DNA from: Niastella vici
GTDB lineage: Bacteria > Bacteroidota > Bacteroidia > Chitinophagales > Chitinophagaceae
Assembly: GCF_002077945.1 (NCBI RefSeq)
Contig: NZ_LVYD01000001.1
Span: forward strand, 682,001-746,000
Direction: 5' to 3'
Length of the DNA stretch: 64,000 nucleotides
Positions 1-64,000 of the stretch are shown one piece after another. The position numbers were made by a program, and so were the translations under genes. The number at the start of each line of letters is the position of its first letter. The first letter of the stretch is position 1. The notes beneath the pieces are model-generated. The model worked only from the letters and a program-made list of their open reading frames with translations. It was not told the origin of the DNA and ran no database searches.

Positions 1-636
1 TGGTATTTTTTAGTCACGGGTTGTGTTTAAAAGACCGGGTTGTTTTGCGCATACACCATTTAGATCAGCATTTGGCATGACAATCTGCCAATTACAAATT
101 ATACAAGCAGGATTTTTTACATGTAATGGGTGTAACAGCAATTGGTATTATTCGGCGATGTGCTCCGGAGAACATACAACCGGGAGGGTAATTTTGACAT
201 TCTCAAAGGAGGCACACGATTGCGTAAGGCGTAATCACCAGGTAAGCCACGACCCGTTTTTTGGTTTGCGGTGCAACGGATCGAAAAAGAACTTTGTTAA
301 AATAATCTCCGGTTACCATGCATTGCGTAACGAATACCATTCGCCGTTAGTTTGTACGTATGTTCCAAAAGCGGTTGTCTAGGCAATGCTACGGCGACGA
401 AACGTGAAGCGCTTCGGTTGCACGCGTTAAAAAAAATGTCAGTTTGTATGCTATACACCGCATAGCAAAAAAAATTTATTAAAACGATCTTAAATTCCTG
501 ATTTATACAAAATTGACAGCGGGTTAAATGGTTTCATCAATACCTTTGCGACTGCTGGGCACAATACTTGCGTAAGGGGCTCAATAAAGGGAAGTGATCG
601 TGAGGCAATTGGCTAATCAATAAAAACAACATAAAT
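1..636. other. intergenic stretch before the OmpA lipoprotein
   Basis: No convincing gene is seen in these 636 bases. An open frame at 23-382 on the plus strand has a Cys/His/Asn-rich composition unlike a folded protein, shows no recognisable motif, and is rejected. A 10-bp palindrome GAAGCGCTTC lies at 406-415. The last 100 bases carry a likely promoter for the following gene. Confidence 0.5.
541..548 (+). promoter_or_regulatory. Bacteroidota-type -7 element for the OmpA lipoprotein gene
   Basis: TACCTTTG matches the Bacteroidota -7 consensus TAnnTTTG exactly. A TTG at 513-515 is the nearest -33 candidate, but its spacing (25 nt) is longer than the usual 19-21. Transcription would begin near 553, giving a leader of about 85 nt. 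Confidence 0.4.
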
Positions 637-1503
637 ATGAAATGCAAACAGGTGTTATTTACAGGGCTTTCTTCTCTGTTACTTTTTTCATGCGTTAGCT
701 CAAAGAAATTTAAAGGGGAGGTGGCAAAGTATGATGAATTGAATGGTAACTATATCAAAGTGCAGGGTGACCTGAAAAGCTGTGAAGATGCTAAAGCTGA
801 ATATGCCCGTAATAAAACAGCCCTGGAAAACGAAATTGCAAATCTGAAAAAGCAAAATGATTTTTTAAAGGAGAACAATACGACAGCCCTGAAGCAGCTG
901 CAGGATCTGTCGGTTATTTCTTCCACACAAGCCGAGAGCATAAAGAAATCACTGGATAATATCGGTGCTAAAGATGCCTATATACAGGACCTGCAGGCTT
1001 CCATGGCGCGTAAAGATTCATTGAACATGGCGCTGGTGATGAACCTGAAAGGTGCTATTGGCAACCTGGCCGATGAGGACATCAACATCAAGGTTGACAA
1101 AGGCGTTGTATACATTGACATTAGCGACAAATTGCTGTTTAACAGCGGCAGCTATGTTATAACCCCGAAAGCAAATGAAGTGCTCGGTAAAGTGGCTAAA
1201 GTATTAAAAGCGCAACCTGATATTGAATTCATGGTAGAAGGCCATACTGATAACGTGAAATTTGCAAAAGGCTTGCTGCTCGACAACTGGGACCTGAGCG
1301 TGCACCGCGCTACCGCTGTTGTACGTGTGCTGCAAAACCAGTATGGTCTTAACCCGGCCCATATCGCAGCTGCCGGCCGCGGTGAATATTTACCCGTAGC
1401 ACCAAACGATACGCCTGCAGGCCGTGCTGCCAACCGCAGAACAAGGATCGTGATCCTTCCACAGCTTGATCAATTCTTTAAATTACTGGAGCCTAAGAAA
1501 TAA
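637..1503 (+). CDS. OmpA family lipoprotein (peptidoglycan-associated)
   Basis: The 288-residue protein starts with a lipoprotein signal whose lipobox ends LLFSC, so it should be anchored in the outer membrane from about Cys19. Residues about 30-130 are charged and predicted coiled coil. The C-terminal half (about 165-275) is an OmpA/MotB-like peptidoglycan-binding domain: it has the hallmark order LLFNSGS, EGHTDN, a Leu/Ser/Arg helix and a C-terminal NRRTRI. In this family the domain binds diaminopimelate in the cell wall, so a structural role linking membrane and wall is expected. The gene stands alone between a promoter and a strong terminator. Confidence 0.93.
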   Translation: MKCKQVLFTGLSSLLLFSCVSSKKFKGEVAKYDELNGNYIKVQGDLKSCEDAKAEYARNKTALENEIANLKKQNDFLKENNTTALKQLQDLSVISSTQAESIKKSLDNIGAKDAYIQDLQASMARKDSLNMALVMNLKGAIGNLADEDINIKVDKGVVYIDISDKLLFNSGSYVITPKANEVLGKVAKVLKAQPDIEFMVEGHTDNVKFAKGLLLDNWDLSVHRATAVVRVLQNQYGLNPAHIAAAGRGEYLPVAPNDTPAGRAANRRTRIVILPQLDQFFKLLEPKK

Positions 1504-1530
1504 GGATAATTATCCTTACAAATTATCAAA

Positions 1531-1559
1531 GGCCTCCCGATAGATCGGGAGGCCTTTTT
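1531..1559 (+). terminator. rho-independent terminator after the OmpA lipoprotein gene
   Basis: A perfect 10-bp stem GGCCTCCCGA/TCGGGAGGCC with a four-base loop is followed by TTTTT, 28 bases past the stop codon. Confidence 0.92.
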
Positions 1560-1744
1560 AATGCGGGTATGGTTCTAAGTGATTTTACCTAAAATTTGTT
1601 CAATGATGTTTAATTTTAGTCTTCAATGACATTATTTCTTTTACAAACCCTGTGAATGCGATAATTTGTCCGTTCGTCGATCATTTTTCAGGTTGCGATT
1701 CGTTTGAGAAACGAAACCCTAAGGAAACGCCCAGACCGGTTATT

Positions 1745-4111
1745 ATGAAACACGTCAGATGGATCATTTTGTTTGCCCTTTTAACAGGGGGCTTGTTGCC
1801 ATTTTGCCTGGCAAAGGATGAACCATTGACTAAAATACCTGCCCGCCACGGAGTACTTGACCTGCGTTCAGCCAATTTGAACGAGGGCTCATTTTCTTTA
1901 AGTGGCGAATGGCAATTTTACTGGCGCCGGTTATTGCAACCGGGCGATACCATCTCTGCCTCACCCGACTTTGTTCCCTACCCTTCGCTCTGGAACAGGA
2001 TCAAATTGCATGGGCAAACACTTCCCGTTGAAGGGTATGCTACTTATTCTCTCACTGTACTATTGCCAAAAAGCCGGCCGCACCTGGCATTGCTGATGCC
2101 TGATGTGTATTGTTCGTACCGGTTGTTTATAAACGATTCACTCTACCTTTCGAATGGCCGCCCCGATACATCGGTTCAAACCGCTGCTCCCGGCTGGTTT
2201 ACCCAAACCGTTGATCTCCCTGCCACCTCCGATACCCTGAGTTTATTATTGCAGGTGGCCAATTACTGGCATACAAAGGGCGGAACTTATAAAGAGTTGT
2301 TCATTGGTGAAAGCCGGAAGCTGACCATACACCTGCAACGGGACAAAGCGTATGATCTGTTGCTGGCGGGTTGTTTGTTCATGGGCGGGTTGTTCTTTTT
2401 TGGTTTTTATGCATTTGGCAGCCGCGATAAAGCCATCCTGTATTTTTCGCTGTTCTGTATTGTGTATAGTTACCGCATGATCGGGACCAGCCTGTATGTA
2501 TTGCATTCGGTTTTTCCTGATCTCAGCTGGTTTGTGACCATCCGCATCGAATACCTGAGCCTTACGCTTGGTGTAGCCCTGTTCTCCCGGTATTTTCAAA
2601 GCGTATATCCAAAAGACGCCAACAGGCATATCGTGAATATCGTGGTATGGATCTGTTTGTTCTATTCCCTGTTGGTCCTGGTTACTCCCACCTGGATCTT
2701 TACCAAAGGCATAATACCCTTCCTGGTGGTCATGTTCCTGTATATCGGGTTTGCGTTTTACTCCTGTATACGGGCTGTAAAATATAAACGGGTGGGCGCG
2801 CCCTTTGCGCTCATGAGCTGTGCCGTTATGCTGCTGGTGTTTTTGATCATCAACCTGAATTATTTCCAGCTGGTTGGCACTGATAAATGGATTGTATTTG
2901 CCGGCTACGTGCTGTTCTTCTTTTTACAATCCCTGGTATTATCGCACCGGTTTGCCTTTACACTTAGAAAGGCTGCCGATGATGCACGACAGGGCTTAAG
3001 GGCAAAGACCGAATTCCTGTCGACCATGTCGCATGAAATACGCACTCCATTAAACGTGGTGATCGGCATGACGCATTTGCTGCTGCGCGATACGCCGCGG
3101 AAAGACCAGGAGAAGAACCTGAATGTATTGTTGTTTTCGGCCAATAACCTGTTGTCGATCGTAAACGATATTCTGGACTATAATAAGATTGAAGCCGGCA
3201 AGGTCAATTTTGAAATGATCCCCATGGATATTGTTTTCATTGCGCAGCATATAACCGGCGGGTTAAGCAGCAAGGCGGTTGAAAAGAATATTACTTTAAC
3301 TACGGAGATCGACGACCGGATCACCGGCAAAATTATCGGTGATCCTACACGCACCAGCCAGGTCATTTTTAACCTGGTGCATAATGCTATCAAATTCACT
3401 GAAGCGGGATCTGTTCTTTTAGCGATACGGGTTGAGAAAATAACCGAAGACCAGATAACGCTTACCATCCGCATTGCCGATACGGGTATTGGTATTGAAC
3501 CGGAGAAGCAGCAATTGATATTCGATCGCTTTACGCAGGCAGATTCGTCCACCTCGCGCAGTTATGGTGGAACCGGGCTTGGACTGGCCATTACCAAACG
3601 TATTCTGGAGCTGCAGGGTGTTGAGCTGAACCTCTTCAGTGAACCAGGCAAAGGTTCGGAGTTTTATTACACGCAAACATTTTCCTTAAGCAATGAGCCC
3701 CTGACTTCAGAAGACCAACTCAATAAGAACGTAGTGCCTGAAAAGCAGCTGCAGGATGTTCCCATTTTAGTGGTGGAAGACAATCCGTTCAACATAATGG
3801 TAGCGCAATCGTTGCTTGAGCGCAGCGGGGCTATTGTAAATGTTGCCAATAATGGGGAAGAAGCCCTGGAAAAAATTCAACCCGGAAAATACCGGCTGGT
3901 GTTAATGGACCTGAATATGCCTGTAATGGATGGGTTTGAGGCTACCCGGCGTTTGCGCGCCCGTGGAGTTACCTTACCGGTTATTGCATTGACTGCGAGC
4001 CTGCCGGCTGAAGTTGAAGAAGATGTACAAAATGCCGGACTTACCGATATTGTTGTGAAACCATTTAACCCCGATGAGTTGTTCAAAGTGATTTTGAAAT
4101 ACCTGAAATAA
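1745..4111 (+). CDS. hybrid sensor histidine kinase/response regulator with 7TMR-DISM sensor
   Basis: The start is placed at ATG 1745 (788 residues), because a signal peptide with basic residues and a hydrophobic stretch follows it directly; the frame stays open upstream to 1652. Order of domains: exported beta-sandwich 7TMR-DISM sensor (about 40-195), seven membrane segments (about 204-408), HisKA with SHEIRTPLN (phosphoryl His430), HATPase with N box near 545, DTGIGI near 578 and GGTGLGL near 608, and a C-terminal receiver with phospho-acceptor Asp722 in LMDLNMP and the conserved Lys in VVKPF. Autophosphorylation at His and intramolecular transfer to Asp are expected. No DNA-binding output domain is present, so the phosphate is probably relayed to another protein. 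The ligand is unknown. Confidence 0.92.
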   Translation: MKHVRWIILFALLTGGLLPFCLAKDEPLTKIPARHGVLDLRSANLNEGSFSLSGEWQFYWRRLLQPGDTISASPDFVPYPSLWNRIKLHGQTLPVEGYATYSLTVLLPKSRPHLALLMPDVYCSYRLFINDSLYLSNGRPDTSVQTAAPGWFTQTVDLPATSDTLSLLLQVANYWHTKGGTYKELFIGESRKLTIHLQRDKAYDLLLAGCLFMGGLFFFGFYAFGSRDKAILYFSLFCIVYSYRMIGTSLYVLHSVFPDLSWFVTIRIEYLSLTLGVALFSRYFQSVYPKDANRHIVNIVVWICLFYSLLVLVTPTWIFTKGIIPFLVVMFLYIGFAFYSCIRAVKYKRVGAPFALMSCAVMLLVFLIINLNYFQLVGTDKWIVFAGYVLFFFLQSLVLSHRFAFTLRKAADDARQGLRAKTEFLSTMSHEIRTPLNVVIGMTHLLLRDTPRKDQEKNLNVLLFSANNLLSIVNDILDYNKIEAGKVNFEMIPMDIVFIAQHITGGLSSKAVEKNITLTTEIDDRITGKIIGDPTRTSQVIFNLVHNAIKFTEAGSVLLAIRVEKITEDQITLTIRIADTGIGIEPEKQQLIFDRFTQADSSTSRSYGGTGLGLAITKRILELQGVELNLFSEPGKGSEFYYTQTFSLSNEPLTSEDQLNKNVVPEKQLQDVPILVVEDNPFNIMVAQSLLERSGAIVNVANNGEEALEKIQPGKYRLVLMDLNMPVMDGFEATRRLRARGVTLPVIALTASLPAEVEEDVQNAGLTDIVVKPFNPDELFKVILKYLK

Positions 4112-4126
4112 CCAGGTCCCCAGGGC

Positions 4127-4726
4127 TCATGCCACCGGTTTAAACAATAATTGAAAGTTTACTTTTATCTCTTCTTTGATCTTTATAAATCCTGCCAGTT
4201 TGCTGGGTGGCGCCACATTGAATTCGGAGAATAACATGTTCTTTGATCCGTTCATTTGAATAAGACCGGTAGGGGTTGTATTTATTTGGAAATCGATAGT
4301 GGTGCATTTGATTTGACCGGCCAGCAGGATCTCAACTTTTCCTTTTACAACCTGGTTATGATTACGTACATCGAAAGCATCGAGGCTGATAAAATGTATT
4401 TTTAAAAATCGGTTTTGATCGGCTTTCAGGGTTTTTCTGAAATCACTGGTAATCATGCGTTGGTGACAATCAAAATCATTGATGTCGACCGAAAGGCAAC
4501 TATTGGTAAAAACAAACTGCCGGGTTGTTTCATTGTTCACATATGCCAGGGTATCTGGTTCCAGGTATTTGGTAACCTCGCAATAAAATGTGTTTAGATT
4601 CGACCGGCCTTCAATATTTAAAGAACTGTTGCTGTCAACCGCCCAGCGTTTTAAGATGGACTTTGCGTTATTATTATTTGAGCAATGCAGGCCAACCAAC
4701 AACTGGAGAAAGAATATAATGATCAT
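4127..4726 (-). CDS. YceI-like family lipoprotein
   Basis: The protein (199 residues from ATG 4726) has a short signal ending VGLHC, a lipobox, so it is probably membrane anchored. The rest aligns by pattern with YceI domains: an early WAVDSNSSLNIEG strand, a central lysine-rich FRKTLKA segment, and a final IKVNFQLLF strand. YceI proteins are lipocalin-like barrels that bind isoprenoid chains in several bacteria; function here is unknown. The frame extends upstream to a GTG at 4771, but that codon lies inside the terminator hairpin of the porin gene, so the later ATG is preferred. It is the last of three minus-strand genes, the first of which encodes another YceI protein. Confidence 0.75.
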   Translation of the reverse strand: MIIIFFLQLLVGLHCSNNNNAKSILKRWAVDSNSSLNIEGRSNLNTFYCEVTKYLEPDTLAYVNNETTRQFVFTNSCLSVDINDFDCHQRMITSDFRKTLKADQNRFLKIHFISLDAFDVRNHNQVVKGKVEILLAGQIKCTTIDFQINTTPTGLIQMNGSKNMLFSEFNVAPPSKLAGFIKIKEEIKVNFQLLFKPVA

Positions 4727-4748
4727 AACCGGAAGGATTTGAAGTGTC

Positions 4749-4783
4749 TTGAAAGAGAAGGCCCCGCACACGGGCGGGACCTT
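4749..4783 (-). terminator. terminator between the porin and the YceI lipoprotein genes
   Basis: On the minus strand GGTCCCGC/GCGGGGCC form an 8-bp stem with one G-U pair and a six-base loop, followed by the pyrimidine run TTCTCTTTC. It begins 19 bases after the porin stop codon and may reduce read-through into the downstream lipoprotein gene. Confidence 0.7.
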
Positions 4784-4801
4784 CTGTTGTCGAGATTGAA
4801 G

Positions 4802-6115
4802 CTAGAATCCTACAGAAGCTGCAATCATATAGCCATGGAATTTTCCTTCGTTCCTGATATCGTTTGACGGGAAGTTGAAATATTTTTGTGTTACATACTC
4901 GCCTTTCAGCATCACATTTCTGGTTACAAACCAGCCTGCGCTGCCCACTAACCGTTCAACACTTACTTCATTATCTATATCCTGCAATCTTCCTTTTACA
5001 TAATTGTAACGTCCGCCAATAAACAGGTTTTCATTTTGGCCGAAGCGGTATACGCCATCGATGGCAAACTGGTTCATTTTTCTTGACCAGGTTTCGCTAT
5101 TGGTTCTTCCCCTGGCTTTTTCATAAGTTCCAAACACTTCTAACCCGTATACTTTTAAAAATGCATTGAATTGGGTTGCATCTATTTTTTTGGTGAATCC
5201 GGGGTTTAAACGTCCTGAAAAGGCATTAGTGGAGTAACTACCTGATGCGGGTTCAAGCACCATGAAATAATTGGAACCGGTGCGGTCGCCACCATACAGG
5301 GTGTTGCCATTTGTGCCGGCGCTACCATTGTGGTAGTAAGAAGCAGCCAGCCTTACGCGTACGTTATTAGTTATTTGCCGGTCAAAAGCGCCTTTGAAAT
5401 AAACAGAAGGGCTTTTGTGCTGAACCTGGTCCTGGTCAGTAATTTTTACTGTATCTACATTACCTTTTATTAAACCGTTGGTAACACCAGCCATACCAAT
5501 GAAACCATTTTTCTGAACATATACTTCACCACCGATCTCGGTTGAAAAGGCATCCATGATATAGTTTTCGATGAATGGGTTGTAGAAGGTATGGCCGCCA
5601 TCTGACCTGCGGAAGTGCTGATCGCCATAGTTGATCTCCATGTGACCTACTTTAATGGTGGTCACTTTCATGATATCATCGAATATTTTGCCTTTTAAAG
5701 GCAGTTTGTCAAACTGAATGTATCCGCCTTTTACCCAGGTTTCGTTATGGTGTCTTGATGAAAGATAAGAGGTAAGGTTCAACCGGATGCCATCTGCCAG
5801 CGCAACGTCCATGGTAAGATTGGCTTCTGCTGTATTAAAACCGGGGGTGATGTTGTACAGTTTTATGGTTGTATTTTTCCCATAACTGTTTTCATGTTTC
5901 AGTCCCTGGAAGGTTTGGGTAAAGCCACCGCCAAAGCGAACCTTTAAACCGGTATACTGAATGGAAGTTTCTTTAGGCGTTTCAAATACATTGATGCCTC
6001 GTTTGTCGTTATACCGCATATAGGCGATGCTGTCGCTGAACTGGGCCATCAGGGCTACAGGGCCGCAACAGGCTGTTATCAGGAGGGCTTTTATAAGCCA
6101 TGAATTGTATCTCAT
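4802..6115 (-). CDS. outer-membrane beta-barrel porin-like protein
   Basis: This 437-residue protein begins with a signal peptide (hydrophobic stretch to about residue 24, cleavage after ALMAQ). It continues as alternating strands rich in Tyr, Gly and Asn and ends in Phe (AASVGF), as outer-membrane barrels do. Length and pattern fit a 14-18 strand porin, perhaps of the phosphate-selective porin O/P type, but no diagnostic motif was identified. It lies 35 bases downstream of a YceI gene and 75 bases upstream of a second YceI gene on the same strand, suggesting a shared envelope function. Confidence 0.7.
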   Translation of the reverse strand: MRYNSWLIKALLITACCGPVALMAQFSDSIAYMRYNDKRGINVFETPKETSIQYTGLKVRFGGGFTQTFQGLKHENSYGKNTTIKLYNITPGFNTAEANLTMDVALADGIRLNLTSYLSSRHHNETWVKGGYIQFDKLPLKGKIFDDIMKVTTIKVGHMEINYGDQHFRRSDGGHTFYNPFIENYIMDAFSTEIGGEVYVQKNGFIGMAGVTNGLIKGNVDTVKITDQDQVQHKSPSVYFKGAFDRQITNNVRVRLAASYYHNGSAGTNGNTLYGGDRTGSNYFMVLEPASGSYSTNAFSGRLNPGFTKKIDATQFNAFLKVYGLEVFGTYEKARGRTNSETWSRKMNQFAIDGVYRFGQNENLFIGGRYNYVKGRLQDIDNEVSVERLVGSAGWFVTRNVMLKGEYVTQKYFNFPSNDIRNEGKFHGYMIAASVGF

Positions 6116-6150
6116 AGTCGTAAATTTTTTTTGGTTTTTTAATTTTTTAA

Positions 6151-6762
6151 TTAACGGGCTTTAAAGAGGAGGTTGAATTTTACGGTGAGGTCATCACCGG
6201 TCTTTATGGTTCCCAGCATGATACTGGGCGGTGTTACATTATAAGCTGTCATTTTAAGTTTGTAAGAGCCGTTTACTGAAATGCTTTTGTCGGCATTTAC
6301 CGTGCAGATGGCCACTACATCCACATCGCGGCTTACTCCACTGATTGTTAACCTGCCTTTTGAATATACCTGGTAGTTATTACCCGCAGGCCGAACCGAA
6401 GCAGAAAGCACGGTAAACGTAAGTGAGGCATATTTGTCGGTTCGCATAGCCTTATAGGCATTTTTATCCATAGCTGTGTGCTCACTTTTCAGGCTTTCTA
6501 CCGGCATGGTGAATGTTAATGACGACAGGCTGTTAATGGCGCCGTGGGCATCTGTTACAAATACCGCGGTGCTGTTGCCTTTGTCGGCATTCATTTCCCA
6601 ATCGTGAATGTTGGATGTGCCTTCGATCGTGATCTTAACAGGGCCTGCTGACTGATAGGTGGTTTGGGAATTAACTGTGTTGAATACGCTTACACTATAA
6701 ATAATAAGGGTGCAGGTGATTATTTTTAAAGTGTACAGTGTAGTTTTAATGAAAGGTTTCAT
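6151..6762 (-). CDS. YceI family exported protein
   Basis: From ATG 6762 the protein has 203 residues; an upstream in-frame start at 6816 would put a charged tail before the signal peptide and is rejected. The N-terminus is a signal peptide ending near VNSQ. The mature part shows YceI features: VKITIEGTSNIHDWEM, a LTFTMPVESLKS strand, the YASLTFTV core and a final DLTVKFNLLF strand. YceI domains form beta barrels that bind polyprenyl or fatty ligands; here it should be periplasmic. It is the first gene of the YceI-porin-YceI cluster. Confidence 0.88.
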   Translation of the reverse strand: MKPFIKTTLYTLKIITCTLIIYSVSVFNTVNSQTTYQSAGPVKITIEGTSNIHDWEMNADKGNSTAVFVTDAHGAINSLSSLTFTMPVESLKSEHTAMDKNAYKAMRTDKYASLTFTVLSASVRPAGNNYQVYSKGRLTISGVSRDVDVVAICTVNADKSISVNGSYKLKMTAYNVTPPSIMLGTIKTGDDLTVKFNLLFKAR

Positions 6763-6813
6763 TTGTAATTCTTTTTTAAATTTTAGCTGTTGGTATGGGT
6801 TAGTTTGGTGTAA

Positions 6814-6821
6814 CAAAGCTA
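6814..6821 (-). promoter_or_regulatory. -7 element for the YceI-porin cluster
   Basis: The minus strand reads TAGCTTTG, an exact match to TAnnTTTG. It would give a leader of about 45 nt before ATG 6762. No matching -33 TTTG was found at the usual distance. Confidence 0.35.
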
Positions 6822-7000
6822 TATGCGAAGAAGCAGGCGGCTATTGATGTGAGTCAAACCGAAACATGAACATTGTCAGTAAAACAGGTAGATTAAATCA
6901 GGTTTTTCCGGCGAATTAGCAAACCGTGGTCATGGAAATGAAACCGCCAAAATGAAAAAAGGAGGCCCGGGGTATAATATTTTTATAAGAGGTTAGTACC

Positions 7001-7008
7001 TATTTTTG
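7001..7008 (+). promoter_or_regulatory. -7 element for the metallopeptidase gene
   Basis: TATTTTTG matches TAnnTTTG exactly and would start transcription near 7014, about 14 nt before ATG 7028. A clear -33 partner is not visible. Confidence 0.4.
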
Positions 7009-7027
7009 TAATATAAAATCATTAAAT

Positions 7028-7879
7028 ATGAAATGGACCGGACGGCGCGAAAGCACCAATGTTGAAGACCGCAGGGGTATTTCAGGGGGCGGACTGGCTG
7101 TTGGCGGCGGTATTATTGGCGTAATTGTCATTTTATTAAAGGTGTTTTTGGGCGGAGACGTTTCCGAGCTTCCCCAGGCCCTGCCACAAAATGCGCCTGC
7201 CCAGGAAATGAGTGCTGAAGAAAAGAAGCTGGATGATGAGCGGGCCAGTTTTATAAAAGTGGTGCTGGCAGATACTGAAGATGTTTGGGGCAAGCTGTTT
7301 GCAGACGCCGGTAAAACGTACCAGGACCCCACGCTGGTGCTTTTCAGGGAATCGGTACAAAGCGCCTGTGGTATGGCTGGTGCTGCAACGGGACCTTTCT
7401 ATTGCCCGGGCGATCAAAAAGTATATCTCGATCTTTCGTTTTTTGAAGAAATGCAAAACCACTTACATGCAAGCGGTGATTTTGCCATGGCTTATGTAGT
7501 AGCGCATGAAGTGGGGCATCATATTCAAAAACTGAATGGGACCAGTGATAAAATGGCCCGTTTACGTCAACAATTGAGCGAAGAAGAATACAACAAATAC
7601 TCTGTAAAGCTTGAATTGCAGGCCGATTTTCTGGCCGGTGTATGGGCGCATCACGCCCAACGGATGAAAAACATTCTGGAAGCAAATGATATTGAAGAAG
7701 CGCTGAATGCAGCCAATGCTATTGGGGACGACCGGTTACAAAAGGAAGCCCGCGGTTATGTAGTGCCAGAGTCATTTACCCATGGCACTTCGGCCCAACG
7801 GGTATACTGGTTTAAAAAGGGATTTGAAACCGGCGATATGAGCCAGGGTAATACATTTAACGATCCTTCCCTGAATTGA
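7028..7879 (+). CDS. YpfJ/KPN_02809 family neutral zinc metallopeptidase
   Basis: The 283-residue protein has a cytoplasmic N-terminus with the family signature WTGRRESTNVEDRRG, one membrane segment at about 22-42, then an extracytoplasmic catalytic domain. The zinc motif HEVGH is at residues 160-164, followed by an ELQADFLAG segment that supplies further conserved acidic residues in this family, and a late SFTHGTSAQR motif. The usual family length is about 280-300 residues, so the gene is intact. Substrates of this peptidase family are not well established. It is monocistronic, with a terminator after it. Confidence 0.92.
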   Translation: MKWTGRRESTNVEDRRGISGGGLAVGGGIIGVIVILLKVFLGGDVSELPQALPQNAPAQEMSAEEKKLDDERASFIKVVLADTEDVWGKLFADAGKTYQDPTLVLFRESVQSACGMAGAATGPFYCPGDQKVYLDLSFFEEMQNHLHASGDFAMAYVVAHEVGHHIQKLNGTSDKMARLRQQLSEEEYNKYSVKLELQADFLAGVWAHHAQRMKNILEANDIEEALNAANAIGDDRLQKEARGYVVPESFTHGTSAQRVYWFKKGFETGDMSQGNTFNDPSLN

Positions 7880-7925
7880 TTTTGAAGTTTGAGATTCAAT
7901 AATATATAGAGCTCAACAATATTAA

Positions 7926-7962
7926 ATGCCACACCTGGAACCCCGGGGTGGCATTATTTTTT
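7926..7962 (+). terminator. rho-independent terminator after the metallopeptidase gene
   Basis: ATGCCACACC pairs with GGGGTGGCAT (one mismatch) around a nine-base loop and is followed by TATTTTTT. Confidence 0.8.
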
Positions 7963-7976
7963 AAGGTAACTCTCCT

Positions 7977-8474
7977 ATGAGACCGTTTACCTATATATGT
8001 ATGCTGGTACTGTCTTGTAATAGTTCTACCAACAACCATTTACCGGCTAACGATAGTACAGAACCGGCAAAAAAAGACACACCTATTGCCCTGGCGCCTG
8101 CGCAAATACCAAAGGATACCACCAAATTAGGTGGCCTGTGGTTTTTACAACCGGTGCTGGCTTCTGATACGGCAACGGGTAAAATACCCCGGCTGGAATT
8201 TAACCTGGCCACTAAAAAATTCACGGGGAACACCGGTTGCAATAATATGAGCGGTAGTTTCGATTTTACCGATACCACCTTGCAATTCAATCAGCGGATC
8301 GTTACCACTAAAATGGTTTGTGTTGGCTATAATGAGAAGGCATTTCTCGAAAGCCTGTTACGTACAAACAGTTACAAGCTACAGAGTGGCATGCTGATCC
8401 TTATGTTCGATCAAACCGAACTGTCACGCTGGACGCGTAAAGTGGCGCCCAAACCGGTGATCAATAAAGCGTAA
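7977..8474 (+). CDS. META domain (HslJ-like) lipoprotein
   Basis: This 165-residue protein starts with a short signal ending LVLSC, giving lipidation at Cys14. Residues about 50-155 form a META/HslJ domain: GLWFLQPV, then the diagnostic TGNTGCNNMSGSF segment, then TTKMVC and a final strand ending DQTELSRW. The Gly-Cys-Asn turn is the family hallmark. HslJ is linked to novobiocin resistance in E. coli, but the molecular activity of META domains is not settled. It converges with the PAP2 gene 28 bases downstream. Confidence 0.88.
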   Translation: MRPFTYICMLVLSCNSSTNNHLPANDSTEPAKKDTPIALAPAQIPKDTTKLGGLWFLQPVLASDTATGKIPRLEFNLATKKFTGNTGCNNMSGSFDFTDTTLQFNQRIVTTKMVCVGYNEKAFLESLLRTNSYKLQSGMLILMFDQTELSRWTRKVAPKPVINKA

Positions 8475-8502
8475 TCCCCCGGGTGGATCCGGTCGCACAA
8501 GG

Positions 8503-9201
8503 TCAGGCTTTTTTCAGCCCGGCGGGTCGTATGCGGTCAATTAAATAGGAGCTGAGGAATAGCCAGGTAGAGCCAATGCAAAAGCCGGCCAGCACATCTG
8601 TAAAATAATGCACCCGTAAATAAATACGGCTAAAGCCGATGCATAATAGCAGCATGACCACCAATATTAATAATACCCATTTCAACACCGGATGCGGTCT
8701 TTCTTCGCGCCAGATAATGATCATCAGCAAGCCATAAAAACATACGCTCATAAAGGCATGACCGCTGGGAAAGCTAAGGCCCCTGGCCGGTTCAAGCAAG
8801 GGAATCAGGGGGCGATGGCGGTTAAACAACAATTTCAATCCCAACATGATCAACAAGCTGCTGAGTGCAATGGCGCTGATCTTGATTGAGTAGCGCGATC
8901 TTTTGCGCAGCAGGAAATAAACACACAATAAAATATTGGCAGGAATTAAAAAGTAATGCGACCCGAAAAAGGTTATAAACTCCATTATTTTCGTGGTTTT
9001 ATCACTTACCAGCGAATGAGCAAAGTCAAAAGCTTTATTATCGGCCCCGGTTTTATCGAGATAGAAAACGCGGAAGGCGATCACCACAAAACCGAAAAGG
9101 CTAATGGTGAATATGCCCAGTAAAATGATCAGATCTTTTGAAAGAATAAGCACTTTGTCGGCTACCTTTCTTTCCTGGGGCGACAGATTCGTTTGGTCCA
9201 T
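8503..9201 (-). CDS. PAP2 superfamily membrane phosphatase
   Basis: The 232-residue protein has about six membrane segments and the complete three-part PAP2 signature: KLLFNRHRP, FPSGH and SRIYLRVHYFTD, with the nucleophilic His in the last motif. Enzymes with this pattern dephosphorylate lipid phosphates such as phosphatidate, undecaprenyl pyrophosphate or phosphatidylglycerophosphate on the outer face of the inner membrane; which one cannot be told. It lies only 20 bases downstream of the helicase gene on the same strand, so the two are probably cotranscribed. Confidence 0.92.
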   Translation of the reverse strand: MDQTNLSPQERKVADKVLILSKDLIILLGIFTISLFGFVVIAFRVFYLDKTGADNKAFDFAHSLVSDKTTKIMEFITFFGSHYFLIPANILLCVYFLLRKRSRYSIKISAIALSSLLIMLGLKLLFNRHRPLIPLLEPARGLSFPSGHAFMSVCFYGLLMIIIWREERPHPVLKWVLLILVVMLLLCIGFSRIYLRVHYFTDVLAGFCIGSTWLFLSSYLIDRIRPAGLKKA

Positions 9202-9221
9202 ATGCTATATATTAATACCAG

Positions 9222-11468
9222 TTAATCAGCGGCTTTACTAACCTGTAACCATTCCCTGTAATTTAGCACTGCTCTTATTTCACTATGGGTAAACTCATCA
9301 CCCAGTTTTTCTTTGACCGGGGTGGTGGCCGCCGTTTGTAAATTCAGTTCTTCTATAACCTGAATAATAACGGTTATCTTACTTTCAGCAACCAGTTCTT
9401 TTACGTCTACTTCGCCGGTCTTTATAAATGATACCAGGTGGCTTTCGATGGTTGAAGGGGCTAATTCACGCAGGGTAGCTATTTCAAGAATGTTCCTGCC
9501 TTCTCTAAACAATTGCAGGCTTATCCGGTTCGAATCGCCTTTTTGAGGTTTGGCCGTTTTCTTTTCCGGTTCTTCTATTGTTTTAACGACTTCCGTTCTT
9601 TTCTGTTCAACCAGGTCGAGCAAATCGGTGGCGGTTACGCCATTCATCAGTCCTTCCGTAATTTGTACAGCCTGTTTTAATTGTTGAATTTTTCGTTGTG
9701 GCAGCAGTATTAACTGTTGCAGGGTTGATACGTATTTTTTAGCCTTCGGTTTTACTTTTATAGTGGCCGTATGGTTTTTTATGGAGCTTTCCATTTCCTC
9801 CATGGCCTGTAAAAAGTAAGTGCTTCCGGCCGAAACCCGTTGGTGTAGAAATTGGTAGCCATCCTGCGGTGCATTGGGTAATAACTGGTCAAGTTGCCGG
9901 GTGAATTTTTCCGCCATTTCCTGCTGCTTTAAAACAGCCTCCAGCACCTCTTTAGCCCATAGTACACAACTGTTTTTATCGGGCACCTGCCGGTGTTCAT
10001 ACTCCTCGTAATGCATTTGCATGCCTTCGGCCAGTTTTAACCAATCGAATGTTTGCACCAGTGTTCGGGTTAAAAAATTCTTTTGTTCCTGCTGTAATTC
10101 CCGTGCCAGCTGATCTTCTTCTTTTTCCAACCGGGTGAATTCAATTACCCGGTTATCGGTGTTTATACTCGAAGGTTGAATGCGGGAGTAAAGAACCAGT
10201 CCACCCAAAGCGGTTAACCGGCTAAGGGCAACATATACCTGCCCGGGAGCAAAGGAGGCCCCGGCATCAATGATCGCTTTTTCAAATGTGAGCCCCTGGC
10301 TTTTATGGATGGTAATGGCCCAGGCCAGCCTTACCGGGTATTGTTTAAAAGAACCAACTTCTTCCTCTTCTATTTTGTCTTCTTCCTGGTTGTACTGGTA
10401 CCTGATGCTGCGCCAGGTTTCTTTTTCGAGCAGCATATCGTGTTCATCTCCTTCAAATCTGATATACACCTCGTCGCCGGCGATCTTTGAAATGGTAGCA
10501 ATTTTACCATTGTAAAACCTTCTTGATTCGCCTTTGTCGTTTTTAATGAACATGATCTGGGCGCCTACTTTCAAGTGCAGCAACATATCGGCAGGGTATG
10601 CCCGCTCATTAAAATCTCCGGTCACTTCAGCTTTACACTCGAAAGCGGTCCCTGACAGTTTATCCAGTTGATGCTGGTTTATAGTATCAGCCTTTGCGTT
10701 GTGCGTGGTAAGGGTGATGAAGTTTTCATTGTCGGGGCATTCGTACCCCGGCAAATAATGTTGGTGCAGCAGGTCGAGGTCGGCGGCGGTGGTTGTATTG
10801 TTCCTTATATTATTGAGCACCGTAATAAACTCCTGTTCGTGCTGGCGGTAGATCTTTTTCAGCTCCAGGTACAGCGGCGGGTTTTGCTGCAGGGCATGGG
10901 CATCAAAAAAGAACGGACTTCTATATTGCTGCCGCAGCACATCCCATTCTTCGTTTTTCGCTACCGGGGGCAGTTGAAACAGGTCGCCGATGTACAACAG
11001 TTGAACCCCGCCAAACGGCTCCTGGTGTTTTCTTCTTACATGACGTAAAATGCAATCTATTTCGTCGAGGATATCGGCCCGCAGCATGCTCACTTCATCA
11101 ATGATCAGCAATTCCAGCTCCTGTAGTAATAATTTTTTATCATTATTGAGCCGCAGGTTTTTCAGGAGGGTATGCGGCGTATTAAAGGACTGGCTGCTGC
11201 TGTTCCAGCCGCTTTGTTGTACCGGCAGAAAGGAACCGTGTGGTAGCTGGAAAAAGGAATGGAGCGTAACACCCCCGGCATTGATTGCGGCCACGCCGGT
11301 TGGCGCCACCACGGCCAGCTTTTTAAAGGTGTTGTCGCGGATGTATTTTAAAAAAGTGGTTTTGCCGGTGCCTGCTTTTCCGGTCAGGAAAAGGTGGCGG
11401 TTTGTTTGATTCACAAACCGAACAGCCAGTTGGAACAATTGATTGGATGCATCGGTAGAAAAAGCCAT
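9222..11468 (-). CDS. PIF1-like DNA helicase with C-terminal winged-helix-type domain
   Basis: The 748-residue protein is taken from ATG 11468; the frame extends to a TTG at 11489. Walker A is GKAGTGKT (residues 30-37), Walker B is LLIIDEVSML, and motif V/VI regions are AWAITIHKSQGLTFEK and VYVALSRLTALGGL, typical of PIF1/RecD-type superfamily 1B 5'-3' helicases. The C-terminal 100 residues hold a helix-turn-helix of the RQC/HTH_40 type (LREL.PSTIESHLVSFI), found in many Bacteroidota homologues. Expected roles are G-quadruplex unwinding and replication-fork maintenance. A PAP2 gene follows at 20 bases. Confidence 0.9.
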   Translation of the reverse strand: MAFSTDASNQLFQLAVRFVNQTNRHLFLTGKAGTGKTTFLKYIRDNTFKKLAVVAPTGVAAINAGGVTLHSFFQLPHGSFLPVQQSGWNSSSQSFNTPHTLLKNLRLNNDKKLLLQELELLIIDEVSMLRADILDEIDCILRHVRRKHQEPFGGVQLLYIGDLFQLPPVAKNEEWDVLRQQYRSPFFFDAHALQQNPPLYLELKKIYRQHEQEFITVLNNIRNNTTTAADLDLLHQHYLPGYECPDNENFITLTTHNAKADTINQHQLDKLSGTAFECKAEVTGDFNERAYPADMLLHLKVGAQIMFIKNDKGESRRFYNGKIATISKIAGDEVYIRFEGDEHDMLLEKETWRSIRYQYNQEEDKIEEEEVGSFKQYPVRLAWAITIHKSQGLTFEKAIIDAGASFAPGQVYVALSRLTALGGLVLYSRIQPSSINTDNRVIEFTRLEKEEDQLARELQQEQKNFLTRTLVQTFDWLKLAEGMQMHYEEYEHRQVPDKNSCVLWAKEVLEAVLKQQEMAEKFTRQLDQLLPNAPQDGYQFLHQRVSAGSTYFLQAMEEMESSIKNHTATIKVKPKAKKYVSTLQQLILLPQRKIQQLKQAVQITEGLMNGVTATDLLDLVEQKRTEVVKTIEEPEKKTAKPQKGDSNRISLQLFREGRNILEIATLRELAPSTIESHLVSFIKTGEVDVKELVAESKITVIIQVIEELNLQTAATTPVKEKLGDEFTHSEIRAVLNYREWLQVSKAAD

Positions 11469-11535
11469 GACACTCTCACTTTCGGGCAAGATAATTAATG
11501 TGATATAAAGGGCAATGAGTAAACTACTTAGAACC

Positions 11536-11558
11536 TGAGGTCACAAATTGTGATCTCA
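11536..11558. repeat. palindrome 1 (11-bp arms), resembling ORF6N-gene sequence
   Basis: TGAGGTCACAA and TTGTGATCTCA are inverted arms around a single A, with one mismatch. The 23-bp unit is 18/23 identical to the palindrome at 11573-11595. Read from 11533 on the plus strand the DNA would encode NLRSQIVISSFG, which resembles the conserved NLRSQ-V-SS segment of ORF6N-domain proteins as recalled from memory. Confidence 0.75.
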
Positions 11559-11567
11559 AGTTTCGGA

Positions 11568-11600
11568 TTTTCTAAGGTCGCAAATGGTGAACTTAGAAAA
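11568..11600. repeat. palindrome 2, related to palindrome 1
   Basis: TTTTCTAAG (11568-11576) and CTTAGAAAA (11592-11600) are perfect 9-bp inverted arms. The core 11573-11595 matches palindrome 1 at 18 of 23 positions, so the two are copies of one element 37 bases apart. Confidence 0.75.
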
Positions 11601-11716
11601 AGGAAGGGCAAAAGGTCTCCTTATGCTTAATAATGGTTCAGGTTGAAAACAGAGATTAAAGGGGAAAGTGGTTTTATTGTTCCCATTGCGGGAATACTTT
11701 AGGAAACGCTTCGCTT

Positions 11717-11753
11717 AAGCTTCGGTTATCCTTCGGTCAAGCTTCGGTTATCC
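11717..11753. repeat. two direct copies of a 15-bp repeat
   Basis: AAGCTTCGGTTATCC occurs at 11717-11731 and again at 11739-11753, a period of 22 bases, with the related CTTCGGT in the spacer. Confidence 0.85.
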
Positions 11754-12013
11754 CGGATTGGGAAATGTGACAGTTTTTTTAGGACGAGGCAGTTTGTACC
11801 TTAAGACCTACATAATACATTGTACTTTATAAAATATAATCTTTTATTGCCTTCAGGGCTATTTTGGAAGAATTCGGAAGGAGTTTTTGCTGTTTGGGAG
11901 ACTGTAAAATCATATTTTAAGGGTCAGATCAGAAAAATTTTGCCTTTTTATATGATTTAGATCACAAAAAATTCGCGGAATTGAAAAAAACTTCTATATT
12001 AGCAGTGGCAAAT

Positions 12014-12042
12014 AAAAAAAGCCACCTGTAGAAACAGCTGGC
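12014..12042 (-). terminator. minus-strand terminator of the candidate small RNA
   Basis: On the minus strand GCCAGCTGT and ACAGGTGGC form a 9-base stem with one mismatch and a four-base loop, followed by TTTTTTT. No protein gene on this strand ends nearby, so the terminator points to a noncoding transcript. Confidence 0.75.
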
Positions 12043-12163
12043 CTCTAACGATTGCTTGCCATATGAAAAAAGAGATAAATCTATTTGTCTTTTTGAATAC
12101 CGCGTCTTAACTTGCCGTATTCTTTTGAGCCTCTAATGATTGCTTTTACTCTAACGATTGCTT
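12043..12163. repeat. three copies of CTCTAACGATTGCTT
   Basis: Exact copies are at 12043-12057 and 12149-12163; a copy with one substitution is at 12131-12145. The last two are tandem with an 18-base period, the first stands apart. All lie inside the candidate minus-strand RNA. Confidence 0.9.
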
Positions 12164-12192
12164 CCCATAACCATTTTGCTCATTTGCTGAAT

Positions 12193-12224
12193 CAAAAGTA
12201 GGATGTAAATCCGTACCTTTCAAA
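12193..12224 (-). promoter_or_regulatory. minus-strand promoter for the candidate small RNA
   Basis: On the minus strand TTTG (12224-12221), 20 bases, then TACTTTTG (12200-12193) match the Bacteroidota consensus TTTG, 19-21 nt, TAnnTTTG without mismatch. Predicted start of transcription is near 12187. Confidence 0.65.
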
Positions 12225-12313
12225 ACATCTTACTACCGGTTTAATTACGCCAAAAGCGTGAAAGAAATCCTAAAACCCTTACCGGTATTGAGTTTCAGGC
12301 AAATTTCATAATT

Positions 12314-13876
12314 ATGTCCAACCGATTTACAGACGCGTTGTTTCAATTGGTTCATTCATTGGAGAAGTCGGAAAAGAGGCACTTTAAGCTTTATATAAAA
12401 AGGAGTTCGGCAAACGAAGATTTAAAGATCATCAGGTTATTCGATGCGTTGGATAAATTGCCCGAATATGACGAAAAGTTGTTGCTGAAAAAGTTACCCG
12501 ACATTCAGAAGCCGCAACTTGCCAACATAAAAACACATTTATATAAACAGTTACTGGCCAGTCTTAGGCTGTTAAAAGCTACCGAAAATATTGATCTTCA
12601 GCTGAGTGAGCATCTTGACCATGCCCGCGTACTTTACAATAAGGGATTAAAACTGCAAAGCCTTAAAATTCTTGAAAAGGCTAAGGAGATCGCACGCGCC
12701 AACCAGAAATTTAATTTCCTGGCCCAGGTAATTTCCCTTGAAAAGAAGATCGAAACCCTTCATATTACCCGCAGTTCAACAGAAAAAACCCAGGTACTGG
12801 CCGAAGAGGCGCTGGAGATCAGCAGCCACATTGACCGGGTTACCCGGCTTTCGAACCTGGCCCTGCTCCTGTACCGGTGGTTTGTGCTGAATGGCCATGC
12901 GCGTAACCCGGAAGACGTACAGGAATTAAACACTTTCTTTAAGGAATACCTGCCTGCCGATGTAAATGCCGTAAATGGCTTTTACGAAAAACTATACCTG
13001 TACCAGAGCTATAGCTGGTATGCATTTATTCAGCAGGACTTCTTAATGTACTACCGCTACGGTCAAAAATGGATCGATCTATTTAATGAACAGCCGCTGA
13101 TGAAGGAGGTGGAAACTGGTCACTATATAAAAGGTATGCACAACCTGCTGAATGCCCATTTCGATCTGCGTAATTTTAAACAGTTTGAAATTACATTAAA
13201 GCAGTTTGAAGAATTTTCCGAAACGCCGGTAGCCAATCACCACGATAATTTTCGCACGCATACCTTTATTTACATCAACAGCGCCAAGATCAATCAACAC
13301 CTGATGCAGGGAACCTTTCGCGAAGGGCTTGCACTGGTACCTTCTATTGAAGAGAAGCTGGAAGAATATTCGCTGTATGTTGATCAGCACCGGATCCTGG
13401 TTTTCAATTACAAGATCGCCACCCTGTATTTCGGGAATGGGGAATATGAAAAGTGTATTGACTACCTGCAAAGGATCATTAACGGGCCGATTGACCTGCG
13501 TATAGACCTGCAATGTTATGCCCGGTTATTGCACATGCTGGCCCACTATGAAATGGGTAATTATGAGTTGATGGAATCGCTCACCAAATCGGTTTTCCGG
13601 TTTATGGCGCGTATGAGAAATATAACCGTGGTAGAAGAGGAAATGGTGAAGTTCCTGCGAAATTCATTTGGCGTTAGTCCGCGGGAGTTAAAACCTGAGC
13701 TGGAGAAATTTTTAACCAAGATCAAACATCTTGAAAAGAACCGCTACGAAACCAGGGCATTTGCCTACCTCGATATTATTTCCTGGACCGAAAGTAAAGT
13801 ATACCAGAAACCGATGCGCGAAGTGGTGTATGAAAAATATTTAGAAAGCAGGCACCGGTCAACCGTTAAAGCCTGA
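12314..13876 (+). CDS. alpha-helical, TPR-like protein of unknown function
   Basis: This 520-residue protein has no signal peptide and no membrane segment, so it should be cytoplasmic. It is almost wholly amphipathic helix, with TPR-like pairs such as those around residues 120-160 (LQSLKILEKAKEIARA) and 370-400 (YFGNGEYEKCIDYLQRII), but the consensus is too weak to assign repeat boundaries. The N-terminus (MSNRFTDALFQLVHSLEKSE) looks like that of a conserved Bacteroidota family of unknown function. It is monocistronic; its upstream region holds the candidate small RNA on the other strand. Confidence 0.8.
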   Translation: MSNRFTDALFQLVHSLEKSEKRHFKLYIKRSSANEDLKIIRLFDALDKLPEYDEKLLLKKLPDIQKPQLANIKTHLYKQLLASLRLLKATENIDLQLSEHLDHARVLYNKGLKLQSLKILEKAKEIARANQKFNFLAQVISLEKKIETLHITRSSTEKTQVLAEEALEISSHIDRVTRLSNLALLLYRWFVLNGHARNPEDVQELNTFFKEYLPADVNAVNGFYEKLYLYQSYSWYAFIQQDFLMYYRYGQKWIDLFNEQPLMKEVETGHYIKGMHNLLNAHFDLRNFKQFEITLKQFEEFSETPVANHHDNFRTHTFIYINSAKINQHLMQGTFREGLALVPSIEEKLEEYSLYVDQHRILVFNYKIATLYFGNGEYEKCIDYLQRIINGPIDLRIDLQCYARLLHMLAHYEMGNYELMESLTKSVFRFMARMRNITVVEEEMVKFLRNSFGVSPRELKPELEKFLTKIKHLEKNRYETRAFAYLDIISWTESKVYQKPMREVVYEKYLESRHRSTVKA

Positions 13877-14109
13877 ACCGATACTAAAGGGTGTGTTTAA
13901 CCAAAACGCACCCTTTATTTTTTGCTATTCCCTTCCATTTCCTCATTTATCCGCTTCTTTTTAGTATACGCCTCGCCGTAAATAAGCCTTTCAGGTTCAA
14001 TAGCAATATTTTTAATGTATGGTGTCGGTTACCGGTTTAACCGGCATTCAATTTTTCCTGTGAACAGGCTGCCCTGTTTTGTATATTTATCTATAATTAA
14101 AAGTTGTTT

Positions 14110-15975
14110 ATGTTGATACAACGGTCACTGGTTTTACTGGCATTATTTGGCAGCGTTATAGCAAATGCCCAAACGGCATTGACAATACCCCGCAATTTGC
14201 GAACGGCTTATGAAAAAGAAACCCGTACCAGCACCGGGCAGCCCGGTAGTAAATACTGGCAGAACACCGGCACCTATACTATCGATGTTAATTTTAATCC
14301 CGATACCAGGCAAGTGACCGGCAAGGTAGATATTGAATATGTTAATAATAGTCCGGCCACCTTGCGCCAGATCGTTTTCAAACTATATCCCAATATTTAT
14401 AAAAAGGGAACCGTACGAATGATGGCGGTAAAGCCATCGGATATAACAGACGGCGTTCACATTTCATCGTTTCAATATAATAATACAGTAGTTGACAGCA
14501 GCAGGTTGCGGATCGAAGGTACTAATATGATGGTGCCGGTTAGCCAACTTGACCCGGGCGGTACCATGCATTTTAGTATTCAATACACATATACACTTAA
14601 TAAAACGTCTCATATCCGTACCGGTGAAATTGAACCGGGGGCCAACTTCATCGCTTATTTCTTCCCCCGTATAGCTGTGTACGATGATGTCGATGGCTGG
14701 AATATGGAACCATATACCGGTCCGCAGGAGTTTTATAATGATTTTGGCAATTTCAACGTGGCCATTACGGTTCCAACCAATTACGTGGTATGGGCAACCG
14801 GCGACCTGGCCAATTGTAATGAGGTATTAACTGAAAAATATTGTCAGCGCCTGCAAACGGCCCAACAACAGAATGATGTTGTCGACATTATTGATTCTGT
14901 TGATCTTCGGCAAAAAGGTATCACCCGGCCCAACGCGTTCAATACCTGGAAATTTACAGCCACCAATGTTTCGGATTTCGCCTTTGCAGTCAGCGATCAC
15001 TATATGTGGAAGTCGACCAGCATTGAAGTGGATGCTGCAACGAAAAGAAGGACGCGGGTAGATGCGGTTTTTAAACAATCGCACAAAGACTATTATGATG
15101 TGGTTGATTTTGGCCGCAAAACGGTTTGGGCTATGAGCTATGTTTTTCCGCGCTGGCCGTTCCCATATTCGCATGAAACAATTGTTGATGGGCTCGACCA
15201 AATGGAATATCCCATGATGGTGAATGATAATCCGCTCGAAAGCCGGGCCGAGACCATTGAACTGGTTGACCATGAAGTGTTTCATACCATGTTCCCTTTT
15301 TATATGGGCACCAATGAAACAAAATACGGCTGGATGGATGAAGGCTGGGCCACTATTGGGGAATGGATCATTTCGTCGATCATTGACAGTAACCTGAAAG
15401 ATGATTATGGCGTAGGCGGTTATGAACGAACAGCTGGAACCGAAAATGATGGGTCTATCAGTACTTTGTCGACCCAAATGACCGGCGTGAATTATTTTGT
15501 AAATTCCTATCCCAAGCCGGCATTGGGCTACTTGTATATAAAGGATATGCTGGGCGACTCGCTTTTTACCGCGGCTTTGCATTACTATATTCAACACTGG
15601 CAGGGAAAGCACCCCATTCCCTTTGATTTTTTTAATTGCATGAATACCGGTTCGGGGAAAAACCTGAACTGGTTCTGGAAACGATGGTTTATTGATGGCG
15701 GCGTTCCCGACCTGTCAATAAAGAAAGTTACTAAAACGGCCACGGGTTTCAGCCTTGTTATTGCCTGCACCGGGAATAAACCCGTACCAATTGACCTCTC
15801 CATAACCTATTCAGATGATTCAAAAGATATTGTGCATCGCTCAGTTGCGGTTTGGGAAAAAGCAAATTCGGTCACATTGACATTGACTGCTAAAAAGGCT
15901 GTTAAGTCTTTTACGCTGGGCGGCATCTATGTGCCTGATGTGAACAGGAAGGATAATTTGTGGAACAATAATTAA
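14110..15975 (+). CDS. M1 family (gluzincin) metallopeptidase, exported
   Basis: The start is ATG 14110 (621 residues); the frame runs to a TTG two codons earlier. A signal peptide ends near IANAQ. The zinc site is HEVFH at residues 388-392 with the third ligand Glu411 in WMDEGWA, giving the M1 spacing HExxH-18-E. The N-terminal beta domain (about 50-260) and the helical region after 430 complete an aminopeptidase-like layout; the C-terminal beta module (about 530-605) may be a sandwich. M1 enzymes trim N-terminal residues from peptides; a periplasmic or surface site is expected. Monocistronic. Confidence 0.9.
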   Translation: MLIQRSLVLLALFGSVIANAQTALTIPRNLRTAYEKETRTSTGQPGSKYWQNTGTYTIDVNFNPDTRQVTGKVDIEYVNNSPATLRQIVFKLYPNIYKKGTVRMMAVKPSDITDGVHISSFQYNNTVVDSSRLRIEGTNMMVPVSQLDPGGTMHFSIQYTYTLNKTSHIRTGEIEPGANFIAYFFPRIAVYDDVDGWNMEPYTGPQEFYNDFGNFNVAITVPTNYVVWATGDLANCNEVLTEKYCQRLQTAQQQNDVVDIIDSVDLRQKGITRPNAFNTWKFTATNVSDFAFAVSDHYMWKSTSIEVDAATKRRTRVDAVFKQSHKDYYDVVDFGRKTVWAMSYVFPRWPFPYSHETIVDGLDQMEYPMMVNDNPLESRAETIELVDHEVFHTMFPFYMGTNETKYGWMDEGWATIGEWIISSIIDSNLKDDYGVGGYERTAGTENDGSISTLSTQMTGVNYFVNSYPKPALGYLYIKDMLGDSLFTAALHYYIQHWQGKHPIPFDFFNCMNTGSGKNLNWFWKRWFIDGGVPDLSIKKVTKTATGFSLVIACTGNKPVPIDLSITYSDDSKDIVHRSVAVWEKANSVTLTLTAKKAVKSFTLGGIYVPDVNRKDNLWNNN

Positions 15976-16071
15976 TAAATAATTTGCATGTTGCAGACCT
16001 GTAAAGGGTTACAGGCGGTTAAGTGGAAAAACATTATATGATTTTTAATTTTTCATTCGTTTTTAGTGAAT

Positions 16072-16079
16072 TAAATTTG
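16072..16079 (+). promoter_or_regulatory. -7 element for the 117-residue protein
   Basis: TAAATTTG matches TAnnTTTG exactly, about 68 bases before the ATG. No clear -33 element was seen. Confidence 0.3.
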
Positions 16080-16146
16080 CATCTTTGTAGACGCTTGCTG
16101 CCATAAAAAAAGAGTTTATTATTTCTATAGTAAAACCGTTTATTTG

Positions 16147-16500
16147 ATGTATACCCACATTTGGCTTAAATACCTGCCCATTATCAGAATTTTAATGAAG
16201 AAATCGGCAACAGGTGATCAGGTTCTGAAACTCAATCGTCCAGATTTTGAAAAAGCCGGCGTAGCGCGTAAAGCCGGGTACAAATTCACCATTGAATTTA
16301 CCAATGGTAAAGTGGCTAATGTTATCAGCACTTCACAGTTGGCCCTTGATCTGGCTGCTGTTATGCTGGAAGATGCCACCATGAAAAATCTGTTTCTCAC
16401 TAACAACTACCAGATCAGCTTGAACACCAAGTTTGAAGTGAGCATTAAAAATTGCACGCCGCAACCCGAAGCCCTGGCTTTGGAAGAAACAACGGCCTAG
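16147..16500 (+). CDS. small conserved-looking protein of unknown function
   Basis: From ATG 16147 the protein has 117 residues (a TTG just before it is in frame and ignored). Initiation could also occur at Met17 (MKKSATGDQVLKLN), which would remove a hydrophobic head. The middle part (KFTIEFTNGKVANVISTSQLALDLAAVMLED) has an alternating strand/helix pattern and no Cys pair or catalytic motif. Codon use matches the neighbours and a strong terminator follows, so the gene is probably real. Function not recognised. Confidence 0.7.
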   Translation: MYTHIWLKYLPIIRILMKKSATGDQVLKLNRPDFEKAGVARKAGYKFTIEFTNGKVANVISTSQLALDLAAVMLEDATMKNLFLTNNYQISLNTKFEVSIKNCTPQPEALALEETTA

Positions 16501-16555
16501 GCAATTGGTTTCATCTTTAACCCTACTTTTTCCTATTCCGAATAATGAATTATAG

Positions 16556-16590
16556 CCCTTCTCCCGGCCTTGCCGAGAGAAGGGTTTTTT
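16556..16590 (+). terminator. rho-independent terminator
   Basis: CCCTTCTC/GAGAAGGG plus CGG/CCG form an 11-bp stem with one mismatch, followed by seven T. It lies 56 bases after the 117-residue gene. Confidence 0.88.
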
Positions 16591-16703
16591 TATTTTTCCC
16601 CATCACTATATCTATTTAATTCAGTTAGCAATAGTTTTTAACCAACCTTGCACAATATTTTTTTTCCGCTACAAATAACCGGCAGAGGCATTAACTTGCA
16701 ATA

Positions 16704-19058
16704 ATGATCGATTATTTACAGGGATTAAACGCGCAACAGCGTGAGGCTGTTCTACATAAAGACGGTCCGTTAATGATTGTGGCCGGTGCCGGCAGTGGAA
16801 AAACGAAAGTACTTACAACACGTATTGCACACCTAATGGCCACCGGTGTGGATGCTTTTAACATTCTGGCGCTTACTTTTACCAATAAGGCCGCCAAGGA
16901 AATGAAAGAGCGTATTGAAAAGGTGCTTGGTAATAACGAAGCCAGGAATTTATACATCGGCACTTTCCATAGTGTGTTTGCCCGCATTTTACGTGGTGAA
17001 GCACATAACATTGGCTATCCCAACAATTTTACTATTTACGATACCGACGATACGAAGAGTGTGATAAAAACAGTGGTGAATGAGCTGAACCTCGATGATA
17101 AGCATTACAAACCTTCCGCTGTTTACAACCGTATTTCAAGTGCCAAGAACGCCTTGGTAGGCCCGGCAGAATATGCCAATGATTATGCTCTTCAGCAGGA
17201 AGATATGCGCGCTAACCGCCCGGCTATTGCCCAGATCTATGACGCGTATGTAAAGCGCTGTTTTAAAAATGGCGCCATGGACTTTGACGATCTGTTGTTG
17301 AAATTTTATGAGCTGCTGAAGAATGTGCCCGAATCGCTTAGCAAATACCAACGCAAATTCAAATATATTCTGGTTGATGAGTACCAGGATACCAACCCTG
17401 CGCAGTACGAAGTAATAAAGTTGTTGGGCGCCATGCACGAAAACGTGTGCGTGGTGGGTGATGATGCGCAGAGTATCTATAGTTTCCGTGGCGCTACCAT
17501 TGAAAACATTTTGCAGTTCCAGAAGGATTATGAAGATGCCAAGGTGGTGAAGCTGGAACAGAACTACCGCAGCTCCAAAAGCATTCTTGATGTAGCCAAT
17601 GAAGTGATCAAAAACAACAAGGGGCAAATTCCCAAGAACCTTTGGACAGATAAAGGCGAAGGTGAAAAATTAAAATTAGTACGGCTGAATACCGATAATG
17701 ATGAAGGCAAGTTTGTTGCCGATACCATTCAGGAACAAAAGCTGCGCAATCATTATAACAACCGCGATTTTGCGATCCTTTACCGTACCAATGCGCAAAG
17801 CCGGGCCTTTGAAGAAAGCCTGCGGCGGATGGGCATTCCCTATACCATGTTCGGTGGTATCAGCTTCTACCAACGCAAGGAGATCAAGGATTACGTTGCC
17901 TACCTGCGTATTATCGTTAACCCCCGCGATGAAGAAGCGTTAAAACGTATTATTAATTACCCGGTGCGGGGTATTGGCAAAACCACCATCGATAAACTGG
18001 TATTACTTGCTAACCAGCATAACATCTCCATGTGGGAAGTGCTGGAGCGTGCCCGCGAGGCGGGTTTTAAAGCAGGCACCCTGGAAGCGATCGAAAATTT
18101 TGTTACGATGATCAAAAGCTTTGCCAGCATGCTGCAGGTCAAGAACGCATACGATGTGGCCGTGCATGTGGGCAAGCAAACCAATTTTGTTAAAGAGTTA
18201 TTTAACGATAAAAGTACTGAAGGTGTTCAGCGGTATGAGAACGTGCAGGAATTGCTGAACAGTATAAAAGAATGGACGGAAAGCCCCGATACTGAGGAAG
18301 GTGAAGTGAATGACAAGGGACTGGGCGCCTACCTGCAACAGATCACCCTGCTTACTGATGCCGATGAAAAAGATCCCAATGCCGATACCGTGAAGTTAAT
18401 GTCGATTCACGCGGCCAAGGGGCTTGAGTTCGGCTGTGTATTTGCTGCGGGTTTGGAAGAAATGCTATTCCCCAACGCCCTTGCGATCAATAGCCGGGAA
18501 GAGCTGGAAGAAGAACGCCGCCTGTTTTATGTAGTAATTACAAGGGCCAAGGAACGTCTTTGGATCTCTTATGCCAACACCCGGTACCGTTTTGGTAACC
18601 TGGTACAAAATGAACCCAGCCGGTTCCTCGATGAACTGCCTGAAAAATACCTAGACAGAAGCTTTGCCGGTGGCGGTATGCGCAACCAGATAAATAATCG
18701 CAGCGCTTACGACAGAATGAATGGTGGTGGCTGGGGCGGTGGCTCAGCTGCACGGGAGGCCGAGAAGCGATATGGAGCGCCGCCATCGAAAAGGGCCGGT
18801 ACCACGCCTTCCACCCCTTCTTATATTCCGCCCAAGCCGCAACAAAAAGCAGTGGAGCATGTGCCTTCTGCCGATTTTGTGGCCAGTGATATTTCAAATT
18901 TACAGGTAGGTCAGCGGGTTGAACACCAGAAATTTGGTTTTGGCGAAGTAGTAAAAATGGAAGGAAGTGGGCACAACCCCATTGCCACCGTAAAGTTTGA
19001 ATTGAATGGTGAGAAAAAGATCATGCTTAACTATGCACGGCTCAGGATCATAAGTTAA
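16704..19058 (+). CDS. uvrD: UvrD/PcrA-type 3'-5' DNA helicase
   Basis: This 784-residue protein has the full superfamily 1A motif set: Walker A AGAGSGKT (27-34), DEYQDTNPAQY (motif II), VGDDAQSIYSFRGA (III), LEQNYRS (IV), LMSIHAAKGLEF (V) and ERRLFYVVITRAKERL (VI). The tail from about 725 contains a Tudor-like domain (VGQRVEHQKFGFGEVV) that in PcrA contacts RNA polymerase. It should act in nucleotide excision repair, mismatch repair and removal of stalled polymerase. Length fits the family. uvrD versus pcrA naming is arbitrary here. Confidence 0.96.
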   Translation: MIDYLQGLNAQQREAVLHKDGPLMIVAGAGSGKTKVLTTRIAHLMATGVDAFNILALTFTNKAAKEMKERIEKVLGNNEARNLYIGTFHSVFARILRGEAHNIGYPNNFTIYDTDDTKSVIKTVVNELNLDDKHYKPSAVYNRISSAKNALVGPAEYANDYALQQEDMRANRPAIAQIYDAYVKRCFKNGAMDFDDLLLKFYELLKNVPESLSKYQRKFKYILVDEYQDTNPAQYEVIKLLGAMHENVCVVGDDAQSIYSFRGATIENILQFQKDYEDAKVVKLEQNYRSSKSILDVANEVIKNNKGQIPKNLWTDKGEGEKLKLVRLNTDNDEGKFVADTIQEQKLRNHYNNRDFAILYRTNAQSRAFEESLRRMGIPYTMFGGISFYQRKEIKDYVAYLRIIVNPRDEEALKRIINYPVRGIGKTTIDKLVLLANQHNISMWEVLERAREAGFKAGTLEAIENFVTMIKSFASMLQVKNAYDVAVHVGKQTNFVKELFNDKSTEGVQRYENVQELLNSIKEWTESPDTEEGEVNDKGLGAYLQQITLLTDADEKDPNADTVKLMSIHAAKGLEFGCVFAAGLEEMLFPNALAINSREELEEERRLFYVVITRAKERLWISYANTRYRFGNLVQNEPSRFLDELPEKYLDRSFAGGGMRNQINNRSAYDRMNGGGWGGGSAAREAEKRYGAPPSKRAGTTPSTPSYIPPKPQQKAVEHVPSADFVASDISNLQVGQRVEHQKFGFGEVVKMEGSGHNPIATVKFELNGEKKIMLNYARLRIIS

Positions 19059-19095
19059 CAGGCGATTGAGTTGAAGCTTATTCGTAAAATATATG

Positions 19096-19127
19096 CTGTC
19101 TCCGGATTCCCGGGGGCAGTCTTTTTT
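19096..19127 (+). terminator. terminator after the helicase gene
   Basis: CTGTCTCCGG pairs with CCGGGGGCAG (two G-U pairs) around a four-base loop, followed by TCTTTTTT. Confidence 0.8.
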
Positions 19128-19130
19128 AGG

Positions 19131-19170
19131 GCCCTTCGACTCCGCTCAGGGCAAGCCCGCTCAGGACGAA
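19131..19170. repeat. REP-like intergenic repeat overlapping a gene end
   Basis: The sequence CCCTTCGACTCCGCTCAGGG followed by CAAGCCCGCTCAGGACGAA contains two copies of CCGCTCAGG and self-complementary CCCT..AGGG arms. Elements with this wording are dispersed in many bacterial genomes. Its last ten bases provide the stop codon and two final codons of the adjacent minus-strand response regulator. Confidence 0.6.
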
Positions 19171-19892
19171 AACACTTTCAATACACCATTCCGAAAAAGC
19201 TTTCCGATGGGAATGTCGGTTTTGTCAATTTCAACCAATTCGTTGGTGAATGATCTTATTTTGTTGATGGAAACGATGAATGAACGGTGTGTACGAACAA
19301 ATAATTTCCCGGGCAACATGGCTTCTACCGAGCTTATCGATTGCTTGGTAATAATAACTCCCTGCCTGGTAAACACCTTGATGTAATCTTTCATGCTTTC
19401 GATATACAGAATATCATCGAGCATCACTTTTACCATTTTGCGGTCGGCGCGGAAATAAACGAAGCTTTCATTTTTCTTTTCTTCCACCTCGCTGGCTATA
19501 ACCGGCTTTATTGCGGTGGCAGCTGCATGTAACGGGAAGGCTTTGTTAACTGCTTTTAAAAAGCGGTCGAACCGGATAGGTTTCATCAGGTAATCCACTA
19601 CATCGAGCTCATACCCTTCCAGCGCATATTCTGAAAAAGCAGTGGTGAAAATAACCCTGGGCGGATTTTTTAATGTTTTTATAAAGTCAGTACCGTTTAG
19701 TTGCGGCATCCGAATGTCGAGGAACAGCAGGTCGACCGGTTGCTGTTGCAATACCGTGAAGGCCTGAATGGCATTGGCGCATTCGCCCATCAGTTGCAGT
19801 GTGGGTATTTCCTGTACATACCGGCGAATGATTTCGCGGGCTGGTGGTTCATCATCTATAATGAGGCAACGTATAGTTTGGGCTTCACTCAT
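19161..19892 (-). CDS. LytTR family response regulator
   Basis: The 243-residue protein has an N-terminal receiver (about 9-125) with acidic pair DDE, phospho-acceptor Asp in LLFLDIRMP, conserved Thr and the Lys of MKPIRF. A C-terminal LytTR DNA-binding domain (about 145-240) has the motifs FVYFRADRKMVKV and FVRTHRSFIVSINKI. It is the partner of the upstream histidine kinase; the genes overlap by 8 bases, so they are translationally coupled. The final codons lie in a REP-like repeat (see 19131-19170). Target promoters would carry paired LytTR boxes, not identified here. Confidence 0.94.
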   Translation of the reverse strand: MSEAQTIRCLIIDDEPPAREIIRRYVQEIPTLQLMGECANAIQAFTVLQQQPVDLLFLDIRMPQLNGTDFIKTLKNPPRVIFTTAFSEYALEGYELDVVDYLMKPIRFDRFLKAVNKAFPLHAAATAIKPVIASEVEEKKNESFVYFRADRKMVKVMLDDILYIESMKDYIKVFTRQGVIITKQSISSVEAMLPGKLFVRTHRSFIVSINKIRSFTNELVEIDKTDIPIGKLFRNGVLKVFSS

Positions 19893-21051
19893 CGTATGCT
19901 AACTTAAATGCGGCGTTTTCTTTTTTGGTGAGGGACATGCTGTCGAGCTGTATCCACAGGTTTACAATAAAAACCTCTTCTTCATCGGTGATCGATAACT
20001 CGTGCCTGCCGGGGTATAATAGAGCCAGGCGTTTTCTTACATTTAAAATGCCTATGCCTTTATGATTGTTTTTGGCTACCTCACTGGCTTTTCCATTCAT
20101 CAGTTTTACATACATCCTGTTATTTTCCAGGGTAACCTGCAGGTTTAACCAGGGTTGTTCCAGCATATGGCTGGTGCCATGTTTAAAACAGTTTTCAACA
20201 AGCGGTAATAACAGCAAGGGCGCTATGGCCTGGTTGTTGGTATGAGCGGGCAGGTCTACATGAACGTCGAGCCGGTCGTCATAACGGATCTGTTCCAGCG
20301 AAATATAATCCTGGATCATTTTTAATTCTTTCATCAGGGGCACCTTGGGCTGGTTGCATTCATACAACATAAACCGCAACATGTCTGACAAACCCATTAC
20401 CAGTTGTGAAGCCACCGGGGCTGTATTTTGCGTATGAGAATAAATGTTATTCAATGTATTGAATAAAAAATGGGGGTGAACCTGGGCCTTCAGTAATTGC
20501 AACTGCGCCTCGGCATTTTCTTTTTGTAATTGCAGGTTGCGCTGCTCTTTTACGTACCAGTGTTTCATTAATTTAATGGAAGCTGCGATGCCACCGATGG
20601 TGATCGCGCCCCGCAAGCCTGCCATGAGCGATTTTTGGAACTGGTGAATTGCCCGCTCACGTAATGAGTAACCATGCTCGATATCGCCGAGAACCCAGTA
20701 TCGTATTTCAGGAATTATGGTAGCCGATAAAATGGTGGAGATACAGGCGGCCCCTAAAAAGCTGATCAACACCCAGCCGGCTGTTTGCCAGTATTTTTGT
20801 TTGAGCAGGTAGCGGGGAATTACAAAATACAGGAGGCCATACGCCAAAGAAATATGGGCAATCATATACACCAACGATTCAACCGTTGAATCAAGCAGCA
20901 CAAAAGGATAGCTAAATTTGCTGGAAAAGCCAATTGTAGAATACAAAACGCCCTGGCTCAGCCACCAGAATACCCAAAAGGCAAGGTGCCGCCTGATGCG
21001 GTGCCGGGGTTCATCTGAAAAGATAAAGGGGTATTGTGCGATGGCTTGCAT
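19885..21051 (-). CDS. LytS-type sensor histidine kinase (His_kinase family)
   Basis: The 388-residue protein has four membrane segments within about residues 22-165, a short coiled coil (RNLQLQKENAEAQLQLLKAQ) and the His_kinase domain with the phospho-acceptor motif VHPHFLFNTLNNI. A HATPase domain follows, with the N box LLLLPLVENCFKHG and a GIGILNVRKRL motif. It lacks a recognisable extracellular sensor, so it may sense a membrane-associated signal. It forms an operon with the LytTR regulator downstream, overlapping by 8 bases. Confidence 0.93.
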   Translation of the reverse strand: MQAIAQYPFIFSDEPRHRIRRHLAFWVFWWLSQGVLYSTIGFSSKFSYPFVLLDSTVESLVYMIAHISLAYGLLYFVIPRYLLKQKYWQTAGWVLISFLGAACISTILSATIIPEIRYWVLGDIEHGYSLRERAIHQFQKSLMAGLRGAITIGGIAASIKLMKHWYVKEQRNLQLQKENAEAQLQLLKAQVHPHFLFNTLNNIYSHTQNTAPVASQLVMGLSDMLRFMLYECNQPKVPLMKELKMIQDYISLEQIRYDDRLDVHVDLPAHTNNQAIAPLLLLPLVENCFKHGTSHMLEQPWLNLQVTLENNRMYVKLMNGKASEVAKNNHKGIGILNVRKRLALLYPGRHELSITDEEEVFIVNLWIQLDSMSLTKKENAAFKLAYDE

Positions 21052-21276
21052 AGGCTAAAATTACCAATCGTTTGGCGTTACAGGATGCCTTTGCGTGTTA
21101 ATATCGCTGTACATCAAATTTTCGTCGACGAAAGTGTTTGGGGAGGGATGAGCGGAAGCCAGCAGGAAATTTCGTGGTAAAAAACAGGCTCCTGAATGGG
21201 AAGAAGCAGGACGTAAAAAAAGGCGCCTAAAAAATCCGGGCCCTTCTTACTTCCTGCCTGGCATCAGGTGATGCTT

Positions 21277-21624
21277 CTACTTATTTCCCCTTAGGCTGTT
21301 TAACACCAACGATTCATTTTCCTTCAGCTGATGTTCTTTTTGCCAGGTAACCACAGCAGTCTCCAGCACCTGCTTCAACTGTATGCGGATTGTTTTTTTG
21401 GATGAATTGATACGCAACCCTTCTATTTTTTCTTTGTACACCAGCACCCCGTCATTGTTATAAAAATAAATGGTATTGACTTTTGGGGTATGGATATTAC
21501 TTTCAACCACCCACCATCCTTTTTCTGAGACCCATTCAGGGATAGCCCGGGGTTTGTGCTGAGCAAAGAGGGTGGCCTGTACCAGCAGGCACAGGAATAA
21601 TGTAATGAACAGTTGCTTTTTCAT
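21277..21624 (-). CDS. small exported protein of unknown function
   Basis: The 115-residue product starts with a clear signal peptide ending TLFAQ. The mature part (about 94 residues) is WVSEKGWWVVESNIHTPK, then a hairpin-like FYNNDGVLVYKEKI, then a basic helix-rich end. No known domain was recognised. It is transcribed alone, with a possible -7 element TAGCTTTA on the minus strand at 21658-21665. Probably periplasmic. Confidence 0.75.
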   Translation of the reverse strand: MKKQLFITLFLCLLVQATLFAQHKPRAIPEWVSEKGWWVVESNIHTPKVNTIYFYNNDGVLVYKEKIEGLRINSSKKTIRIQLKQVLETAVVTWQKEHQLKENESLVLNSLRGNK

Positions 21625-22002
21625 GACTATAGCTTTATTGTAAATGATTAAACACCGTAAAGCTATTTGATGTACTGGCCGGTCAATTTATAAAGTGGCC
21701 GTTATACTATAATAGTTAGTTAGAATGTAGCTAAACGTGGACTAAATGAAAATGGAAAGATGAAATGGTTTGGTCGACGAAGAACAACGGGGCTCGACAA
21801 AAACATGATGTAGCCCCAACACTTGGCATTCTGTTAAAATTACTCCCCTAAATCTACCGAATAGGTGAAATAACGGTTTTTAGATGATTTAAGTCATTGA
21901 ATTGTAACAGGTAATAGTTGATCCCTGTCAAAATAAATGGTATTTGGTATAAAGACCTGATACAGGATTGATTTAATGCCAAAACTTTACTACCTTATAT
22001 GA
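21625..22002. other. intergenic stretch, no gene seen
   Basis: A 378-base AT-rich region between divergent genes. It contains a hairpin with arms GGGGCT/AGCCCC (about 21789-21817) and no coding frame of interest. Confidence 0.5.
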
Positions 22003-22530
22003 ATGTACGAAAAACCCCCTCCCTTCGGCTCTTATTATGTTACCTTAAGTGTGTCTGGCTGGATAGATGTTTTCACCTGCCACACCTATTGTGAAATTTT
22101 AATTGACAACCTAAACTATTGTATTGACAACAAAAACCTGCATGTGTATGAATACGTGTTAATGCCCAGCTACATCACTATTATTGCCTCATCAAAGAAA
22201 AAACACATCTCTACCATTTTGAGGGAATTCAAGAACGGTACTGCCAAACAGGTGCTGAAATCAATTTCAGAAAACCCCGATGAAAAGCGAAAGGAATGGA
22301 TGATGCGGCTATTTTCTTATTACAGTAACCGGTATCAAAATGATGCGGAACATCACTTCTGGCAATTCGGTAATCACCCGGTTGTTTTAGACAGTTCTGA
22401 ATTGTTTGCCCGGCATGTAACCGAGGTAAAGCACTTACCCGTTACCACCCGGTTGGTCGATGAGCCCCATCATTACGTTTATAGCAGCGCCCATCCGCAA
22501 CAACGGGTTAAGCTGGCACCCTGGCAATAG
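22003..22530 (+). CDS. degenerate REP-associated tyrosine transposase-like protein
   Basis: The 175-residue protein is a paralogue of the gene at 22858: both share YCI(D/E)..K...Y.(Y/W)VLM and a C-terminal H-YVYSSA end. In the intact copy VLMTNHLHILA carries the HxH metal site of Y1/HUH transposases; here it reads VLMPSYITIIA, so both histidines are gone. The YIHENPI block is also replaced, by EVKHLPV. The frame is otherwise open and full length, with no stop or frameshift, so the protein may be made but should not cut DNA. It may be a decaying or repurposed copy. Confidence 0.7.
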   Translation: MYEKPPPFGSYYVTLSVSGWIDVFTCHTYCEILIDNLNYCIDNKNLHVYEYVLMPSYITIIASSKKKHISTILREFKNGTAKQVLKSISENPDEKRKEWMMRLFSYYSNRYQNDAEHHFWQFGNHPVVLDSSELFARHVTEVKHLPVTTRLVDEPHHYVYSSAHPQQRVKLAPWQ

Positions 22531-22857
22531 GTTCGTCCGAATTCCGTATACCTCTGTTAGCCAATTTTTAACACCGGCCGGTTAAAGGATACCAGCCGGG
22601 CGTACTTCTTTTATGCCTTGTCAGTCTGCCATTTTATCAGCTATATTGCGATATCGATAAAGCATTTTATAGTTTTTTCACATTAACATAAGGTCGTTTT
22701 ATACTCAACTTTTAGTATATTACACTCCCTTGTTCCTGCAATATTATTTCCAAGCCTGATTGTACGTAATTCCGCACCCGGGCCAATTCAACAGCACGGT
22801 TTTATTATTCACATGATATATGCATTTATTAATGATCATTGATAAAGCAATGCTCCT
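22531..22857. other. intergenic stretch between the transposase-like genes
   Basis: 327 bases with no gene. It carries a palindrome ACCGGCCGGT (22573-22582) flanked by TAA/TTA, a possible recognition element for the RAYT proteins on either side, although no further copies were found nearby. Confidence 0.4.
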
Positions 22858-23460
22858 ATGATTAATAAAAATAAAGACCAGGTTCAAAAACCACAGGATT
22901 GTTCTTACCTGACCTTTAATGTAGTAGATTGGATAGATGTGTTTATAAGACCTACTTATAAGCAGATCATTGTCGATGCGTTGAACTACTGCATTGAAAC
23001 AAAAAAATTCACCGTATATGCATGGGTCTTAATGACCAATCATTTGCATATACTGGCCAGGGCACAGGATGGTTCGGGGCTGGCCATGATCGAAAAAGAA
23101 TTTAAAAGATATACTACCACCAAGATACTGGAGGCTATTGATATTGAACCCGACCTTCGCCGGTCGTGGATGCTGAACCGGTTTGAGAATTGCAGCCTCA
23201 GCCTAAAAAAGATTGAGAAGTTTCAGCTATGGCAAAGCTGCACAAATCCCTCTTACATCGACTTCAAACAGGTATATAAACTACAGGAAAGAGTATTATA
23301 CATCCACGAAAATCCCATTCGCGATGGTATTGTAGATAAACCGGAACATTACATCTACAGTTCTGCTACCGATTATGCCGGAAAACCGGGGATGGTAAAA
23401 GTGAACGTAATAAATTTTGAAGCCCTTCGCATGTCATTATTAAAGAACGGGTCGGCCTGA
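22858..23460 (+). CDS. REP-associated tyrosine transposase (RAYT, Y1/HUH type)
   Basis: This 200-residue protein has the IS200/RAYT core: YAWVLMTNHLHILAR with the HxH metal ligands, followed by FKRYTTTKIL, and the C-terminal block YIHENPIRDGIVDKPEHYIYSSA typical of RAYTs. RAYTs are thought to mobilise or process REP hairpins and are usually vertically inherited, single-copy genes; here two sit in tandem and only this one keeps the active site. A candidate hairpin follows the stop codon (around 23480-23500). Confidence 0.85.
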   Translation: MINKNKDQVQKPQDCSYLTFNVVDWIDVFIRPTYKQIIVDALNYCIETKKFTVYAWVLMTNHLHILARAQDGSGLAMIEKEFKRYTTTKILEAIDIEPDLRRSWMLNRFENCSLSLKKIEKFQLWQSCTNPSYIDFKQVYKLQERVLYIHENPIRDGIVDKPEHYIYSSATDYAGKPGMVKVNVINFEALRMSLLKNGSA

Positions 23461-23585
23461 ACCGGAGGTCCTTCGGCCGCCGCAGCTGAAAGCTGGGCGC
23501 CTGCGTCAGATCTGCCAGTTGGGGGGAGCCGGAGCACACAGAAGTCTTAGGCCGGAAGCCAGCTTGCTGAATGGCCAGGCTGAGG

Positions 23586-23939
23586 CTATTTTAATATATC
23601 CTTCAGCGCCGCCACTGTTTTCTTCTCACTGCCAACAAAGATCTTGTCGTTCACAAAAACTACCGGTCTTTTTAAAAAAGTGTATTCATCCAGGATCAGC
23701 TGGCGATAATCCTTTTCGGTAAGGGGTTTGTCTTTAAGGCCCATTTCCTTGTATTTCATGGCCCGGCGGCTGAACAGCGATTCATAGCTGCCCGTCTTGC
23801 TTTTCATTTCATCGAGCTGGGCGGCGGTTATACTTTCGGTTTTAATATCCTGCATCTCAAAGCTTTTGTTATCGATTCCGGTCTCTTTTATTATGGCCTG
23901 GCAGGTTGTGCAATTGCCCAGATGATAGATTTTTTTCAT
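23586..23939 (-). CDS. ArsC/Spx family thioredoxin-fold protein
   Basis: From ATG 23939 the protein has 117 residues; an in-frame upstream start would add an implausible hydrophobic tail. It has the ArsC/Spx fold signature: a first strand and CxxC-type motif (GNCTTCQ, residues 8-14), an ESITAAQLDEM helix, LFSRRAMKYKE, and the cis-Pro strand RPVVFVND. Arsenate reductases keep an HCxx(S/T)R pattern with downstream Arg residues, while Spx proteins keep CxxC; this one resembles the uncharacterised ArsC-like group. No ars genes are near. Confidence 0.8.
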   Translation of the reverse strand: MKKIYHLGNCTTCQAIIKETGIDNKSFEMQDIKTESITAAQLDEMKSKTGSYESLFSRRAMKYKEMGLKDKPLTEKDYRQLILDEYTFLKRPVVFVNDKIFVGSEKKTVAALKDILK

Positions 23940-24216
23940 AAATGCGAAGATAGGAGCAGCAAATGAAAGGTTAAAAAAGCCTGCCGCCAAAAGGCCGGGA
24001 TTGACAAGTTTACAGCCTTGCCCTGTTTTTGGCAGGTATTTAAGCAGGAAATAATATCTCTGAACGTCAAAAATGAAAGCGGAAGGCTGGTTTCCCGGTA
24101 ACCTGTTTTCCCTGATGGCATTTTCACACTTTATTTATAGAAAACGGACATCGCAGGTGTAATTTTTTAGGTGTTTCGGCGACGAATTTGGTATCTTTTC
24201 GCTAAAACCAACCCAA

Positions 24217-24732
24217 TTGCAGGCAAAACTTAACCAGGATGAGTTTGTGGCATTGGTGCACCAACACCGCGCTATGTTGTATAAGGTGTGCAATCTGTAT
24301 TGCACATCCGACTACGATAAACAGGATCTATTCCAGGAGATCGTGATACAACTATGGGGCGCATATCCACGGTTCAGGGGTGATTCAAAATTCAGCACCT
24401 GGCTGTACCGTATTGCACTCAATACCGCCATTTCTGACCTGCGTAAACAAAAAAAGATCATTAAAAGCGTAGAACCCGAATTATTACCAACGGAGATCCA
24501 GGACATTCAATACAGTAATGAAAAAGAAGAACGGTTGCAGCAACTATATAAAGCTATTAACCATCTTACTGAAATAGAACGGGCTATAACAATGCTGTAC
24601 CTTGAAGACAAGAGTTACGAAGAAATGGAAGATATTTTGGGGATCAATCAGAATAACCTGCGCGTGAAAATGAACCGGATCAAAGAAAAATTACGTAAAC
24701 TCACAAAATCTGTAGAACATGGAGTTAGATAG
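24217..24732 (+). CDS. ECF-type RNA polymerase sigma factor
   Basis: The 171-residue protein probably starts at TTG 24217. Region sigma-2 spans about 22-90 (YDKQDLFQEIVIQLWGAY and FSTWLYRIALNTAISDLRK), and region sigma-4 about 108-160 (ITMLYLEDKSYEEMEDIL). It should direct RNA polymerase to a small regulon, often including its own operon. Its stop overlaps the start of the next membrane-protein gene by 14 bases, the arrangement expected for a sigma/anti-sigma pair. A -7-like TATCTTTT lies at 24192-24199. Confidence 0.92.
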   Translation: MQAKLNQDEFVALVHQHRAMLYKVCNLYCTSDYDKQDLFQEIVIQLWGAYPRFRGDSKFSTWLYRIALNTAISDLRKQKKIIKSVEPELLPTEIQDIQYSNEKEERLQQLYKAINHLTEIERAITMLYLEDKSYEEMEDILGINQNNLRVKMNRIKEKLRKLTKSVEHGVR

Positions 24733-25384
24733 CCTGAAAGATATTTGGAAAAATCTGGATGAAGAAGATCTTCAACCGGGCAGGGACGTGCCTATTTTGT
24801 CCATGTTGCAAAAACGGTCGCAAAGCACCATTGCAAGGCTGAAGCGCAACCTCAACCGCGAGCTGATTGCGGTGTTGATCATATATTCCCTTACCATATG
24901 GTATATTGTTACTTACCAGCGGCTATACAGCGAACTGGCTGTGTTGCTGGCACTGGTAGGGGGTGCTTTCCTCTTTTACTATTACCGTAAGAACAAGCTG
25001 CTGAAACAAATGCAATGTGTGGCCTGTGAAGTGCGGTCGAACCTGAAACAGCAGCTGGTTACGCTTGAAAAATACGTTCGCTTTTATTTTATCGCCGGCA
25101 CCGTGCTTACGCCCCTGGCGTATTTTGCAGCCGGCGTTATTATTTTATTCCACGAAGTAACTCCTTCACTCAGCGATCTGCCGGTTGAAGCCCAAACCTC
25201 GGTGTCGAATATGCCTATAGCCAGCACCGTCAGCAATCACCGGTTCTTTGTACTGTTTGTTTCCATTGGGGTAGTGCTAACAGTTGGCAGTTATTTCCTC
25301 AACCGCTGGCTTATAAATAAAATGTATGGGCAGCATATTGAAAAGCTGAAAGACCTGCTGTACCAAATGGAAGATGAGGGCTAG
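24719..25384 (+). CDS. membrane protein coupled to the ECF sigma factor, possible anti-sigma
   Basis: The 221-residue protein has a soluble N-terminus of about 50 residues (MELDSLKDIWKNLDEE), two closely spaced membrane segments (about 57-90), a cytoplasmic loop with CVAC, another segment near 125-145, and one near 180-200. The N-terminal start motif (LKDIWKN) is common in proteins next to Bacteroidota sigma factors. A zinc-binding anti-sigma domain is not evident. The 14-base overlap with the sigma gene implies translational coupling. The anti-sigma role is inferred from position only. Confidence 0.75.
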   Translation: MELDSLKDIWKNLDEEDLQPGRDVPILSMLQKRSQSTIARLKRNLNRELIAVLIIYSLTIWYIVTYQRLYSELAVLLALVGGAFLFYYYRKNKLLKQMQCVACEVRSNLKQQLVTLEKYVRFYFIAGTVLTPLAYFAAGVIILFHEVTPSLSDLPVEAQTSVSNMPIASTVSNHRFFVLFVSIGVVLTVGSYFLNRWLINKMYGQHIEKLKDLLYQMEDEG

Positions 25385-25417
25385 TCAGATAATTAGCAGA
25401 TAATATATAAATTTTAT

Positions 25418-25444
25418 ACCCTGACATCACAGTCAGGGTTTTTT
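25418..25444 (+). terminator. terminator after the sigma-factor operon
   Basis: A perfect ACCCTGAC/GTCAGGGT stem with a six-base loop is followed by TTTTTT. Confidence 0.9.
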
Positions 25445-25549
25445 GTAACCAAAAACTGATGCTTTTTTTACCTGGATTGCCGTTATGTTAGTTTAACAAA
25501 TCGTCGTACTTGATTTTTAAGTAATTTCAATCTCCTAAAACGATTCGTT

Positions 25550-26422
25550 ATGCCTACTCGTCGCGATTTCATCAGGCAATCATCCCTGCTTACTGCCGGT
25601 TTTTTGATCACTAAAAAAGAAAATTGGTTCGCTGAACCTAAAAAGATCGGCTTACAGCTTTATACGCTCCGCAATGAAATGGGTAAAGATGCAAAAGGCA
25701 CTTTAGCCAAAGTGGCCGCACAAGGGTATAAAACAGTTGAAACCTTTGGTTATGGTAACGGCAAATGGTTTGGCATGAACGCAGCCGAATTGCGTGCCAC
25801 GCTTAAATCAAACGGCTTATCAACCCCAAGCGGTCATACCTTTCCTGCCAGTATGTTTTTACAAAGCGGTTGGGAAGAAAAATGGAAACCTGCTGTGGAA
25901 GATGCAAAAGCTGTAGGTCAGGAATTTATAGTTATCCCCTGGCTCGAAGAACAATACCGCACATCGGCCGACAACTATAAAAAGATCGCCGAAGGGCTTA
26001 ACAAGGCCGGAGAGGTTTGCAAAAAAACAGGTATAAAGCTCGCTTATCATAACCACGATTTTGAATTTGCGCCGGTTGAAGGCAAAACCGGTTTCGAGAT
26101 CTATTTAAAAGAAACCGATCCCAAACTGGTGTTCTTTGAAATGGATATTTACTGGGTTTCAAAAGCCGGTAAAGATCCCCTGGCCCTATTTGCAAAATAC
26201 CCCGGCCGCTTTGCCATGTGGCATGTAAAGGATATGGACAATACCCCGAAAAAATCTTTTACCGAAGTTGGCAGTGGCGTTATTAATTACAAGAAGATCT
26301 TCAACTATGCCAAACAAAGCGGCATGAAGTATTTCTTTGTTGAGCAGGATATGTGCCCCGGTGCGCCGCTCGACAGTACCGCCAAAAGCATTGCTTATTT
26401 GAAAAAGAATATCATTAAATAA
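25550..26422 (+). CDS. exported sugar phosphate isomerase/epimerase-type TIM barrel
   Basis: The 290-residue protein begins with a twin-arginine-like signal (MPTRRDFIRQSS, then a hydrophobic stretch). The rest is an AP_endonuc_2/xylose-isomerase-like TIM barrel: KIGLQLYTLR, GYKTVE, SGHTFPA, YHNHDFEF, FFEMDIYWV, MWHVKDMDN and FVEQDM, with metal-ligand-type residues Glu, Asp, His and Glu in the last four. It is a clear paralogue of the gene at 39096. In keto-sugar catabolism such barrels isomerise or hydrate 3-keto sugars; the substrate here is unknown. It precedes a Gfo/Idh gene by 36 bases. Confidence 0.9.
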   Translation: MPTRRDFIRQSSLLTAGFLITKKENWFAEPKKIGLQLYTLRNEMGKDAKGTLAKVAAQGYKTVETFGYGNGKWFGMNAAELRATLKSNGLSTPSGHTFPASMFLQSGWEEKWKPAVEDAKAVGQEFIVIPWLEEQYRTSADNYKKIAEGLNKAGEVCKKTGIKLAYHNHDFEFAPVEGKTGFEIYLKETDPKLVFFEMDIYWVSKAGKDPLALFAKYPGRFAMWHVKDMDNTPKKSFTEVGSGVINYKKIFNYAKQSGMKYFFVEQDMCPGAPLDSTAKSIAYLKKNIIK

Positions 26423-26458
26423 ACAGATCCTTCTTTTATAACCTAATCCTGCTTTTAT

Positions 26459-27790
26459 ATGATGCACCGAAGAAGATTCCTGCAACAAGCCGGTACGCTG
26501 CTTGCCGGTGGAACCGTATTATCCTCATTAGATAATAAAACATTTGCCATTTTTAAAAACCGCATAGCGCCTTCTGATCAGCTGAGGGTAGGCGCCATCG
26601 GTATCAATGGTATGGGCTGGGCCAATTTAATGGCCGCCCTGAAAGTGCCGGGTGTAAACGTAGCGGCACTATGCGATGTTGACAAAAATGTGCTCGATAA
26701 AAGAATGGCCGAGCTGGCAAAGAACAATATCGACACCTCGAAGGTGAAAACATATGGCGATTACCGTAAGCTGCTTGAACAAAAAGATATTGATATCGTG
26801 ATAGTAGGAACCCCTGATCATTGGCATGCCTTGCAAATGGTTGAGGCCTGTGAAGCGGGTAAGGATGTATATGTTGAAAAGCCGGTTGGTAATTCCATTG
26901 CGGAATGCCGCTGTATGGTTGCCGCCCAGCAACGGTACAATAAAGTGGTGCAGGCTGGCCAGTGGCAACGCAGCCAGCAGCATTTTAAAGATGCTGTTGA
27001 CTACGTGCAAAGCGGAAAGCTGGGCATGATCAGAACCGTGAAGGTATGGTGTTACCAGGGCTGGATGCGGCCGCAACCGGTTGTGCCTGACAGTAACCCG
27101 CCGGCAGGAGTTGACTATGCAAGCTGGTTAGGCCCCGCACCGAAACGGCCTTTCAATGCCAGCCGCTTTCATTTTAATTTCAGATGGTTTTGGGATTATG
27201 CCGGTGGTCTTATGACCGACTGGGGCGTGCATTTGCTCGATTATGCCCTGCTGGGGATGCAGGCCGATGTGCCTAAATCAATAGCTGCACTGGGTGGCAA
27301 ATTTGCCTATCCCGACCTGAGCCAGGAAACACCTGATACTTTAACCACCTTATACGAGTTTGATAAATTCAACCTGGTATGGGATTCTGCCATGGGTATC
27401 GACAATGGTTCATATGGCCGCAACCATGGCATAGCCTACATTGGCAATAATGGAACACTGGTGCTTAACCGCGGCGGCTGGGAAGTACTGGAAGAACCGC
27501 AAAGCACCAATAAAGCAAGTAAGTCCTTTGTTAAACCCGCAGATAACGGGCTCGATAAACACTGGGTCAATTTTATTGATGTTGTGAAGAGCCGGAAAAC
27601 GGAGAACCTGAATTGTTCCATTCAGGCCGGGGCGCATGTAGCTACGGTTGCCCAAATGGGTAATATTTCATTCAGAAGCGGTCAGCGGCTGGTATGGGAT
27701 AAAGAAAAAGAGCGGTTTACCGATGAAAAAGTGAACAGTCAATTCCTGGCGAAGGAATATAATAATGGTTATAAGATGCCGAAGGTATAA
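26459..27790 (+). CDS. Tat-exported Gfo/Idh/MocA family oxidoreductase
   Basis: The 443-residue protein starts MMHRRRFLQQAG, a Tat signal, followed by a Rossmann domain with VGAIGINGMG (about 41-50) for NAD(P) binding and EKPVGNS at about 140, the family's catalytic-lysine strand. The C-terminal half is the Gfo/Idh substrate domain (RWFWDYAGGLMTDWGVHLLDYALLG), with a DWG/H pair. Export of a dinucleotide-dependent enzyme implies tightly bound cofactor, as in glucose-fructose oxidoreductase. It is the second gene of an operon with the TIM-barrel gene 36 bases upstream. Confidence 0.92.
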   Translation: MMHRRRFLQQAGTLLAGGTVLSSLDNKTFAIFKNRIAPSDQLRVGAIGINGMGWANLMAALKVPGVNVAALCDVDKNVLDKRMAELAKNNIDTSKVKTYGDYRKLLEQKDIDIVIVGTPDHWHALQMVEACEAGKDVYVEKPVGNSIAECRCMVAAQQRYNKVVQAGQWQRSQQHFKDAVDYVQSGKLGMIRTVKVWCYQGWMRPQPVVPDSNPPAGVDYASWLGPAPKRPFNASRFHFNFRWFWDYAGGLMTDWGVHLLDYALLGMQADVPKSIAALGGKFAYPDLSQETPDTLTTLYEFDKFNLVWDSAMGIDNGSYGRNHGIAYIGNNGTLVLNRGGWEVLEEPQSTNKASKSFVKPADNGLDKHWVNFIDVVKSRKTENLNCSIQAGAHVATVAQMGNISFRSGQRLVWDKEKERFTDEKVNSQFLAKEYNNGYKMPKV

Positions 27791-27794
27791 CTAT

Positions 27795-27831
27795 AAAAAA
27801 ACAGTCCCGGTATTGCCGGGACTGTTTTTTT
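27795..27831. terminator. bidirectional terminator between convergent genes
   Basis: CAGTCCCGG (27802-27810) and CCGGGACTG (27816-27824) form a 9-bp stem, flanked by seven A on the left and seven T on the right, so it can serve both the Gfo/Idh gene and the minus-strand DUF1080 gene. Confidence 0.9.
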
Positions 27832-27834
27832 ATG

Positions 27835-27867
27835 TGCGCCTGGCGCACCGTGGAGCCATAGGCTCAC
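27835..27867. repeat. pair of adjacent hairpins
   Basis: TGCGCC and GGCGCA surround one T (27835-27847), and GTGGAGCC pairs with GGCTCAC (27850-27867, one bulge). They lie beyond the terminator and look like a REP-type element; function unknown. Confidence 0.5.
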
Positions 27868-27890
27868 GGCCGGCTGCCCGATCAATTCGT

Positions 27891-28679
27891 TTATAATTTT
27901 TTGATCCTGATATTCCGGTACCATACGGTGTTACCGTGGTCCTGCAAGGCGATCCTTCCTTTTTTAAACGTTCCGAAGCCCGCCCATTGTTTGAATTTGC
28001 TGCCTGCGATCATTTTTTTCCAGGCATCGTCCCACATGGTAGTGGTGAGCACTTTGGTTCCGTTCAAATGAAATTCAAGTGCGCCTTTATTTGAAATGAT
28101 CTCCACCTGGTTCCACTCCCCGGCTGGTTTTACCGTTTCGGGGGTGCTGGTAATAAGATCATAGAGATCGCCGGCGCGGTGCTTAATAATTTTAGCATCG
28201 GGATGCGCGGCATTGTCGAGCACCTGCATTTCGGGCCCGGTCCAATAAGGTTTTTCAAACTTGGGCCCTTCCTGCACATAGAACATGATACCACTGTTGC
28301 CAGCCGGTGAAATTTTCCAATCCAGTTTCAGATCGAAATTCTCATATTCATCATTGGTGACCAGGTCGCCGCCACCAACTATGTTATTGTCTTTTTTAGT
28401 GGTGGTATCAAGGTGTAATGCTCCATCGGTCACCTGCCAGGCCGAACCATCGGAGGTATTGTTGAATACATGGAAATTGCTTTTTGAAGTGCCGTCGAAC
28501 AACAATTGCCAGCCGGCGCTTTTTTCTTCATCGGTGAGGCGGTTGTTCATATCAGCAGGAGCTGCAGTGGTCATAGTATCCTTTTTTGTTGAATCGGTTT
28601 CCGGTTGTTTTGTGCCGGAACCACCCTGGCAACCGGCAATTGCTCCTGCGAACAGGAGGCAGGCAAACGTAGTACGCAT
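27891..28679 (-). CDS. DUF1080 (3-keto-disaccharide hydrolase-type) lipoprotein
   Basis: The 262-residue protein has a lipoprotein signal ending IAGC (Cys17), a Ser/Thr-rich linker, and a DUF1080/PF06439 jelly-roll domain from about 55: GWQLLFDGTSKSNFHVF, then FDLKLDWKISPAGNSGIMF, GPEMQVLDN, HRAGDLYDLI and ALQDHGNTVWYRNIRIK. Family members cleave 3-keto-glycosides by hydrolysis or beta-elimination. It is a tandem paralogue of the gene at 28708, separated by 28 bases, and probably acts in the periplasm or at the surface. Confidence 0.92.
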   Translation of the reverse strand: MRTTFACLLFAGAIAGCQGGSGTKQPETDSTKKDTMTTAAPADMNNRLTDEEKSAGWQLLFDGTSKSNFHVFNNTSDGSAWQVTDGALHLDTTTKKDNNIVGGGDLVTNDEYENFDLKLDWKISPAGNSGIMFYVQEGPKFEKPYWTGPEMQVLDNAAHPDAKIIKHRAGDLYDLITSTPETVKPAGEWNQVEIISNKGALEFHLNGTKVLTTTMWDDAWKKMIAGSKFKQWAGFGTFKKGRIALQDHGNTVWYRNIRIKKL

Positions 28680-28707
28680 ATGTTGATGATTTTAGTGAAA
28701 AGGCGAA

Positions 28708-29427
28708 TTATAACCGTTTGATACGGATATTTCTAAACGCTACACCATCACCATGGTCCTGTAAGGCAATTCTGCCTTTCCGGAACATGCCAAAACCGGC
28801 CCAGTTCTTAAACTTACTGTTAGCGATCAATTGCTTCCAGTTGTCGTTCAACATGGTGGTAGATACAACTTTGGTTCCGTTCTGGAATAAATCAAGCTGA
28901 CCTTTATTGATAATGATCTCTATCTGGTTCCATTGACCCCAGGGATGTACGTTTTCGGGGGTACTGGCAATAAGATCGTACAGATCACCGGCACGATGTT
29001 TATTGATCTTTGCATCGTGATGGCCATTGTTGTCAATGATCTGCATTTCGGGACCGGTTAAATAGGATGCATTGTATTTGGGATCTTCCTGAACAAGAAA
29101 AATAATACCACTGTTACCAGCCGAATCGATCTTCCAATCGAGTTTCAGATCAAAATTTTCATATTCTTCATTGGTGGTCAGGTCACCACCACCTGCGCCG
29201 CCTTTTTTAGCCTGGGGATCAAGGTATAAAATACCATCCTGTACTTTCCATGCACCCCCATCTGATTTACTATTATAAACGTGCCAGGCGCTTTTTGAAC
29301 TGCCATCGAACAAAACCTGCCAGCCATCATTTTTACCAGCGGCATCTTTTGATGCACCTGTTGATTTGTGCTCAGCATGGCAGGCCAGCAAGGCAAAAGG
29401 GAATAAGGCGATAATAATCTTCTTCAT
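28708..29427 (-). CDS. second DUF1080 lipoprotein, tandem paralogue
   Basis: The 239-residue protein is a lipoprotein (LLAC, Cys16) with the same domain as its neighbour: GWQVLFDGSSKSAWHVY, FDLKLDWKIDSAGNSGIIF, GPEMQIIDNNGHHDAK, HRAGDLYDLIASTPE and RIALQDHGDGVAFRNIRIK. The linker is shorter than in the paralogue. The retained His/Asp pattern in both copies suggests both are active, perhaps on different keto-glycosides. It is upstream of the other copy in transcription order. A terminator separates it from the cytochrome c gene, so it may have its own promoter. Confidence 0.92.
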   Translation of the reverse strand: MKKIIIALFPFALLACHAEHKSTGASKDAAGKNDGWQVLFDGSSKSAWHVYNSKSDGGAWKVQDGILYLDPQAKKGGAGGGDLTTNEEYENFDLKLDWKIDSAGNSGIIFLVQEDPKYNASYLTGPEMQIIDNNGHHDAKINKHRAGDLYDLIASTPENVHPWGQWNQIEIIINKGQLDLFQNGTKVVSTTMLNDNWKQLIANSKFKNWAGFGMFRKGRIALQDHGDGVAFRNIRIKRL

Positions 29428-29471
29428 GTATTTTCAGAAATAAGTGGTAGGGTGATCGGCAGCAATACCGT

Positions 29472-29504
29472 AAAAAAGAGACCCCTGCTTTTTGGAGGCA
29501 GGGG
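29472..29504 (-). terminator. minus-strand terminator after the cytochrome c gene
   Basis: On the minus strand CCCCTGC and GCAGGGG pair around a nine-base loop, then TCTCTTTTTT follows. It starts 10 bases after the cytochrome stop codon. Confidence 0.85.
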
Positions 29505-29513
29505 CTATGGTGT

Positions 29514-29909
29514 TTATTTATTTTTTAAAGAGAGAACGTAGCGAACCATTTCCTTGGCGCTGTCAAGGCTTAATGTTGGGTGCGGTGTCATTGGTACGGT
29601 GCCCCAGTTACCAGAGCCCCCTTTGATCACCTTGTTGGCCAATGTTTCAATATTTGCGTCGGTAGCTTCATATTTTTTTGCCACATCGGTATAAGCGGGA
29701 CCGATATTTTTTTCGCTGATCTTATGACAGGTAGTGCAATCGAGTGCACCAATCATTTCAAGTCCTTTTTCATTGGCGCCTGCTGCGTCGCCGGCTGGTG
29801 CGCTATTGGCGCTTTCGGCTGGTTTTTCTTCAGTGCCTTTTTTGGTATCTGAGCCGCCGCATGCAACCATTGCTGTACATAAAGCAGCAAATACAAAGTA
29901 TTTCTTCAT
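29514..29909 (-). CDS. class I cytochrome c lipoprotein
   Basis: This 131-residue protein has a lipobox MVAC (Cys17), an Ala/Glu/Pro-rich linker to about 45, and a single class I haem domain with CTTCH at residues 58-62 and a probable axial Met107 in GTVPMTP. It is therefore a membrane-tethered periplasmic electron carrier. It sits inside the locus with two GMC flavoproteins and their small subunit, making it a good candidate for the electron acceptor of that dehydrogenase. It is followed by a terminator. Confidence 0.93.
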   Translation of the reverse strand: MKKYFVFAALCTAMVACGGSDTKKGTEEKPAESANSAPAGDAAGANEKGLEMIGALDCTTCHKISEKNIGPAYTDVAKKYEATDANIETLANKVIKGGSGNWGTVPMTPHPTLSLDSAKEMVRYVLSLKNK

Positions 29910-29961
29910 CGAAACAAAAGTTTAAGTTCTGAAATGCAATTTAAAAGTTTAGCAAATTACA

Positions 29962-31017
29962 TTATTTTAATCCTAATACCGATCTATTAAATTTTTCATC
30001 GCTACCGGTTCCTGCAAAATCGTCAAAAGCTTTTTCTGTAACCCGTATAATATGATCTTTGATAAACACTGACCCTTCTGCAGCCCCGTCTTCAGGATGT
30101 TTTATGCAACATTCCCATTCAAGCACGGCCCAGCCTGCATAGTCGTAGGCGGCCAGTTTGCTGAAGATCGATTTAAAATCTACCTGGCCATCGCCCAGCG
30201 AGCGGAAACGGCCGGCGCGGTCGATCCAGTTCTGGTAACCACCATATACCCCTTGTTTTCCTGTTGGGTTAAACTCGGCATCTTTTACATGGAACATGCG
30301 GATGCGTTCATGATAGTTATCGATGTATTCGAGATAGTCGAGGCATTGCAATACGAAGTGTGAAGGATCGTACAGCAGGCATGCCCGGGGATGGTTATTG
30401 GTATGCTGTAAGAACATTTCATAAGAGATACCATCGTGCAGATCTTCACCGGGGTGAATTTCATAACAGAGGTCAACCCCACATTCATCAAAAGCATTCA
30501 GGATGGGCAGCCAGCGGTTAGCCAGCTCTTTAAAACCGGTCTCAACCAGTCCGGCAGGGCGTTGTGGCCAGGGATATACCGTGGGCCATAACAGCGCGCC
30601 ACTGAACGTGGCATGGGCGTTGAGGCCCAGGTTCTGCGATGCTTTTGCTGCGTAGTGTAATTGTTGAACGGCCCATTCGGTCCTTGCTTTGGGATTATTA
30701 CGGAATTTTTCCGGTGCAAAGCCATCGAACAATGTATCATAAGCCGGATGAACGGCCACCAGTTGTCCCTGTAAATGGGTGGAGAGCTCAGTGATCTCGA
30801 GCCCGCATTCTTTAACCAGCCCTTTTATTTCGTCAGCATAGGTTTTGCTTTCCGCTGCTTTTTGCAGATCGATACAGCGGCTGTCCCAGCTGGGTATTTG
30901 CACACCAACAAAACCGAGGCTTTTTGCCCACTGGCAAATTGATTTCAATGAATTGAATGGTGGCTGATCGCCCATGAACTGAGCCAGGAATAATCCGGGT
31001 CCTTTTAACGTTTTCAT
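29962..31017 (-). CDS. cytoplasmic sugar phosphate isomerase/epimerase-type TIM barrel
   Basis: The 351-residue protein has no signal peptide, unlike the other three TIM barrels in this locus. Motifs along the barrel are GPGLFLAQFMGD, GFVGVQIPSWDSRC, ITELSTHLQGQL, LCYEIHPGEDLHD, LLYDPSHFVLQ, MFHVKDAEFNP and AVLEWECC; the Glu, Asp, His and Glu of the last four fit a divalent-metal site. The pattern is of the xylose-isomerase-like superfamily. It lies 121 bases downstream of the Gfo/Idh gene and 52 bases upstream of cytochrome c, all on the minus strand. Confidence 0.9.
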   Translation of the reverse strand: MKTLKGPGLFLAQFMGDQPPFNSLKSICQWAKSLGFVGVQIPSWDSRCIDLQKAAESKTYADEIKGLVKECGLEITELSTHLQGQLVAVHPAYDTLFDGFAPEKFRNNPKARTEWAVQQLHYAAKASQNLGLNAHATFSGALLWPTVYPWPQRPAGLVETGFKELANRWLPILNAFDECGVDLCYEIHPGEDLHDGISYEMFLQHTNNHPRACLLYDPSHFVLQCLDYLEYIDNYHERIRMFHVKDAEFNPTGKQGVYGGYQNWIDRAGRFRSLGDGQVDFKSIFSKLAAYDYAGWAVLEWECCIKHPEDGAAEGSVFIKDHIIRVTEKAFDDFAGTGSDEKFNRSVLGLK

Positions 31018-31082
31018 TTAATGGCGCTTTGAGTGATTAGGAATTTGATAATTGCAGATTTGCGAAACCAGGCCTGCGCGTT

Positions 31083-31097
31083 CTTCGACTTTCCGCC
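31083..31097. repeat. 15-bp repeat shared with 52374-52388
   Basis: CTTCGACTTTCCGCC occurs here and, inverted, at 52374-52388. It resembles part of the dispersed REP-type sequence at 19131-19170 (CTTCGACTCCGC). Confidence 0.5.
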
Positions 31098-31138
31098 AAA
31101 GGGCATACACGCGTTCCCGACTGAAGGATCAAAACGCA

Positions 31139-32305
31139 CTACACTTCAAACAATGTCCATTTTTCTTTGCTGGCGCTGCTCTTTACCACATTATCAATAA
31201 ACGCCATGCCCCGAACGCCTTCGTCTACCCGCGGAAAATCGAGCATTTCTTTTGATGGTTCCTTCCCATCGATCTTTGCTGAAAGCGTTAGTGCAAAATT
31301 GCGATAGATATTACCGAAAGCTTCGAGATAACCTTCAGGGTGACCGCCCGGAGTGCGGCAGTTATGCGTAGCAAATGAAGATAATACGCCTGTATAATTG
31401 GCGCCTGCACGCAAAATCTGTGTCGGTTGATCGAGCCATTTTACGATGAGACTATTGGGTTCGTGTTGTGCCCATTCCAATCCACCGGTTTCGCCGTATA
31501 CCCGAATTTTTAAAGCATTCTCTTCCCCGGCGGCTATTTGTGAAGCTATTAATACACCGGCGGCGCCATTATCGAACTTTAATAATACGTTACCATCATC
31601 ATCGAGGTGGCGGCCTTCAACCATGATGTTCAGATCGGCGCACAGTTGTGTGATCTTTAAACCAGTGATGTATTCTGTAAGGTGGGCAGCATGTGTACCA
31701 ATATCGCCCATAGCACCGGCCTTACCCGATTTCTTGGGATCGGTTCTCCAGGCTGCCTGTGCATTGCCTTCACGTTCACTCAATTTGCTTAACCAACCTT
31801 GCGGATACTCTACAATTACTTTTCTAACCTTGCCAAACACACCGCCCTGTACCATGGCGCGGGCCTGCTTAACCATGGGATAACCCGAATAGGTATGTGT
31901 TAAGCATAATTGCAAACCGGTTTCCTGAACTTTTTTGCTTAACTGTTTAGCTTCATCGAGTGTGAAGGTCATTGGTTTTTCGATCACCACATGAAAGCCA
32001 TGGTCAAGCGCCATCATAGCCGGTGCAAAGTGCGCGAAATTGGGCGTTACAATGGTCACAAAATCCATGCGTTTGTCAGCTGGCAATTTGCTTTCTGCCC
32101 TGATCATATCTTCATAATTGGTATATATGCGGTCATCGGGAAGAAATAACATCTTACCAGATTCGATGGCCGTTTCAGGATTAACGCTTAAGGCTCCACA
32201 GGAGAGCTCAATAAGGCCATCCATATTGGCAGCAATGCGGTGAACAGCGCCGATAAAGGCATCCTTGCCTCCACCCACCATTCCCATTCTTAATTTTCTG
32301 TTCAT
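31139..32305 (-). CDS. cytoplasmic Gfo/Idh/MocA family oxidoreductase
   Basis: The 388-residue protein begins directly with the Rossmann motif RMGMVGGGKDAFIGAVHR, with no export signal, and carries the catalytic EKPMTFTLDEA strand near residue 110. GAMGDIGTHAAHL near 210 is the conserved substrate-domain Asp/His motif. It should use NAD(P) in the cytoplasm, oxidising or reducing a sugar carbonyl. It is the first gene of the minus-strand part of the locus, divergent from the MFS transporter, followed by a TIM-barrel gene. Confidence 0.92.
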   Translation of the reverse strand: MNRKLRMGMVGGGKDAFIGAVHRIAANMDGLIELSCGALSVNPETAIESGKMLFLPDDRIYTNYEDMIRAESKLPADKRMDFVTIVTPNFAHFAPAMMALDHGFHVVIEKPMTFTLDEAKQLSKKVQETGLQLCLTHTYSGYPMVKQARAMVQGGVFGKVRKVIVEYPQGWLSKLSEREGNAQAAWRTDPKKSGKAGAMGDIGTHAAHLTEYITGLKITQLCADLNIMVEGRHLDDDGNVLLKFDNGAAGVLIASQIAAGEENALKIRVYGETGGLEWAQHEPNSLIVKWLDQPTQILRAGANYTGVLSSFATHNCRTPGGHPEGYLEAFGNIYRNFALTLSAKIDGKEPSKEMLDFPRVDEGVRGMAFIDNVVKSSASKEKWTLFEV

Positions 32306-32480
32306 GAAAAAGAAATTAGAAAATGTGAAAAAGGATTTGTTTTAAAATAAAAAATTACATTTACATGCTTATTTGAATCTAACGAATTTACATTAGCGTT
32401 CGATAAAGTTACGGTGGTTCGGTAAAAACTTTAAAAATTATCAATTACCAAACCGTTTAAAAACAAAATTGATTCTTGCC
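32306..32480. promoter_or_regulatory. divergent promoter region of the sugar-oxidation locus
   Basis: This 175-base AT-rich interval separates the minus-strand Gfo/Idh operon from the plus-strand transporter operon and must contain both promoters. No exact -33/-7 pair could be assigned on either strand, so weaker or regulated promoters are likely. Confidence 0.5.
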
Positions 32481-33716
32481 ATGCAACAACCAACTATCCA
32501 ACGTAAGCAATTATTTGTTGCCAGTTGTACTGCTCTTATTGTTACTGCAATGACCTTTGCGTTCCGTGCCTCGCTCGAAGGCGTATGGGGTCAGGAATTC
32601 CATCTCGATAAAGAACAAATTGGCTGGATCTTCAGTCCGGCATTCTGGGGTTTTACCCTGGCCATGGTATTTGGCGGCCCGCTTTGTGATATAATAGGTA
32701 TGAAACGTTTGATAGGGTTGGCTTTCATTGGCCATGTATCGGGCGTTATTATTTACCTGGTGGCCAAAGATGCCACCATGTTATTTATAGGTACGCTGTG
32801 TATTGGTATTGGGAATGGCATGGTAGAAGCAGCCTGTAACCCCCTCGTAGTTTCCCTGTTCCCCGAGAACAAAACAACCATGTTGAACCGCTTTCACGTT
32901 TGGTTCCCCGGCGGGATTGTTATTGGTGGTTTGATCGCTTACGCATTACTCGAAAAATTGCAGATCGGCTGGCATGTCCTGGTAGCCTTGCTGCTGATAC
33001 CTGCTGTTATATATGGGGTGTTATTCCTGAAATTGACTTTCCCCCCAACTGAACGGGTTGCAAAAGGAATTAGCACTAAACAAATGTTCGCAGCCTGCGT
33101 AAACCCGCTGTTCATAGTAATGGTCATTTGTATGTTCATGACCGCTGCTACTGAATTGGGTACTAACCAATGGCTGGGCGCTTTATTACAGGGTGCCGGT
33201 ATTTCGGGCATTCTGGTACTGGTATTTATTAATGGCATTATGGCCCTGGGCCGTTCTTTTGCCGGCCCCGTGGTACACCGGTTGAATCCCAATGGTATGT
33301 TGATCTTTTCGGCCCTGTTTGCCGGCATTGGTTTAATACTGTTGAGCAAAGCCAGCGGTGGTGCTGCATTTGGCGCTGCATTGGTTTTTGCGGTGGGTAT
33401 CTGCTTCTTTTGGCCTACCATGCTGGGTTTTGTATCGGAATATTTACCCAATACAGGTGCATTAGGGCTTTCCTTAATGGGCGGGGCCGGGATGTTTTCG
33501 GTTTCTTTAATATTGCCAGTGATGGGAAAATGGTACGATAAATATAAAGCGGCCGCTGTTGCAGCCGGCGAAGAGGCTGCTAAAGCCGATGCTATAGCGG
33601 GATCGAATACATTTATGAAAGTGGCTATAATGCCTGCGATCCTGGTGGTGATCTTCGTGATCGTTTATTTTGCCCGTCGCAAGCACTATACACAACATAA
33701 ACAGGCGATAGCATAG
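32481..33716 (+). CDS. MFS sugar transporter
   Basis: Initiation is set at ATG 32481 (411 residues); the frame reaches a TTG four codons earlier. About twelve hydrophobic segments follow, with an MFS loop motif GGPLCDIIGMKR between segments 2 and 3 and GNGMVEAACNPL in segment 4-5. The latter is like the fucose/glucose-galactose H+ symporter group. The position at the head of the plus-strand sugar operon suggests it imports the keto-sugar or its product into the cytoplasm. It lies 155 bases upstream of the next gene. Confidence 0.9.
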   Translation: MQQPTIQRKQLFVASCTALIVTAMTFAFRASLEGVWGQEFHLDKEQIGWIFSPAFWGFTLAMVFGGPLCDIIGMKRLIGLAFIGHVSGVIIYLVAKDATMLFIGTLCIGIGNGMVEAACNPLVVSLFPENKTTMLNRFHVWFPGGIVIGGLIAYALLEKLQIGWHVLVALLLIPAVIYGVLFLKLTFPPTERVAKGISTKQMFAACVNPLFIVMVICMFMTAATELGTNQWLGALLQGAGISGILVLVFINGIMALGRSFAGPVVHRLNPNGMLIFSALFAGIGLILLSKASGGAAFGAALVFAVGICFFWPTMLGFVSEYLPNTGALGLSLMGGAGMFSVSLILPVMGKWYDKYKAAAVAAGEEAAKADAIAGSNTFMKVAIMPAILVVIFVIVYFARRKHYTQHKQAIA

Positions 33717-33871
33717 CTGTAAAGGGTAAAATAGCCGCTGTGCTGCTATTAACACCTGTTAGCTTATAATAGTACTATCTTAACCTTTTGTAATAATTTA
33801 ACGCGAAGGCTTTTACAATTAAACGAATTTGTGAGAACAATTTGTAAATTTCAATCTTAACATTTATAAAC

Positions 33872-34762
33872 ATGGCTAATCAATCGCGAAGAGTTGCCAT
33901 CAAAAACCTGGTAGCGGGAACGGCCGCACTGGGTACTGCCAACGTGCTTTCGTCTTTTACCACCCCCTCAGCAATTAAATCAACTACTTTGAAAGGAAAT
34001 ATCAACCACGCTGTTTGCCGTTGGTGCTATGGTTCCATTGAGTTGGATGAATTTTGTGCGGCAGCAAAAAAAATGGGTATCAGTGCTATTGACCTTGTTG
34101 GCCCCAAAGACTGGCCAACCTTACAAAAACACGGCCTGTTCTCTTCTATGTGCAATGGCGCCGAAATTAACCTGGTAGATGGCTGGAACGATAAAAAAAA
34201 TCACGCCCAGTTAATCAAGAACTACACCGAAATGATTCCCCTGGTAGCGAAAGCAGGTTATAAAAACCTCATTTGCTTCAGTGGCAACCGCCGGGGTATA
34301 GACGATGAAACCGGTTGGAACAATTGTGCTGAAGGCTTAAAGCAAATAATGCCCCTTGCTGAAAAGAACAATGTGATGATCGTAATGGAACTGCTGAACA
34401 GCAAAGTGAATCACAAAGATTACCAGTGCGATAAAACACCCTGGGGTGTTGAGCTGGTAAAGCGCGTAGGTTCCGAAAACTTCAAGCTGTTATACGATAT
34501 CTACCACATGCAGATCGATGAAGGCGATGTAATTCGCACCATCAAAGACAATCACCAGTACATAGCCCATTACCATACCGGTGGCGTTCCGGGCCGAAAT
34601 GAAATTGATGAAACACAGGAGCTCTATTATCCTGCGATCATGAAGGCCATTCTTGAAACCGGTTTCAAAGGATATGTTGCGCAGGAATTTATACCCGCGC
34701 GCAAAACCAATGAAGAAAAGCTGGTTTCGCTTGAAAAAGCCATTAAGATCTGTGATGTATAA
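33872..34762 (+). CDS. exported hydroxypyruvate isomerase-like TIM barrel
   Basis: The 296-residue protein begins with a Tat-like signal (MANQSRRVAIKNLVAG, hydrophobic stretch to about 32). The barrel has HAVCRWCYGSIELDEFC, the pattern of hydroxypyruvate isomerase-type proteins, then SAIDLVGP, VMIVMELLNSKVNHKDY, LLYDIYHMQIDEGD, IAHYHTGGVPGRNE and GYVAQEF. Glu, Asp, His and Glu of these motifs fit metal binding. In keto-sugar pathways such enzymes may isomerise or hydrate intermediates. It is followed by the first GMC gene at 53 bases. Confidence 0.9.
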   Translation: MANQSRRVAIKNLVAGTAALGTANVLSSFTTPSAIKSTTLKGNINHAVCRWCYGSIELDEFCAAAKKMGISAIDLVGPKDWPTLQKHGLFSSMCNGAEINLVDGWNDKKNHAQLIKNYTEMIPLVAKAGYKNLICFSGNRRGIDDETGWNNCAEGLKQIMPLAEKNNVMIVMELLNSKVNHKDYQCDKTPWGVELVKRVGSENFKLLYDIYHMQIDEGDVIRTIKDNHQYIAHYHTGGVPGRNEIDETQELYYPAIMKAILETGFKGYVAQEFIPARKTNEEKLVSLEKAIKICDV

Positions 34763-34815
34763 AACTGTTTTCGCATTTTTCTCGTCTTTCTTAAAACTAA
34801 ATAAAACAATGAATC

Positions 34816-36495
34816 ATGGCAGATAATGTATATGATGCTATTGTAGTGGGATCGGGTATCAGTGGCGGCTGGGCTGCAAAAGAACTGACCGAAAAAGGAT
34901 TGAAAGTGCTGTTGCTGGAGCGGGGTGAAAATATTGAACATATTAAAGGCTATACTAGCGCCAATAAAGCACCCTGGGAATTTCCTCACCGCGGCGGCAA
35001 AACCCAGGAAATGATAAAGGAATATCCCGTGTTGAACAGGGATTATCCGCTCAATGAAATGAACCTGAATTACTGGACAAACGAAAAGGATTGTCCGTAT
35101 ACAGAAACAAAACGGTTCGACTGGTTCCGTGGTTACCATGTAGGCGGCCGTTCACTGATGTGGGGCCGTCAAAGCTATCGCTGGAGCGATCTCGATTTTG
35201 AAGCCAATGCAAAAGATGGCCATGGTGTTGACTGGCCCATCCGCTATAAAGAAATTGCGCCCTGGTACGACTATGTTGAGAAATTTGCCGGTATCAGCGG
35301 TAGTAAAGAAGGCCTGGCGCATTTACCCGATGGACAGTTTCAGCCAGCCATGGAATTGAACTGTGTTGAGAAAGATGTGGCCGCCCGGCTTAAAGATCAT
35401 TATAAAGGACAGCGTCATTTGTTTATTGGTCGCGTAGCGAATGCTACCCTGCCTTTACCGGGCAGAACCAATTGCCAGTACCGCAACAAATGCTGGTTGG
35501 GTTGTCCGTTCGGCGGTTATTTCAGCACGCAATCATCTACTTTGCCAGCTGCCGTAGCTACGGGTAATTTAACCCTTCGTCCTTTCTCTATTGTAACCAA
35601 AGTGCTGTACGATAAAGACAAGAAAAGAGCCACCGGTGTTGAAGTGATGGATGCGCAGGAAAACAAGACCTACGAGTTTAAATCGAAAGTAGTGTTCCTG
35701 TGCGCTTCGGCATTCAACAGTACCTGGGTGCTGTTCAATTCAGCAACTGATGTATGGCCCGGTGGTTTGGGCAGCAGCAGCGGCGAGTTGGGCCATAATG
35801 TAATGGACCACCATTTCCGCGTTGGTGCCGATGGAATTTTTGAGGGTTATGACGATAAATATTATTTCGGCCGCCGGCCCACCGGTTTTTATATCCCGCG
35901 TTTCCGCAATGTGGGCAGCGATAAAAGAGAATATGTGCGGGGCTTCGGTTACCAGGGCGCTGGCAGCCGCCAGGGTTGGAACCGCCAGATCGCGGAGCTG
36001 GGCATTGGCGCAGAATTAAAGAATGCTTTGCAGGAACCCGGTCCCTGGTCGTTGGGTATGACCGCTTTTGGCGAAATATTGCCCTACCACGAAAACACGA
36101 TCTCGCTCGATAAAACGAAAAAAGATAAATGGGGTTTGCCGGTGCTGGCCATCGACTGCGAATTGAAGGATAATGAAAAAAAGATGCGGGTCGATATGAA
36201 GAACGATGCCATGGAAATGCTTACTGCCGCCGGTTTAAAGGATGTAAAACCTTCAGAAAGCGATTATTTCATGGGTATGGGTATTCATGAAATGGGTACC
36301 GCCCGCATGGGTAAAGATGCCAAAACCTCTGTGCTCAATGGGCACAACCAGGTATGGGATGCCCCCAATGTATACGTAACCGATGGCGCCTGCATGACAT
36401 CTGCTGCCTGCGTTAACCCCTCACTTACTTACATGGCATTAACGGCCCGTGCCGCTGATCATGCTGTGAGTGAATTGAAAAAAGGAAATCTGTAG
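34816..36495 (+). CDS. GMC oxidoreductase large subunit, FAD-dependent sugar dehydrogenase
   Basis: The 559-residue flavoprotein has the FAD-binding VVGSGISGGWAAKEL at residues 10-24 and GGRSLMWGRQSYRWS near 112. The C-terminal active-site block is MGIHEMGTARMG...VNPSLTYMAL, with the catalytic His and Asn of the family. Cys220, Cys226 and Cys230 form CX5CX3C, the spacing reported to bind a [3Fe-4S] cluster in FAD-glucose dehydrogenase alpha subunits. It has no signal peptide, so export would depend on a Tat-bearing partner, the small subunit at 38420. It is one of two tandem paralogues. Confidence 0.93.
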   Translation: MADNVYDAIVVGSGISGGWAAKELTEKGLKVLLLERGENIEHIKGYTSANKAPWEFPHRGGKTQEMIKEYPVLNRDYPLNEMNLNYWTNEKDCPYTETKRFDWFRGYHVGGRSLMWGRQSYRWSDLDFEANAKDGHGVDWPIRYKEIAPWYDYVEKFAGISGSKEGLAHLPDGQFQPAMELNCVEKDVAARLKDHYKGQRHLFIGRVANATLPLPGRTNCQYRNKCWLGCPFGGYFSTQSSTLPAAVATGNLTLRPFSIVTKVLYDKDKKRATGVEVMDAQENKTYEFKSKVVFLCASAFNSTWVLFNSATDVWPGGLGSSSGELGHNVMDHHFRVGADGIFEGYDDKYYFGRRPTGFYIPRFRNVGSDKREYVRGFGYQGAGSRQGWNRQIAELGIGAELKNALQEPGPWSLGMTAFGEILPYHENTISLDKTKKDKWGLPVLAIDCELKDNEKKMRVDMKNDAMEMLTAAGLKDVKPSESDYFMGMGIHEMGTARMGKDAKTSVLNGHNQVWDAPNVYVTDGACMTSAACVNPSLTYMALTARAADHAVSELKKGNL

Positions 36496-36496
36496 A

Positions 36497-36659
36497 ATAA
36501 TGTGCTAATGTGCAAATTTGCTAATGGGCTGATAATAAGGGCAGGCTTGTTAAATGTTTTCTTTACGGTTAAAATTTTTTTTAATTTACACGCTTCCTTA
36601 ATTTATTAGATATCGTCTTCAATTAGCATATTAGCACATTATCAAATTAGCAAATAAGC
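36497..36659. repeat. inverted repeats between the two GMC genes
   Basis: A left arm AATAATGTGCTAATGTGC (36497-36514, with more related sequence to 36524) and a right arm 36621-36659 are imperfect inverted copies; the right arm reads GATAATGTGCTAATATGC on the minus strand. The 170-base spacer between the genes is almost filled by them. Low-complexity TGCTAAT units make up both arms. Confidence 0.75.
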
Positions 36660-36665
36660 AACACT

Positions 36666-38381
36666 ATGCCAGGAGATTCTCTGAACGTACACCTAAACAC
36701 GAAAGCAACCGCACAAAACACCTATGATGCCATTGTAGTTGGTTCGGGTATAAGTGGTGGCTGGGCCGCCAAGGAATTATGCGAAAAAGGTCTTAAAACA
36801 CTGGTGCTGGAACGGGGTAGAAATGTAGAACACATTAAAGACTACGCCGGAACAGAAAAGAACATCTGGGAGTTGACGCACCATAATAACCGGACCGAAG
36901 AAGATAAAAAGAACAGCCCCATTCAAAGCAAATGCTATGCTTACGATGAGGTTTCAAAAAAGTTCTTTGTCAATGATATTGAAAACCCGTACAACGAGGT
37001 AAAGAAGTTCTGGTGGATACGGGGATACCATGTTGGCGGCCGCTCGCTGATGTGGGGCCGTCAAAGCTACCGGTGGAGCGATCTTGATTTTGAAGCCAAT
37101 GGCAAAGATGGCCATGGAGTTGACTGGCCAATACGGTATAAAGACCTGGCGCCCTGGTACAGCTATGTAGAGAAGTTCGCCGGTATTAATGGCAACAAAG
37201 ACGGTTTGCCGCAATTGCCCGATGGGGAGTTTTTACCAGCCATGGAAATGAATTGCCTGGAGAAACATGTGGCAGCCAGCCTTAAGCAAAACTACAGCGA
37301 CCGGGTAATGATCATGGGCCGCTCGGCCAACCATACCAAACAGGTGGGTGACCGCGGGCCTTGCCAGTACCGCAATAAATGCCACCAGGGTTGTCCGTTC
37401 GGTGGGTATTTCAGCAGCAACTCGGCTACCCTGCCTGCTGCCAAAGCAACCGGTAATCTTACCTTACGGCCTCATTCCATAGTACTGGATGTGCTGTATG
37501 ATAAAGATAAAAAGCGGGCTACCGGCGTTCGGATCCTGGATGCAGAAACCATGAAGACCGAAGAGTACTATGCTAAAATAGTTTTCCTGAATGCAAGTAC
37601 CCTGGGAACTGCGCATATTCTGTTACATTCCGTATCGGATGTATTTCCGAATGGATTTGGCAATAGTAGCAACCAGGTGGGCCACAACCTCATGGACCAT
37701 CACTATGGAGTAGGCGCACACGGCGATTATGATGGATTTGAGGATTCGTATTATTATGGAAGAAGACCGAATGGTATTTACATACCCCGGTTCAGGAATA
37801 TCAATGAAAAAACAAAACGCAGCGATTATGTTCGCGGTTTTGGTTATCAGGGTGGCGCCAGCCGGGGACGTGGGAATGGTGAAGATGGCATTGGGGTTGA
37901 ACTGAAAGCAAGCCTTACCGAACCCGGTAAATGGGGCATGGGCATTGCTGCCTGGGGCGAACACTTACCTTACTATGAAAATAAGGTTACCCTGAACAAA
38001 GAGAAGAAAGATAAATGGGGATTGCCCATACTCGATATTGATTGTGAGTTCAAGGAGAATGAAAAGATCATGCGGAAGGATATGATGGACAGCGCCGCGG
38101 AAATGCTTGAAAAAGCAGGCATCAAGAATGTAAAAACATTCGACAGTGATCCCCCGCCCGGATTCTGTATTCATGAAATGGGCACTGCCCGCATGGGTAA
38201 AGATGCAAAAACATCGGTACTGAATGGCAATAACCAGATGCATGATGTAAAGAATGTGTTCATAACCGATGGCGCCTGTATGGCCTCATCAGCCTGCCAG
38301 AACCCGTCGTTGACATATATGGCGCTTACAGCACGGGCTGCAGATTTTGCGGTGAATGAGCTGAAAAAAGGTAATCTCTAA
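36666..38381 (+). CDS. second GMC oxidoreductase large subunit
   Basis: The 571-residue protein closely resembles the upstream GMC subunit: VVGSGISGGWAAKEL (about 24-38), GGRSLMWGRQSYRWS, and CIHEMGTARMG...QNPSLTYMAL at the C-terminus. Cys233, Cys239 and Cys243 conserve CX5CX3C. It differs by about 12 extra N-terminal residues and an insertion near 90-105. Only one small-subunit gene follows, so the two large subunits may share or compete for it. The gene pair probably arose by tandem duplication. Confidence 0.93.
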   Translation: MPGDSLNVHLNTKATAQNTYDAIVVGSGISGGWAAKELCEKGLKTLVLERGRNVEHIKDYAGTEKNIWELTHHNNRTEEDKKNSPIQSKCYAYDEVSKKFFVNDIENPYNEVKKFWWIRGYHVGGRSLMWGRQSYRWSDLDFEANGKDGHGVDWPIRYKDLAPWYSYVEKFAGINGNKDGLPQLPDGEFLPAMEMNCLEKHVAASLKQNYSDRVMIMGRSANHTKQVGDRGPCQYRNKCHQGCPFGGYFSSNSATLPAAKATGNLTLRPHSIVLDVLYDKDKKRATGVRILDAETMKTEEYYAKIVFLNASTLGTAHILLHSVSDVFPNGFGNSSNQVGHNLMDHHYGVGAHGDYDGFEDSYYYGRRPNGIYIPRFRNINEKTKRSDYVRGFGYQGGASRGRGNGEDGIGVELKASLTEPGKWGMGIAAWGEHLPYYENKVTLNKEKKDKWGLPILDIDCEFKENEKIMRKDMMDSAAEMLEKAGIKNVKTFDSDPPPGFCIHEMGTARMGKDAKTSVLNGNNQMHDVKNVFITDGACMASSACQNPSLTYMALTARAADFAVNELKKGNL

Positions 38382-38419
38382 TAAATCTCAAAATTGATTC
38401 ATACTTCAAATTAATAATT

Positions 38420-38995
38420 ATGAACAGAAGAGACGCACTATCCCGTGTTGCATTGTTGTTGGGGGGAACGGTAATAGGGGGAGAATTTTTTCTGAGCGGT
38501 TGCACCAGCTCCGATAAAAAGATCGGACAATCAGTTGACTTCACCGCCGACGATATTGCTTACCTGGATGAAATAGCAGAGACCATTATTCCTGCTACCG
38601 ATACACCCGGCGCCAAAGAAGCTAAAGTAGGCTCCTTCATGACCGTTATGGTGAAAGATTGCTACGACGAAAAGCAACAGAAAATATTCCTGGAAGGCAT
38701 GAACAAGCTGAATGAAGCCAGCAAACAGAAGTACGGCGGTAATGGGTTTATGAAAATAACCCCTGAACAACGTAAGGAGTTGTTGAATGCCCTGGATAAG
38801 GAGCAGAAAGAACACGGCAAGAACAAGAAGAAGGATGATGAGCCGCATTATTTTTCGCTGATGAAACAGTTAACCCTGTTGGGTTACTTTACATCGGAAC
38901 CCGGCGCTACAAAAGCGTTGCGTTATGTGCCGGTACCCGGCCGTTTCGAAGCCTGTATGCCTTACAAAAAAGGCGATAAGGCCTGGGCTTTATAA
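38420..38995 (+). CDS. gluconate 2-dehydrogenase subunit 3 family, Tat lipoprotein
   Basis: The 191-residue protein has the Tat start MNRRDALSRVALLLGG and a lipobox ending LSGC (Cys28), so it is folded in the cytoplasm, exported and lipid-anchored. The mature domain (about 45-185) has the family pattern YLDEIAETIIPATDTPGAKEAKV, then a helical region and a final RYVPVPGRFEACMPY. In gluconate and glucose dehydrogenases this subunit chaperones the GMC subunit through Tat and supports electron transfer. It follows the second GMC gene by 38 bases. Confidence 0.93.
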   Translation: MNRRDALSRVALLLGGTVIGGEFFLSGCTSSDKKIGQSVDFTADDIAYLDEIAETIIPATDTPGAKEAKVGSFMTVMVKDCYDEKQQKIFLEGMNKLNEASKQKYGGNGFMKITPEQRKELLNALDKEQKEHGKNKKKDDEPHYFSLMKQLTLLGYFTSEPGATKALRYVPVPGRFEACMPYKKGDKAWAL

Positions 38996-39017
38996 GCAAA
39001 TTGACTATTGAATTATA

Positions 39018-39060
39018 AATGATGAATGTTGAAGTGCAAAACCCTTCGCCATTCATCATT
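39018..39060. repeat. perfect 11-bp inverted repeat before the last locus gene
   Basis: AATGATGAATG (39018-39028) and CATTCATCATT (39050-39060) are exact inverted copies with a 21-base loop. No T-tract follows, so it is more a repeat or regulatory hairpin than a terminator. Confidence 0.7.
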
Positions 39061-39095
39061 GGTATTTTAAATATGGATTAATTACAACAACCATC

Positions 39096-39965
39096 ATGTA
39101 TAACAGAAGAAGTTTTCTCAAAGCAACCGGAGCATTGGCGTCAGGAATACTCGTTGGAAGATCAGCATTTTCAATGGAGGATTTTTCAACGAATGGACAC
39201 ATTAAAAAATTTGGCCTGCAGTTATGGTCCCTGCGCGATGATCTGCCGAAAGATCCCAAAGGTGTTTTAAAACAGGTAGCCTCGTTTGGTTATAAACAGG
39301 TTGAAAGCTATGAAGGCAAGCAGGGCATGTTCTGGGGTATGACCAACAAGGAATTCAAAAAATATATGGATGAGCTGGGCATGAGCATTGTTTCGAGCCA
39401 CTGTAATATCAATAGTGATTTTGAAACAAAGGCAGCACAGGCCGGTGAAATTGGAATGAAATATCTTATTTGTCCGCACCTGGGCGTACAAAAGACCATT
39501 GATGACTTTAAACGGAGTGCCGAGAAATTCAATGCCTGCGGTGAGATCTGTAAAAAGAACGGATTGCGATTCGCTTATCACAACCATGGCTACAGCTTTA
39601 CCGAGCTGGAAGGACAAATGCCCCAGGATGTTTTGATGAAGAATACCAATGCAGCCCTGGTTGATTTTGAAATGGATATTTACTGGGTTGTTACCGCCGG
39701 CGCCGATCCAATTGCCTGGTTGAACAAATATCCCGGCCGGTTTACCTTGTGTCATGTAAAAGACCGGTTAAAAGGTGCAGATCCCAAGAATACAGATGCA
39801 TCTACCGACCTGGGCACCGGTAGTATTGACTTTGCGAAGATCCTGAAAGTGGGTACCAGCAAGGGACTGAAATATTATATTGTTGAGCAGGAGCACTATG
39901 ATAACAGCACCCCGCTGAAGAGTGCAGAGGTGGACGCAGCGTATATGAAGAAGTTTAAGATATAA
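39096..39965 (+). CDS. exported sugar phosphate isomerase/epimerase-type TIM barrel
   Basis: The 289-residue protein starts with a Tat-like signal peptide (MYNRRSFLKATGALASG) and is a paralogue of the barrel at 25550: KKFGLQLWSLRDD, GYKQVESY, VSSHCNINS, YHNHGYSF, VDFEMDIYWV, LCHVKDRLK and YIVEQEHYD. The Glu/Asp/His/Glu set fits a metal centre. Two diverged copies at opposite ends of the locus suggest different keto-sugar substrates. A strong terminator follows. Confidence 0.9.
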   Translation: MYNRRSFLKATGALASGILVGRSAFSMEDFSTNGHIKKFGLQLWSLRDDLPKDPKGVLKQVASFGYKQVESYEGKQGMFWGMTNKEFKKYMDELGMSIVSSHCNINSDFETKAAQAGEIGMKYLICPHLGVQKTIDDFKRSAEKFNACGEICKKNGLRFAYHNHGYSFTELEGQMPQDVLMKNTNAALVDFEMDIYWVVTAGADPIAWLNKYPGRFTLCHVKDRLKGADPKNTDASTDLGTGSIDFAKILKVGTSKGLKYYIVEQEHYDNSTPLKSAEVDAAYMKKFKI

Positions 39966-40020
39966 TACCCCCCGACGAGTTGGGGGCTGGCGGAGGAGCA
40001 ATGAGGTTCAAAAATTTTAA

Positions 40021-40052
40021 GAGGTTTCCTAAAAGGGAAGCCTCTTTTTTTT
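40021..40052 (+). terminator. terminator at the end of the sugar-oxidation locus
   Basis: GAGGTTTCC pairs with GGGAAGCCTC (one G-U) around a short A-rich loop, followed by eight T. Confidence 0.88.
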
Positions 40053-40119
40053 CCGGTTACCGGTGGCAGTGCCGTTTGCCGTTTACGGTTTTGTATCTTT
40101 AAAGAAACAACTACACATT

Positions 40120-40545
40120 ATGAGAAATTTGCCTTTATTCATTCTTACCTTCTTTATCATTCAACATGCCTGCGCCCAGTCGGGCGATGAACAAACTATA
40201 CGTAAGGTCCTGGGCGATCAGGTCGTTGCGTGGAACAATGGGAATATTGAAGAATTTATGAAAGGGTACTGGAACAACGACTCTTTGATGTTTATTGGTA
40301 AAAGCGGTGTAACATATGGCTACCACAACACACTAATGAATTATAAACAGCATTACAACAATGCCGACGCAATGGGAACCCTGTCGTTTGAGCTTATCAA
40401 AGTGCAGCGACTGTCGCCCGAATACTACTTCATTGTTGGTAAATGGCATTTGAAAAGGAAAATCGGCGATGTGGGCGGCCACTACAATCTTCTCTTCCGG
40501 AAAATTAATGGTACCTGGGTGATTGTGGCAGACCATAGTAGCTAA
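40120..40545 (+). CDS. exported SnoaL/NTF2-like (DUF4440-type) protein
   Basis: ATG 40120 is chosen because a signal peptide (RNLPLFILTFFIIQHACAQ) follows at once; the frame extends 19 codons upstream. The 141-residue product, about 120 when mature, has the NTF2-like order: helix DEQTIRKVLGDQVVAWNNGNIEEFM, then GYWNNDSLMFIGKSGVTYGYHN, and final strands YYFIVGKWHLKRKIG and GTWVIVADHSS. Such domains act as small-molecule-binding or isomerase-like folds; no catalytic Asp/His pair is evident. Function unknown. A -7-like TATCTTTA lies at 40094-40101. Confidence 0.85.
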   Translation: MRNLPLFILTFFIIQHACAQSGDEQTIRKVLGDQVVAWNNGNIEEFMKGYWNNDSLMFIGKSGVTYGYHNTLMNYKQHYNNADAMGTLSFELIKVQRLSPEYYFIVGKWHLKRKIGDVGGHYNLLFRKINGTWVIVADHSS

Positions 40546-40640
40546 TTCCGCAGAGCGGGACAGGTTATACCCAAGCGCGGCATCCAGTACACTTCAACCC
40601 AATTTGCCCATTCATATGGGCAAACATAAATCATACTACC

Positions 40641-41546
40641 ATGGCTCTTATAATTATTGGATTTATCATTTTTATCGTAGGCCTGGCAATTGCCCGCAGC
40701 CAGGAAAATTTCCATCGTTTTGCTTCTCCCGTACGGATAATCGGGGTCATCTTTATCCTGATTGGCATACTCACTTCCTGTATCATTCAGATTGAAGCCG
40801 GTGAAATAGGTGTAAAGAAATTGTTTGGTAAAGTACAGAACGATGTATTAAGCAGCGGTCTGCATTTTATTAATCCCCTGCTCGAAGTAGAAAAGATGGA
40901 TGTAAAAACCCAGAACTACACCATGAGCGGCGTGCGTGATGAAGGACAGAAATCGGGCGATGACGCCATTCGCGCCCTTACAGCCGACGGGCTGGAAGTA
41001 GTTATTGACCTTACGGTGCTGTACAGGGTATTGCCAACCGAAGCGCCGCGCCTGGTGCGGGAAACCGGGCTCGATTTTACTGATAAGATCGTGCGGCCGC
41101 TCACCCGTACCAAAATCCGCGATAATGCGGTGTATTATGAAGCGGTATCGCTGTATTCTTCGAAGCGCGATGAATTTCAGACCCGCATTTTTAAAAGCAT
41201 TGAAACCGACTTTAAAAACCGGGGCCTGGTGCTGGAACAATTGCTGGTACGTAATATAACGCTGCCGGCCATGGTAAAAACAGCCATTGAGCAAAAGATC
41301 ACCGCCGAGCAGGATGCCCAGAAAATGCAATTCGTACTGCAAAAAGAAAAGCAGGAGGCGGAACGCAAACGGGTAGAAGCGCAGGGTATCAGCGACTACC
41401 AGCACATCATCAGCGAAAGTCTTACCGACAGGCAATTGCAATATGAACAAATAAAGGCCATGAAAGAACTGGCTGGTTCAAGCAACGCCAAAATGGTGAT
41501 CATGGGCAAGGGCAATACGCCGGTTATCCTTGATGCGAAACAATAG
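40641..41546 (+). CDS. prohibitin/SPFH (band 7) family membrane protein
   Basis: The 301-residue protein has two hydrophobic stretches (about 2-18 and 32-50) and a prohibitin-type SPFH domain: AGEIGVKKLFGKV, LHFINPLLEVEKMDVKTQNYTM, then a long helical C-terminus (EQKITAEQDAQKMQFVLQKEK). It probably assembles as large rings in the inner membrane and may modulate FtsH or membrane microdomains, as relatives do. The neighbours are unrelated, and it appears monocistronic. Confidence 0.92.
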   Translation: MALIIIGFIIFIVGLAIARSQENFHRFASPVRIIGVIFILIGILTSCIIQIEAGEIGVKKLFGKVQNDVLSSGLHFINPLLEVEKMDVKTQNYTMSGVRDEGQKSGDDAIRALTADGLEVVIDLTVLYRVLPTEAPRLVRETGLDFTDKIVRPLTRTKIRDNAVYYEAVSLYSSKRDEFQTRIFKSIETDFKNRGLVLEQLLVRNITLPAMVKTAIEQKITAEQDAQKMQFVLQKEKQEAERKRVEAQGISDYQHIISESLTDRQLQYEQIKAMKELAGSSNAKMVIMGKGNTPVILDAKQ

Positions 41547-41620
41547 GTAATTGTGAAAGAAATACAGCTGTGCACGGGCGTTGCGGGCAAACAGTGTGAA
41601 ACTCAGAAGGGGATTTTACA

Positions 41621-41640
41621 CCTCCGCCACCTGGCGGAGG
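41621..41640. repeat. REP-like palindrome
   Basis: CCTCCGCCA and TGGCGGAGG are inverted arms around two bases. The core GCCA-TGGC recurs in the palindrome at 45199-45214. It lacks a T-tract. Confidence 0.6.
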
Positions 41641-41693
41641 CCGGGGCGTAATAATTTAGCTTTCAAACCGTTTAAAAGGTGTCAACCAAACCG

Positions 41694-41701
41694 TAGATTT
41701 G
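41694..41701 (+). promoter_or_regulatory. -7 element for the outer-membrane protein gene
   Basis: TAGATTTG matches TAnnTTTG exactly, about 36 bases before ATG 41737. No clear -33 partner was found. Confidence 0.35.
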
Positions 41702-41736
41702 TGCGGATGAATGTATTATGTCCTAATTGAATATCA

Positions 41737-42591
41737 ATGAGAAACATTTTCACGCTGTTATGTTGTTTACCCCTGGCAACCCTTGGCCAGAATTTTCATT
41801 TTTCGGCCCGGTTGGGAGTCGCCAACTACCAGGGCGATCTGCAGGCAAAGCGGGTTACCTTTAAACAAGCTAAATTTTTGGGATCGCTGGGCGCCCAGTA
41901 TGATCTTTCCGAACATTTTACTGCCCGAACCTATTTCACGCTTTCATCCCTTGCGGCCGATGATAAATACGGCAACAGCAACATGAAAATGCGTAACCTG
42001 AATTTTTCTACCAAACTGTTCGATTGGGAACTGAGTGCGCAATACAATATTTTAAGTTTGAACGATTCCTGGTTCACCCCCTATTTGTTTGCAGGTATAG
42101 GCTTATATCATTTTAAGCCTTACACAAAAGCACCCGACGGCACCAAGACCTTTCTGCAACCCCTGAGCACCGAAGGTGAGGGTATTGTTGCCGGTAAAAA
42201 GGGATATAAGCTCACCCAGTTCAATATTCCGTTGGGAATTGGCGCCACGTATGCCATAAGTGAAGATATCAGGGTTGGGTTGGAGCTGGGTTACCGAAAA
42301 TTGTTTACTGATTATCTTGATGATGTTAGTACAGAATATGTTGATCAGGCTACGCTGCTGGCTGCCAAAGGGCAAACTGCAGTTGACCTGGCTTACCGGG
42401 GCGATGAAGTAGGCGCCGGTTCGTACCCCACTGCTAAAACACCCCGCGGCGGTTCAAACGAAAAAGACGGTTATTATTACATGGCCCTTACGGTGACCGT
42501 ACGCTCGTTTATTGATCAATATAAACGCATTGCAGGCTTGCCTACCTATCATCGTGATAGAAAAGTAGGTTGTCCGGCCACGAGGTTTTAA
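41737..42591 (+). CDS. outer-membrane beta-barrel protein (DUF6089-like)
   Basis: The 284-residue protein has a signal peptide ending TLGQ. It then shows amphipathic strands: FHFSARLGVANYQGDLQ, then TFKQAKFLGSLGAQYDLS, FTARTYFTLSSLAADD, a LFAGIGLYHFKPYT segment and VGLELGYRKLFTDYLDDVST. These match the DUF6089 barrel type common in Bacteroidota (from memory of the family). The C-terminal 20 residues (RKVGCPATRF) end in Phe. A structural or small-channel role in the outer membrane is likely; function unknown. Confidence 0.85.
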   Translation: MRNIFTLLCCLPLATLGQNFHFSARLGVANYQGDLQAKRVTFKQAKFLGSLGAQYDLSEHFTARTYFTLSSLAADDKYGNSNMKMRNLNFSTKLFDWELSAQYNILSLNDSWFTPYLFAGIGLYHFKPYTKAPDGTKTFLQPLSTEGEGIVAGKKGYKLTQFNIPLGIGATYAISEDIRVGLELGYRKLFTDYLDDVSTEYVDQATLLAAKGQTAVDLAYRGDEVGAGSYPTAKTPRGGSNEKDGYYYMALTVTVRSFIDQYKRIAGLPTYHRDRKVGCPATRF

Positions 42592-42637
42592 TACCCAGCC
42601 CCTAAGGAGTACACGAACACCGGTTTAAAATATTGAA

Positions 42638-42662
42638 GGCTTCCCTTGGGAAGCCTTTTTCT
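42638..42662 (+). terminator. terminator after the outer-membrane protein gene
   Basis: GGCTTCCC and GGGAAGCC form an 8-bp stem with a two-base loop, followed by TTTTT. Confidence 0.88.
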
Positions 42663-42672
42663 TTTTATGCGA

Positions 42673-42909
42673 TCATCCGTGCGGGAATTTCTTTTTCCAG
42701 ATGCGGCTATACATGTAGATCAATGCTGCCAGGGTGCCGGCCATCCAGATATAAAAGATTATGTTGCCGATGCTGACTGAATGTTCGGGCACCAGCCAAT
42801 CATTGTAGGCGCCTATACCGATTGTAAGCGTAAGCCATAAAAATCCGGAGGAAACCGTCCAAACGATCCGTTTCAGAAAATCTTTTACATCGTCTTCCAT
42901 CTGGCTCAT
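42673..42909 (-). CDS. small two-helix membrane protein
   Basis: From ATG 42909 the protein has 78 residues (a GTG 23 codons upstream is in frame but gives an unlikely Cys/Pro-rich extension). It has an amphipathic start (MEDDVKDFLKRIVW) and two membrane segments (about 16-35 and 47-65), and ends in basic residues (RIWKKKF). No family recognised. It converges with the upstream barrel gene. Confidence 0.6.
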   Translation of the reverse strand: MSQMEDDVKDFLKRIVWTVSSGFLWLTLTIGIGAYNDWLVPEHSVSIGNIIFYIWMAGTLAALIYMYSRIWKKKFPHG

Positions 42910-43005
42910 GCGGGCTGAATTATAATAGCAAGGTAGGTAAGTTTTTAGTTTCGGGGAACAGGACCCTTGTTGGGTCACATGAGACTGCTTTACTGTAATG
43001 CTCTC

Positions 43006-43782
43006 TTAATTGATCAACAAATTCTTAAACTCAGTAGAATCGCCATTAAAAGCGTTGAAATCGACCCGGCAGAAGATCCCATTTACATGACCCTGTTCGC
43101 TGTATTGCCAAAAATGCCAGTCGCGGTAAATGCGGGGTTTTTCTTTTTGCAGGTAGTGCGCTACCCATAAAGGATAGTCATCAAATTCATCTTTCAGCAC
43201 TTGCTGATAAAAATCCACATTAGCGTATATAATGGGTCTGACCCCGTAATAATTCTCCACGGTTACCAGCCATTCCCGAACGCGTTCCCGCACTTTTGAA
43301 TAAGGCACGCCAAAGGTTTTTTCCACATCGAGCACCGGTGGTAAGTCGCCGGGTTGCAGTTCTACCGTTTTTATAAAATGTTCGGCCTGCACCTTTCCGT
43401 TCTTGGTGGCAATAAAAAAATGATAGGCGCCCCGGGCCATGCCGGCCTCTTTGGCCCTTTTCCAGTTGCGTTTATAAAAACGATCCTCACTTTCAACACC
43501 TTCGGTGGCTTTAATGAAAGAAAAGCCAAGCTTCACGCCTTCTACATCCATCGATTTTACGCTTTCCCAGTCAATGGTTTCCTGGTAACGCGATACATCT
43601 ATGCCATGAATATGATAACGGGTGGGAATTTCAATGCCAAAAGCTTCATAACGGATAAAATGAGCCCGCCTTTCCTGCCACCATTCATACACACGGAATA
43701 ATAGCATAAATACGGTCGCTGTTGCGATCAGGCCTATTAGTATTTTCCAAAAAACAATGGCTACCTTTTTTTTATTTGCCAT
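43006..43782 (-). CDS. GH25 family lysozyme (muramidase)
   Basis: The 258-residue protein has a single N-terminal membrane anchor (about 7-27) and a GH25 domain: GIDVSRYQETIDWESVK with the family's first Asp, FSFIKATEGVE, YHFF, VLDVEKTFG with the catalytic-type Asp/Glu, PIIYANVDF, and a final WHFWQYSEQG. GH25 enzymes cleave the MurNAc-beta-1,4-GlcNAc bond; membrane anchoring in the periplasm fits cell-wall turnover. It is monocistronic; a -7-like TATATTTG lies at 43800-43793 on the minus strand. Confidence 0.93.
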   Translation of the reverse strand: MANKKKVAIVFWKILIGLIATATVFMLLFRVYEWWQERRAHFIRYEAFGIEIPTRYHIHGIDVSRYQETIDWESVKSMDVEGVKLGFSFIKATEGVESEDRFYKRNWKRAKEAGMARGAYHFFIATKNGKVQAEHFIKTVELQPGDLPPVLDVEKTFGVPYSKVRERVREWLVTVENYYGVRPIIYANVDFYQQVLKDEFDDYPLWVAHYLQKEKPRIYRDWHFWQYSEQGHVNGIFCRVDFNAFNGDSTEFKNLLIN

Positions 43783-43880
43783 AATGGGTTCACAAATATA
43801 TTAGCCTTTGAACAAAGCGATGATATAATCTGTTGAAGTGGAAAATTTTAACTCTTTTAAACGATAGGGTGCTTAAAACA

Positions 43881-43910
43881 TTGTCTTTACCCCTGCGAAC
43901 CCTAATTTTA
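43881..43910 (+). promoter_or_regulatory. candidate promoter for the radical SAM gene
   Basis: TTG (43881-43883), 19 bases, TAATTTTA (43903-43910) fit the Bacteroidota pattern with one mismatch in the -7. Transcription would begin near 43916, almost at ATG 43918, so the message may be nearly leaderless. Confidence 0.4.
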
Positions 43911-43917
43911 CACTTCT

Positions 43918-44949
43918 ATGCCCGCAATTAACTGGCACGATAGTTTCAATTTATTATCGAGGTTAACACCCCGCCGGGTATGGAATGCCGGAAAGGTATT
44001 AAGCAGCTATTATATTAGCAAAATTTCCGGCAAACCTGTACAATGGGGGTACCCGATATCTATCTCATTCGAGCCTACCACTTCCTGCAACCTGCGTTGT
44101 CCGGAATGTCCCAGTGGTTTACGGGCGTTTACCCGCCCCACAGGGATGTTACAGAAAGATTTTTTCAGCGATACCATTGACCAGTTATCCAGGGACCTGC
44201 TGTACCTCGTCTTTTATTTCCAGGGCGAACCGTACCTCAATCCGGGGTTTCTCGATATGGTGAAATATGCAAGTGGTAAGGGTATTTATACGGCTACTTC
44301 AACCAATGCACATTACCTTACCGAAGAAAATGCCCGCAAAACGGTGGAAAGCGGGCTCGACCGCCTGATCATTTCCATCGATGGCACTACCCAGGACGTG
44401 TACCAGCAATACCGCGTGGGTGGAAAATTGAATAAAGTACTTGAAGGGGCGCGCAATATTGTAAAGTGGAAAAAGGAATTGAAAAGCAAAACGCCGTTTG
44501 TGTTCTTCCAGTTCCTGGTAGTAAAACCAAACGAGCACCAGATTGAGGATATCAAACGCCTGGCAAAAGAGATCGGGGTCGATGAAGTACGGTTCAAAAC
44601 AGCCCAGGTATACGATTATGAGAACGATCCCAACAAGCTGATACCGACCATTGAAAAATACAGCCGCTACCGCAAGAACAAACAGGGTGAAATGGAAATC
44701 AGGAACGCCCTGCAGAACCATTGCTGGCGCTTATGGCATGCAACGGTAATTAGCTGGGATGGATTGGTAGTGCCCTGCTGTTTTGATAAAGATGCCCAAC
44801 ATACGCTGGGCGACCTGAAAGGAAAAAGCTTCAAGGAAGTTTGGCATAACGATAAGTATAAGCGATTCAGGGAACAGGTGCTGATGGGACGAAAAAATAT
44901 TGATATTTGCGCCAATTGCAGTGAAGGTACCAGAGTATGGGGCGATTGA
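43918..44949 (+). CDS. radical SAM/SPASM domain protein
   Basis: The 343-residue protein has the radical SAM motif CX3CX2C at Cys57, Cys61 and Cys64 (TTSCNLRCPECP), binding a [4Fe-4S] cluster that cleaves S-adenosylmethionine. A C-terminal SPASM region has Cys at HCWRLWH, VVPCCFD and DICANC, enough for one or two auxiliary clusters. The N-terminal 40 residues are a helical extension. SPASM proteins modify peptides or sugars, often RiPP precursors, but no short precursor gene was found next to it. Possible cellular role unknown. Confidence 0.92.
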   Translation: MPAINWHDSFNLLSRLTPRRVWNAGKVLSSYYISKISGKPVQWGYPISISFEPTTSCNLRCPECPSGLRAFTRPTGMLQKDFFSDTIDQLSRDLLYLVFYFQGEPYLNPGFLDMVKYASGKGIYTATSTNAHYLTEENARKTVESGLDRLIISIDGTTQDVYQQYRVGGKLNKVLEGARNIVKWKKELKSKTPFVFFQFLVVKPNEHQIEDIKRLAKEIGVDEVRFKTAQVYDYENDPNKLIPTIEKYSRYRKNKQGEMEIRNALQNHCWRLWHATVISWDGLVVPCCFDKDAQHTLGDLKGKSFKEVWHNDKYKRFREQVLMGRKNIDICANCSEGTRVWGD

Positions 44950-45507
44950 TTATAGGAAATTCCTTACCGGCGGCAAGAAAAGTATATAAAGTGATGGGAA
45001 TGTTTATGATGGATCACCGTACGCAGCGATTTCACCTTAACTTGCATGGCGTAAAATTTTTGTCAGCTGAAATGCGGAGAATAAGGATTGAAAATTGTCA
45101 AAGGAATTAGAAAAACTGTAATTTCGAAAAACAAAATAGGTTTAGCAGAACAATAATAACCGATCGGACAGTAGACCAGACCAACAACCCCTAAACAATT
45201 CGCCAGCTGGCGAAGCCCAACGTAGAAAAATACCGGAGACCAGCATTAAGTGTCCTAAACCTCATCCTCCCCATACCTGACCGCAGAACAAGTTAAACTG
45301 ATAAGCACATGTCCTTGTCTGCCTCTCTTTGTAGCCGGTTACCACATCAGCCTGAAACCATTCATGATTGGTTGAATGGATCTTCAGAAGCATCTGTTAT
45401 GTTGCCTCAAACGCATCATAAGTTCAGCATTTTTATGCAAACACGGCCGCCCCGCCCCTAATTATCTGTTTTGATTAAATAACAAATAATAACCTCTGTG
45501 CAGAGCC
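44950..45507. other. 558-bp intergenic region, no gene seen
   Basis: No credible open frame. It contains a perfect 16-bp palindrome at 45199-45214 and, immediately before the MarR start, an inverted CTCTG/CAGAG with a two-base spacer (45494-45505) that may be an operator or may limit ribosome access. Confidence 0.5.
45199..45214. repeat. perfect 16-bp palindrome
   Basis: TTCGCCAGCTGGCGAA reads the same on both strands. It resembles the REP-like palindrome at 41621-41640. Confidence 0.7.
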
Positions 45508-45960
45508 ATGAGTATAGAAAGAGATATACAACAATCGAAATTCAGGAATGAGTATCACAAAACAGTGGTCAATCTTATTTTCACGTACAATTGGATAACA
45601 GAAAAGACCAAGCAGTTTTTTGAAAAAGGAGATATAACTTCCCAGCAGTATAATATCCTCCGCATTTTGCGGGGCGCCGGGAAGCCCTTATCGACCTTGC
45701 AGATCCGACAACGGATGTTGGATAAAATGAGCGATACCAGCCGCATTGTAGACAGGCTGGTAAAAAAGGAACTGGTACAAAAAGTAATTTGTAAAACCGA
45801 CCGGCGGCTGGTAGACGTTACCATTACCGATACGGGTTTACAGTTGCTCGATCAGCTCGACAGTTATAATGAGCAAATGGATCTGATGCTCGGTAACCTG
45901 AGTGAAGAAGATGCAAAAATGTTAAATCATTTACTTGATAAAATAAGAAGTTCAGAATAA
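45508..45960 (+). CDS. MarR family transcriptional regulator
   Basis: The 150-residue protein has a MarR winged helix-turn-helix: ITSQQYNILRILRGAG, the recognition region STLQIRQRMLDKMSDTSRIVDRLVKKELV and the wing KTDRRLVDVTITDTG. A C-terminal helix gives the dimer interface. It should bind a palindrome as a dimer and respond to a small phenolic or oxidant ligand. The 42-base gap to the glycosidase gene at 46003 suggests an operon. The short inverted repeat before its start may be its own operator. Confidence 0.92.
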   Translation: MSIERDIQQSKFRNEYHKTVVNLIFTYNWITEKTKQFFEKGDITSQQYNILRILRGAGKPLSTLQIRQRMLDKMSDTSRIVDRLVKKELVQKVICKTDRRLVDVTITDTGLQLLDQLDSYNEQMDLMLGNLSEEDAKMLNHLLDKIRSSE

Positions 45961-46002
45961 CCGTACTTTGTATAACAACATCCGTTAATCTTTAATCCGA
46001 AT

Positions 46003-47574
46003 ATGAAAAGAACTGCGAGCCTGTTTGTAGTGGCCTGTTTTATAGTGTTTAATGTAGTAGCGCAACCCAAATATGAATTCAGGGCTGCATGGATTGCTAC
46101 TGTAGACAACATCGACTGGCCTACAAAGGGGAATTACAATACCGAAAGTCAGAAAGCAGAATACATTCAGCTGCTTGAAATGCATAAGCGGAACGGCCTT
46201 AACGCCGTTATCGTTCAGGTACGCCCCTGTGCCGATGCGTTCTATCCCTCGCAATATGAACCCTGGAGCCAATGGCTTACCGGTAAGCAGGGCAAGGCCC
46301 CGGTTCCCTATTATGATCCCCTGGCATTTATGATCGAGGAAGCGCACAAACGCGGCATGGAATTTCACGCCTGGTGCAATCCTTACCGCGCCGAATTTGC
46401 CATTGGAAAATCGTCCATTGCAGCCAACCATATTACCCGCCTGCACCCCGAGTGGTTCCTGAGTTATGCCGGCACCCGTTATTTTGATCCTGGTAATAAA
46501 GAAGCACAAAACTATGTGGTGAATGTTATTCGCGACATCGTTAGCCGTTACGATATAGATGCCATTCACTTTGATGATTATTTCTATCCATACCCCGAAG
46601 GCAATAAAGATTTTCCTGATAAGGAGTCGTACCAGAAATATGGCAATGGAATGGACATCGGCGACTGGCGCCGCAGCAATACCGATTCTATCATCTTCAA
46701 GCTGAGCAATGCCATCAAGGAAGAGAACCGCTTATGCCGGTTCGGCATTTCGCCCTTCGCCATCTGGCGCAACAAAAGTCAGGACCCCGAAGGCAGCGAA
46801 ACAAAGGCCCTCACAAATTATGGCGAACTGTATGCCGATATCCTGCTTTGGTTAAAGAACGGCTGGATCGATTATGTAGCGCCCCAGATCTATTTCGAAT
46901 TCGGTCATCCCCGGGCCGCGTATGAAGTGTTGCTCGACTGGTGGGCGAAGCATAGTTATGGCCGGCATTGTTATATTGGAATTGGTATTTTTAAAGCCGG
47001 TTCCACCCCCGCCTGGCGCGATAAAACGCAATTGCCCCGCCAAATACAGGCTATGCGCAAATACCCTGAAATACAGGGCGCTATTTACTTCAGCACCCAG
47101 TCATTTGTAAAAAATCCATTAGGCTGGAACGATAGCCTGCGCTATAATTATTATAAAGAACCGGCCATGATACCCGCCATGCCCTGGATCGATTCTGTGC
47201 GGCCTGCAACGCCTGATGTGGTATCCATAAAACCGGTTGACACCGTACTGCGCATTGAGGTGGTAAAAACACCCGGCGAAACAAAAAAGATAAAATGTTA
47301 CCGTCTGTACGCCTGTTATAATGAAGCGTACAATAACAACAACTTCTATAATTCCCAATTGATAGGCAGCCGGTTCGATTCGTGCGACAGCTGTGTTTTT
47401 TATGCGCCGCTGCGAAATGATAAGAAGTTTGTACGGTTCTATGTAACCTGTCTCGATGATGAGAATAATGAAAGCAAACCTTACCCCAACTGGCCTATTA
47501 AGCTGGAGGCGGTGAAGGTTGACAGATTGGGCTGGACGGTGAGCAAAGAAGCAACTACCGCTTCAACGAATTAA
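46003..47574 (+). CDS. GHL10/DUF187-type glycoside hydrolase, exported
   Basis: The 523-residue protein has a signal peptide (to about VVAQ) and a GHL10 (PF02638-type) TIM barrel: FRAAWIATVDNIDWPTK, GLNAVIVQVRPCADAFYPS, GMEFHAWCNPYRAEF, DAIHFDDYFYPYP, FGISPFAIWRN and IDYVAPQIYFEFG. Asp and Glu residues in these segments are the likely catalytic set. Relatives are periplasmic or surface glycosidases, some acting on peptidoglycan. The tail after about 395 (TKKIKCYRLYACYNEA) may be a small beta-sandwich. It may be cotranscribed with the MarR gene. Confidence 0.9.
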   Translation: MKRTASLFVVACFIVFNVVAQPKYEFRAAWIATVDNIDWPTKGNYNTESQKAEYIQLLEMHKRNGLNAVIVQVRPCADAFYPSQYEPWSQWLTGKQGKAPVPYYDPLAFMIEEAHKRGMEFHAWCNPYRAEFAIGKSSIAANHITRLHPEWFLSYAGTRYFDPGNKEAQNYVVNVIRDIVSRYDIDAIHFDDYFYPYPEGNKDFPDKESYQKYGNGMDIGDWRRSNTDSIIFKLSNAIKEENRLCRFGISPFAIWRNKSQDPEGSETKALTNYGELYADILLWLKNGWIDYVAPQIYFEFGHPRAAYEVLLDWWAKHSYGRHCYIGIGIFKAGSTPAWRDKTQLPRQIQAMRKYPEIQGAIYFSTQSFVKNPLGWNDSLRYNYYKEPAMIPAMPWIDSVRPATPDVVSIKPVDTVLRIEVVKTPGETKKIKCYRLYACYNEAYNNNNFYNSQLIGSRFDSCDSCVFYAPLRNDKKFVRFYVTCLDDENNESKPYPNWPIKLEAVKVDRLGWTVSKEATTASTN

Positions 47575-47582
47575 CCCCCGGC

Positions 47583-47594
47583 CCCCTAAAGGGG
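47583..47594. repeat. 12-bp inverted repeat
   Basis: CCCCTAAAGGGG occurs just after the glycosidase stop codon; the CCCC/GGGG arms flank TAAA. Confidence 0.5.
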
Positions 47595-47666
47595 TGAAGG
47601 AAATTCCAGATCTCAGCGTGTGCCCTATAAGTGGGCTCCGGAAATAGAAAAAAGGATTAAAGATAG

Positions 47667-47696
47667 GAGGCTTCCCCCTGGGGAGCCTCTTTTTTT
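47667..47696 (+). terminator. terminator of the glycosidase gene
   Basis: GAGGCTTCCCC and GGGGAGCCTC (one bulge) form a strong hairpin followed by seven T. It lies within the long open frame that leads into the aminotransferase, which argues that translation of that gene starts later. Confidence 0.9.
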
Positions 47697-47771
47697 GGCC
47701 GGCTATGAACTGTTTTCAACTGGTACCCTTACAGTTACACAAACCGGATCACCACTGTCACCCGATTTTTC

Positions 47772-47779
47772 TACCTTTG
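47772..47779 (+). promoter_or_regulatory. -7 element for the DegT gene
   Basis: TACCTTTG matches TAnnTTTG exactly; the start would be near 47785, giving a 33-nt leader to ATG 47818. A good -33 element is not visible. Confidence 0.45.
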
Positions 47780-47817
47780 CTCACCATAACAAACATCAAA
47801 CACTAAACAAATTCAAT

Positions 47818-49035
47818 ATGCCTGGCTTTGAACTATTTGGCAGCGAAGAACGCAAACAAGTAAATGATGTACTTGAAACCGGGATCCTGATGCGGTTTGG
47901 CTTCGATGCAGCCCGCAAGGGGATCTGGAAAGCAAAAGAACTGGAAGCTGCCATCAGCAAAAAATTTGATTGTACCTATACCCACCTGGTATCGAGCGGA
48001 ACCACCGCCCTAACCACCGTATTAAGCGCGTTGGGCATTGGCTACGGCGATGAGGTAATTATGCCCACTTTCACTTTTGTGGCCAGTTTTGAGGCCATCA
48101 TCAGCGTGGGGGCCCTGCCGGTACTGGTTGATGTGGATGATACCCTCACTATGGACCCTGCGGCTGTTCGCAAAGCCATTACCTCCAAAACAAAATGCGT
48201 AATGCCCGTTCATATGTGCGGCGCACAGGCCGATCTGGATGCCCTGCAACAGATCTGTAAAGAACATAAACTGATCCTGCTCGAAGATGCCTGCCAAAGC
48301 TTTGGCGCAACCTATAAAGGAAAATACCTGGGTACCATCGGCGATGCCGGTTGTTATTCATTCGACTTTGTAAAGATCGTTACCTGTGGTGAAGGTGGCG
48401 CCATTGTAACCAACCGCAAAGATGTATATATCAACAGCGATGGTTTCAGTGATCATGGTCACGACCATATAGGTGTTGACCGCGGCGCCGATCTGCATCC
48501 GTTCCTGGGTTATAATTTCCGCATCTCTGAATTGCATGCTGCGGTGGGCCTTGCGCAATTCAACCGCCTCGAAGAATTTTTGACCAAACAACGCGCCGGT
48601 CATGCGCAATTGAAAGCCATCTTATCGCAAGTGCCTGAGATCAGCTTCCGCCGCGTGCTCGATGAAGCCGGTGACAGCTGCACTTTCTTAAGCTGGTTCC
48701 TGCCAACAACTGAATTAACGGAGGCGGTAGTGACCGAATTGAAAGCCCAGAATAGCTGGGGCGGTAATTTCTACTGGTTCGATCACAACTGGCATTACAT
48801 TCGCAAATGGGAGCACCTGAAAAAAGGCGTTACTCTCAATGCGCTGCATCCCGAATACAAAGCCGCCATTCTGCAACAAGCCAATAAAGATTTTTCGGCC
48901 AGTGACGCCATAATGAGCCGTGGTATTAGTACCCAGGTCGCATTGCTGCCTACCGAACAGCAGGTGAAAGAAAAGGGCGAGAAAATAGTGGCTGCCGTAA
49001 AGAAAGTACTGGCTGCACAAAAGATATCTGCCTGA
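47818..49035 (+). CDS. DegT/DnrJ/EryC1/StrS family aminotransferase
   Basis: The start is ATG 47818 (405 residues): the open frame continues upstream to 47620, but that part contains a terminator and promoter. The protein has the PLP-enzyme fold of the DegT family: GTTALTTVLSALGIGYGDEVIMP, DACQSFGATYKGKY, and the PLP-lysine motif FDFVKIVTCGEGG with Lys186 as the predicted Schiff-base residue. DegT enzymes transfer an amino group, usually to keto-sugars for surface glycans. No other nucleotide-sugar gene is adjacent, so the substrate is unknown. Confidence 0.9.
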   Translation: MPGFELFGSEERKQVNDVLETGILMRFGFDAARKGIWKAKELEAAISKKFDCTYTHLVSSGTTALTTVLSALGIGYGDEVIMPTFTFVASFEAIISVGALPVLVDVDDTLTMDPAAVRKAITSKTKCVMPVHMCGAQADLDALQQICKEHKLILLEDACQSFGATYKGKYLGTIGDAGCYSFDFVKIVTCGEGGAIVTNRKDVYINSDGFSDHGHDHIGVDRGADLHPFLGYNFRISELHAAVGLAQFNRLEEFLTKQRAGHAQLKAILSQVPEISFRRVLDEAGDSCTFLSWFLPTTELTEAVVTELKAQNSWGGNFYWFDHNWHYIRKWEHLKKGVTLNALHPEYKAAILQQANKDFSASDAIMSRGISTQVALLPTEQQVKEKGEKIVAAVKKVLAAQKISA

Positions 49036-49141
49036 TAATAATTTAAATTACCGGCATAGCGTTTAGAAGATGGTGCTGCCAGCTGTGGCGGGATCGTCTT
49101 CTAAACCTTTTGAATAGTTGAAAAACCTGCGTTTTTTTAAA

Positions 49142-49672
49142 ATGAAAAGAACCGACTTCGCTATAAGAACAAACCTGTTCATTTGCCTCGGTGCATTCAT
49201 CGTACTTATTGGTTGTAAAAGCCAGGATGCCCCGGCCGAAGGGCTCAGCGGTAATGTGGGCGATAGTACCCGCAAAGCGCAGGACCGCCTCGACAGCCTT
49301 AGAAAGACCCATTATTTAAATAACGACCTCTCGATCATTTTCCTGGATGCCACTTCCTGGATCATGAAAACGCAAATGGATTTAACCAGGGCCGAAATGG
49401 CCGGCAATAAAAAAGAAATGGTCGATAGCCTGGTCATCAACAGTACGAAGGGCGATACTTTATACCTGGTATTGCGCCGCATGTATGAGGCCGGCGCCGT
49501 GTATGCCGAATCGTATACCGAAAAAGATCAGTACAGGGCTATGCGGGAACCCGACAGCTCGAAATTATGGCTTCAGAAATATTTTAAGGAAAGCACCCCG
49601 AAAGAGGCACTCAAGACATTAGATAAGTTTCAGAACGATGTTACTGTGATCAATAAAATAGTGAGAAAGTAA
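49142..49672 (+). CDS. lipoprotein of unknown function
   Basis: From ATG 49142 the protein has 176 residues. It has a lipoprotein signal ending LIGC (about Cys22), a short Asp/Ala/Pro linker and a helical mature region (STRKAQDRLDSLRKTH to the end) without recognised domain. An upstream TTG at 49118 is in frame and is not used. It converges with the exported protein at 49674, whose stop codon lies one base away. Confidence 0.8.
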   Translation: MKRTDFAIRTNLFICLGAFIVLIGCKSQDAPAEGLSGNVGDSTRKAQDRLDSLRKTHYLNNDLSIIFLDATSWIMKTQMDLTRAEMAGNKKEMVDSLVINSTKGDTLYLVLRRMYEAGAVYAESYTEKDQYRAMREPDSSKLWLQKYFKESTPKEALKTLDKFQNDVTVINKIVRK

Positions 49673-49673
49673 C

Positions 49674-50045
49674 CTATTTCCCTTCCAGTTTATTTACATA
49701 CTCCAGCGACCCCAACCGCAACCTGAGCGGAATGCGGGTGGTTTTTTCGAACTGCAGTTCCTTTTTACAGAAATAGCCAAACTGTAGCGTATATAAATTA
49801 TTATCTATAATAGTAAGGGTTGCCGGCCGGGGGAAAGCCGGCTTAATACCTATTTTATATTGATTTAACAGCTGAAAACCAGTTGTTGGTAACTTTTTGG
49901 GTAAATTATACACAGAAACCGGGGCCACCCGGGCTGGTGAAAAAAGCACCTGCCGCGATGTTATATTTACCTGGTTTTGAGCCGAAATAATCCCCGATTG
50001 GAAACAAAAAACCGCAAAGGCAATAATTTTATAAAATCGTTTCAT
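49674..50045 (-). CDS. exported protein of unknown function
   Basis: The 123-residue protein has a signal peptide (to about IISAQ), then a Pro/Leu-rich basic region ([19 protein letters not shown]) and a beta-rich C-terminus. No family recognised. It is divergent from rpoN 104 bases away and convergent with the lipoprotein gene. Confidence 0.65.
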
Positions 50046-50091
50046 TACGTTGATTACATTTGTCTGTAAATTTACGGCCTGATTTTTGTGG

Positions 50092-50120
50092 TTGCCGCGA
50101 ATTTTTTAAAAATATTTTTG
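50092..50120 (+). promoter_or_regulatory. candidate promoter for rpoN
   Basis: TATTTTTG (50113-50120) matches TAnnTTTG exactly. A TTG at 50092-50094 is 18 bases upstream, slightly shorter than the usual 19-21. Transcription would begin near 50126. Confidence 0.45.
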
Positions 50121-50149
50121 GCGACTAACTGATTAAAATATTGACGCAC

Positions 50150-51637
50150 ATGGCATTGAGTCAAAGTTTACAGCAAAAGCTATTACAAAAACTTTCTCCA
50201 CAGCAGATTCAGCTGATGAAACTGCTGCAGGTGCCTACCGCTAATTTGGAAGAACGGATCAAAGAAGAACTGGAAGAGAATCCGGCTTTGGAAGTGTCTG
50301 AAGAAAATCACGACGAATATGATAATGAGACGAAGGATGAATTCGACAGCAGCGATGAAGAGGATTTTGATGTAGATGGCAGTGAAGATGAGTACGATAA
50401 TATAGACATTAGCGAATACGTAGGCGATGAAGATGGCGAAATTGCTGATTACAAATTGCGGGATGATAACTATCCCGAATTGGATGACAAAAAAGTAGTT
50501 CCATACAAAATTGAAACGTCTTTTCATGAACACCTGCTTGGCCAGTTGGGCATGCTGAAGATGAGCGATAATGAACGCCGGATCGCAGAACAGATCGTAG
50601 GCAGTATTGACGATGATGGATACCTGCGCCGCGAAACAGCAGCCATTGTTGATGACCTTGCGTTCAGGCAAAACATTGAGACCAACGAACAGGAAGTAGA
50701 AAAAGTGATCAGGCTGGTGCAACAGTTTGACCCACCCGGCGTATGCGCCCGCGATCTGCAGGAATGTTTGTTATTACAGTTGGCCCGCCAGCAGCGTGAA
50801 GGCAGAAATGTTGACAAAGCGATAGACGTGCTAACCGATTACTTTGATGAATTCACCAAAAAGCACTACGATAAAATTCAGCGGGGCCTTAACCTCGATG
50901 ACGATGCTTTGAAGGATGTGATTGGCCACATTATTCGCCTTACGCCCAAGCCCGGCGGTAACCATGCCGATATCAACAAAGCGGAAAGTTATGTAGTGCC
51001 CGATTTCTTTGTATACAACAACGGCGGCAAGCTCGAGCTTACCCTTAACTCAAAGAACGCGCCCGACCTGCGCATCAGTGAAGGCTATCGCGATATGCTG
51101 CGCGAATACGATAAAGGCAGCAAGAAAGATAAACGGCAGAAAGAAGCGATCCTGTTCATAAAGCAGAAGATAGATGCGGCCAAGTGGTTTATTGATGCCA
51201 TTAAACAGCGGCAGCATACCCTCAGCAGTGTAATGGAAACCATCATGAGCTATCAACGGGACTTCTTCCTTACTGGTGATGAAACCACGCTGAAGCCCAT
51301 GATCCTGAAAGATATTGCCGAACGTACCGGCCTCGATATTTCGACTGTAAGCCGCGTGGCCAACAGCAAATTTGTACAAACAGAGTTCGGCACTTACCGC
51401 TTGAAATTCTTCTTCAGCGAATCGCTTAGTACCGATAGTGGCGAGGAAGTATCGACCCGCGAGGTAAAGAAGATCCTCAGCGACCTCATAGAAGGGGAAA
51501 GCAAAAAGAAACCGTTGAGCGACGAAAAACTCACCGAGCTATTGCAGGAAAAAGGTTATAATATTGCACGCCGAACAGTGGCCAAATACCGCGAACAACT
51601 GAATATTCCGGTAGCCCGGTTACGGAAAGAACTGTAA
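50150..51637 (+). CDS. rpoN: RNA polymerase sigma-54 factor
   Basis: ATG 50150 (495 residues) is used; a TTG three codons earlier is in frame. Region I (about 1-50) has the Gln/Leu-rich SQSLQQKLLQKLSPQQIQLMKLLQVP. It is followed by a very acidic linker (about 55-115), the core-binding region, and the DNA-binding part with SRVANSKFVQTEFGTYRLKFFFSE and the RpoN box ARRTVAKYREQL near the C-terminus. Sigma-54 recognises -24/-12 promoters and needs AAA+ activators. The gene is followed after 9 bases by a membrane-protein gene. Confidence 0.95.
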   Translation: MALSQSLQQKLLQKLSPQQIQLMKLLQVPTANLEERIKEELEENPALEVSEENHDEYDNETKDEFDSSDEEDFDVDGSEDEYDNIDISEYVGDEDGEIADYKLRDDNYPELDDKKVVPYKIETSFHEHLLGQLGMLKMSDNERRIAEQIVGSIDDDGYLRRETAAIVDDLAFRQNIETNEQEVEKVIRLVQQFDPPGVCARDLQECLLLQLARQQREGRNVDKAIDVLTDYFDEFTKKHYDKIQRGLNLDDDALKDVIGHIIRLTPKPGGNHADINKAESYVVPDFFVYNNGGKLELTLNSKNAPDLRISEGYRDMLREYDKGSKKDKRQKEAILFIKQKIDAAKWFIDAIKQRQHTLSSVMETIMSYQRDFFLTGDETTLKPMILKDIAERTGLDISTVSRVANSKFVQTEFGTYRLKFFFSESLSTDSGEEVSTREVKKILSDLIEGESKKKPLSDEKLTELLQEKGYNIARRTVAKYREQLNIPVARLRKEL

Positions 51638-51646
51638 TAGCAAGCT

Positions 51647-52306
51647 ATGTCAACTACACCTTTGATCGTCCAGCCTCCCAAACAACCGGCGCCCATCAGG
51701 GCAGTGGCAAATATTATATCCTATATTTTTCATCCGTTGTTTATTCCGGCCTATGCAACCGCTTTTTTATTGTTTGTTGACCCCTATACGTTTGCAGGTG
51801 CGTCGCATTATATAAAAATAATGAGGCTTATAGCTGTTATCCTGAATACGGCCCTTATTCCGGGGTTTGCCGTGTTCCTGATGTGGCGGTTGAAGCTGAT
51901 ACAATCCATGCATTTGCGCACGCAGAAAGAAAGGATAATACCCTATGCCGCTGCGATGATCTTTTACTTTTGGGCCTGGTATGTATTCCATGGCCAGAAG
52001 GATACGCCGGTACCTTTTCTGAATTTCTTATTAGGGTCTTTTCTGGCAGTTTGTGCCGCCTGGTTTTTAAATATTATCGCTAAAGTAAGCATGCATGCCA
52101 TTGGCGTGGGCGGACTGGCGGCGTTCTTCCTGCTGCAAGCCTTCAGTCAGCAGGATGTTACGGGCATTTATTTCTCCATTGCTATTTTGATCGCCGGCCT
52201 GGTTTGCACGGCGCGGCTCATTGTTTCGGACCATACACAGAAAGAAATTTACCTGGGGCTGATAGCTGGAATATTATGCCAGGTGATGGCGGTTTATTTG
52301 CAGTAG
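51647..52306 (+). CDS. integral membrane protein downstream of rpoN
   Basis: The 219-residue protein has about six membrane segments and begins with a short Pro-rich tail. The segment arrangement recalls PAP2-like proteins, but the PAP2 signature residues are absent. Family not recognised. The gap to rpoN is only 9 bases, so the two are cotranscribed, although a functional link is not implied. Confidence 0.78.
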   Translation: MSTTPLIVQPPKQPAPIRAVANIISYIFHPLFIPAYATAFLLFVDPYTFAGASHYIKIMRLIAVILNTALIPGFAVFLMWRLKLIQSMHLRTQKERIIPYAAAMIFYFWAWYVFHGQKDTPVPFLNFLLGSFLAVCAAWFLNIIAKVSMHAIGVGGLAAFFLLQAFSQQDVTGIYFSIAILIAGLVCTARLIVSDHTQKEIYLGLIAGILCQVMAVYLQ

Positions 52307-52373
52307 TCCAGAGTAACCAGAGCGAAGTTGAAGGGGCAGAAAGGCAAATATACTGAGTGCGGGTTTGCCTGCC

Positions 52374-52388
52374 GGCGGAAAGTCGAAG
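52374..52388. repeat. 15-bp repeat shared with 31083-31097
   Basis: The inverse of CTTCGACTTTCCGCC is present here beside a CTGCCGGCGG segment, in a gene-free spacer of 173 bases. Confidence 0.5.
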
Positions 52389-52479
52389 CGCACATAAGTA
52401 AAAAGAAAAAAGCCCAACCATAGGGTACGAACCTACATTGAGCTTTCTAACCTTCAAACCATCTGAAGTTGTGTCCTAT

Positions 52480-53262
52480 CTAACCATTCAAAACTTTTGA
52501 CTTTTGTATATAAGTTTTAGTGGGATGATAAATGAACAAACAGCTACCATCCTTGATTGTTTCAATAACTTTTCCGGTTTCTTGTTGAGGCAGAGCGGGG
52601 CAACCAAAGCTGCGGCCGTTGATGGGGCTGCGTGCTAAAAAGTTGGCGCCTACATACTCAGAACCATGGATAACTATATTGCGTGCATCGGCTTTGTCGT
52701 TTATGTTCTTTTCCAATCCTTCAATTTTTAAGGCCAAACCGTGGCTGCCGTAGTACGTATTGCCGGTAACATAAAAACCGAGACTGCTTTTATGCGATTC
52801 AGGGTTGTTTGAAAATGACCGGGCATATTCGCCACCCGAATTGCGGCCATGTGCTACCCAGGTATTGATGAGCACTTTCTTTGAGGCCATATCAATTACA
52901 TAAAATCTTTTTTTGCGCGACGACTGGCTGAAATCACAGATCGACAGTACCTGGTCACGGATTACTTTTCCGCGTTCAACCAGATTTTTGTAACCCCTCA
53001 GCGCATATTCAAAGGCTTTTATAGAAAGGCCAACTTTTTTCAGGTTCATTGCATTGTACAGGTCCATAGCCTCTGACGCCATAGCTTCTGCAGTTGATTG
53101 TACGATTTCCTTTGTTGAAGCGGGTATCGGATCCATAACTTTGGCTGTACTAACCTCAGCAGCTTCCGTTACCTCGTTTCCTGTACCGGTGGTTACAACT
53201 GGCGATACAGCCAAACAGCAAAACAACACACCAAATGACATTTTCTTATATGTCCGTTTCAT
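52480..53262 (-). CDS. murein L,D-transpeptidase catalytic-domain protein
   Basis: The 260-residue protein has a signal peptide (to about VVTTG). The catalytic region, residues about 125-255, has the L,D-transpeptidase-like signature with His199 (NIVIHGSEYVG) and Cys221 (RSFGCPALP), the family's His/Cys pair at a plausible spacing. Members of this PF13645-type group are putative wall-crosslinking or endopeptidase enzymes. It is expected in the periplasm; a linker rich in Ala/Glu precedes the catalytic part. Monocistronic. Confidence 0.9.
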   Translation of the reverse strand: MKRTYKKMSFGVLFCCLAVSPVVTTGTGNEVTEAAEVSTAKVMDPIPASTKEIVQSTAEAMASEAMDLYNAMNLKKVGLSIKAFEYALRGYKNLVERGKVIRDQVLSICDFSQSSRKKRFYVIDMASKKVLINTWVAHGRNSGGEYARSFSNNPESHKSSLGFYVTGNTYYGSHGLALKIEGLEKNINDKADARNIVIHGSEYVGANFLARSPINGRSFGCPALPQQETGKVIETIKDGSCLFIYHPTKTYIQKSKVLNG

Positions 53263-53457
53263 AGGAATTTGAACTTAAAAAACGATTTACAACTATTTTT
53301 AAATTGAATACTGCACTTAAACGTGGTATTGCGCAAAATATTTTTGCGTTTTGAGGTGAAAATGAAGAGTTTCCGGAAAAATTCCGGAAGCTATGTAGAT
53401 TGGAGTACACCCGTATAAGAGAAATCTCTTATTGATAAGTAAGTGTGTGCAGAACAA

Positions 53458-54492
53458 TTATTTGGAAACGGTGCCGTCTCTTTTTTCGAGATTAAATTCA
53501 CTGGCGTAAATTTTAATGAGCACCAGGAATAAGGAGATGAGGATGGGGCCGAAGATGAGGCCGATAAAACCAAAAAGACTTACCCCGATAATAACCCCGA
53601 AACCGGTGATCAGCGGATGCACATCGCCTATGCGTTTAAGGGCCCAGAAACGGAACAGGTTATCGACCGTACCAATGATCCCGAAACCATATAAAAGCAT
53701 AATGATCCCTTTACCCGAATGACCGGCGGCAAAAAACAGCAGGCTTACCGGAATATAAGCCAGGGCGGCCCCTACCACCGGCAGCATGCTGGTGATACAG
53801 GTGATCACAAACCAGAACCAGGGTTCATCAACCCCCAGTATGAGGTAGCCAATAAGGCCCACAATGCCCTGCAATATGGCAATGAGGGGAATACCGATGG
53901 CATTCGAATATACCATGCTGTTAAGCTCCTTGCGCAACAACAGGGTGTTTTCATCTTTCAGCGGCACCCAGTCGTAAAAGTTCGATTCCATTTTGCGGCC
54001 ATCTACCAACATGAAGTATAGAATAAAATACATGATCACAATGCCCGTGATGGTATCGAAGGTAGAGGCCAGGATCTTTGGCACGGTATTGCCGCCCCAG
54101 GCAGTTACTTTTTCGAGATTGGCACTGGTCAGTATCTGGATCTTGTACTGGGCCTCCAGTTTTTGAATAAACGCCTGCAGGGAAGCCAATACCTCCTGCG
54201 AATGCTCCATGGCAAACGCAATTTTTGTAGTGAGCATATTCACCACCACTAAAATGGGCAGCATAATGATCAGGAACGACAGCAGCATGAGGGTGGCGGC
54301 AGTCAGGTTTTTATTCCACTTATACCGGCCCTGTAAAATGAACATCCATTTACGCAACAACACATACAGGGTATAAGCTCCCAGGAATGCGGGTATCAGG
54401 CTGCTTAACTGGTAAAACAGAACTATGCCAAGGGTAATAATGGTAGCCAGTATCAGTATTTGCCTAATGGCATTGTTGGGAATTTGCTTCAT
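53458..54492 (-). CDS. AI-2E (PerM/YdiK-like) family transporter
   Basis: The 344-residue protein has about eight hydrophobic segments, with the family's typical long soluble insertion (residues about 85-155) between the first group and the second. Conserved-looking features include the PVVGAALAYIPVSLLFF and GVIIGVSLFGFIGLIFGPIL segments near the C-terminus. Some relatives export AI-2, others act as Na+/H+ antiporters or permeases; the substrate here is unknown. It is downstream of a terminator-like hairpin that follows the MATE gene. Confidence 0.9.
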   Translation of the reverse strand: MKQIPNNAIRQILILATIITLGIVLFYQLSSLIPAFLGAYTLYVLLRKWMFILQGRYKWNKNLTAATLMLLSFLIIMLPILVVVNMLTTKIAFAMEHSQEVLASLQAFIQKLEAQYKIQILTSANLEKVTAWGGNTVPKILASTFDTITGIVIMYFILYFMLVDGRKMESNFYDWVPLKDENTLLLRKELNSMVYSNAIGIPLIAILQGIVGLIGYLILGVDEPWFWFVITCITSMLPVVGAALAYIPVSLLFFAAGHSGKGIIMLLYGFGIIGTVDNLFRFWALKRIGDVHPLITGFGVIIGVSLFGFIGLIFGPILISLFLVLIKIYASEFNLEKRDGTVSK

Positions 54493-54553
54493 GCAGGTTG
54501 TAACTTGGAATTAAAAGTAACTAATAATTGCAAAAGCCATTCCGTTAAACGGT

Positions 54554-54582
54554 AAGGCCTCCCTATGTAGCGGGAGGCCTTT
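54554..54582. terminator. terminator-like hairpin after the MATE gene
   Basis: AAGGCCTCCC and GGGAGGCCTT form a 10-bp stem with an eight-base loop. A T-tract is weak on both strands, so termination may be only partial. Confidence 0.55.
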
Positions 54583-54605
54583 GAATATTTTCGAAAACCG
54601 GTCCG

Positions 54606-56030
54606 TTATATTTTAACCTGTTTCCATTTACCTTTTCTGAAAATGATGATACCCGCAATGGTGATACCGGTTTCGGCCAGAACAATGGCGATAAATACGC
54701 CTTTGGGCCCCAGTTTAAATACCAGCGCCAATAGAATGGCCAGCGGCACCTGAAACATCCAGAAACCAAAGATGTTGATGAGTGTAGGTGTTTTGGTATC
54801 ACCGGCGCCGTTAAAGGCATTGGTAACTACCATCCCTACGCCATAAAAAATATAACCCAGGCTAACTATGCGTAAGGCCAGTACCGCATAGCTTTCGACC
54901 TTAACGTCATCGTTCATGAAAGCCACAATGGGTTGGGCAAATAACATAAACACCAGGGTTACAAAGATCATGAAGATGGTATTGTATTTAGCGGTGCGCC
55001 ATACTGATTGTTCGGCCCTTAGCGGCTGTTGGGCCCCCAGGTTTTGCCCCACCAGCGTAGCGGCTGCATTGCTCAAGCCCCAGGCAGGTAATAAAAAGAA
55101 CATGATGAGCCTGATGGCCACGCCATAGCCTGCCACGGCGGTATCGCCAAACTCGGCCATAATACGGGCCATTACCATCCAGCTGGCCGAAGCAATTAAA
55201 AACTGTGCAGTGCCCGTCCAGGCAATATTGGAAATAGATTTAATGATGGGCCAGTCGGGAATAAAGTCCTGCCGCTTGATCTTAATCACCCTTTTACCAC
55301 TGAATAAATGGTATAGTTGATAACAAACGCCAATACCGCGGCCAATGGTAGTAGCCATGGCGGCGCCGGTAACACCAAAAGCTGGAATTGGACCCAGGCC
55401 CCGAATAAAAAGCGGGCAAAGAATGATATTACAGATATTGGCGATCCATAAAGAGCGCATAGCCATAGACGCATCACCGGCTCCCCTGAATATACCATTG
55501 ATCAGGAACAACAACATGATAACTACACTGCCGCTGTAAATGATACGGGTGTAATTACTGCCTATACTTACGGTTTCCTTTGAAGCGCCCATCAATTTCA
55601 GGACCTCCGGAGCAAATATTGAACCTGCGATGCTTATAACAGCTGTTATAAAAAGCGCAATCATCAACGATTGCATGCCGGCTTTTGCAGCAGCTTCGGG
55701 GTTCTTTTCACCTATACGACGGGCAACCATAGCCGTTGCTGCCATGCTTAAACCTATAGCCAGTGAATAAACAATGGTGAGCACCGATTCGGTGAGCACC
55801 ACAGTTGAAACTGCTTCGTTCTTTCCGGTATGGCCTACGAAAAAAATATCCACCACGGCAAAAACCGACTCCATGCACATTTCAAGTATCATGGGTACAG
55901 CCAGTAAGAACACGGCCCGGCGTATGCTGCCTTGTGTATAATCCTGTTGCTGGCCCGATATGGCCTGCTTGAATAAAGAAAAAAAAGTTTTGATACGAAT
56001 GGTACCTATGTTGGTTGTTTGATCCGACAT
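54606..56030 (-). CDS. MATE family multidrug efflux transporter
   Basis: The start at ATG 56030 (474 residues) is preferred over the 56081 extension, which would add an unlikely hydrophobic leader. Twelve membrane segments in two MATE halves include PMILEMCMESVFAVVDIFFVGHTG and GLSNAAATLVGQNLGAQQP, the latter a family hallmark of the second half. MATE pumps expel cationic drugs in exchange for H+ or Na+. The divergent TetR-type gene 305 bases away is a likely regulator. A -7 TACCTTTG with TTTG at 18 bases lies on the minus strand at 56215-56186. Confidence 0.93.
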   Translation of the reverse strand: MSDQTTNIGTIRIKTFFSLFKQAISGQQQDYTQGSIRRAVFLLAVPMILEMCMESVFAVVDIFFVGHTGKNEAVSTVVLTESVLTIVYSLAIGLSMAATAMVARRIGEKNPEAAAKAGMQSLMIALFITAVISIAGSIFAPEVLKLMGASKETVSIGSNYTRIIYSGSVVIMLLFLINGIFRGAGDASMAMRSLWIANICNIILCPLFIRGLGPIPAFGVTGAAMATTIGRGIGVCYQLYHLFSGKRVIKIKRQDFIPDWPIIKSISNIAWTGTAQFLIASASWMVMARIMAEFGDTAVAGYGVAIRLIMFFLLPAWGLSNAAATLVGQNLGAQQPLRAEQSVWRTAKYNTIFMIFVTLVFMLFAQPIVAFMNDDVKVESYAVLALRIVSLGYIFYGVGMVVTNAFNGAGDTKTPTLINIFGFWMFQVPLAILLALVFKLGPKGVFIAIVLAETGITIAGIIIFRKGKWKQVKI

Positions 56031-56185
56031 ATAAATCCTGTTTAAGAGATAATACAATAAAAGATAATGAGAGCGCAGCAAGCGCTAGCCATGTGATGAA
56101 GAAGAAATTAAATGTTCGTGGAACATGCCTGATGCTGCAGCGAACGGTGTATTAGTTTCTCATTGTTCGATTCATTGAAGAGGCA

Positions 56186-56215
56186 CAAAGGTAGTCAATA
56201 GCAGTAAGTACCAAA
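56186..56215 (-). promoter_or_regulatory. candidate promoter for the MATE pump
   Basis: On the minus strand TTTG (56215-56212), 18 bases, TACCTTTG (56193-56186). The spacing is slightly shorter than the usual 19-21. The leader would be about 150 nt. Confidence 0.5.
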
Positions 56216-56299
56216 ATTTTTTTGCCGGCAAAAGCATGAGCCGATAATAATAAAGGATGAGAACGGATTTTCAGGGTGTGAATACAGCTGGATCATTTC

Positions 56300-56331
56300 T
56301 TTGGCAAATTAGACCGATCGGTTTATTTTTG
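56300..56331 (+). promoter_or_regulatory. TetR promoter with overlapping palindromic operator
   Basis: TTTG (56300-56303), 20 bases, TATTTTTG (56324-56331) match the Bacteroidota promoter exactly. The spacer contains the perfect 10-bp palindrome ACCGATCGGT (56313-56322), where a repressor would block polymerase. The start of transcription is predicted near 56336-56338. Confidence 0.75.
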
Positions 56332-56335
56332 CCCT

Positions 56336-56935
56336 GTGACAAAAGCAGAAAAAACAAAGGAATTCATTATTGCCAAAGCGGCGCCCCTGTTTAACAAGAA
56401 AGGATATGCCGGCACTTCAATGAGTGATATCATGAAAGCGACCGGCCTGGCTAAAGGCGGGCTGTATGGAAACTTCGAAAGCAAGGATGAAATTGCCGCC
56501 CTGGCCTTTGAGTATTCCTATAACCAGTTAAAAGAAGACATTGGTGCAAAAGTGCGCGCTAAAAAGACCGGTGTAGATAAGTTGCTTACCATTTTCCAGT
56601 ATTATAAAAATTATACGGTTTCGCCGCCTGTTGATGGCGGCTGCCCGCTTATGAATACTGCAATAGATGCCGATGACGCCTATCCATTCTTAAAAAAGAA
56701 AGCGCGGGCGGCTTTGCAGGAAATGCTGGGTTCCCTGCAACATATACTTAAAAAAGGCATAGAAGAAGGTTCGTTCAGGAAAGACCTGAATGTGAAGAAA
56801 GAAGCCGAATTGATCTTTGCACAAATAGAGGGCGGTATAATGATGGCCAAGGTGCTCGATGAGGTAACGGTGCTGAACAGGTTACTGGATAACCTTAAAT
56901 ACCGGATGGAAGAGGAATACATGAAATTGCCTTAA
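56336..56935 (+). CDS. TetR/AcrR family transcriptional regulator
   Basis: The 199-residue protein starts at GTG 56336. Residues about 8-55 are the TetR helix-turn-helix (FNKKGYAGTSMSDIMKATGL, then AKGGLYGNFESKDE); the rest is the helical ligand-binding domain. A later start would cut into the DNA-binding domain. The promoter immediately upstream implies a nearly leaderless message. It is divergent from the MATE pump and followed after 36 bases by a thioesterase gene. The likely role is drug- or lipid-responsive repression of its own operon and perhaps the pump. Confidence 0.92.
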   Translation: MTKAEKTKEFIIAKAAPLFNKKGYAGTSMSDIMKATGLAKGGLYGNFESKDEIAALAFEYSYNQLKEDIGAKVRAKKTGVDKLLTIFQYYKNYTVSPPVDGGCPLMNTAIDADDAYPFLKKKARAALQEMLGSLQHILKKGIEEGSFRKDLNVKKEAELIFAQIEGGIMMAKVLDEVTVLNRLLDNLKYRMEEEYMKLP

Positions 56936-56971
56936 TAAACTGATTCCTGATTTTTTCAATATAAAAGTACC

Positions 56972-57445
56972 ATGCAACTAAAAACATTTTATACAGTACG
57001 GTTCAATGACTGTGATCCTATGGGGCATTTGAATAATGCCCGCTATATTGATTACCTGTTGAATGCCCGCGAAGATCATTTGAAACAGGCTTACCAGATA
57101 AACCTGCTCGATTACCATAAACAGGGAATTGCCTGGGTAGTACGCCGGCATGATATACAATATGTGCGCCCTGCTTTTTACAATGAAGTGGTGTGTATTG
57201 AATCGCGGCTTATTGAACTGAGCGAGTCGCACGTGCTGGTGGAGATGCTAATGTACGATGAGCAGCAAACCACATTAAAAGCCATTATGTGGACCAACTT
57301 CACCAGTGTAGATGTTAAAACAGGCCGCAGAAAAGAACACCCTGCTTCTTTTATGGAATTTGCAGCCGGTGTAAAGGTCGATGATGTGAATATACCTGCA
57401 GGCATACCCGAACGTATTAAAACACTGATGAACCCCGTGCAGTAA
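56972..57445 (+). CDS. acyl-CoA thioesterase, hotdog fold (4HBT type)
   Basis: The 157-residue protein has the hotdog-fold 4HBT pattern: YTVRFNDCDPMGHLNNARYIDYLLNARE, where Asp and the neighbouring His/Asn are the family's active-site residues, then WVVRRHDIQYVRPAFYNEVV and EMLMYDEQQTTLKAIMWT. It should hydrolyse a medium or aromatic acyl-CoA. It follows the TetR gene by 36 bases, probably as an operon, which may point to a lipid or phenolic signal. A long hairpin terminator follows. Confidence 0.9.
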   Translation: MQLKTFYTVRFNDCDPMGHLNNARYIDYLLNAREDHLKQAYQINLLDYHKQGIAWVVRRHDIQYVRPAFYNEVVCIESRLIELSESHVLVEMLMYDEQQTTLKAIMWTNFTSVDVKTGRRKEHPASFMEFAAGVKVDDVNIPAGIPERIKTLMNPVQ

Positions 57446-57470
57446 TAGCTGCCGATTGTATTATTAATAT

Positions 57471-57528
57471 GTCCGGAAGCCGGAAGATGTTATGCTGAAA
57501 ACATCTTTCGCCTTCCGGACCTTTCGTT
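57471..57528 (+). terminator. long hairpin terminator of the TetR operon
   Basis: GTCCGGAAG pairs with CTTCCGGAC and AAGATGTT with AACATCTT, giving a 50-base hairpin (57471-57520) followed by CTTTCGTTT. Confidence 0.85.
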
Positions 57529-57708
57529 TAAACCCCTTCTGTTAAGGAATTACTAATACCTTTCTTCTCCCGCTTTCAGCTTATAAATAAGCCTTTCTTC
57601 TTAGCATTTCTTTAATAAACTTCCTGGCTTTTGCACCTTCTATTAGTACATAAAGCAACACGCTTATAACAAGTAAAAAAAGTAACAATCACCTTAAAAA
57701 CATTAAAT

Positions 57709-57885
57709 ATGAAAACGTTTTTTACACTCACGACCATTGTACTGATAGTAATTGCCAGTTTAGTTAGTTTCATTTTATTTAAACATGGACATTATACATT
57801 TTCAGCCTTGTTGGTATTGACCAGTTATTTATCTGCTGCATTGTGGATCTTTGTACTGGGCAGCAAGAAAGTGGTATTGAGTTAA
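57709..57885 (+). CDS. small two-helix membrane protein (58 residues)
   Basis: ATG 57709 opens a 58-codon frame ending at TAA 57885, too short for a usual length cut-off. The product has two hydrophobic segments: one in FFTLTTIVLIVIASLVSFIL and one in LVLTSYLSAALWIFVLG. They are joined by KHGHYTFSA, and a basic tail (GSKKVVLS) follows. A terminator follows directly and codon use matches neighbours, so it is probably real. Function unknown. Confidence 0.6.
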   Translation: MKTFFTLTTIVLIVIASLVSFILFKHGHYTFSALLVLTSYLSAALWIFVLGSKKVVLS

Positions 57886-57924
57886 TATAAAGAAGCTTCT
57901 TTCAGTCATAACATAAGGGTTCCA

Positions 57925-57953
57925 GGAACTGGTTTTTACCGGTTCCTTTTTTT
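57925..57953 (+). terminator. terminator after the small membrane protein gene
   Basis: GGAACTGGT and ACCGGTTCC form a 9-bp stem with one G-U pair and a four-base loop, then seven T. Its T-tract overlaps the stop codon of the convergent gene at 57952. Confidence 0.85.
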
Positions 57954-58203
57954 ATCTCCCTGCCTTATGTTCAACCTCGTTGCCCAATTCAGGCTCTGCA
58001 GTAATAAACCAGCCCGGTAATTCCTGCTCATGTAGTTTCCAGTGACCGTTCACATCCCGGGCAAGTGTTGCCGTGATGAGGCGGCCGCTGTTATCAACAA
58101 CGGAAATATGGAAATAAATGGCAATTGAGTTAATGCGGGCAAAATGAAATTCCCGTTCCAGCCCGTCTGTACACAAAATGGTTGTTGAAAATTCTTTTTC
58201 CAT
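57952..58203 (-). CDS. small hypothetical protein
   Basis: The 83-residue product has no signal or membrane segment. It reads as alternating beta strands (FSTTILCTDGLEREFHFA, FHISVVDNSGRLITATLAR) with a C-terminal charged tail. A conserved family was not identified. It is followed, in the other direction, by the convergent small membrane protein. Confidence 0.6.
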   Translation of the reverse strand: MEKEFSTTILCTDGLEREFHFARINSIAIYFHISVVDNSGRLITATLARDVNGHWKLHEQELPGWFITAEPELGNEVEHKAGR

Positions 58204-58351
58204 GATTACCCCATTTTAAACCCAACTACAAAGGTGCACAATAATCTTTCCATTCTGAGCATTGTGCCGGAAAGCCTTGGGGTATATAGTGGCATTTCAT
58301 TGTAATGCGTTGCAATTCAATTTCTTATTTTATTGTCGAAATACTTAACGG

Positions 58352-58885
58352 TTAAATTTCCGGAACGGCCGGCCAGTCAACCGGGATCTGGGTTATGTTA
58401 TGCAAATAGTTGGTGATAATTTTACCCGCAATCGCAATTATTGCATCAACCAGGTTGCCATCGGTGTAACCTGCTTCAAAAAAACGGTTGAGTACATCAG
58501 TGGATGGTTTGCCACGTTGAATAGTGGTTTCTTTTACAAATTGAACCAGTACGTCGAGCTTTTTATCGAATTGAACCTCGGCTTTCCTGATCTGTAAAAT
58601 TTCATCATCGGTAAAACCTGCATAACGGGCAACCACCGTGTGCCCCGCTAAACAATATTTACAGCCATTTACCTGGCTTACGATAAGGTTGATGGCTTCT
58701 TTTTCTTTTTTTGTTAAAGTGCTTGTGCGGTTCGACAGTGCAAGCACATCGGCCAGGGCCGTATCGCTGTGCGCAAACATGGCCAGCAGGTTAGGAACAA
58801 AACCCATCATTTTTTTGAAATTGTCAAAAAGGTGCTGATTGTCTTCAGAAACTTCCTCGCGTGCGGGTACTTTGAAAATATGCAT
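58352..58885 (-). CDS. carboxymuconolactone decarboxylase/AhpD-like protein
   Basis: The 177-residue protein is helical, with the AhpD-type CxxC-xxx-H site NGCKYCLAGHTVV near residue 75. Together with the Glu upstream (KKEKEAINLIVS) this fits alkylhydroperoxidase-like or peroxidase-type CMD proteins. It is 76 bases downstream of the zinc-less dehydrogenase gene on the same strand. The HxlR-type regulator upstream of that gene probably controls both, perhaps in response to oxidised quinones or aldehydes. Confidence 0.88.
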   Translation of the reverse strand: MHIFKVPAREEVSEDNQHLFDNFKKMMGFVPNLLAMFAHSDTALADVLALSNRTSTLTKKEKEAINLIVSQVNGCKYCLAGHTVVARYAGFTDDEILQIRKAEVQFDKKLDVLVQFVKETTIQRGKPSTDVLNRFFEAGYTDGNLVDAIIAIAGKIITNYLHNITQIPVDWPAVPEI

Positions 58886-58961
58886 ACTTTCAATAATTAA
58901 TAGTAATAAATAAATTGTGTTGATGAATTGCAGTTAGCCGGAATAGTTAGGGTTTAACCGG

Positions 58962-59984
58962 TCAGGAATGCGTGATCACGATCTTCCCGAAATAATTTCC
59001 TGTTTGCAGATAAGAAAAGGCTTCCTTAGCCTGGGCAAAAGGGAACACCCGGTCAATTACCGGTTTCAGTTTATTTACCGCAATGGCATTGTTCATGGCA
59101 ATAAATTGCGACCGGTTGCCTACAGCAATGGGCCGTATATGTGCTGCTGACATAAAAAGCGTGGTAAGGTTCACTGGTTTTGATTCGCCACCCATGCGGC
59201 CAATAAAGTTTACCTGTCCACCCGCCCTGGTCGATAATATAGATTGTTCCATAGAAGACCCGGCCACTTCAACAACCTGATCAACCCCGTTGCCCTGCGT
59301 AAGTTCCCGCACCGCTTTACTAAACTCAGGTGTTTGCCGGTAATTGATCACTTCAGAGGCGCCCAATGCTTTAAGCCGTTGCGCTTTTACCTCGTCAGAA
59401 GTGGTTGCAATAACCCGGGCGCCAAACAACTTCGCAAACTGCAGGGCAAAAAGCGATACACTGCCCGATCCCAAAGTCAATACGGTTTCGCCTGCCCGCA
59501 GCGGCTTGCCACCGGTTAGTGCATTCCAGGCTGTAAGGGCGGCACAGGGCAATGTGGCTGCTTCTTCGTAGGTTAAATGATCGGGAATGGGTACAATAGC
59601 ATCTTCATGAACAACGGCATATTCGGTTAACAGGCCATCGAGTGAACCGCCGATCTGCGGGGCGTAGTCCCAGCCAAAAGGACCATCGAGCCATAAAGGG
59701 AACATGTTAACGGCCACGCGGTCTCCGGGCCGGGCGCGGGTAACGCCATCGCCTGTAGCTACAACTTCCCCGGCGCCATCCGATACCGCAATTACATCGG
59801 GTTTTACCGGCAGCGGGTAATTGCCGGCAAGAATATTCACATCGCGGTAACTGAGCGAGTTGGCCCGCATTTTTATAAGCACCTCGCGCGCACCGGCTTT
59901 TGGAATGGGGTGTTGTTTCAGGCTTAATCCATTTAAACCGCCGCCATATTGAATGTGATAGCTTTTCATCTGTTTTTCTTTCAT
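58962..59984 (-). CDS. zinc-less medium-chain alcohol dehydrogenase/quinone oxidoreductase
   Basis: The 340-residue protein has the MDR fold: GroES-like N-terminal domain with SDGAGEVVATGDGV, and a Rossmann domain with LGSGSVSLFALQFAKLFGA. The usual first zinc ligand Cys is replaced by Ser-Tyr-Arg-Asp (SLSYRDV), so it is zinc-independent, like quinone oxidoreductases. ATG 59969 is an alternative start five codons inside. A promoter with TTG (60033-60031), 21 bases, TAGATTTG (60009-60002) precedes it. It heads an operon with the AhpD-like gene. Confidence 0.88.
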   Translation of the reverse strand: MKEKQMKSYHIQYGGGLNGLSLKQHPIPKAGAREVLIKMRANSLSYRDVNILAGNYPLPVKPDVIAVSDGAGEVVATGDGVTRARPGDRVAVNMFPLWLDGPFGWDYAPQIGGSLDGLLTEYAVVHEDAIVPIPDHLTYEEAATLPCAALTAWNALTGGKPLRAGETVLTLGSGSVSLFALQFAKLFGARVIATTSDEVKAQRLKALGASEVINYRQTPEFSKAVRELTQGNGVDQVVEVAGSSMEQSILSTRAGGQVNFIGRMGGESKPVNLTTLFMSAAHIRPIAVGNRSQFIAMNNAIAVNKLKPVIDRVFPFAQAKEAFSYLQTGNYFGKIVITHS

Positions 59985-60001
59985 AGAAAAATATTTAGGG
60001 G

Positions 60002-60076
60002 CAAATCTATGGGCGTTAGTATATTTGAGTCAAGTATGCACCATTTGGTAGCCTACATACCATTAGTATACTATTG
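60002..60076. promoter_or_regulatory. divergent promoters with HxlR-type operator
   Basis: Minus strand: TTG 60033-60031, 21 bases, TAGATTTG 60009-60002, leading to the dehydrogenase. Plus strand: TTTG 60044-60047, 21 bases, TACTATTG 60069-60076 (one mismatch), leading to HxlR. GTATG (60034-60038) and CATAC (60056-60060) form an inverted repeat lying beside both -33 elements, and AGTATACT (60065-60072) is a perfect palindrome overlapping the plus-strand -7. Together they look like operator sites. Confidence 0.6.
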
Positions 60077-60105
60077 TTGATAATCAGCACTAAATTTTTT
60101 CTTAA

Positions 60106-60471
60106 ATGGGTAAAATAAATCAGGCGCCGCCGGCAACATGCCCTGTAGATTATGCTTTTCAACGTATTGGTGGAAAGTACAAGGGCCGGATATTGTGGTT
60201 TTTAGGCGATGGCGTTAAACGGTATGGCCAAATACGCAGGTCCATTTCAGGCATAACGCCCAAAATGCTTACCCAGGTTTTGCGTGAGCTGGAAGATGAC
60301 CGGCTTATTACGCGCACGGTATATTACGAGGTTCCACCCCGGGTTGAATATACGTTAACTGAAACCGGCCGTGCACTCATTCCTTCCATTCAAATGATCA
60401 GTACCTGGGGACAGGCACAAATGCAACACCAGGGAATAACGGCCATGCCTTTGGAAGAAGGCGAAGAATAA
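60106..60471 (+). CDS. HxlR family transcriptional regulator
   Basis: The 121-residue protein has the HxlR winged helix: PATCPVDYAFQRIGGKYKGRILWFL, including the Cys of the PxxCP segment that in some relatives senses aldehydes or oxidants, then RRSISGITPKMLTQVLRELEDDRLI and RTVYYEVPPRVEYTLTETGRAL. Members often respond to reactive electrophiles and sit beside dehydrogenase genes, as here. Divergent from the dehydrogenase/AhpD-like operon with overlapping control elements. Confidence 0.93.
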   Translation: MGKINQAPPATCPVDYAFQRIGGKYKGRILWFLGDGVKRYGQIRRSISGITPKMLTQVLRELEDDRLITRTVYYEVPPRVEYTLTETGRALIPSIQMISTWGQAQMQHQGITAMPLEEGEE

Positions 60472-60553
60472 GGCCTGCTGCGGCCCTTCCCGTTAAATAA
60501 ACTCAATCACACCGTGTTTTTTGGCAACTATCTTCCTGAAAAAATCGTAAATT

Positions 60554-60584
60554 CATTAGGGCGCGGAGCTTCGTGCGCCTAATG
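60554..60584. repeat. hairpin between HxlR and the T9SS protein gene
   Basis: CATTAG and CTAATG plus GCGC/GCGC form a 10-bp stem with one bulged G around a ten-base loop. No T-tract follows, so it is not a normal terminator. Confidence 0.6.
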
Positions 60585-60658
60585 TGGGATTACATACTAA
60601 CCTTTTTGATCAAAGCCCTTTATTACTGCAATTACACTAACCACTTTTTGCCGAAGGC

Positions 60659-63262
60659 ATGAAGAAAAATGTTATTGGCTGCCTGTTGATGCTTATGCTA
60701 TTCAACGCCCGGGCCGATCATATCACCGGCGGTGAAATGAACTATACATTTACCGGCATGAGCGGAGGCCAATACACCTACCAGGTTACCGCAAAATTGT
60801 TTATGGATTGTTACAGTAACCGGCGGCTTCCCAACCCTGCTTACTTTGGCATTTTTAACAAAGGAACCGGCGCACACATTCAGGACCTTTCCATTCCCAT
60901 GGCGCATCAGGACAGGCTGCTTTTAACCAATCCCAGCCAATGTATTACCAACCCGCCCAATGTTTGTTACGATATAGGTTTTTATGATTTCACTGTTACC
61001 CTGCCCCCGTCGGCAGAAGGGTATATAATTGTAATACAGGTGGTATACCGGGTGCAGGGCATTGCGAACCTTTCGCCAGGTTATGGTAATATCGGTGCAA
61101 CCTATACAGGCGAAATTCCGGGAAACGGTCAACAGGCGAGCGGCCCTCAAAATAACAGCGCCCGGTTTACCGGCGACGATATGGTAGTGATCTGCGCCAA
61201 CAATTCGTTCTCCTACAGTTTTGCGGCGGAAGATAAAGACAAAGACCAGCTGCGGTATTCTTTTACTGATGCCTATATTGGTGGTTCGGGCGGAGGTGGC
61301 GTTAATTTTCCCCCTACGGCGCCACCCTATCAATCGGTGCCCTACGGGTCGGGTTACGGGGCTGGTTCTCCCATGGGTAGTAATGTAAAGATCAATCCCA
61401 AAACAGGCTTAATAACCGGTATAGCGCCCAGCGATGGCATTTATGTGGTAACCGTGCAGGTAGAAGAGATCAGGAACGGTACTGTAATTGCCACCCAGCG
61501 AAAAGACCTGCAAATACGCATAACAGCCTGCACCATTGCATCGGCCAGCATGCCGCCCGAATATATGCTGTGCAAAAATTCGAACACCATTGCGCTGTCC
61601 AATATGAGCACCAGTCCGCTCATTACCTCAACCAACTGGGAGCTTTTTGATAACAAAGGGGTATCTGTTTACAATTCAAACAGCGCTATCACCAGTTTTA
61701 CATTTCCCGATACCGGTACATATACCGTAAAACTGGTTATCAACCGTGACCAGCAATGTTCCGATTCGGCTACATCGATGGCCTATGTATATCCGGGATT
61801 CAAACCCGATTTTACGGTCAGTGGCATTTGCTTCACCAAACCAACCCAGTTTGTTGATGCTACTGTCACCAGCTACGGAACTATAAATTCATGGGCCTGG
61901 GATTTTGGTGATGTCACGGCCAATGATGTGTCGGCATTGCCTTCACCCACGTACACCTATACTTCCATGGGGACAAAAAACGTGCAGTTGATAGCCACCA
62001 CTACCAAAGGCTGCCGCGATACCGTGGTAAAGAATATCTCTATCGTCGATAAGCCTCCTATAACGCTGGCTTTTCGCGATACCCTCATCTGCGTTCCTGA
62101 TGCGGTTCAACTGAAAGCAATTGGCAATGGTATTTTTAGCTGGACGCCCAATACCGCCATGGTGAATGGAAATACGGCCACGCCAACTGTGGCGCCCAAA
62201 ACCACTATTATCTATGCTGTTCATCTTGACGATAATGGCTGTATTAACCACGACTCGGTAAAAGTGCGGGTGGTTGACCATGTTACCCTGCAGGCCATGA
62301 ATGATACAACCATTTGCCAGGGCGATACCATTCAACTGCATTTGCAATCCGATGCATTGAAATATAGCTGGACGCCGGTGAACCAGGTGTTAGACCTCAC
62401 CGACCCCAATCCCCGGGTAGTAACCTGGTCAACCACCAGTTACCAGGTAATAGGCAGAATAGGTAGTTGTGCCGCCGTTGACCGGGTAATAGTTACTTCA
62501 GTGCCTTACCCGGTAGCCTTTGCAGGGCCCGATACCACTATTTGTTTTGCAACAACAGCCCAATTAAATGGCAGTACCGAAGCCAATACATTTGCCTGGT
62601 TACCGGCCTCCACATTGAGCAATTTGAATATACTTGACCCCGTGGCCACCCCAACAGTCACTACAGCCTATGTACTGTCTGTGTATGATAACAAAGGTTG
62701 TCCGAAACCGGGATATGATACAACGGTGGTTAAGGTTTTGCCCGATATCAATGCATCTGCAGGAAGGGACACCGCAGTGGTGATTGGCCAGGCGTTGCAG
62801 TTACAGGCTACCGGTGGTGTAAAGTATAAATGGGTACCTTATTTTTATCTGTCTGACCCCACTATTGCCAATCCTGTGGCAACGTATAATATATCTTCTT
62901 CTGGCATATTGTACAAGGTGTTGGTGTATAATACCGCCGGTTGTGTAGACTCCGCTTTTATAAAAGTTAAGGTATTTCAAACCATGCCCACAGTTTTTGT
63001 GCCCAATGCATTTACGCCTAATCGTGATGGGAAGAACGATCTGTTACGACCCATTGCCGTAGGAATGGCGCGCATAGATTATTTCCAAATCTACAACCGT
63101 TGGGGCCAGCTGGTTTTCAGAACTTCTACCAATGAATATGGCTGGGACGGAACCATTGCCGGAAAACTGCAGCCTTCAGGTACCTATGTATGGGTGGTAA
63201 AAGCTGTTGATTATACCGGTGCGCCGTATATGCAAAGAGGAACGCTGGTGTTGATAAGATAG
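60659..63262 (+). CDS. gliding-motility-type surface protein with T9SS type-B sorting domain
   Basis: The 867-residue protein has a signal peptide ending NARAD. Two PKD-like Ig domains are likely at about 310-380 and 385-470 (FPDTGTYTVKLVI; WAWDFGDVTAND), followed by repeats with DTTICxG/ATxQLNGS-like strands. The C-terminal 85 residues are a type-B sorting domain of the T9SS/gliding family: FVPNAFTPNRDGKNDLLRPI, FQIYNRWGQLVF, W(D)GTIAGK and PSGTYVWVVKA. The T9SS would export it across the outer membrane and leave it at the surface or release it. Its role is probably adhesion or motility; the cargo partner is unknown. Confidence 0.93.
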   Translation: MKKNVIGCLLMLMLFNARADHITGGEMNYTFTGMSGGQYTYQVTAKLFMDCYSNRRLPNPAYFGIFNKGTGAHIQDLSIPMAHQDRLLLTNPSQCITNPPNVCYDIGFYDFTVTLPPSAEGYIIVIQVVYRVQGIANLSPGYGNIGATYTGEIPGNGQQASGPQNNSARFTGDDMVVICANNSFSYSFAAEDKDKDQLRYSFTDAYIGGSGGGGVNFPPTAPPYQSVPYGSGYGAGSPMGSNVKINPKTGLITGIAPSDGIYVVTVQVEEIRNGTVIATQRKDLQIRITACTIASASMPPEYMLCKNSNTIALSNMSTSPLITSTNWELFDNKGVSVYNSNSAITSFTFPDTGTYTVKLVINRDQQCSDSATSMAYVYPGFKPDFTVSGICFTKPTQFVDATVTSYGTINSWAWDFGDVTANDVSALPSPTYTYTSMGTKNVQLIATTTKGCRDTVVKNISIVDKPPITLAFRDTLICVPDAVQLKAIGNGIFSWTPNTAMVNGNTATPTVAPKTTIIYAVHLDDNGCINHDSVKVRVVDHVTLQAMNDTTICQGDTIQLHLQSDALKYSWTPVNQVLDLTDPNPRVVTWSTTSYQVIGRIGSCAAVDRVIVTSVPYPVAFAGPDTTICFATTAQLNGSTEANTFAWLPASTLSNLNILDPVATPTVTTAYVLSVYDNKGCPKPGYDTTVVKVLPDINASAGRDTAVVIGQALQLQATGGVKYKWVPYFYLSDPTIANPVATYNISSSGILYKVLVYNTAGCVDSAFIKVKVFQTMPTVFVPNAFTPNRDGKNDLLRPIAVGMARIDYFQIYNRWGQLVFRTSTNEYGWDGTIAGKLQPSGTYVWVVKAVDYTGAPYMQRGTLVLIR

Positions 63263-63270
63263 AAAGCTTT

Positions 63271-63690
63271 TTAATTTGTTTTCCCGGCTACCTTTTTCCA
63301 GTCCATCGAAAATACGTTCAGCAGGCAATTGCACAATTCACTGATGCGGGTGGGCTTGGTTAAAAAATAATGCGCCCCCAGCTGCATTATTTCCTGTTTG
63401 TCTTTCTGGTTCGAACTGGTGGTGTAAATAATTAGTGGAACGCCGGAATATTTGGGCAGTTTTTTTATTTCAATAAGACATTCCTTGCCATTTAATTTTG
63501 GCATGTTCAGATCGAGGAAAATAAAATCGGGGAGTGGTATTATTTCATCCTTTAATTGCTTTAGGGCCACTTCGCCGTTGTTGGCATAAAAGCATTCAAA
63601 AGGAATGTTCAGGTCCTTCATGGCTTCATTAATAAACAGCTGATCGTCTTCATCATCATCAATTATGAAAAGGGTTTTTGATTTATCCAT
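63271..63690 (-). CDS. single-domain response regulator (CheY-like receiver)
   Basis: The 139-residue protein is one receiver domain: acidic cluster IDDDEDD, phospho-acceptor Asp in FIFLDLNMPKLNG, conserved Thr in IYTTSS and Lys in LTKPTR. No output domain is present, so it must act by binding a partner. It converges with the T9SS gene, whose stop is 8 bases away. The histidine kinase partner is not adjacent. Confidence 0.92.
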   Translation of the reverse strand: MDKSKTLFIIDDDEDDQLFINEAMKDLNIPFECFYANNGEVALKQLKDEIIPLPDFIFLDLNMPKLNGKECLIEIKKLPKYSGVPLIIYTTSSNQKDKQEIMQLGAHYFLTKPTRISELCNCLLNVFSMDWKKVAGKTN

Positions 63691-63883
63691 GAGGTTGTTA
63701 ATAATTGATTAAAAATACTGATTTTCAAGAGTATTTTTCCTTGCGGAAAAATTTTTTAATCCGGGTATAAGAATAGTAATTTCTGCAATGCATACGCTCA
63801 TTATAAATAGGTACCTTCAGGCCCGCTATACAACCGGTATGCTATAGCAAGCATATTCCGGCAGCCACTAAACCAAACGATTC

Positions 63884-64000
63884 ATGAATCAAATGAAAAA
63901 AGCTTCCCGGCAACTGTTCCTGGTATCACTGTTGTTGCCTGCCTGTTTGTGCGCACAAAATGAGAAAGCAGCTTCAAACGGTTTAATGCACCGTGATTAT
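63884..64000 (+). CDS. 5' end of a gene for an exported protein, cut by the window edge
   Basis: The 39 visible codons give a positively charged start and a hydrophobic signal core (FLVSLLLPACLCAQ) with likely cleavage after CAQ. The frame is open to the last base. ATG 63893 (MKKASRQ) is an alternative start. The rest of the protein lies outside the window, so its family is unknown. Confidence 0.6.
   Translation, partial: MNQMKKASRQLFLVSLLLPACLCAQNEKAASNGLMHRDY

Follow-up and report, generated by a model that had tools for sequence, protein, structure and literature searches.

In Bacteroidota, SusC transporters form the gateway to polysaccharide utilisation. Outside this phylum, LhrC of Listeria is reportedly a multicopy small RNA (sRNA) that acts on mRNAs of surface proteins through several redundant pairing motifs; its motif is said to be CU-rich and to target Shine-Dalgarno regions. 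In gut Bacteroides, sRNA control of SusC translation has been described, the seed of the sRNAs FopS and GibS pairing at the translation start of SusC-like mRNAs (PMC11697453). According to the same article, FopS is bound by the RRM protein RbpB and has been deposited in Rfam (PMC11697453).

The DNA analysed here, a stretch of 64,000 nucleotides referred to below as the window, most likely produces an sRNA that belongs to a multi-copy family of the Chitinophagaceae. As in FopS and GibS, the members are predicted to be paralogous Bacteroidota sRNAs in several copies, with canonical promoters, a 3' terminator hairpin and some 3'UTR-derived representatives (FopS has one), and the pairing with SusC starts described for FopS is found here by complementarity alone. 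However, the FopS seed R1' is placed by the same source at the unpaired 5' end, whereas the best-conserved seed of the present family lies directly before the 3' terminator and is often repeated in the 5' part. FopS was reported from Bacteroidaceae, the present family from genomes of Chitinophagaceae. Rfam gave no match, in a release (15) that may lack a FopS model. Judged by complementarity, the RNA would thus work like FopS while differing from it in seed position, architecture and host range, and kinship with FopS is not claimed. With LhrC, as described above, it would share the multicopy state, the several redundant pairing motifs and the surface-protein targets, but the phylum and the sequence are different. 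Like 3'UTR-derived sRNAs, some members located in the 3' region of an open reading frame (ORF) would share its terminator, whereas a separate promoter-like box precedes most members.

Anatomy and conservation of the predicted RNA

The features of the locus are listed below in window coordinates.

12221-12224, minus strand: -33 promoter element TTTG, read from the sequence
12193-12200, minus strand: -7 promoter element TACTTTTG, read from the sequence, 20 nt after TTTG
12014-12188, minus strand: predicted small RNA of ~170-175 nt, its start deduced from the promoter
12127-12181, minus strand: 5' domain of the predicted fold, with seed copies 1 and 2, closed by GAGC/GCUC
12149-12163, minus strand: seed copy 1, AAGCAATCGTTAGAG, exact, its last letters varying within the genus
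12131-12145, minus strand: seed copy 2, AAGCAATCATTAGAG, with one change, G-to-A
12095-12122, minus strand: GAATAC/GTATTC hairpin, arms 12122-12117 and 12100-12095
12042-12071, minus strand: 3' core UUUUUUCAUAUGGCAAGCAAUCGUUAGAGG, near-invariant family-wide
12043-12057, minus strand: seed copy 3, exact, inside the 3' core
12014-12042, minus strand: intrinsic terminator, hairpin GCCAGCTGTTTCTACAGGTGGC (12042-12021) followed by T7 (12020-12014)
12314-13876, plus strand: gene of a TPR-like protein of 520 aa, divergent from the RNA; Pfam TPR_1 match below the cut-off

A preliminary description of this DNA had proposed a regulatory RNA of no recognised family, delimited by a minus-strand promoter (TTTG-N20-TACTTTTG) and a U-tract terminator, with no gene in between, a GAATAC/GTATTC hairpin and three copies of a 15-nt element, one of them with a single change. 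The promoter elements, the terminator hairpin with its T7 and the arms of the other hairpin were all located at the positions given above, and three copies of AAGCAATC[G/A]TTAGAG, two exact and one variant, were found on the minus strand. Three ORFs of at least 20 aa overlap the RNA; they are 25-29 aa long, all start with TTG, and two lie on the other strand. ORFs shorter than 20 aa do occur within the stretch. Judged from its sequence, the RNA stretch is without a credible gene. The Rfam search gave no match at the gathering threshold in the window, and at E <= 10 (positions 11900-12350) or E <= 5 (four array loci) only sub-threshold matches to unrelated families were obtained.

When up to two mismatches are allowed, the 15-nt element occurs three times in the 64-kb window, where 0.21 occurrences would be expected; in 100 shuffles, three occurrences were never reached. 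The predicted RNA folds slightly better than shuffled sequences (z -1.86; 9 of 200 shuffles equally good), and seed copy 1 has a predicted mean unpaired probability of 0.68. The six pairs of the GAATAC/GTATTC hairpin are constant in all 8 aligned sequences, so that sequence variation neither supports nor rejects this hairpin; the closing pairs GAGC/GCUC of the 5' domain are invariant as well, and variation is therefore no test of the predicted domain.

In a search of 59 genomes, the stretch was matched in all nine same-genus genomes covered, over 231-241 of its 241 nt and with 91-96% identity. The conservation in relatives anticipated by the preliminary description was borne out in these nine genomes, where the layout of promoter, terminator and repeats is kept: all nine copies share the window's -7 box TACTTTTG without change, and the -33 TTTG is altered in two, to TTCG (L003) and ATTG (L006). 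Within the genus, copy 1 retains GCAATCGTTAG and copy 2 retains AGCAATCATTAGAGG, with varying ends, and the G-to-A variant of copy 2 is present in all 10 aligned sequences. The repeats and the terminator are conserved, whereas the DNA downstream of the terminator diverges.

A 3' module shared across the Chitinophagaceae

The search of 59 genomes also returned many further partial matches, confined to the third repeat and the terminator and often arrayed at spacings from ~350 nt upwards. Together, the third copy and the terminator make up a 3' module that recurs elsewhere in the genome and in the family, beyond what the preliminary description could see. That description had called for a covariance search with a model built from homologues; when this was done, with a model of 61 positions derived from 43 distinct modules, the family-wide extent of the module became apparent. 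The core is near-invariant across the 43 modules and better conserved than the terminator hairpin. RNAalifold detected compensatory, two-sided changes in 6 of 13 pairs, all six in the terminator stem (one pair, for example, is U-A in 28 and C-G in 15 of the 43 modules, which had been selected for the presence of a T-run).

In the window's genome, the model found 8 strong copies, paralogues with promoter-like boxes and terminators as in other multi-copy sRNAs, and weaker ones from E 8e-5 down. At E <= 1e-5, the module was present in 165 of 244 genomes and 71 of 101 genera of the window's family, with 1-11 copies each. When genomes were drawn class-wide, 6 of 9 family genomes were positive and 4 of 386 others gave weak matches (E 0.0015-0.008); when drawn order-wide, the figures were 8 of 11 and 2 of 108. 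An extension of the family outside the Chitinophagaceae was rejected, the weak matches being at about the chance level for E <= 0.01 per genome. The exact core was found in at least 120 stretches of named genomes and, among the matches listed, in Niastella, Niabella, Segetibacter, Hydrotalea, Filimonas, Sediminibacterium, Pinibacter and other Chitinophagaceae, as well as in MAGs with broader labels and MAGs labelled Flavobacterium and Pedobacter. Viral contigs contained no exact core match, and spread by viruses was rejected. One genome, G013, carries a diverged form of the module (CATATAGC..., CAAATAGC...; loci L095, L103, L107 and L109), and two of these four modules have a GTCCCGCATTTC-type hairpin.

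In the open-licence literature, no paper mentioned the element as DNA or RNA, its complement or either of two core 15-mers, and among the matches listed for sRNAs of Chitinophagaceae, Niastella and Chitinophaga nothing concerned this RNA; those listed for SusC and multicopy sRNAs included the FopS paper. The modules appear to define a conserved Chitinophagaceae sRNA family that is undescribed in the literature covered by these searches.

The regions upstream of the modules were compared in 191 upstream-distinct members (200 before removal of similar ones). A TAnnTTT[GA] box occurs within 255 nt upstream of the core in 144 of them, against a mean of 47 in shuffles. These promoter-like boxes are concentrated 70-140 nt before the core, and a box combined with TTG/TTTG at promoter spacing was seen in 57 members (4.7 in shuffles). 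For the 125 members with a box at 70-140 nt, the median predicted RNA length is 162 nt, and the average fold (73 of these 125 RNAs) has the U-tract partly or fully paired, together with the four letters at the end of the core. An exact GCAA[TC]CG lies in the 5' part of only 74 of the 191 members, compared with 1.6 in shuffles; in 57 members, against none in shuffles, a GUUAGAG-like half comes after it at a distance of up to 60 nt, the two halves being contiguous or split by up to 41 nt. The window RNA with its two tandem 5' copies represents one version of a common design. In L029 and L317, a TAnnTTTG box that has no -33 TTG at the proper spacing was observed 13 nt ahead of the core, which would leave a possible minimal RNA of little beyond core and terminator. 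At 18 of the 191 members, an Ala/Asp/Ser/Thr/Lys-rich ORF ends at most 90 nt upstream, the module lying in its 3' region (21 ORFs were found in this position, three of them of other composition). These ORFs have repeats like VDSAAKK, for instance at loci L027, L163, L180, L182 and L185 among others.

The divergent TPR-like gene accompanies many modules. An orthologue (55-100% identity, the window itself counted) starts 171-269 nt upstream of 76 of the 183 distinct modules with enough flank, and 12 further modules lie 0.6-1.9 kb from an orthologue, several of them being extra array members at that place. In Niastella yeongjuensis (L178) the same three-gene layout is found, with TPR-like and PIF1-like proteins 90% and 83% identical to those of the window. 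The mean column identity of the TPR-like protein is 76% over 28 sequences. The locus beside this gene may be the ancestral locus of the RNA. A 60% identical TPR-like homologue at L270 has no module nearby. Sequence comparison found no relative of the protein with a solved structure. In NCBIfam, it gave a full-length, sub-threshold match (148 bits, cut-off 550) to the ribose-utilization family of BT_2802, which we take to be RusR. RusR is described as a regulator of the Rus locus of B. thetaiotaomicron (PMC12596196).

Complementarity to SusC translation starts

The complement of the 3' core UUUUUUCAUAUGGCAAGCAAUCGUUAGAGG resembles a translation start site (GCUUGCCAUAUGAAAAAA), and the preliminary description had suggested that mRNAs complementary to the 15-nt element be sought. 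As a background, G004, a same-genus genome in a single contig, was sampled in 60 stretches of 20 kb (1.2 Mb), which gave 889 long-ORF start regions; background starts were the first ATG of long ORFs, and SusC starts were picked by a signal-peptide rule, the same for every set. In this sample, AACGATTG was present in 3 of 7 SusC-like ORFs and in 6 of 882 others. Since the SusC idea arose from these hits, and at least two of the genes recur in the genus set, the independent test is the comparison of other carrier genera with non-carriers.

SusC proteins were defined by TIGR04056. The genus set came from 70 of 106 scored matches in two genomes, the carrier set comprised 50 starts from six other carrier genera, and the non-carrier set comprised 49 starts from seven module-free genomes (29 of 30 loci usable, plus 20), among them G015, a genome of the same family without the module. 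Once near-identical starts had been removed, the sets held 61 (genus), 50 (carriers), 25 (G015) and 24 (other non-carriers) starts; sister genomes are not independent of each other in these counts. The 19-nt core had a perfect complement of at least 7 nt, lying no more than 60 nt from the AUG, in 31 of 61 genus starts and in 18 of 50 carrier starts, compared with 0 of 25 in G015, 3 of 24 in the other non-carriers and 73 of 889 among all ORFs. The other 30 of the 61 genus starts have no such 7-nt site; several orthologous SusC pairs keep the site and other pairs have none. The complement of the copy 2 variant was seen at the start of 1 of 61 genus SusC genes and 0 of 889 ORFs.

Duplex energies, from which mRNA structure was left aside, were expressed as means relative to 150 background ORFs and compared with those of 100 dinucleotide-shuffled cores. 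The mean shift corresponded to z values of -5.0 for the genus, -4.0 for the other carriers, +0.4 for G015 and -1.6 for the other non-carriers, the number of shuffled cores reaching as low a value being 0, 0, 60 and 5, respectively; in the non-carriers other than G015 there is thus a weak tendency in the same direction. With simple shuffles and the first SusC sets (61, 30 and 29 starts), 0, 0 and 59 of 150 were as low. When the duplex energy was followed along the genes in 60-nt windows centred at set distances from the AUG, 30 genus genes gave means of -13.3 at +20 and -11.0 at +60, against -8.7 to -9.9 elsewhere. The corresponding values for 30 carrier genes were -11.9 and -11.8, against -9.0 to -10.2, and 29 non-carrier genes gave -8.9 at +20 and -10.1 at +60 and +100.

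The sites lie before the AUG or in the early codons in, respectively, 18 and 14 of the 61 genus starts and 5 and 10 of the 50 carrier starts, compared with 0 and 0 in G015, 0 and 1 in the other non-carriers, and 32 and 32 of all 889 ORFs. As both positions are represented, this is not only a codon effect. Within the first 20 codons of carrier SusC genes, 7 of 22 RL dipeptides are encoded by CGATTG, compared with 36 of 1249 within genes. The best duplexes include ones across the start codon, for example UUUUCAUAUGGCAAGCAAUCGUUAGA pairing with CCUAACGAGCUUGUUCGUAUGAGAC from -18 to +6, with a lowest energy of -25.9 kcal/mol. UUUUUUCAUAU is complementary to AUAUGAAAAAA, which is a common start context, and this complementarity may explain why UUUUUUCAUAU is conserved. 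When all 889 start regions are taken together, the core has no advantage in pairing over shuffles (19 regions at <= -16 kcal/mol, against a mean of 31), and signal-peptide-like genes as a whole, SusC included, are weakly enriched (27 of 241 against 46 of 648, p 0.035). The search for complementary mRNAs led to SusC starts, which are enriched for such sites in carriers and not in genomes free of the RNA.

The family, its conservation, its promoter-like and terminator anatomy and the SusC-start complementarity in carriers are computed results. With a probability of roughly 0.7, we read them as a multi-copy family of trans-acting sRNAs that would block the translation of SusC/RagA-type transporters. 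The RNA, presumably transcribed from the promoter described above, would end in an almost invariant core, predicted to be partly single-stranded, followed by its own terminator; in many members, including the window RNA, the 5' part would hold extra copies of the core centre, which may serve as additional seeds. The core would pair with the start codon or the first codons of SusC/RagA-type transporter mRNAs and so block translation initiation, the effect presumably being repression rather than activation. In this way the cell could turn down many glycan-import operons together. The preliminary description had seen the repeats as seeds or protein-binding sites. The complements at SusC starts give better support to the seed and leave the protein-binding site as the weaker half of that proposal; together with the kept -7 box, repeats and terminator and the family-wide module, they favour the regulatory RNA with repeated seeds.

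Competing and wider explanations

If the core chiefly bound an RNA-binding protein, for example of the RRM-1 type, the RNA would titrate this protein in a CsrB-like manner and susC pairing would be secondary. A nearly invariant core and repeated, often split copies in the 5' part would suit such a role, as would the proteins available: Hfq was over the cut-off in none of 59 genomes (two sub-threshold matches), RRM_1 occurs in 50 of the 59, with 9 matches in the window's genome, and in family genomes outside the genus the median number of RRM_1 genes is 3.5 in 18 carriers against 1 in 8 non-carriers (p 1e-4, a value that ignores phylogeny and genome size). We nevertheless consider titration unlikely, since it leaves the difference in SusC-start complements between carriers and non-carriers unexplained and an RRM gene was found at 1 of 219 module-bearing loci; repeated sites are present, but no sponge partner emerged among the proteins searched (Hfq and RRM_1; 59 genomes, 219 loci). 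Pairing of the long invariant stretch with ribosomal RNA is hardly credible, 47 of 60 shuffled cores pairing at least as well in the 5.9-kb rRNA locus.

The core can also be read as a five-codon ORF, AUGGCAAGCAAUCGUUAG (AUG GCA AGC AAU CGU UAG, MASNR-stop), which would make it a translated mini-gene or part of a dual-function RNA. Its letters are identical, and the frame hence open, in 196 of 211 distinct modules, and in 6 of the 15 changed modules the ATG is retained and codon 6 is still a stop, in some of them TAA or TGA, while one (L114) has a synonymous change; but the ATG is lost in 6 of the 15 and the stop in 4, one module lacking both, and the modules with kept stops stem from few genomes. 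The letters outside the ORF (UUUCAU, AGAGG) are equally invariant, copy 1 of the window is directly preceded by an in-frame ATG but copy 2 is not, and SusC complementarity receives no account, so that we regard the mini-ORF as improbable. Changed modules keeping MASNR-stop through TAA or TGA, one of them with the synonymous change, were observed at L094, L102, L108 and L114. Slightly less probable still is an element acting at the level of termination, a conserved terminator with an upstream transcription-control sequence placed behind various transcripts and without function in trans. The 18 of 191 members close behind an Ala/Asp/Ser/Thr/Lys-rich ORF would agree with it, as would the terminator common to the 43 aligned modules, though these were chosen for their T-run; against it stand the promoter-like box in 144 of 191 members, a core better conserved than the hairpin, and the SusC complementarity.

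The blocking of SusC translation by a trans-acting sRNA family remains our preferred reading. If it is true, a separate family in the Chitinophagaceae would mean that such control of SusC either evolved repeatedly or goes back further than assumed, and that it operates in bacteria without Hfq over the cut-off. It also names specific targets and sites, open to experiment in relatives that can be cultured, for instance Niastella. More tentatively, the observations could be read as a second, independently evolved Bacteroidota route to post-transcriptional SusC silencing. The 3' core would then be a generic antisense of the start site (anti-AUG-AAA-AAA with an upstream or early-codon seed), each RNA carrying one to three seeds; it would have been multiplied in gene arrays and perhaps also be read as the five-codon mini-ORF, and it would be controlled with or through the divergent, distantly RusR-like protein that marks the ancestral locus.

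Two other repeats were noted downstream of the RNA. Three imperfect 22-nt tandem copies (CTTCGGTTATC-like) with 11-nt spacing occupy the intergenic positions 11709-11752, and a 16-nt inverted repeat, 81% complementary and with a 20-nt loop, lies at 11907-11958, between the RNA and the PIF1-like helicase gene.
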